20,141 bases of DNA from a virus. Both the position numbers and the translations under genes were made by a program. The notes beneath the pieces are model-generated. The model searched no databases. It was not told the origin of the DNA and was given only the letters and a program-made list of their open reading frames with translations. This document shows, piece by piece, positions 1 to 20,141 of the stretch (position 1 is the first letter of the stretch; every line of letters starts with the position of its first letter). The stretch lies in IMG/VR virus record IMGVR_UViG_3300047317_000106, positions 1-20,141 of that record, one strand, 5' to 3'.

Positions 1-1
1 C

Positions 2-529
2 ATGGCGCGCATCGAGCAATCAGAACTTCGCCCTATGTCCGACTTTGTGCTCGGCATCATGCAGCAGATGGAGCTTCAGAGCGCCATGCGTCCCGTTAGA
101 GGCAATTGGACCGACTGCTTCGACGCGCTCCGGCACAACTATCGTGTCTACGGCGAAGCCGTCGAGCGCGGCATCGTCGGATGGAGTGATCGTTACGACC
201 CATATGTCATCGCTGACTGGGTGATGATCTTCACGCCGATTGAAGCGGCCATCTGGAGTGACATTCGATCCTACGGACTGCCGTTCTGGCCGCAATTCCC
301 AGTCGGCCGCTATGTCGTCGACTTCGCCGATCCCGTTCGCAAGATCGCACTCGAATGCGATGGCGCCGCGTACCACGATCCCGTCAAAGACCGCGCGCGC
401 GATGCAGCGCTCGAAAAGATGGGCTGGACCACATACCGGATTCCGGGCCGTGAATGCTTCGAAGAGCACGTGACTATCCGTCGCTTGGATGGCACATCGT
501 TCAAGTTGGGAGACCTTCGTCATGCGTGA
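2..529 (+). CDS. DUF559 / Vsr-like PD-(D/E)XK endonuclease-fold protein (5' end uncertain)
   Basis: The C-terminal half (residues about 78-160) reads as a DUF559 domain, a small restriction-endonuclease-like fold related to very-short-patch repair nucleases. Visible landmarks are the leading Glu (E81 in TPIEAAIW), the core VGRYVVDFADP with D107, the ALECDG strand with E118 and D120, then a helix and the strand WTTYRIPG. This D...ExD arrangement fits a metal-dependent nuclease site. Residues 1-77 are not recognised. The ATG at base 2 lies at the window edge, so the true start may be upstream; another in-frame ATG is at 35. The last 8 bases overlap the start of the replication initiator, so it is probably co-transcribed and translationally coupled with the replication genes. 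A role in DNA processing or host DNA attack is inference. The family match is good; function in this phage is unknown. Confidence 0.75.
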   Translation: MARIEQSELRPMSDFVLGIMQQMELQSAMRPVRGNWTDCFDALRHNYRVYGEAVERGIVGWSDRYDPYVIADWVMIFTPIEAAIWSDIRSYGLPFWPQFPVGRYVVDFADPVRKIALECDGAAYHDPVKDRARDAALEKMGWTTYRIPGRECFEEHVTIRRLDGTSFKLGDLRHA

Positions 530-1457
530 TTACTCGAAGGTAAGCCCGAAATTCTGGATCGGAGATACCGGCAAGAAGTTGAAGAAGGCGGGCGCCGAAG
601 CGGTTGTAGTCGGTCTTTACCTGATGACTTCACCGCACTCGAACATGCTCGGCCTGTACTACCAGCCCGAATTGCTGATCGCTCACGAGACCGGATTGGG
701 CTTCGAAGGGGCTTCGAAGGGGCTTCGAAGCTGTATCGAATGTGGATTCTGTGCCTACGACCCCAGTTCCGAAATGGTTTGGGTGTTCGAAATGGCGAGT
801 TACCAGATTGCAGAGAGCCTTTCTGCGAACGATAAGCGATCTGTCGGTGTCCAGAACGAATACAACGCACTTCCTGAAAACCCTTATCTGGCGGGCTTTT
901 TCGACAAATATCAGACGGCCTTCAACCTCACGAAAAAGAGGGAAATGAAGGCTTTTGACCCAAGCCCCTCGGAAGCCCCTTCCAAGCCCCATCGAAGCCA
1001 AGAGCAGGAACAGGAGCAGGAACAGGAACAAGAGCAGGAACAAAACCCATTGTCGATTTCGAATCCGAAGTCGCACGTCGCCGACGAGATTTTCGCGTAC
1101 TGGCAAAAGCGCATGGACTCACCGCGCTCGAAGCTTGACGACAAGCGACGCAAGGCGATCAAGCGCGCTCTCGACATGGGGTACTCGCCCGCTGAACTGT
1201 GCAAGGCGATCAGGGGCTGCTCTCTGACGCCGCACAACATGGGCAAGAACGACCGCGGCGAAAAGTACAACGGCGTCGATTTGATCTTCCGCAGCGCGGA
1301 CCAGATCGACCGCTTCATCGCCAACGACACGACACCCCCGCGCGCCAATGGGCAAGCGAGCGGCGTACTGGCGCACAACGAGGCTGTCATGGCTGCATTC
1401 CTCGCCGACACGACGGCCACAGCGCACGACCCGATGACCATCGACATGGAGCACTGA
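522..1457 (+). CDS. O-like phage replication initiation protein
   Basis: This 311-residue protein looks like a phage replication initiator. The N-terminal part (residues about 1-105: FWIGDTGKKLKK, then alternating helix/strand up to VWVFEMASYQI) resembles the winged-helix DNA-binding domain of phage O/DnaD-type proteins. Residues 161-174 are seven Glu-Gln dipeptides forming a linker. The C-terminal domain (about 186-266: IFAYWQKRM, RRKAIKRALDMGYS, AIRGC, then a YNGVDLIFR strand and IDRFI) is a pattern common at the C-terminus of phage replication proteins. I chose the ATG at 522 because it follows a GGGAGA Shine-Dalgarno at 508-513 and overlaps the upstream stop by 8 bases; an in-frame ATG at 489 lacks such support. 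The next gene encodes a probable helicase loader, mirroring lambda O-P order. The coding DNA also carries 11-bp repeats annotated separately as a candidate origin. Confidence 0.75.
   Translation: MRDYSKVSPKFWIGDTGKKLKKAGAEAVVVGLYLMTSPHSNMLGLYYQPELLIAHETGLGFEGASKGLRSCIECGFCAYDPSSEMVWVFEMASYQIAESLSANDKRSVGVQNEYNALPENPYLAGFFDKYQTAFNLTKKREMKAFDPSPSEAPSKPHRSQEQEQEQEQEQEQEQNPLSISNPKSHVADEIFAYWQKRMDSPRSKLDDKRRKAIKRALDMGYSPAELCKAIRGCSLTPHNMGKNDRGEKYNGVDLIFRSADQIDRFIANDTTPPRANGQASGVLAHNEAVMAAFLADTTATAHDPMTIDMEH
697..730 (+). repeat. Iteron cluster A: three 11-bp direct repeats, (G/T)GGGCTTCGAA
   Basis: Three copies of (T/G)GGGCTTCGAAG start at 697, 708 and 719, exactly 11 bp apart, inside the initiator gene. 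Each contains the palindrome CTTCGAAG (701-708, 712-719, 723-730). Because 11 is not a multiple of 3, successive copies are read in different frames, so the encoded peptide is not repetitive. The repetition is therefore at DNA level. Spacing close to one helical turn is what stacked initiator binding sites would show. Confidence 0.7.
962..999 (-). repeat. Iteron cluster B: four 11-bp repeats of AAGCCCC, complement of GGGGCTT
   Basis: AAGCCCC starts at 962, 973 and 984, and a shortened AAGCC at 995: four units at an exact 11-bp period. AAGCCCC is the reverse complement of GGGGCTT, the core of cluster A, so the two clusters point towards each other across about 230 bp. The four bases between cores vary (TCGG, TTCC, ATCG). 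The last unit (ATCGAAGCC) is close to the complement of the cluster A unit. As in cluster A, the period breaks the reading frame. Confidence 0.7.
1002..1043 (+). repeat. Hexanucleotide tandem repeat (GARCAR) x7 coding for Glu-Gln repeats
   Basis: Seven six-base units of the form GA(G/A)CA(G/A) lie in frame in the initiator gene and encode (Glu-Gln)7. They begin two bases after iteron cluster B and form a flexible or helical linker between the DNA-binding and C-terminal domains. Units are interrupted by G/A third-position variation, which lowers slippage. Gain or loss of a unit would change linker length without breaking the frame. Confidence 0.85.
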
Positions 1458-1460
1458 GCC

Positions 1461-2207
1461 ATGCAAAACGCCGACAAAGCCGAATTCGTCAAGACGCTGA
1501 ACCTCTGCTACGCGACACTGCTCAAGCCGCTGCCGCCGGTTGAGTCGCTCTCGCTCTGGTTCACGATCCTTGAGCCGTATTCGATCGAGCAGGTGCGCGC
1601 AGCGCTCTCGCAGCACATGCGCGAAAGCAAGTTCCCGCCGGTCCCAGCGGATGTCGTGACTCGCCTGCCGAAGGAATCGGACGGACGGCCGGATGCGAAC
1701 GAAGCATGGGCAATCGCTCTGCGCAGCCGCGACGAGCGCGATACGGTGGTCTGGACTCAGGAATGCGCAGAGGCTTTCTCGATCGCATCCTCGGTGCTCG
1801 ACGGGGGCGATGAAGTTGGCGCGCGCATGGCGTTCAAGGCGGCGTACGAGCGGCTCATCGAAAAGTCCCGCGCTGCCGGTGCAAAGCCGCAATGGCTGAT
1901 GTCGTTGGGCCACGATCCGGCGCTGCGTGAGGCTGCGGCAAGCGACGCGGTACGCACTGGTCGCCTGTCGATCGAACATGCGCGCGTTGCGGTTCCGGCT
2001 TTGGCCGCGCCTCAGTCGACGGACGATCCACGCAAGGCGGAGGAAGGTCTCGCTCGCCTGCGCGCAATGGTTGGCGGCATCCCGAGCGCCGCCGAGAAGA
2101 TCGCTAGTGCACGCGCCGCGCAAGACGAACTGCAACGCAGCCTGCTCGAAATCGCGAAGAAGGCCGCGGCGCGCCGTGTCGCCGAATACCAGTCGGGCCG
2201 CGTATGA
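1461..2207 (+). CDS. Probable replicative helicase loader (P / G39P-like)
   Basis: This 248-residue protein follows the O-like initiator by three bases. Its N-terminus contains LWFTILEPY (residues 32-40), a helix beginning IEQVRAALSQHM, and FPPVPADVV (58-66). This Trp-Leu...hydrophobic helix...FPP pattern resembles the N-terminal domain of phage helicase loader/inhibitor proteins such as G39P and other P-type loaders. The rest is helix-rich, with a variable Ala/Arg-rich C-terminus (SAAEKIASARAAQDELQRSLLEIAKK) that may form a coiled coil. Known loaders bring the host DnaB helicase to the initiator-origin complex; that role is inferred from position and the N-terminal pattern. I see no AAA+ Walker motifs, so it is not a DnaC-type ATPase loader. 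The stop overlaps the next start as ATGA. Confidence 0.6.
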   Translation: MQNADKAEFVKTLNLCYATLLKPLPPVESLSLWFTILEPYSIEQVRAALSQHMRESKFPPVPADVVTRLPKESDGRPDANEAWAIALRSRDERDTVVWTQECAEAFSIASSVLDGGDEVGARMAFKAAYERLIEKSRAAGAKPQWLMSLGHDPALREAAASDAVRTGRLSIEHARVAVPALAAPQSTDDPRKAEEGLARLRAMVGGIPSAAEKIASARAAQDELQRSLLEIAKKAAARRVAEYQSGRV

Positions 2208-2518
2208 GCGACCAGACCAACGACTTCTGTGCGGCCTACGGCTGCCCAATGCTCGGCGTCTACGGCGTCAGTGGCAAGTGGTACTGCGCGTGTCATTTCA
2301 ACGTCAATCCGGCGCTCAACGACGCTGTGACGATGGAATTGCACCGGCAGAAAGTGTTGGTCGACCAGATCGTCGCGCTGCGTCGCGAAGGTTGCGCTAG
2401 CGGAAAGCTCGAAGGCGAATTGCTCGACATCACCCGGCAGATTGGCGCTCAGCCGCCTCTCGCACCCGTGACCGGCCCTACGCACGGCACGCCCCATTTT
2501 TCGGAGACAGATGCATGA
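2204..2518 (+). CDS. Small Cys-rich protein, possible zinc-binding
   Basis: The 104-residue product has a cysteine-rich N-terminus (C9, C14, C28, C30, H31 in FCAAYGC and WYCACHF) that could bind one metal ion, followed by a helix (residues about 41-82, NDAVTMELHRQKVLVDQ onward) and a short Pro-rich tail. I do not recognise the family. It starts in an ATGA overlap with the probable helicase loader and lies between it and the RuvC-like gene, so it belongs to the replication operon. A nucleic-acid-binding accessory role is possible but unproven. Confidence 0.65.
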   Translation: MSDQTNDFCAAYGCPMLGVYGVSGKWYCACHFNVNPALNDAVTMELHRQKVLVDQIVALRREGCASGKLEGELLDITRQIGAQPPLAPVTGPTHGTPHFSETDA

Positions 2519-2574
2519 CCACCACTACGCCCGCGCGCGAGGTTTCCGCAGGCCCTAAGGAGCAAGCATGCTGA
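2515..2574 (+). CDS. 19-codon mini-ORF linking the Cys-rich gene to the RuvC-like gene
   Basis: The ATG at 2515 overlaps the preceding stop as ATGA. The frame runs for 19 codons (MTTTTPAREVSAGPKEQAC) and stops at 2572-2574, just inside the RuvC-like gene that begins at 2568. The Shine-Dalgarno of the RuvC-like gene (AAGGAG at 2558-2563) lies within it. It probably acts, if translated, by keeping ribosomes moving to the next start rather than as a functional peptide. It has no recognisable family, and chance cannot be excluded. Confidence 0.3.
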   Translation: MTTTTPAREVSAGPKEQAC

Positions 2575-3053
2575 TCTGCGGAATAGACCCCGGCCTCACT
2601 GGCGCCGTCGCTTTCATCGATCACAACGGCTTGCGCTGCGTGTTTGATCTTCCGACGAAGCCGATTGCCGATGCTGGCCCTAAGGCACTCGTCAAACGCC
2701 AATGCGACGGCCGTGCGCTCGCCGCGCTGATGCGCGCTCACCATGCGGCTGATGAGCCGGCACTGGTCGTCATCGAGGACGTGCAGGCAATCGGCGGCAG
2801 TGCGATCCAGACCATGGGCTCGATGATGCACACCAAGGGGCTCATAGAGGGCGTGCTGGCCGCCAAGGGATACGACGTGGTGTTCGTGCGTCCGCAGGCG
2901 TGGAAGCGGTTCTACGGTCTGTCTGCAGACAAGGCTCAGTGCCTGGCTATGGCGAAGCAGCTTTACCCGTGCGATGACATTCGACTGGTGAAGCATCACA
3001 ACCGCGCTGAGGCTGCGTTGATCGCGCGTTACGGCATGAGGCATTTCGTATGA
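2568..3053 (+). CDS. RuvC-like Holliday junction resolvase
   Basis: This 161-residue protein has the RNase H-like fold signature of RuvC-type crossover junction endonucleases. The first strand is ICGIDPGLTGAVAF with catalytic D7. The central strand is ALVVIEDVQA with E70, followed by the helix GSMMHTKGLIEGVL. The C-terminal HHNRAEAALIARY segment carries E148 at the usual last acidic position (Asp in many bacterial RuvCs, often Glu in phage versions). Length is typical of phage RuvC-like proteins. It would act in the cytoplasm as a dimer, cutting four-way junctions made during replication or recombination before packaging. A clear AAGGAG site precedes the ATG, and the stop overlaps the next start as ATGA. 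Confidence 0.88.
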   Translation: MLICGIDPGLTGAVAFIDHNGLRCVFDLPTKPIADAGPKALVKRQCDGRALAALMRAHHAADEPALVVIEDVQAIGGSAIQTMGSMMHTKGLIEGVLAAKGYDVVFVRPQAWKRFYGLSADKAQCLAMAKQLYPCDDIRLVKHHNRAEAALIARYGMRHFV

Positions 3054-3322
3054 AAACTCTATCGATTCTCTTCGCCACAGCATTCCTTTGCGCATCGCTG
3101 CTTTCGGCGTGCGACCCGAGCGACGCCGAAGTCGACGCGACGCAAGATGCTCAGTGCGTGAAGTGGGGCGCGCCGCGCGGGTCGCACGACTACATCCAAT
3201 GCCGCGCGACACTCGCCGTCAACTACCACCGTGAGCAAGAGGCAAACGACAACTCAGCGGCCGCTGGCGTGGCGATAGGAATGGCCGCAGGAGCTGCTGC
3301 AAGCGCAGGAGCGCGGCGATGA
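3050..3322 (+). CDS. Small phage lipoprotein, predicted inner-membrane retained
   Basis: The N-terminus is a lipoprotein signal peptide: MKT, a hydrophobic core (LSILFATAFLCASL) and a lipobox LSAC with the lipidated Cys at residue 21. Asp follows at position +2, which in enterobacteria keeps lipoproteins in the inner membrane. The mature part is only 70 residues, with two more cysteines (in AQCVKWG and YIQCRA) that could form a disulfide, and an Ala/Gly-rich C-terminal stretch (AAAGVAIGMAAGAAASAG) resembling a glycine zipper. It overlaps both neighbours by ATGA and sits in the early region, far from any lysis gene, so an Rz1 spanin is unlikely. A superinfection-exclusion or membrane-modifying role is inference. 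Confidence 0.7.
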   Translation: MKTLSILFATAFLCASLLSACDPSDAEVDATQDAQCVKWGAPRGSHDYIQCRATLAVNYHREQEANDNSAAAGVAIGMAAGAAASAGARR

Positions 3323-3558
3323 ACATCCTCCAGCTCGCCGGCATGTTGCCCCGCGACCCTCAGTTCCGCGAATGGGCCGCCTCGCACGCCGAGGTCGAGC
3401 CGCTCACGGTCGACGAAGCAGCGGAGTTCATCCGCGTCGTCTGCCAGATCGATTCCCGCCGCGCACTCGCGACCGACAAGGACGCAGAGGCGCGGTTTCA
3501 TCAGTTCTTGCGCCGGCCCTTCGTAGCCTGGCGGGAACAGCAGGCCCAACCCGCATAG
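3319..3558 (+). CDS. Conserved-looking small phage protein, unknown function
   Basis: This 79-residue protein (MNILQLAGMLPRDPQFREW...) starts in an ATGA overlap with the lipoprotein gene. It is predicted mostly helical, with a block of acidic residues (VEPLTVDEAAEFIRVVCQI) followed by a basic end (RRALATDKDAEARFHQFLRRPFVAWREQ). I do not recognise a named domain. Codon usage matches its neighbours, and the tight overlap supports it being a real member of the early operon. The RRP..AWREQ ending suggests a possible partner- or nucleic-acid-binding helix, but this is weak. Confidence 0.65.
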   Translation: MNILQLAGMLPRDPQFREWAASHAEVEPLTVDEAAEFIRVVCQIDSRRALATDKDAEARFHQFLRRPFVAWREQQAQPA

Positions 3559-3568
3559 GAGACCCACC

Positions 3569-3823
3569 ATGGCAAGCGAAATCGATCAGCGCACCCGTCA
3601 TAACCACGAGGCAGCGATGCTGCACAACGACCGCCTCATCGCGGGCCACATCAACCAAGCGCCGCAGAAGGGTGATTTCGACGCTTGGGTTTGGCCAATG
3701 GCAGCAGATGCTGAACTGCAAGGCGAGCGCGAAGCCGCGGCGACAGGCGGACAATTGCCCGCCCCGCATAGCGAAGCCATCGACCGGGCTGCATACGATC
3801 GCTTCATGCGGAGCCTCGGCTGA
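3569..3823 (+). CDS. Small phage protein, unknown function
   Basis: The 84-residue product (MASEIDQRTRHNHEAAMLHNDR...) is preceded by a good AGGAGA Shine-Dalgarno at 3557-3562 and ends in a TGATG overlap with the next gene. It is hydrophilic and His-rich at the N-terminus (residues 10-31), has an aromatic patch FDAWVWPM near residues 37-45, and ends with a helix (EAIDRAAYDRFMRSLG). I see no domain I can name. Position argues for an early accessory function. Confidence 0.62.
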   Translation: MASEIDQRTRHNHEAAMLHNDRLIAGHINQAPQKGDFDAWVWPMAADAELQGEREAAATGGQLPAPHSEAIDRAAYDRFMRSLG

Positions 3824-4023
3824 TGTGCTACGCCAATCCCGCCGAATCCCTCGCCATCGCCCGAGCTCGCATGACGCCCGAGCAGTGGGCGAAGTTTGAG
3901 GCGGATTTTGAGCACTTCTGCGCGTATAGCGGGCTCTCTGACGGCAGCAACTCGGCGAAGGGAATCCGCGATGACGTGTTCGCCTGGGCCAAGTGGGCCT
4001 ATCTCTGCGGGAAGGGGCTGTGA
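3823..4023 (+). CDS. Small phage protein, unknown function
   Basis: This 66-residue protein (MCYANPAESLAIARARMTPEQWAKFEADF...) is compact, helical and rich in aromatics (W, F, Y), with three cysteines. It looks like a small soluble folded protein rather than a membrane one. It overlaps the upstream stop by one base (TGATG) and the downstream gene in the same way, so translation of the three small genes from 3569 to 4220 is probably coupled. No family was recognised. Confidence 0.6.
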   Translation: MCYANPAESLAIARARMTPEQWAKFEADFEHFCAYSGLSDGSNSAKGIRDDVFAWAKWAYLCGKGL

Positions 4024-4220
4024 TGCCACTACCGACATTCAAGCCGATGAACGGGCGCCCGGATCGCCTGCGCCTGAACTGCGAGACACCCGAAGCGCAG
4101 TCGGTCAGCGGCACGCGCGGCGGCCTGAAGAAGCTCGACGCGAACCAGATCGAGGCGATATGGGATGAAGTGCAGCTTCACACGCGGATGACATTTCGAT
4201 GGACGCCGCCGGGCAACTGA
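4023..4220 (+). CDS. Small phage protein, unknown function
   Basis: I place the start at the ATG in the TGATG overlap at 4021-4025, giving 65 residues (MPLPTFKPMNGRPDRLRLNC...). An in-frame ATG at 3993 lies within the upstream gene and has no separate support. The product is basic and polar, with a short amphipathic helix (KKLDANQIEAIWDEVQLHTRM) near residues 36-56. No known domain was recognised. It is the last gene of the tightly overlapping early string; a gap of about 70 bases follows. Confidence 0.55.
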   Translation: MPLPTFKPMNGRPDRLRLNCETPEAQSVSGTRGGLKKLDANQIEAIWDEVQLHTRMTFRWTPPGN

Positions 4221-4294
4221 GCACCACGCCACGCCGACGCGTACTCGGCCGCTGGTCCCTGCGATACGGGCAGCACTCACAACGGGGAATGACC

Positions 4295-4606
4295 ATGCGC
4301 CGCCGCAAACACCTGATGCCTTTGACGCTCGACAGCCTGCGCACGCACATGGCTCCGGGCAGGTCCTACACCTCGGTCATGCTCGCCTGCATCTTCGACG
4401 GCTCGCCCGCTGCCATCGCAGACATGCTGGAGACGCTCAGCGCGGCAGGCGATATTCGCAGCCACATCGCCTACCGCGAGACGCGGCCGGAGCGCCGCCG
4501 GTACTGGATCGCGCCTCCCAAGCGTCTCACGCCCGCGGAACGGGGCGAGTTGCGCGGCTACGACCTGATGCGCTTCCCGCGCCTCGCGATGGCCTCTCGC
4601 CGCTGA
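4295..4606 (+). CDS. Small basic protein with winged-helix-like fold, possible regulator
   Basis: From the ATG at 4295 the product is 103 residues: a basic start (MRRRKHLMPL), two to three helices (LTLDSLRTHMAPG, SYTSVMLACIF, SPAAIADMLETLSAAGDI), then a probable beta wing (RSHIAYRETR, RRRYWIAPP). This order, with a recognition-helix-like SPAAIADMLETLSAAGDI segment, fits a winged helix-turn-helix DNA-binding protein. GGGGA at 4284-4288 sits six bases before 4295, favouring that start; in-frame ATGs at 4289 and 4199 are alternatives, the latter overlapping the upstream gene. It is the last gene before the first TTCCCGCTGCCTA site, so a role in switching to late transcription is attractive but inferred. 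An accessory DNA-binding protein is the main alternative. Confidence 0.6.
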   Translation: MRRRKHLMPLTLDSLRTHMAPGRSYTSVMLACIFDGSPAAIADMLETLSAAGDIRSHIAYRETRPERRRYWIAPPKRLTPAERGELRGYDLMRFPRLAMASRR

Positions 4607-4608
4607 AA

Positions 4609-4621
4609 TTCCCGCTGCCTA
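4609..4621 (+). promoter_or_regulatory. Late-region intergenic motif, copy 1 (TTCCCGCTGCCTA)
   Basis: This 13-base word occurs again at 10596 and 16522, each time in the gap between a stop codon and the first gene of a new functional block. Here it starts three bases after the stop of the winged-helix gene and lies 33 bases before the GTG of the RMF-like gene. The next bases make TATGCT, resembling a -10 box, but there is no recognisable -35 element 16-18 bases upstream. A phage-specific promoter or regulator site is inferred. Confidence 0.6.
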
Positions 4622-4623
4622 TG

Positions 4624-4645
4624 CTTTCGGGCATCCACCCGAAGG
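4624..4645 (+). promoter_or_regulatory. Leader hairpin overlapping the Shine-Dalgarno of the RMF-like gene
   Basis: CTTTCGGG (4624-4631) can pair with CCCGAAGG (4638-4645) through eight pairs including one G-U, closing a six-base loop. The right arm contains most of the AAGGGAG Shine-Dalgarno (4642-4648) of the gene starting at 4655, so the fold would hide the ribosome site. There is no following T-run, so it is not a typical terminator. Confidence 0.5.
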
Positions 4646-4654
4646 GAGTAGAGC

Positions 4655-4828
4655 GTGCTGAGCCGCGAGCAGATCGAGCAACTGATGCGTGACGGTGCCG
4701 AAGCGTTTGAGAACGGCATGAAGCGTGAAAGCTGCCCGTACCCGCTCACGAGCGCACAGTTCGCCACCTGGACGCGTGGCTACCAGAACGCGGCGTTTGG
4801 CGCCGCAATGTCCTCACGGAGCGAATGA
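4655..4828 (+). CDS. RMF/CrpP-like small protein (GTG start)
   Basis: This 57-residue gene starts with GTG, seven bases after a strong AAGGGAG, and ends in an ATGA overlap with the next gene. The sequence (MLSREQIEQLMRDGAEAFENG, then KRESCPYPL, then ATWTRGYQNAAF) matches the layout of ribosome modulation factor and CrpP-type proteins: a G....A...G helix, a CPY motif (residues 27-29), then W..G(Y/W)..A (39-46). In bacteria RMF binds ribosomes and promotes 100S dimers; CrpP-like relatives have other proposed roles. Whether this one touches ribosomes is unknown. Its place at the head of the packaging block, behind the motif at 4609 and a hairpin over its ribosome site, suggests controlled expression. 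The match is to pattern and length, by eye. Confidence 0.72.
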   Translation: MLSREQIEQLMRDGAEAFENGMKRESCPYPLTSAQFATWTRGYQNAAFGAAMSSRSE

Positions 4829-5421
4829 TGACCGACAGCATCGAAGTTGCAGCAACCTCCCTTCCGCCCGGCGATGTTCCGGTAACACTCGCTCCGGAGG
4901 CTGGCACGGCCGCAGTGGGGGAGACAAGCACGGCTGCTGCTGCGGTTGCAGCGTCTGCCGATGCTTCTTCGACACCAGCTATCTCTCAGCCTTCGGAATC
5001 GACGTCTGAAGTCCCAAACGATGCACCCATCGAGCCCGCTGGCGCTGCTACGCCTGTGGCTGGTGACGTCCCAAACGTTGCGCCGGTTGTGGCCGAGCCT
5101 ACAACCGAGCTGGCCTCTGCACCGTCTGCCGCTGGCGCAGATACCACGTTGCCCATCGACGCAAGTTCGGCCGGTGAGCACCAGCTCATTGAGAACCCGG
5201 AGGCCTTGCCGGTGCCGCTGCATATGCGCGTCGCGCAGCATCTTGAAGCGATCTATTCGCTCACGCGCGATGCTACCGAGCAGCCGGTTACGACCGTCAC
5301 GCAGGAGGCCGTTGGCGTGAAGCAGCACATCGCCGAGGTCCTGCACAGCATCCAGAACGGTATCGACGTTCGCAGCGGCGAGCTCGTGCAGAAGCTCGAA
5401 GCGCTGTTCCACAAGCTGTAA
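4825..5421 (+). CDS. Pro/Ala/Ser/Thr-rich protein with helical C-terminus, unknown
   Basis: The 198-residue product has a long low-complexity region (residues about 10-125) of Ala, Pro, Ser, Thr and Val, probably disordered, with a repeated VPN(D/V)AP motif at 63-68 and 82-87. A helical C-terminal domain follows (about 130-198: HMRVAQHLEAIYSLTRD, VKQHIAEVLHSIQNGI, GELVQKLEALFHKL). No transmembrane segment or signal peptide is visible. It starts in an ATGA overlap with the RMF-like gene (a second ATG lies at 4828) and ends six bases before the small terminase gene. No family was recognised. The disordered arm plus coiled or helical end would suit a tethering or minor structural protein, but that is a guess. 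Confidence 0.68.
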   Translation: MMTDSIEVAATSLPPGDVPVTLAPEAGTAAVGETSTAAAAVAASADASSTPAISQPSESTSEVPNDAPIEPAGAATPVAGDVPNVAPVVAEPTTELASAPSAAGADTTLPIDASSAGEHQLIENPEALPVPLHMRVAQHLEAIYSLTRDATEQPVTTVTQEAVGVKQHIAEVLHSIQNGIDVRSGELVQKLEALFHKL

Positions 5422-5426
5422 TCGCC

Positions 5427-5900
5427 ATGCCGCGTGCTCCAGCCCCACAGGTCAGGTTCTCGCAGGCGATCTTTGATCGCATCTGCGACATGATCGCGGA
5501 CGGCAAGAGCGTGCGGCAGGCGTGCGCCGGGAAGGGCATGCCGGATCGCGCGACGTTCAATCGCTGGCGCAAGAGCACACCCGAATTGCAGGCTCAGTAC
5601 GACGCTGCATGCATCGAGCGCGAAGAGGTCTATTTCGAGCAGATCGTCGACATTGCGGATGAATGCCGCGTTGGCGTCAAGAAAACGACGAAGGCCAATG
5701 GCGACGTCGAAACAGTTGAAATCGATATGGTCGAGCGCGCGCGGGTGCAGATCGACGCGCGCAAATGGACCTTGGCGCGCATGAACCGCAAGAAATACGG
5801 CGATCACGTCACCGAGGAACTCACCGGCCCGAATGGCGGGCCGCTGCAGATTGAGCGCGTGCGCCTTCGCATGACGCCGGTCGAGGAACTGCCGGAATGA
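5427..5900 (+). CDS. Terminase small subunit
   Basis: This 157-residue protein has the usual small-terminase plan. There is an N-terminal helix-turn-helix (residues about 10-50: FSQAIFDRICDMIADGKS, VRQACAGKG, RATFNRWRKS), a central helical region (LQAQYDAACIEREEVYFEQIVDIADEC) and a later helix with WTLARMNRKKYGD, a segment common in Burkholderia and enterobacterial phage small terminases. The C-terminus (after GPNGGPLQIERVRL) would contact the large subunit or portal. Small terminases bind the packaging site as a ring and regulate the motor. It lies directly upstream of the large subunit. The stop forms an ATGA overlap with a mini-ORF. Confidence 0.85.
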   Translation: MPRAPAPQVRFSQAIFDRICDMIADGKSVRQACAGKGMPDRATFNRWRKSTPELQAQYDAACIEREEVYFEQIVDIADECRVGVKKTTKANGDVETVEIDMVERARVQIDARKWTLARMNRKKYGDHVTEELTGPNGGPLQIERVRLRMTPVEELPE

Positions 5901-5965
5901 GCGACGATCGCGACCACTTCGACGAACGACTGGGGAACAGCCGTGAGCGCCGTCGCCAGCACTGA
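5897..5965 (+). CDS. 22-codon mini-ORF between small and large terminase genes
   Basis: The ATG at 5897 overlaps the small terminase stop as ATGA. The frame encodes 22 polar residues (MSDDRDHFDERLGNSRERRR...) and stops 20 bases inside the large terminase gene, which starts with GTG at 5943. It covers that gene's GGGGA Shine-Dalgarno (5932-5936). As with the 2515-2574 mini-ORF, a bridging role in translational coupling is plausible; a peptide function is not supported. It may be chance. Confidence 0.28.
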   Translation: MSDDRDHFDERLGNSRERRRQH

Positions 5966-7415
5966 CATCGAGCTTCCGCACAACTGGACGCCTCGCATCT
6001 ATCAGGGCCGTCTGTGGAACTACCTGCTGCGCGGCGGCACGCGCGCAATCGACATCGCGCATCGCCGATGGGGCAAGGACGAGGTAGCACTGCACTGGAG
6101 CGCCATCGCGGCGCATGATCGCGTCGCCAGCTACTGGCACCTGCTGCCGCAGGCCTCGCAGGCGCGTAAGGCCATCTGGGACGCTATCAATCCGCACACC
6201 GGCAAGCGCCGTATCGACGAAGCGTTCCCGCAGGAGCTGCGCAAGCGCACGCGCGAGCAGGACATGTTCATCGAGTTCAAATCCGGCTCGACATGGCAGG
6301 TGCTGGGTTCCGACAACTTCAACTCGCTCGTCGGTTCGCCGCCCGCGGGCATCGTCATGTCAGAGTGGGCACTGTGCAATCCGGCCGCCTGGGCGTATCT
6401 GAAGCCGATCCTCGACGAAAACGGCGGCTGGGCGATCTTCATCACGACGCCGCGGGGCAAGAATCACGCGCACGCCATGTACCAGATGGCGAAGGCCAAC
6501 CCGAAATGGTTCGCCGAGGTGTCGAACGTTCTGAAAACGGGCCGTTTCTCGAAGTCCGAGCTTGCGGAGCAGCGCGCCGAGTATCGCGCGATGTACGGCA
6601 AGGATCAGGGCGACGCGATGTTCGAGCAGGAACTGATGTGCAGCTTCGATGCGGCGATTCTGGGCGCTTATTACGGCTCGGAAATGGCCGACGCGGTCCG
6701 CGAAGGGCGCATCTGCAAGGTGGCGCACGATCCGTCGCTGCCCGTCTTCACGGCTTGGGACATTGGGCGCACCGATGACACGTCGATCTGGTTCTTTCAG
6801 GTCGCATGGGGCGAAATCCGCGTTATCGACTTCCATCACGAGAGCGGCAAGGACCCGAAGCACTACGCCGAGGTATGCCACGGGCGCGAAATCATCGTCG
6901 ACGAGCACGGTGAGAACGGCAAGCCGGTGAAATGGCACTTTGGCGCGCCGCTTCCCGAACATGCTCACCGTGCGGCCTACCACTACGGCCTGCACTGGCT
7001 GCCGCACGACGCCAAGCCGAAGACTTTCGCGTCGCCGCGCTCCGGTCTTGAGCAACTACGTGACTTCGGCATCAAGGCCAAGATCACGCCGAAGTTGAGC
7101 GTTCAGGACGGCATCCAGTCGGCGCGCCAGACGCTGCCGCAATGCTGGTTCGATGAAGAGCGCTGCGAATTCGGCATCGAGTCGCTGAAGAACTACCGCC
7201 GCGAGTGGGACGACGAAGCGAAGATCTTCACCGACAGCCCGGTCCACGACTGGACGAGCCACGCATCGGATGCCTTCCGCTATCTGTCGCTGGTGTGGCG
7301 CAATCCCGAATCCGAGAAGCCGGTTGAAAAGCCGCGCTTCCTGCATGACCTCACCGCCAGCGAAGTTTTCTGGCCTTCGCAATCCTCCAACTCTTCGCAA
7401 CGGGAGCGCATATGA
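5943..7415 (+). CDS. Terminase large subunit (packaging ATPase/nuclease)
   Basis: The 490-residue protein is the DNA-packaging motor. The ATPase half shows an adenine-binding-like start (NWTPRIYQGRLWNYL), Walker A IAHRRWGKDEVAL (residues about 38-50), Walker B AGIVMSEW with the acidic E141, and coupling motif IFITTPRGK (166-173). The nuclease half shows FTAWDIGRTDDTSIW with D273 and D279, and a final DWTSHASDAFRYL with D443, matching the acidic residues of the RNase H-like headful nuclease. The start is GTG at 5943, six bases after GGGGA. It packages DNA into the prohead through the portal encoded two genes on. The final four bases overlap the next start. Closest relatives are probably P22-like or Bcep22-like terminases; packaging type (headful or cohesive ends) cannot be told from sequence. 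Confidence 0.93.
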   Translation: MSAVASTDIELPHNWTPRIYQGRLWNYLLRGGTRAIDIAHRRWGKDEVALHWSAIAAHDRVASYWHLLPQASQARKAIWDAINPHTGKRRIDEAFPQELRKRTREQDMFIEFKSGSTWQVLGSDNFNSLVGSPPAGIVMSEWALCNPAAWAYLKPILDENGGWAIFITTPRGKNHAHAMYQMAKANPKWFAEVSNVLKTGRFSKSELAEQRAEYRAMYGKDQGDAMFEQELMCSFDAAILGAYYGSEMADAVREGRICKVAHDPSLPVFTAWDIGRTDDTSIWFFQVAWGEIRVIDFHHESGKDPKHYAEVCHGREIIVDEHGENGKPVKWHFGAPLPEHAHRAAYHYGLHWLPHDAKPKTFASPRSGLEQLRDFGIKAKITPKLSVQDGIQSARQTLPQCWFDEERCEFGIESLKNYRREWDDEAKIFTDSPVHDWTSHASDAFRYLSLVWRNPESEKPVEKPRFLHDLTASEVFWPSQSSNSSQRERI

Positions 7416-7693
7416 ACCCAGCAGCACCGGCTTATACCCCCAAGCAGATCAGCGCCTCTGGCAACGTCTGCGCCATCGACGGCATCCTTGGCGGGATCTT
7501 CGTAAGCGCGGCGAGCGCGACGCCGACCATCACCGTCTATGACGATGCTGCCACCGGCACCACGACGAAGCTCGTCGACACGTTCACGCCGGTCGCAGGC
7601 ACCTGGTATCCGATGCCGTTCGCCTTCTCGAAGGGCTTGAACGTCGTCATCGGCGGCACCGTGTCGGCAACCGTCGGCTACACCCCGGGCTAA
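7412..7693 (+). CDS. Small beta-rich protein, possible decoration or accessory structural protein
   Basis: This 93-residue protein (MNPAAPAYTPKQISASGNVC...) is mostly short predicted strands with Gly, Thr and Val (GGIFVSAASA, TITVYDDAATG, TTTKLVDTFTP, GTWYPMPFAF, LNVVIGGTVSATVGYTPG), suggesting a beta-sandwich. It begins in an ATGA overlap with the large terminase gene and ends six bases before the portal gene. No domain was named with confidence. The fold style is common in small virion decoration proteins, so a structural role is inferred. Confidence 0.6.
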   Translation: MNPAAPAYTPKQISASGNVCAIDGILGGIFVSAASATPTITVYDDAATGTTTKLVDTFTPVAGTWYPMPFAFSKGLNVVIGGTVSATVGYTPG

Positions 7694-7699
7694 AACAAC

Positions 7700-9994
7700 A
7701 TGAGCGACGCAACAGCAGCCGCCAATACGGCCACTCCGTTCGACACGGACGTCATCCGCTGGGTAAAGGAAATCGAGCTTTACGAGCAGAAGGCATCCGC
7801 ATGGGAAACCAAGTCGAAGAAGATCCTTCGCCGGTACAAGGACGAGCGCGGCGCGCGCGAAGAGCGCGAGGCCCGCTATAACGTGCTCTGGTCGAATATC
7901 CAGACGCTGCTGCCGGCGCTCTATTCGCGCAACCCCAAGCCCGACTTCCAGCGGCGCTTCCTCGATGCTGACCCGGTGGGCCGCGTCACGTGCGAGATTC
8001 TGGAGCGCGCGACGACGTTCACGCTCGACAAGGAAGATTTCTTCCTGACGGCTCGACAATGCGTCACCGATCGTCTGCTGCCCGGCCGCGGCACGGTGTG
8101 GATCCGCTATGTGCCGCATTTCGCCGAAGCCGCGACGGCACAGCTGGGCGGCTCCATCCCGAACGAAGGCCTGCAGGTCGATGACGACGCCAATGCCAAC
8201 GAAACGCCCGATCAGGTGCAGCAAACCGCATCTTCCGGCGAGCCGATTGAGGATGTCGAGTATGAAGAGGTCGACATCGACTATGTGCATTGGAGCGACT
8301 TCGGTCACACCATCGCGCGCACGTGGGAAGAGGTCCGTGCCGTCTGGCGCATTGCGTATCTGACGCGTCCCGAGCTGGTCAAGCGCTTCGGTCCCGACAT
8401 CGGCGGCAAGGTCGCGCTCGATTACAAGCCCGAAGACCTGAAGGGGCAGGAGAACACCGAGTATCAGCGCAAGGCCGCGGTCTATGAGATCTGGGACAAG
8501 CTGACGAAAAAAGTGTTCTGGATTAGCAAGACCTACATGTTCGGGCCGCTCGACAAGCGCGACGACATGCTCGGGCTGCAGAATTTCTTCCCATGCCCGC
8601 GGCCGATCTTCCCGAACATGCCGAACGACAGCATCATCCCGACGCCCGATTACGCGATGTATCAGGATCAGGCGCGCGAACTGGACGATCTGACGAACCG
8701 CATTGCGCTGCTCACCGACGCGATCCGCGCGACTGGCGTCTATGACTCGTCGGTGCCGGGCCTTCAGCAGATCCTCGCCGGCGGCTACGACAACAAGCTC
8801 GTGCCCGTCGATTCGTGGGCGGCATTCGCCGAAAAGGGCGGCATTGCGGGCGCCATTCAGCTGCTCCCGATGAAGGATCTCGCGGATACGCTGCTCGTGC
8901 TCTATAACTCGCGCGACAAGGTCAAGGAGGACCTGTACGAGATCACCGGCATGTCCGACATCATCCGGGGCTCGACAGACGCTGCCGAGACGTATGGCGC
9001 GCAGCAGATCAAGGCCAATTTCGCGTCGATCCGTCTGGAGGACATGCAGGCAGAGGTGCAACGTTTCGCGCGCGATGTCGTGGTGATGGTCGCCGAGGTG
9101 CTCGCCAACCAGTTCGACATCCAGACGCTCGCTGACATTTCCGGCTATCCGCTGATGACGCAGCAGGAAAAGCAGATCGCACAGGAAATCGTGAAGCTCG
9201 GCGGCCAGCTTCCTGACGAGATGCAGAAGCCATCCTACGAGCCGACGTGGGAAGAGGTCGATCATCTGCTGCGCAACGCCAACATGCGGCATTTCCGCCT
9301 GGACATCGAGACGGACTCGACGCTCAAGATGGACCAGCAGCAGGAGAAGGCCGATCGCTCCGAGTTCCTGAAGGCGATGGGCGAATTCATCAGCGCCGCG
9401 GTGAATGCGCCGCCGACGCTGCTGCCGCTGCTGTGCGAAATGCTGATGTTCGCGGTCCGCGCCTTCCCGGTCGGCAAGACGCTCGAAGCGTGCTTCCAGG
9501 AGACGGTCGACAAGCTCCAGCAGCAGGCCAAAGCCGCCGCATCTGCGCCGCCGAAGCCGGATCCGGAGCAGATCAAGGCGCAGACGACGCTTCAGGTCGC
9601 TCAGTTGAAGCAGCAGGGCGATGCGGCCGAGACGCAGCAGCGCGGGCAGATCGAGATGCAGAAGCTCCAGCTTGAGGCCCAGAACGACGAGCGCAAGGCT
9701 CAACTGGATGCGTGGGTCGCTCAGATGGAGCAGCACGCGCAGGCCCAGCAGGCCGCGCAGGAGATGCAACTCGAAGCACAGCGAAACGCGATGGAGCAGC
9801 ACGGGCAGATGATCGCGGAGCGCATGCGGACCGAAATGGAGCAACAGACCGAGCGCATGAAGCAGGCTTTCGCCATCATGATCGCGCAGATGAACAACGC
9901 CGCGAAGATCGAGGTCGCCGAGATCGGCGCGCAGTCCACGCTCGACGCAGCGCAGGTGAGCGCCGCGCGGGCGGCAACCAACGGAGCCGACTGA
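7700..9994 (+). CDS. Portal protein (P22-like)
   Basis: The 764-residue protein reads as a P22-type portal. Residues about 15-330 form the clip/wing/stem region (VIRWVKEIELYEQKASAWETK, LWSNIQTLLPALYSRNPKPDF, DRLLPGRGTVWIRY). A central segment includes YQDQARELDDLTNRIALLTDAIRATGVYDSS and YEITGMSDIIRGSTDAAETYGAQQIKANF, typical of this portal family. From about residue 618 the C-terminus is a very long Gln/Ala/Glu/Met-rich helix (to about 745), comparable to the helical barrel of P22 portal. The portal dodecamer sits at one capsid vertex as the channel for packaging and ejection. It lies downstream of terminase, as usual. An acidic loop near residues 155-195 may be an insertion. Confidence 0.88.
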   Translation: MSDATAAANTATPFDTDVIRWVKEIELYEQKASAWETKSKKILRRYKDERGAREEREARYNVLWSNIQTLLPALYSRNPKPDFQRRFLDADPVGRVTCEILERATTFTLDKEDFFLTARQCVTDRLLPGRGTVWIRYVPHFAEAATAQLGGSIPNEGLQVDDDANANETPDQVQQTASSGEPIEDVEYEEVDIDYVHWSDFGHTIARTWEEVRAVWRIAYLTRPELVKRFGPDIGGKVALDYKPEDLKGQENTEYQRKAAVYEIWDKLTKKVFWISKTYMFGPLDKRDDMLGLQNFFPCPRPIFPNMPNDSIIPTPDYAMYQDQARELDDLTNRIALLTDAIRATGVYDSSVPGLQQILAGGYDNKLVPVDSWAAFAEKGGIAGAIQLLPMKDLADTLLVLYNSRDKVKEDLYEITGMSDIIRGSTDAAETYGAQQIKANFASIRLEDMQAEVQRFARDVVVMVAEVLANQFDIQTLADISGYPLMTQQEKQIAQEIVKLGGQLPDEMQKPSYEPTWEEVDHLLRNANMRHFRLDIETDSTLKMDQQQEKADRSEFLKAMGEFISAAVNAPPTLLPLLCEMLMFAVRAFPVGKTLEACFQETVDKLQQQAKAAASAPPKPDPEQIKAQTTLQVAQLKQQGDAAETQQRGQIEMQKLQLEAQNDERKAQLDAWVAQMEQHAQAQQAAQEMQLEAQRNAMEQHGQMIAERMRTEMEQQTERMKQAFAIMIAQMNNAAKIEVAEIGAQSTLDAAQVSAARAATNGAD

Positions 9995-9995
9995 T

Positions 9996-10361
9996 ATGCC
10001 GATCTACACCACCCGTTGCGCCTCATGCGGGCAAGAGCACGATATCTACCGCACCGTCGCCGAGCGCGATCGCGATCTTCCGCAGTGCTGTGGCGCTGTG
10101 ATGGGTCGCAAGGTGACGGCGCCCTACGTTGCGCCCGACATTCAGGCCTATCAGGCTGTCGCCGTCGACGTCGCCACCGGCAAGCCACCCGTCATCAACA
10201 GCCGCAGCGCGCACCGCGACTTTCTCAAGCGCAACGGCTATACCGAGGTCGGCAACGAGTCTATCGGTCGCAACCGCAAGGAAGGCGAGGTACGCGGCGA
10301 TTTCAACCTGCGCAAGGAACTGACCGATGCCACGCGCGAAGTTCTGGGGAAACATTCATGA
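9996..10361 (+). CDS. FmdB-type zinc ribbon protein
   Basis: This 121-residue protein begins MPIYTTRCASCGQEHD and has a second cysteine pair in LPQCCGAVMGRKV, giving C8, C11, C31 and C32. That resembles the FmdB-type regulatory zinc ribbon: CxxC, about 20 residues, then a second Cys knuckle, here CC rather than CxxC. The remaining 80 residues (INSRSAHRDFLKRNGYTEVGNE onward) are basic and polar. Such proteins often sit between portal and scaffold genes in podoviruses; their role is not settled, with DNA or head-vertex binding possible. The start follows the portal stop by one base, and the stop overlaps the next start as ATGA. Confidence 0.8.
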   Translation: MPIYTTRCASCGQEHDIYRTVAERDRDLPQCCGAVMGRKVTAPYVAPDIQAYQAVAVDVATGKPPVINSRSAHRDFLKRNGYTEVGNESIGRNRKEGEVRGDFNLRKELTDATREVLGKHS

Positions 10362-10579
10362 TCGGCGCCTTTCTTCCGAAGCTCATCCCGTTGCTCGAAC
10401 AGACGCGCATGCAGGCCATGTTGAAGCAGCAACAGGCGATGCAGCAGCAGCAACCGCAGCCGATGCCGGGCGCCACGCCCGCCATGCAGCCGCACGCCGG
10501 CATGCCGATGCAACAGCCTCCCATGCCGCCGCAGGGCGCGCCGCAGATGCCGCCCGGCGCACCGATGCCGCCGCACTAG
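10358..10579 (+). CDS. Met/Pro/Gln-rich small protein, unknown
   Basis: I place the start at the ATG of the ATGA overlap (10358), eight bases after GGGGA at 10346-10350, giving 73 residues. The first part is a short amphipathic helix (MIGAFLPKLIPLLEQTRMQAML). The rest is a disordered run of Met, Pro and Gln (KQQQAMQQQQPQPMPG and so on, ending MPPH). No family is recognised. It is the last gene of the packaging block, before the second TTCCCGCTGCCTA site. The helix could anchor to a virion partner with the Pro-rich tail as a spacer, but there is no direct support. Confidence 0.6.
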   Translation: MIGAFLPKLIPLLEQTRMQAMLKQQQAMQQQQPQPMPGATPAMQPHAGMPMQQPPMPPQGAPQMPPGAPMPPH

Positions 10580-10591
10580 CGCATTGCCGCG

Positions 10592-10639
10592 AAATTTCCC
10601 GCTGCCTAGCATCCTCAGCATGCAAATCAGCGGGGATTT
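10592..10639 (+). promoter_or_regulatory. Inverted repeat joining motif copy 2 to the scaffold Shine-Dalgarno
   Basis: AAATTTCCCGCTG (10592-10604) can pair with CAGCGGGGATTT (10628-10639) with one bulged base and one wobble or mismatch, enclosing 23 bases. The right arm holds the GGGGA (10632-10636) that serves as Shine-Dalgarno for the scaffold gene at 10646. It may be an RNA stem if transcription crosses from upstream, or an operator-like DNA palindrome around the motif. Confidence 0.45.
10596..10608 (+). promoter_or_regulatory. Late-region intergenic motif, copy 2 (TTCCCGCTGCCTA)
   Basis: This is identical in 13 bases to the sites at 4609 and 16522. It agrees with copy 3 over 19 of 20 bases (TTTCCCGCTGCCTAG-ATCC). 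It lies 17 bases after the stop of the Met/Pro-rich gene and 37 bases before the scaffold start. TAGCAT follows at the position of TATGCT in copy 1 and TAGAAT in copy 3, as a weak -10-like hexamer. Its placement at the head of the scaffold-capsid genes supports a transcription signal. Confidence 0.6.
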
Positions 10640-10645
10640 CCCAAA

Positions 10646-11707
10646 ATGGACGTCGATAACGGTCAGCAGGCGGTAGAAACGGGCGGTGGTGAAGTCACGC
10701 AAACGGCTGAACTCTCGCTGCGCGAAGAACTCGCGAAGAATCTCGCCGATCTGAAGGGCAACGCTGGCGGCGAAGAGACGGGTTCCACCGGCTCGACGGA
10801 AACGACGCAAACCGCGCCCGCTGCAAAGACCGAAACGTCCACCACCGACGACGGCAAGCAAACGACGTCGACGGAAGCCACGCCGACCACCCAGACCGAA
10901 ACGAAATCGAAGGCCCCGCAGTCGTGGAGCGCCGCCGACCGCGCGCACTGGGACAAGATCCCCGCCGAAGTACAGGCCGTCATTGCCCGCCGCGAGGAAG
11001 AAGCGCACCGCGGCATCACATCGATGGGGCAGGACGCCGCTTTCGGACGCAAGGTCAACGAAGTCGTTTCACCCTACCTGCCGATGATTCGCGCCGAAGG
11101 CGGCGATCCCGTCGGTGCGGTGCAGAGTCTGCTGCAAACTGCCTATACGTTGCGCGCGGGCAATCCGGAACAGAAGGTTGGTTTGTTCCGTCAGCTCGCG
11201 CAGCAGTTTGGAGTTGATTTAAACGCTGTTTCAGCCGGTGCCCAGCAGGTTGACCCCCAGGTGCATGCACTTCAGCAGGAGCTTGCGCATATCAAGGGTC
11301 ATCTGCAGCAAGGCGAGCAACAGCAACATCAGCAAGTTCAGGCACAAGCCGAGCAGATTATCAGCGCGTTCGCTGCGGACCCGAAGAACGAGTTCTATGG
11401 ACAGGTCGCCCCCTTGATGGGTCAGCTGATCATGTCCGGACAGGCTTCGGACATGCAAGACGCCTACGATAGAGCCTGCTGGGCTACGCCTGATGTTCGT
11501 TCCACAATTCTCACCCGCCAGACGGCGGATGCAGAGGCGAAGCGAGCAGCCGACGCGAAAGCGAAAGCTGATGCGAAGCGACGCGCAGCAGGATCGATCA
11601 GCGGATCGCCGGGAGCGCCAGTCTCCACGACGACCACCGCCGCGAATCAGAACCTGTCCTTGCGCGATGAACTGCGGGCGAATCTTCGCGCCGCGACCTC
11701 TTCGTAA
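10646..11707 (+). CDS. Probable capsid scaffolding protein
   Basis: This 353-residue protein directly precedes the major capsid gene and has typical scaffold composition: an acidic Thr/Ser/Glu-rich disordered N-terminal arm (residues about 10-92), a conserved-looking segment PQSWSAADRAHWDKIPAEVQAVIARREEE (in part, from about 92), long helices rich in Gln, and a basic Lys/Ala C-terminal region (ADAEAKRAADAKAKADAKRRA). PQSWS...AHWDKIPAEVQ is common in scaffold or head proteins of podoviruses. A short motif occurs at both ends: LSLREELAKNL (23-33) and LSLRDELRANL (337-347). The gene segment near 11161-11220 is about 50% GC by hand count, lower than the flanks. No protease motif was seen. It would guide capsid assembly and leave or be lost before packaging. 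Confidence 0.75.
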   Translation: MDVDNGQQAVETGGGEVTQTAELSLREELAKNLADLKGNAGGEETGSTGSTETTQTAPAAKTETSTTDDGKQTTSTEATPTTQTETKSKAPQSWSAADRAHWDKIPAEVQAVIARREEEAHRGITSMGQDAAFGRKVNEVVSPYLPMIRAEGGDPVGAVQSLLQTAYTLRAGNPEQKVGLFRQLAQQFGVDLNAVSAGAQQVDPQVHALQQELAHIKGHLQQGEQQQHQQVQAQAEQIISAFAADPKNEFYGQVAPLMGQLIMSGQASDMQDAYDRACWATPDVRSTILTRQTADAEAKRAADAKAKADAKRRAAGSISGSPGAPVSTTTTAANQNLSLRDELRANLRAATSS

Positions 11708-11728
11708 AACATCGTCAGGAGCCTCACC

Positions 11729-12718
11729 ATGGGACTGCAAAACCCCAGCAGCACCTTGACGGAAATCGTGACCACGACCCTGCGCAACCGCACGGGCAAG
11801 CTGGCCGATAACGTCACCAAAAACAACGCGCTTCTTTACCGTCTTCGCCGGCGCGGCAACGTCAAGCCCGTCTCGGGCGGTCGCACCATCGTTCAGGAAC
11901 TCGAATACGCTGAAAACGGTACGTTCAAGCGCTACAGCGGTTATGAAGCGCTGAACATCTCGCCGTCGGACGTGTTCACGGGTGCCGAGTTCAACTATGC
12001 GCAGGCAGCAGTTGCCATTTCGATCTCAGGCCTCGAACAGCTCCAGAACAATGGCGAAGAAGCCATCATCGACCTGCTCGAGTCGCGCATCAAGAACGCG
12101 GAAAAGACGCTGGTCAACAACATCGCGCTCGACTGCTATTCCGACGGTACCGCAGATGGTGGCCGCCAGATCGGCGGGCTCGCGCTGCTCGTGTCGGCTA
12201 CGCCGGCGACGGGTGTCGTGGGCGGCATCGATGCCTCGACGTCGATCGGCGCGTTCTGGCGCAATACGGCGTTCTCGGCCGTGACGGACGGCGGCGGCGC
12301 AGCGACGTCGGCGAACATCCAGTCGTACATGAACCGCGTGTACGTCCAGCAGGTTCGCGGCACGGACAAGCCGGATCTGATCATCGCCGATAACAACTAC
12401 TTCCGGCTGTATCTGGAGTCGTTGCAGGCCATCCAGCGCATCACATCGAATGAAATGGGCGAAGCGGGCTTCGACTCGCTGAAGTACATGAATTCCGACG
12501 TGGTGCTCGACGGTGGTTTCGGCGGTGGTGCGCCGGCGAACACGATGCAGTTCCTGAACACGGACTACATCTACTTCCGCCCGCACGTCGACCGCAACTT
12601 CGCCCCGATCGGTGACGATCGGTTCGCCGTCAATCAGGACGCGATGGTCAAGCTCGTCGGCTTCGCCGGCAACATGACCGTGTCGAATCGCCGTCTGCAA
12701 GCTCTGCTCAAGGGCTAA
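11729..12718 (+). CDS. Major capsid protein (HK97-like fold expected)
   Basis: This 329-residue protein is placed after the scaffold gene with an AGGAG Shine-Dalgarno (11717-11721). It begins MGLQNPSSTLTEIVTTTLRNRTGKLADNV and contains VSGGRTIVQELEYAENGTFKRYSGYE-type segments (residues about 47-75), the helix GEEAIIDLLESRIKNAEKTLVNNIA, and VVLDGGFGGGAPANTMQFLNTDYI near the C-terminus. This order is familiar from Bcep22- and BPP-1-like podovirus capsid proteins of about 330 residues, which adopt an HK97-like fold without a large prodomain. It forms the icosahedral shell. No cleavage site is obvious. The next gene is a probable cement protein. Confidence 0.85.
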   Translation: MGLQNPSSTLTEIVTTTLRNRTGKLADNVTKNNALLYRLRRRGNVKPVSGGRTIVQELEYAENGTFKRYSGYEALNISPSDVFTGAEFNYAQAAVAISISGLEQLQNNGEEAIIDLLESRIKNAEKTLVNNIALDCYSDGTADGGRQIGGLALLVSATPATGVVGGIDASTSIGAFWRNTAFSAVTDGGGAATSANIQSYMNRVYVQQVRGTDKPDLIIADNNYFRLYLESLQAIQRITSNEMGEAGFDSLKYMNSDVVLDGGFGGGAPANTMQFLNTDYIYFRPHVDRNFAPIGDDRFAVNQDAMVKLVGFAGNMTVSNRRLQALLKG

Positions 12719-12728
12719 GGGGAACGAC

Positions 12729-13310
12729 ATGGGTTTCATTGCATATGACACGACGATGGGTGTCGTCAAGCTGACGGATGTGGATGCCGTTGGTCCCGGT
12801 CCGCTCAATCTCGTTGCTGGCACCGGTGCGGGTCGCCAGTCGTTCAGCTTCGAGATCATGCGCGGCTATGACCCGGCGCTCGGCGGCGGCGAGTTCGTCT
12901 TCGCGCAGGCGAGCGGCACCCTGGCGGCTGGCGACGTCTGCCAGTTCAACCAGTCGCTTACCAATGGCGTCATCATCAACGCGGCGGCGAAGTGGGCCGG
13001 CACGGCAAACAGCGGTGATGTGATCGGTGTGGCCGTCGCGGCAATGACGACTGGACAGTGGGGCTGGTTCCAGGTCAGCGGCAACGCCATCGTGACGTGC
13101 TCGGGTGCGCCGGTCGCCGGCAATCCCGTGTACTGGCAAGCTGCGGGCGTCGTCAGCCCGACGCTGGTCGCCGGCAAGCAGCTGCTCGGGTCGAAGTTTG
13201 CCACGGCTCCCGCTGTGACGCTCGGCAGCGGCTCGACCGCAGTCGTTCTGTCGGCCACGCAGGCAGTGCTGCTGCTCGACCGCTGCACGGCTCAGTCGAA
13301 CATCACCTAA
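12729..13310 (+). CDS. Probable capsid cement/decoration protein
   Basis: The 193-residue product follows the capsid gene by ten bases with an AGGGGAA ribosome site. It is almost entirely beta-rich and Gly/Ala/Val-rich. A start MGFIAYDTTMGVVKLTDVDAV is followed by a barrel-like section (GEFVFAQASGTLAAGDVCQF, GVAVAAMTTGQWGWFQVSGNAIV, APVAGNPVYWQAAGVV). The GVAVAAMTTGQWGWFQVSG segment is a recurrent pattern in phage head decoration proteins. It would stabilise the expanded capsid from outside; BPP-1 has a cement protein in the same position. A strong terminator follows. Assignment rests on position and beta-rich pattern. Confidence 0.7.
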   Translation: MGFIAYDTTMGVVKLTDVDAVGPGPLNLVAGTGAGRQSFSFEIMRGYDPALGGGEFVFAQASGTLAAGDVCQFNQSLTNGVIINAAAKWAGTANSGDVIGVAVAAMTTGQWGWFQVSGNAIVTCSGAPVAGNPVYWQAAGVVSPTLVAGKQLLGSKFATAPAVTLGSGSTAVVLSATQAVLLLDRCTAQSNIT

Positions 13311-13321
13311 GCATCACTCTC

Positions 13322-13352
13322 GCGCGGGGCTTCGGCTCCGCGCCTCTCTTTT
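13322..13352 (+). terminator. Rho-independent terminator after the capsid genes
   Basis: GCGCGGGGC (13322-13330) pairs with GCTCCGCGC (13335-13343) in nine pairs including one G-U, closed by the very stable TTCG loop, and is followed by CTCTCTTTT (13344-13352). This is a textbook intrinsic terminator and the strongest one seen in the window. It lies between the cement protein and the HhH-like gene, with no promoter-like motif after it, so partial termination may lower expression of the head-tail genes relative to capsid. Confidence 0.88.
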
Positions 13353-13373
13353 CCCTTCCGGAGATTCCCCGTC

Positions 13374-14012
13374 ATGGATTTCGCACAGGCTCGTGTCATC
13401 GAACAGGGTAATCAGCTGCATGTCGTGCATGGCGACGATGCCAAGCTGTACGTTGAATTCACCTTGGAGGCGGTACACCAGCCCGCGCTCTCCGAAAAGG
13501 AGGGGCGTCCGATCTATAAGGATGTGCCACATATCCGCATCCATTTTCCGGGAGATCGCACGAAGCAGATTTTCCGGCCGGTGAAGACCGAAGACGACTA
13601 TGCGGGTCCCGCCGACCCGGTGCGCTTCCCGCGTCAATGGGCGCAGTTCTGCGCGCAGCAGGAGCAGGTCCAGACGGGCACGCCAGTCGAGCACTGGGGT
13701 CCGCTCACGAAGTCCGAGGCGATGATGCTCAAGGGCATCCACATCCATACCGTCGAGCAGCTCGCGGGCGTGTCGGACAGCAACCTGTCGTGGCTCGGCG
13801 CCCGCCAGCTGCGCGACAAGGCCGTTGCATGGCTCGCGCAGGCCGATGGCGGCAAGGAAGTGCTGCGCCTCGAAGCCGAACTCGAAAAGCGCGATACGGA
13901 CATCGCTTTCCTCAAGCAGCAGATGAAAGACATGGCCTCGCGGCTTGATGCGCGCGACGCCGACGCCGGCAAGGAAGCCGCGCCGAAGAAGAAAGCAGCA
14001 GCCACCGAGTAA
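13374..14012 (+). CDS. HhH-like and coiled-coil phage protein, probable head-completion or accessory factor
   Basis: This 212-residue protein has three parts. Residues 1-95 are strand-rich (VIEQGNQLHVVHGDDAKLYVEF, VPHIRIHFPGDRTKQIF). Residues about 110-152 resemble a helix-hairpin-helix-like segment (MLKGIHIHTVEQLAGVSD, then LSWLGARQLRDKAVAWL). Residues about 158-190 form a charged coiled coil (LRLEAELEKRDTDIAFLKQQM) with a Lys/Ala tail. A Shine-Dalgarno CCGGAGA precedes the ATG. It sits between capsid and head-tail adaptor genes, a usual site for minor head proteins in podoviruses. I do not assign a function; DNA binding through the HhH-like part is possible. Confidence 0.65.
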   Translation: MDFAQARVIEQGNQLHVVHGDDAKLYVEFTLEAVHQPALSEKEGRPIYKDVPHIRIHFPGDRTKQIFRPVKTEDDYAGPADPVRFPRQWAQFCAQQEQVQTGTPVEHWGPLTKSEAMMLKGIHIHTVEQLAGVSDSNLSWLGARQLRDKAVAWLAQADGGKEVLRLEAELEKRDTDIAFLKQQMKDMASRLDARDADAGKEAAPKKKAAATE

Positions 14013-14018
14013 GGCGCC

Positions 14019-14963
14019 ATGACCCAGCCCATTACCTCACTGAATCAAAAGACGCTCCTGCAGATTATTCAGGAGGTGATGGGCGATCTCGGCTTGCCGA
14101 AGCCGCTGACCGTCATCGGCAACACCGACAAGACGGTCAGCATGCTGCTCGTGCACGCGACGCGTGTCGGTGAGGATCTCGCCTCGCGCGGCTCGATGAA
14201 CGAGGGCTGGCCGGTCATGCGCAAGGAGTACACGTTCAACCTCGTCGGCTACGGTGGGTACACCGGTAACACGACGCTCGGCAGCAACGTGATCTCCGGT
14301 ATGCCGTCCGTCGCCAATATCACCGTCGGCATGATCGCGACGAGCACTGCGATTCCATACGGCGCCGCGGTGACGGCCGTCGGTGCGAACAGCGTCACGC
14401 TCGACCAGGCCGCGCTGAGCACCAATGCTGGCGCGCAGTTCTCTTTCGGCAACGAGAGCTATGCGATTCCGACCGATTGCGATCACTTCATCACACAGAC
14501 AGGTTGGGACCGGTCTTTCCGCTGGCAGCTAGTCGGCCCGCTCTCGCCGCAGGAATGGCAGGTGCTGAAATCGGGTATCAGCCCGACCGGGCCGCGCCTG
14601 CGCTATCGCATCATGGGCGGCAAGATCTTCGTCAATCCGGTGCCGGCATCGCTCGACAGTCTCGTGATGGAGTACTACTCCACGGGCTGGTGCCAGTCCG
14701 CGACGGGTACGCCACAGACAGCGTGGGCGGCTGACACCGACACGCCGACGCTGCAGGATCGGCTCTTTACACTCGGCATCCTCGCGCGCTTCCTGAACCG
14801 CAAGGGTCTCGATTCGAGCGTCGCGCAGCGCGAGTTCGATATGGCCGTCGAGGCGGCAATCGGGCGCGCAGGTGGCTCGCGCGTGCTCCCGCTCAATGCG
14901 CGTGCGGAGCCGCCGGTGTTGCTCGGCTCCGCTAACGTGCCCGACACGGGCTATGGCTCCTGA
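14019..14963 (+). CDS. Head-tail adaptor / tail tubular A-like protein
   Basis: The 314-residue protein starts with a helical domain (LNQKTLLQIIQEVMGDLGLPKP, MLLVHATRVGEDLASRG) typical of podovirus head-tail adaptors that sit under the portal. The part after residue 145 (YAIPTDCDHFITQTGWDR, RLRYRIMGGKIFVNPVP, VMEYYSTGW) is the usual beta core followed by C-terminal helices (RLFTLGILARFLNRKG). Between them, about residues 77-143, is an inserted beta domain of the GNTTxGSNVISG...VGM...IP.GA.V pattern that recurs in phage structural proteins. The adaptor would connect the portal to the tail hub encoded next. It starts six bases after the previous stop. The role is inferred from order and domain style. 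Confidence 0.72.
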   Translation: MTQPITSLNQKTLLQIIQEVMGDLGLPKPLTVIGNTDKTVSMLLVHATRVGEDLASRGSMNEGWPVMRKEYTFNLVGYGGYTGNTTLGSNVISGMPSVANITVGMIATSTAIPYGAAVTAVGANSVTLDQAALSTNAGAQFSFGNESYAIPTDCDHFITQTGWDRSFRWQLVGPLSPQEWQVLKSGISPTGPRLRYRIMGGKIFVNPVPASLDSLVMEYYSTGWCQSATGTPQTAWAADTDTPTLQDRLFTLGILARFLNRKGLDSSVAQREFDMAVEAAIGRAGGSRVLPLNARAEPPVLLGSANVPDTGYGS

Positions 14964-14965
14964 TC

Positions 14966-16519
14966 ATGCCCGTTCAAGCTAACCGCGCCGCGCGCGTCGA
15001 TGTCCAGTCGATCCCGCCATCCGTCGGCGGCCTGAATACGCTCGATGCGGTGGCGAACATGCCGCCTACCGATGCCGTCATTCTCGACAACTATTTTCCG
15101 GGCACCGCGGACGTGCCGCTGCGCCTTGGTTATCAGGTCTGGGGCTCGGGCATCACCGGCAACGTCGAGACGCTCGCGCCGTACACCTCTGGCACGCAGA
15201 AGAAGCTGTTTGCGATCGCAGGCGGCAGCGTCTATGACGTGACGAACAATGCAGCGGTCGGCGCGCCGGTGGTAACGGGCCTGACGAATTCGCGCTGGCA
15301 GTGGGTGAATTTCAGCAACGCGGGCCTTGAATTCCTTGTGATGGTCAACGGCATCGATCCGCCGCTGCTCTATAACGGCACGACGTGGCAGCAGATCACC
15401 AACGCATCGACGCCGATCGCAATTACGGGCGTCAATCCGTCGACCTTCGCGCATGTCAGCGTGTTCGCGCAACGCCTGTGGTTCTCGCAGGCCAACAGCA
15501 TGCAGTCGTGGTATCTGCCTGTCGGCCAGGTGGGCGGTGCGGCCGTGCTGTTCGACATCGGCCCGCAGACGACGCTCGGCGGCTTCCTGATGGGCATCGC
15601 GACATGGAATATCGACAATGCGGCGGGCCTGAACCCGTACATCATCTTCGTCACCTCGATGGGCGAGGCGATCGTCTATCAGGGCTCGGACCCGTCCCAG
15701 TCGACCAGCTTCGGTATCTCCGCGCGCTTCCGGATCGGTGCACCAGTCGGGCGCCGGTTCTTCGAGAAGTACGGATCCGACGTCGTGTTCGTTACTGCCG
15801 ACGGGCTCACGCCGCTCAGCAAGGCCCTGCTCACTGACCGCTCGTCGAAAGACATCACGCTTACCGAGAAAATCAGTCCGACCGTCAACGCGGACACCGC
15901 TTCATTCCGCAATAACTTCGGCTGGCAGGTGACGCTCTTTCCAGACGGGAACAAGCTCATCATCAACGTGCCGACTCAGGAGGATCTGACCTCCTATCAG
16001 TATGTGATGAACACGATCACGAAGGCATGGTGCCGCTTCACCGGTTGGAACGCCTTCTGTTTCGCCTATTTCAACAATGCGCTGTGGATGGGCGGCAAGA
16101 ACTTCGTTGCGCAGGCCGACGTGGGCAACGACGACGGCGGGCTCGCGATCAACAGCGACATCAAGCCGGCATACAGCTATTTCGGCCTGCGCGGGCAGGA
16201 AAAGTATTTCAAGATGATGCGGCCGGTGTTCCTGTCGAACTCCGCATTCGCGCCGCAGATCGATCTTTCCGTCGAGTTCAGTCAGGCGCTGCCGACGTCG
16301 ACGCCGACTTTCTCGCAGGGCAATGTCAATCCGTGGGATCTGACGCCCTGGGATCAGGTTCCTTGGGGTGGCAACCAGATCATCCAGACCGATTGGGAAA
16401 GCATAGACGGCATGGGCTACGCCGCGACCTACCGGATGCGCACGCAGACCAAGGGCATCCAGTTCTCGATCCAGTCGGTCGATTTCATGTTCGAGAAGAA
16501 ACAGACGCCTACCTTCTGA
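14966..16519 (+). CDS. Tail hub / gp10-like packaged-DNA stabilisation protein
   Basis: This 517-residue protein begins two bases after the adaptor stop and is dominated by beta strands with a propeller-like style: GGLNTLDAVANMPPTDAVILDNYFPG at the start, then repeated strand blocks (SRWQWVNFSNAGLEFLVMVNG, FVTSMGEAIVYQGSD, AFCFAYFNNALWMGG). The pattern fits podovirus tail hub proteins such as P22 gp10 or T7 gp12-type tubular proteins, which close the head after packaging and bind tail fibres or spikes. Near residues 455-468 there is a small PWDLTPWDQVPWGG repeat. It is the last gene before the third TTCCCGCTGCCTA site. Family is inferred by eye from fold style and gene order. Confidence 0.78.
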   Translation: MPVQANRAARVDVQSIPPSVGGLNTLDAVANMPPTDAVILDNYFPGTADVPLRLGYQVWGSGITGNVETLAPYTSGTQKKLFAIAGGSVYDVTNNAAVGAPVVTGLTNSRWQWVNFSNAGLEFLVMVNGIDPPLLYNGTTWQQITNASTPIAITGVNPSTFAHVSVFAQRLWFSQANSMQSWYLPVGQVGGAAVLFDIGPQTTLGGFLMGIATWNIDNAAGLNPYIIFVTSMGEAIVYQGSDPSQSTSFGISARFRIGAPVGRRFFEKYGSDVVFVTADGLTPLSKALLTDRSSKDITLTEKISPTVNADTASFRNNFGWQVTLFPDGNKLIINVPTQEDLTSYQYVMNTITKAWCRFTGWNAFCFAYFNNALWMGGKNFVAQADVGNDDGGLAINSDIKPAYSYFGLRGQEKYFKMMRPVFLSNSAFAPQIDLSVEFSQALPTSTPTFSQGNVNPWDLTPWDQVPWGGNQIIQTDWESIDGMGYAATYRMRTQTKGIQFSIQSVDFMFEKKQTPTF

Positions 16520-16521
16520 TT

Positions 16522-16534
16522 TTCCCGCTGCCTA
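16522..16534 (+). promoter_or_regulatory. Late-region intergenic motif, copy 3 (TTCCCGCTGCCTA)
   Basis: The third identical 13-mer begins two bases after the tail hub stop. The next bases give TAGAAT, the best -10-like hexamer of the three copies, again without a -35 element. It lies 120 bases before the GNAT start, at the head of the longest intergenic stretch in the window. Distances between copies are 5987 and 5926 bases. Confidence 0.6.
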
Positions 16535-16561
16535 GAATCCACGCTTAGATTTTCCATCTTC

Positions 16562-16626
16562 ATGCACGGGGCCAGCACGGCCCGCGTAAAAGGTGCGCAA
16601 GGCTGAACCCTGCGCCCTTCGTGCAT
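16562..16626 (+). ncRNA. Candidate structured RNA: three-way junction in the GNAT leader
   Basis: Three helices can form together. P1 is ATGCACG (16562-16568) with CGTGCAT (16620-16626), seven perfect pairs. P2 is GGGCC (16569-16573) with GGCCC (16579-16583), five pairs and a five-base loop. P3 is 16591-16602 with 16608-16619, mostly paired with two mismatches and the loop CTGAA. P1/P2 and P1/P3 are flush, leaving only seven unpaired junction bases (GCGTAAA). It lies between motif copy 3 and the GNAT start. A cis-regulatory RNA is inferred; no known riboswitch class was recognised, and it is not a tRNA. Confidence 0.45.
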
Positions 16627-16634
16627 CCAGCTTT

Positions 16635-16663
16635 GCGCATCAGGAACCGACCTGATGAAACGC
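16635..16663 (+). promoter_or_regulatory. Hairpin enclosing Shine-Dalgarno and start codon of the GNAT gene
   Basis: CATCAGG (16638-16644) pairs perfectly with CCTGATG (16651-16657) around the loop AACCGA; GCG (16635-16637) can add pairs with CGC (16661-16663) across a three-base bulge. The right arm ends with the ATG start (16655-16657) and the left arm contains most of the AGGA ribosome site (16642-16645). In the folded state initiation would be blocked. Confidence 0.55.
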
Positions 16664-17101
16664 ATTGTCTGGGATCAACCCGAACGAGTGATGCTCTTCG
16701 TCGCCGCGCGCACGGGCGAGGACGGCTATCGCGACTACTCAGCTATTGGCCTTGAGGCTGACGGCGAGCTCGTCGCGGGCGTCGTCTATCAGTGCCATAC
16801 GGGCCCGAGCGTGACGATGCACGTCGCTTCCGACGGCTCGCGCGCATGGCTCACGCCGGCCTATCTCGCCGCGTGCTTCCGCTATCCCTTTCTGACGCTC
16901 GGCTGTCTGCGCGTGACGGGTCTCGTACGTGCCGACAACCGCGAAGCGCAGCGCTTCGACGAACACCTCGGCTTTCAGCGCGAAGGGCTCATCCGCAGCG
17001 GCTGCAGCGACGGCTCCGACCTGATTCTTTACGGCATGCTCCGCAGCGAGTGCCGCTTCCTTGAGGGAAAACACCATGCGGCACTGCTTCGAGCAGCCTG
17101 A
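16655..17101 (+). CDS. GNAT-family acetyltransferase-like protein
   Basis: This 148-residue protein has the later half of a GNAT fold: strands VMLFVAARTG and LVAGVVYQCHTG, a helix AYLAACFRYPF, the strand LRVTGLVRADN, then REAQRFDEHLGFQREGLIR, the usual N..A..F...LGF..EG segment near the acetyl-CoA site, and a final strand DLILYGML. The classic (R/Q)xxGx(G/A) pyrophosphate loop is not evident, as in many phage GNATs. The substrate is unknown; a host or virion protein is possible. It heads the ejection block behind motif copy 3 and the structured leader, and overlaps the next gene by 26 bases. The start at 16655 is set by AGGA and by the hairpin around it. Confidence 0.75.
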   Translation: MKRIVWDQPERVMLFVAARTGEDGYRDYSAIGLEADGELVAGVVYQCHTGPSVTMHVASDGSRAWLTPAYLAACFRYPFLTLGCLRVTGLVRADNREAQRFDEHLGFQREGLIRSGCSDGSDLILYGMLRSECRFLEGKHHAALLRAA

Positions 17102-18440
17102 TCTGCCTCTGCACGCCTTTCGCAAGGCGCTCGGCAAGAACCGTCCTACGACGCTGGAAGGGCCGCTCGGCGGCGGCAAGGGTGGCGGCTCCGCTCCGCA
17201 ACCCCCAAATCCCTATGACGTTGCGAATGCAACGACGCAGACGAACGAGGCAACCGCGGGCTTTAACAAGGCGCTGAACCTCAACAACTATACGAACCCA
17301 TTCGGCTCGCAGCAATCGACGCAGGTGGGCACCGATCCGAGTACGGGCGCGCCGATTTACAACACGACGCTCTCCGCGAATCCGCAGCTTCAGCAGGCGA
17401 TTTCTTCGATGCTGTCGCAGACGGGAAACAGCGGCAACGTCAACCAGAACGCGCTGGGCAGTCTCGGTCAGATCAACGACAACCTGTCGAATATCGCGGA
17501 TACCCAGCAGCAGAATGCCGGCTGGCAGAGTCAGTTTGCGAGCAATACAGCAGCGCTCGCGCCGCAGTATGCAGCGCTCTCCAGTCAGCTTAGCCCGACG
17601 GCTGCGCGCGATGCCCAACAGCAGGGGCAAAACGCCGCATACAAGGCGCAGACGCAATATCTCGATCCGCAGTTCCAGCAGCAGCAGACGAGTCTCGAGT
17701 CCCAGCTTGCGAATCAGGGCCTCACGCCCGGATCGCAGGCTTATGACAATGCCTACAAGAACTTCAGCAACGCCAAGCAGCAGGCCTATAGCAATGCGTC
17801 GAATCAGGCCATCCTGACCGGCTCGCAGATCGGTACGCAGAACCTGAATAACCAGATCAACGGCATCAATACACAGGCCGGGCTGGTCGGCAATCAGGCC
17901 AATCTGTTCGGTCTGGGCGGCCAGATGCTGGGCAATGCGAACGCCGGTCTATCGCAGGCTGCAGGCACGTACGGACAGAATGCGGGCATCTACGGGCAGC
18001 AGGTCGGCATCGGCCAGACGCCATATTCGAATCTCGGTTCGCTCGCCGGGCTGGTGCCGGGCTACTCCGGAACTGGTCAGTCTGCCGCGTCGCCCGCGAA
18101 TATCGGCCAGAACATCTACAGCAACTATCAGGGCCAGCTGAACAACTACAACGCGGGCACGTCATCGTCGAATCAGATGATGGGCGGCCTGTTCGGTCTG
18201 GGAAGCTCCGCGCTGATGGGCTACATGATGTCCGACCGTCGCCTCAAGACGGATATCGAGGCGATTGGTCCGCTGAAGGATGGCGTCAACTTCTACCGCT
18301 ATCGCTACCACATGGATGCGCCGGGTACCGTGCGCTATGGCCTGATGGCCGACGAGGTGAAGCGCGTGCAGCCGGATGCCGTCGTGCGCACGCCGAGCGG
18401 ATACGACGCGGTGAATTACGACCGCGCGCTGGGAGCCTGA
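17076..18440 (+). CDS. Gln/Asn/Gly-rich virion protein with C-terminal S74-type chaperone domain
   Basis: I choose the ATG at 17076 (GAGGGA at 17063-17068), giving 454 residues; the in-frame TTG at 17061 overlaps the Shine-Dalgarno and is less likely. Residues about 30-380 are rich in Gln, Asn, Gly, Ala and Ser, with helices such as QQGQNAAYKAQTQYLDPQFQ and many short NQ/GQ repeats. The last 69 residues begin SDRRLKTDIEAIG at S386 and continue FYRYRYH, YGLMADEVKRVQPDAV, YDAVNYDRALG. This is the peptidase S74 / intramolecular chaperone signature, in which the protein is normally cut just before the Ser. S74 domains usually end tail fibres or spikes; here the body looks like an ejection or tail-needle protein. 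The assignment of the domain is strong; the role of the body is inferred. Confidence 0.78.
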   Translation: MRHCFEQPDLPLHAFRKALGKNRPTTLEGPLGGGKGGGSAPQPPNPYDVANATTQTNEATAGFNKALNLNNYTNPFGSQQSTQVGTDPSTGAPIYNTTLSANPQLQQAISSMLSQTGNSGNVNQNALGSLGQINDNLSNIADTQQQNAGWQSQFASNTAALAPQYAALSSQLSPTAARDAQQQGQNAAYKAQTQYLDPQFQQQQTSLESQLANQGLTPGSQAYDNAYKNFSNAKQQAYSNASNQAILTGSQIGTQNLNNQINGINTQAGLVGNQANLFGLGGQMLGNANAGLSQAAGTYGQNAGIYGQQVGIGQTPYSNLGSLAGLVPGYSGTGQSAASPANIGQNIYSNYQGQLNNYNAGTSSSNQMMGGLFGLGSSALMGYMMSDRRLKTDIEAIGPLKDGVNFYRYRYHMDAPGTVRYGLMADEVKRVQPDAVVRTPSGYDAVNYDRALGA

Positions 18441-18441
18441 C

Positions 18442-19530
18442 ATGTCCTGGCTCTTCGGAGACTCTCTTAGCGGCAATAACTACGATGATCCGCTCGGCGC
18501 CGCGGGCTCGAAGTTTCAGCGCTGGACGGACCCGTTATCGTGGATCGGCGGACAGAAGTACATCGACCTCACGAGCAAGACGATCCCCAGAGAGGTTAAT
18601 CGCGCGTTCTCCACAGTCGTCACTCCGATCGACAAGGCGACAGCCTCTATCGATCCGATGTATTCGCAGACAGCCGGCATCCATAACTGGGTTGACCACA
18701 AGCCGGGCTCAACGGTCGGCGCGGTCGTCGGCACGGTCTTCACCGGAGGCGCATTGGGCGGCGCACTCGGCGCGGGCGCTGGTGGTGCTGGCGCAGGCGC
18801 AACGGGAGCAGGTGCGGGCGCGGCCGGCGCGGCTGATGCAGGTATTGGCGCCGGTGCCGCAGGTGGCGCCGGTGGCGGTCTGTCCAGCCTGTTCGGTCTC
18901 GGCGGTTCTCTGGGTGGCAGCACGAGTGCTGGAACTGCGCTTGGGACGGGAGTCGGAACTGAAGCAGGCTTGGGCGGTGGAATCACTGGCGGTGCCGGCG
19001 GCCTTACCGGATTCTTCAGCGGCCCGGCTGCATTCGGCGACGCAGGTCTGACAGGCGGCGTCTCAGCGGGCGGCTCAGGGCTCGGCGGCGTCATGGGCGG
19101 CGCAGATATGGGCGGCGCCCTTGGATCGTCGCCTACGGGCCTTTTCAGCGGTCTTCTGCCCGGCGGCGGCATGACAGGTACTTCGAGCGGCGCGCTCGGC
19201 GGTGGCCTGTCGGGAGACGTCGCAGGCGCTTCGCCAATCGGCGGCGCTTCGATGGGCGGTCTCGGAGGAAGCTGGCAGAGCATGGCGCAGCAGCTCATGC
19301 AGCAGCAGAGCAAGAACTCACAGCAGCAGGCGCAAGCCGCGCAGGGCCGCGAGAACGATCAGTTGCCAGCCGCGCAGAACTCCGGTTCGCCCGATATCTC
19401 GCAGGCGCTCGCTGCGATCAACCAGCAGGGCCTCAACCAGCGACTCGCGCAGTTGCGCCAGCAACAACTGCAGATGCAGATCGGCAATTCGCTCGCGAAC
19501 AATAGCGGCCCGACCGCGTGGAGGTATTGA
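18442..19530 (+). CDS. Glycine-rich probable DNA-ejection (internal virion) protein
   Basis: The 362-residue product begins one base after the previous stop. Residues 1-87 are ordinary (MSWLFGDSLSGNNYDD, DPLSWIGGQKYIDLTSK, IDKATASIDPMYSQT). Residues about 88-280 are extremely Gly/Ala/Ser-rich (GAVVGTVFTGGALGGALGAG and so on), with glycine-zipper-like stretches able to insert into or line a membrane channel. The C-terminus (about 283-362) is Gln-rich and helical (WQSMAQQLMQQQSKNSQQQ, LNQRLAQLRQQQLQMQIG). Gly/Ala-rich proteins placed after the S74 protein and before a long Gln-rich protein fit the ejection proteins of P22-like and Bcep22-like phages, which leave the capsid ahead of the DNA. No family domain was identified. 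Confidence 0.62.
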   Translation: MSWLFGDSLSGNNYDDPLGAAGSKFQRWTDPLSWIGGQKYIDLTSKTIPREVNRAFSTVVTPIDKATASIDPMYSQTAGIHNWVDHKPGSTVGAVVGTVFTGGALGGALGAGAGGAGAGATGAGAGAAGAADAGIGAGAAGGAGGGLSSLFGLGGSLGGSTSAGTALGTGVGTEAGLGGGITGGAGGLTGFFSGPAAFGDAGLTGGVSAGGSGLGGVMGGADMGGALGSSPTGLFSGLLPGGGMTGTSSGALGGGLSGDVAGASPIGGASMGGLGGSWQSMAQQLMQQQSKNSQQQAQAAQGRENDQLPAAQNSGSPDISQALAAINQQGLNQRLAQLRQQQLQMQIGNSLANNSGPTAWRY

Positions 19531-19531
19531 G

Positions 19532-20141
19532 ATGCCGAACACGGCTCCTATGGTGCTGCCGCAGTATCAGGGCAACTATTACGACCTGCAGAACCGTCAG
19601 GCGCTCGCACAGGCCCTGATGGGGCAGGCGATGCAGAATCAGGCGTCGCAGATCCCGACGAACATGCCCGTCATGCCGAAGTACAGCATCGGCGCGGGCC
19701 TCACGCAGCTCGGGCAGGCCTATCTCGCGGCAAAGATGCAGCAGTCTGCGTCGCAAGGGCTGAGCAGTCTCGGTCAGCAGCAGATGGCATATCTCTCGGG
19801 CGGCGGCGCACCGGCGCAGGCTACCGCGCAACAACAGGCTCCGCAGACCGGCACGACGCCGAATCCGTTCGCGGGCGATCAGGGCGGGGCGGCAGCGGGC
19901 GCTACACAGACGGGCACTCCTGCCGCAGCTGCGCCGTCTGGAGGCGGTCTGCTCGCGCCGGGAAGCGCGATGAATCCTTCAGGCATGGATCCGTCCAAGG
20001 CTGCCTATCTCTATTACACGCTTGGCCCGGAGAAGTACTCCGAACAGTTCGTCGCGCCGTATGTGAAGCCGACCGATGCGACGCTGATGGCGCGCGCCGG
20101 CGGAACTGACGTAGTGCAGGCGAATCGCGATGCGCTTCTCA
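19532..20141 (+). CDS. Probable ejection/internal virion protein, 3' end beyond the window
   Basis: The frame opens with ATG at 19532 (GAGG at 19520-19523 upstream) and stays open for 203 codons to the window edge, so only the N-terminal part is seen. It starts MPNTAPMVLPQYQGNYYDLQN and continues with Gln/Met-rich helices (RQALAQALMGQAMQNQASQ, AAKMQQSASQGLSSLGQQQ), an Ala/Gly/Thr/Pro-rich linker (about residues 90-148) and a more folded stretch (SKAAYLYYTLGPEKYSEQFVA). Composition and position match the two previous genes, suggesting a set of ejection proteins. The complete length and any enzymatic domain, such as a lytic transglycosylase, cannot be seen. Confidence 0.7.
   Translation, partial: MPNTAPMVLPQYQGNYYDLQNRQALAQALMGQAMQNQASQIPTNMPVMPKYSIGAGLTQLGQAYLAAKMQQSASQGLSSLGQQQMAYLSGGGAPAQATAQQQAPQTGTTPNPFAGDQGGAAAGATQTGTPAAAAPSGGGLLAPGSAMNPSGMDPSKAAYLYYTLGPEKYSEQFVAPYVKPTDATLMARAGGTDVVQANRDALL

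Follow-up and report, generated by a model that had tools for sequence, protein, structure and literature searches.

Replication origins that lie within the gene of their own initiator have experimental support in lambda O (PMC7466680), in oriL of SPP1 gp38 (PMC6316719) and in pSK41 RepA (PMC5703833). In lambda the origin sits midway along the initiator gene, an AT-rich strand adjoins the iterons, which are imperfect inverted repeats with G-tracts, and the loader gene is adjacent (PMC7466680; L279). pSK41 RepA is a DnaD-like protein with a winged-helix N-terminal domain; its binding sites are central in the rep gene, and the linker encoded by the origin is dispensable as protein (PMC5703833). 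DnaA-boxes followed by DnaA-trios offer another parallel: behind the double-stranded sites there is a tract of short period with a presumed role in contacting single-stranded DNA (PMC10797057).

Here we describe a virus record of 20,141 bases, analysed as a whole and referred to as the window, in which a gene for an O-like initiator carries two clusters of a short repeat and, behind them, a hexanucleotide tract. We put at about 85% the probability that these repeats are the iterons of a replication origin embedded in the initiator's own coding sequence. The locus resembles lambda in its near-palindromic, G-rich repeats within the initiator gene, in the AT-rich DNA next to them and, probably, in the adjacent loader gene; with pSK41 RepA it shares repeats inside the gene and a predicted winged-helix N-terminal domain. 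In lambda a single array of four 18-bp iterons is annotated; the window has two arrays of 9-mers with an 11-bp pitch, of which one lies in winged-helix codons, as well as the hexamer tract, and lambda O contains no AAGGGGCTT within one mismatch. The site differs from that of pSK41 RepA, and neither the window initiator nor any of 40 relatives gives a RepA_N Pfam match. Compared with the DnaA-trio, 3'-(G/A)AT-5', the tract is mostly CAR/GAR with a period of 6, and the initiator is not DnaA; the tract has A at nearly every third base and C or G as first bases, and some members have other hexamers. New with respect to known internal origins are the site, the pitch, the split layout, in which one array occupies codons for a predicted DNA-binding helix of a folded domain, and a tract that is independent of frame. 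A literature search confined to open full texts, by the sequence of the site and by intragenic phage iterons, returned no report of this site.

Repeats in the initiator gene

The repeat unit is a quasi-palindromic 9-mer, AAGGGGCTT or its reverse complement AAGCCCCTT (AAG-GGG-CTT), at a pitch of 11 bp (Table 1). The initial annotation of the window had listed GGGGCTT cores at 697, 708 and 719 and the complementary AAGCCCC at 962, 973, 984 and 995. Five of these seven cores, those at 708, 719, 962, 973 and 984, are exact; position 697 has a degenerate version (TGGGCTT), and at 995 there is only half a unit. The period of 11 bp that it had noticed is seen in the 9-mers at 706/717 and 962/973/984. 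Elsewhere in the whole 20 kb there are two 9-mers within one mismatch, at 2835 and 4012. Among 20,000 synonymous recodings of the initiator gene that kept the protein, one 11-bp pair arose in 1.75%, two in 2/20,000 and three, the observed number, zero times; the motif for this single-gene test was derived from the finding itself, and it is the relatives that provide independent confirmation.

Table 1. Coordinates of the features discussed, numbered from the first base of the window
Feature	Position	Strand	Description
Replication initiator gene	522..1457	+	311 aa, O-like; winged helix predicted at the N-terminus, linker disordered from about residue 141-145, O-like C-terminal domain
Putative iteron cluster 1	695..736	+	In the codons for residues 60-73, the predicted recognition helix; units ATTGGGCTT 695-703 (degenerate), AAGGGGCTT 706-714 and 717-725 (exact), AAGCTGTAT 728-736 (degenerate)
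Low-GC spacer between clusters	741..960	.	50% GC at 741-780, 48.3% at 781-960
Putative iteron cluster 2	962..999	-	In codons of the disordered linker; units AAGCCCCTC 962-970, AAGCCCCTT 973-981, AAGCCCCAT 984-992 (9-mers of AAGCCCCTN/AAGCCCCAT type, period 11), half unit AAGCC 995-999
Hexanucleotide tract (GARCAR)n	1000..1045	+	Directly after cluster 2
Helicase-loader gene (probable)	1461..2207	+	Adjoins the initiator gene

The two clusters flank unusually AT-rich DNA. The low GC content previously remarked on at 781-960 holds on measurement, given that the window as a whole has 62.6% GC and just 0.11% of its 180-mers are lower. In relatives the spacer has a mean GC of 0.527, against 0.602 downstream, and is the lower of the two in 94% of 123 genes. 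The (GARCAR)n tract had been overlooked.

Translation of the initiator probably starts at 522 (MRDYSKV; MRDYSKVSPKFW) and not at 489, since this start is common to relatives. The N-terminus matches PHROGs 25210, 12196 and 1701, the C-terminus PHROGs 16167 (replication initiation protein) and 18020; the match to phrog_18020, 'replication initiation O-like', is restricted to residues 138-267 (E 3e-5). An AlphaFold2 model of residues 1-159 is a winged helix (pLDDT 87) with helices at 50-57, 60-73 and 106-116 and wing strands at 77-80 and 85-88, of which helix 60-73 is the predicted recognition helix. A PDB profile search with the initiator gave no match, and a Foldseek search with the model returned generic winged helices only. 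VIA-align likewise pairs the model with generic winged helices (Z up to 6.9), and residues 1-90 with the RepA structures 4pql, 4pt7 and 5kbj at Z 5.7-5.8 (rmsd 3.3-3.4 over 85-86 residues). The RepA plasmid initiator has the widest aligned range among initiators, its Z being tied with generic winged helices, and a Z below 8 may reflect just the common winged-helix arrangement. That a loader gene is adjacent, as had been suggested, is plausible: the product of 1461-2207 matches phrog_6028 (labelled unknown function, E 1.7e-56), and the basis for calling it a loader is a partial match of residues 1-88 to the helicase loader phrog_2289 (E 2.5e-9).

Conservation of the repeats and of the tract

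Among 137 non-redundant relatives the cluster 1 pair at 11 bp is present in 113 and the cluster 2 pair in 109, compared with 4.9 and 5.5 under a null in which each gene is recoded with its own codons. A set of 72 genes from named bacterial genomes, collected with search peptides outside the repeats, contains cluster 1 in 55 and cluster 2 in 53, with about 2 expected. Neighbouring pairs keep the 11-bp spacing in 161/198 and 117/124 cases, and the units of cluster 2 stand at -11, -22 and -33 from the terminal AAGCC. Synonymous constraint in the initiator gene peaks at codons 60-73, that is, at cluster 1. Over seven codons centred on codon 65 synonymous identity is 0.46 above expectation (z 65), whereas outside the clusters z stays under 11 in most of the gene; the permutation carries no correction for shared ancestry, so that the contrast in z within the gene is what counts. 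Synonymous identity reaches 0.98 at E62, 0.96 at G63 and 1.00 at K66, and the one codon left free, S65, is placed where the repeat unit has its 2-nt spacer.

Cluster 2 varies in an instructive manner. At least one of its units reads AAGGGGCTT instead of AAGCCCCTT in 42 of 132 genes, the 11-bp register is unchanged, and the encoded peptide turns from APSKPL into one resembling EGASKGL. Thus the 9-mer and the pitch are constrained and the facing layout is not; the facing orientation stressed in the initial annotation is the majority state rather than the conserved property. The same annotation had reasoned that a period of 11 bp shifts the reading frame at each repeat, so that selection must be on DNA. 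Selection on DNA is upheld by the tests of recoding and synonymous constraint, but the frame argument is no proof by itself, because the cluster 1 peptide EGASKGL is itself conserved. The comparison of related phages that it had proposed does find spacing kept while the encoded peptide changes, in the flips of cluster 2. Taken together, the comparisons show that selection acting on DNA maintains the 9-mer along with its pitch of 11 bp.

In 116 of 140 relatives the tract stands at this same position, behind the last iteron; one homologue set was found with QEQEQEQE among the query peptides, so that the frequency of the tract is biased there, and the named-genome set is free of this bias. Most relatives translate it as QEQEQE, six as GTGTGT or GAGAGA (L050, L060, L064, L116, L170, L240) and four as VTVT, VAVA or VSVS (L099, L262, L263, L270). 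In L050, L060 and L064, checked by eye, the C-terminal domain downstream resembles that of relatives with the normal frame. As judged from these translations, the DNA of the tract is kept independently of its reading frame, and we regard it as a candidate strand-opening or ssDNA-contact element. The tract in the window is only moderately AT-rich (49% GC at 1000-1050), which counts against an internal origin. In the initiator gene of L117 the tract after cluster 2 has a period of 7 and keeps CAG in each unit (CAGATAACAGTAAACAGAGAACAG). That the tract supplies an array of start sites for DnaG primase (CTG on the other strand) is no more than a guess; the idea fits the QE tracts and that of L117, but not the GAAAAAG tracts.

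Distant homologues such as L269, L272 and L277 have cluster 2 without cluster 1. A few homologues are devoid of both clusters (L267 and L276, with L275 doubtful); these count against an internal origin and may use other sites. The distribution indicates that cluster 2 and the tract are the core, to which most members of the proteobacterial family add cluster 1. The longest array seen, ten AAGCCCCTT-type units, is at about 421-595 of the L170 initiator gene.

Distribution and classes of the site

Scanning IMG/VR for the bare DNA pattern AAGGGGCTTNNAAGGGGCTT, an 11-bp pair, yields at least 120 stretches. Among the matches listed, 109/120 fall in initiator-like ORFs, a designation that rests on blastp to a set including some of these same ORFs, and most of the remaining stretches appear to be initiators with a longer antisense frame. 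By independent tblastn, 52 of 80 listed loci match the window protein, a few of them weakly. Nine divergent carrier ORFs were compared with PHROGs: for five the matching families are named replication initiation, replisome organizer or DnaD-like, for one the sole match is a family of unknown function, and three are without a match. As controls, 12-bp spacing gives 26 stretches with 13 in initiators, 10-bp spacing 18 with 3, and a scrambled 9-mer 33 with none. The palindromic pattern AAGGGGCTTNNAAGCCCCTT has 89 matches, 11 of them in initiators, and is not used as evidence because the others may be terminator-like hairpins. Homologues that carry the site come from named hosts in the Pseudomonadota, Desulfobacterota, Planctomycetota (Gemmata), Nitrospirota and Synergistota, among others. 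The scan indicates that phages which otherwise differ greatly have their initiator genes marked by the same 9-mer. The plasmid tblastn matches that were inspected are a prophage contig or phage-plasmids; a circular Brevibacillus phage-plasmid with parM, which carries a class-B variant, is no more than suggestive.

The scans also brought up further repeats. The scrambled control AACGGGGTTNNAACGGGGTT marks a recurrent repeat, TTTAAACGGGGTTTAAACGGGGTT, in Mu-like-looking phages, and another repeat, TTCTAACGGGGTTCTAACGGGGTT (L408-L440). The 10-bp pattern AAGGGGCTTNAAGGGGCTT matches one recurrent element on many short contigs with similar translations (KPLKAPFKPFGKPFCGQSSSWFG; L305-L321). On L149, AAGGGGCTT palindromes and pairs lie at 3280-4330, outside any long ORF.

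In Bacillota phages, related initiators carry other short quasi-palindromes at this position, with a comparable pitch and, once more, a purine-rich 6-bp tract behind them. ATACGGTAT is repeated at 11 bp in Geobacillus E2, Listeria LP-030-3, Exiguobacterium 137 and a gut phage, and CGATACGT at about 12 bp in Geobacillus PK5.1, D6E, C. difficile CD1801 and Bacillus 268TH008. Silence has a TGCGCA type at 12 bp, and Klebsiella 12.4 has AAAGGGTTC. Xanthomonas PBR31, with GATATC-type repeats at 11 bp, has the C-terminal domain of the window initiator but not the N-terminal one. In TP901-1 rep and Listeria A118 gp49, both studied experimentally, these sites are absent. Alignment shows that the class of site follows a short segment behind the wing, where NxN or LxPxDNR goes with AAGGGGCTT, SPK with ATACGGTAT and GGKP with CGATACGT; the correlation comes from few sequences and carries no phylogenetic correction. 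Three plasmid records that were fetched afterwards and not used to form the rule agree with it. On these comparisons the 9-mer changes with the initiator subfamily. The presumed recognition helix is near-identical in L452 (AAGGGGCTT) and Geobacillus E2 (ATACGGTAT) and varies widely among users of AAGGGGCTT, a point against the proposed internal origin.

A proposed internal origin and its alternatives

We propose that the N-terminal winged-helix domain would bind the 9-mers with one protomer, or one dimer, per helical turn. With sites one turn apart, the protomers would line up along the same side of the double helix, and a unit could work in either orientation because the 9-mer is nearly symmetric. 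Cluster 2 would be covered by a nucleoprotein complex, and most members would build another over cluster 1; the low-GC spacer and the tract would be strained as a result. One melted strand would then be held by the initiator along the 6-nt repeats, while its C-terminal domain and the adjacent loader would deliver the host DnaB helicase.

Could the repeats be explained otherwise? One alternative is that they arise from protein conservation, of a helix (EGASKGL) and of a linker peptide (SEAPSKPHRSQEQEQ), combined with biased codons; the cluster 1 peptide is conserved, and A64, G67 and L68 are invariant in A1. This explanation is already refuted: recoding with each gene's own codons abolishes the pattern, the codons of E62, G63 and K66 are fixed far beyond their amino acids, and the DNA is kept while unit flips and tract frames (QEQE, GTGT, VTVT) alter the peptide. 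Alternatively, the 9-mers could be operators at which the initiator or another phage regulator represses transcription of the replication genes. RNA polymerase can be blocked by intragenic arrays, and autoregulation is also frequent in iteron initiators. The arrays, however, are 170-480 bp inside the gene and not at a promoter, and a low-GC spacer with a strand-specific hexamer tract suits an origin better; as a replacement for the origin we consider operators improbable, and as an additional role operator function could exist. It is conceivable too that a conserved host factor, not the phage initiator, binds the sites, given that the same 9-mer accompanies proteins less than 30% identical in hosts of several phyla. 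Yet in initiators from Bacillota hosts the 9-mer switches to ATACGGTAT or CGATACGT along with the post-wing segment, and we know of no universal host factor with a AAGGGGCTT site, which counts against this idea as well; we hold it to be very improbable.

A rival of another kind accepts the origin, made of iterons and AT-rich DNA alone, and takes the tract to be a neutral microsatellite in a tolerant linker. Its copy number does vary greatly, and 6-bp repeats expand readily by slippage. Against this stand its constant position after the last iteron in so many relatives, the presence there of other hexamers in divergent families (GATAAG, GAAAAAG, AGTAAT), and the retention of CAG in L117 in spite of the period of 7. 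We think a neutral tract rather unlikely, though it deserves more weight than operators or a host factor.

Returning to the origin inside the initiator gene, a wider proposition may be put forward tentatively, as possible but short of an even chance. The 9-mer at its 11-bp pitch and the tract, which dictates the linker peptide in any frame, may constitute a deeply conserved phage 'origin code', shared by initiators less than 30% identical across several phyla, its class set by the post-wing segment and not by the canonical recognition helix. Many members would have a second array in the codons of that helix, so that the same bases encode part of the DNA-binding domain and its target. Quite apart from such a code, the repeats inside the initiator gene would provide a sequence signature for locating the replication origin in a great many phages that lack annotation. 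The flipped units, frame-shifted tracts and switched site classes form a natural series for studying how iteron initiators read and open DNA. The locus is also a strong case of codons constrained by a predicted binding site within a folded, conserved domain, a constraint that misleads codon- and protein-based analyses of evolution.

Some neighbouring and related genes merit a remark. The ORF at 2-529, upstream of the initiator, matches DUF559/MTES_1575, with a restriction-endonuclease-like fold (E about 8e-11), and 2568-3053 encodes a RuvC-like Holliday junction resolvase (phrog_1770, E 6e-34). In Acinetobacter phage YMC/09/02/B1251 (L447 1501-1768) the initiator start is annotated 267 bases too far downstream, and the annotated protein thereby loses most of the winged helix together with cluster 1.
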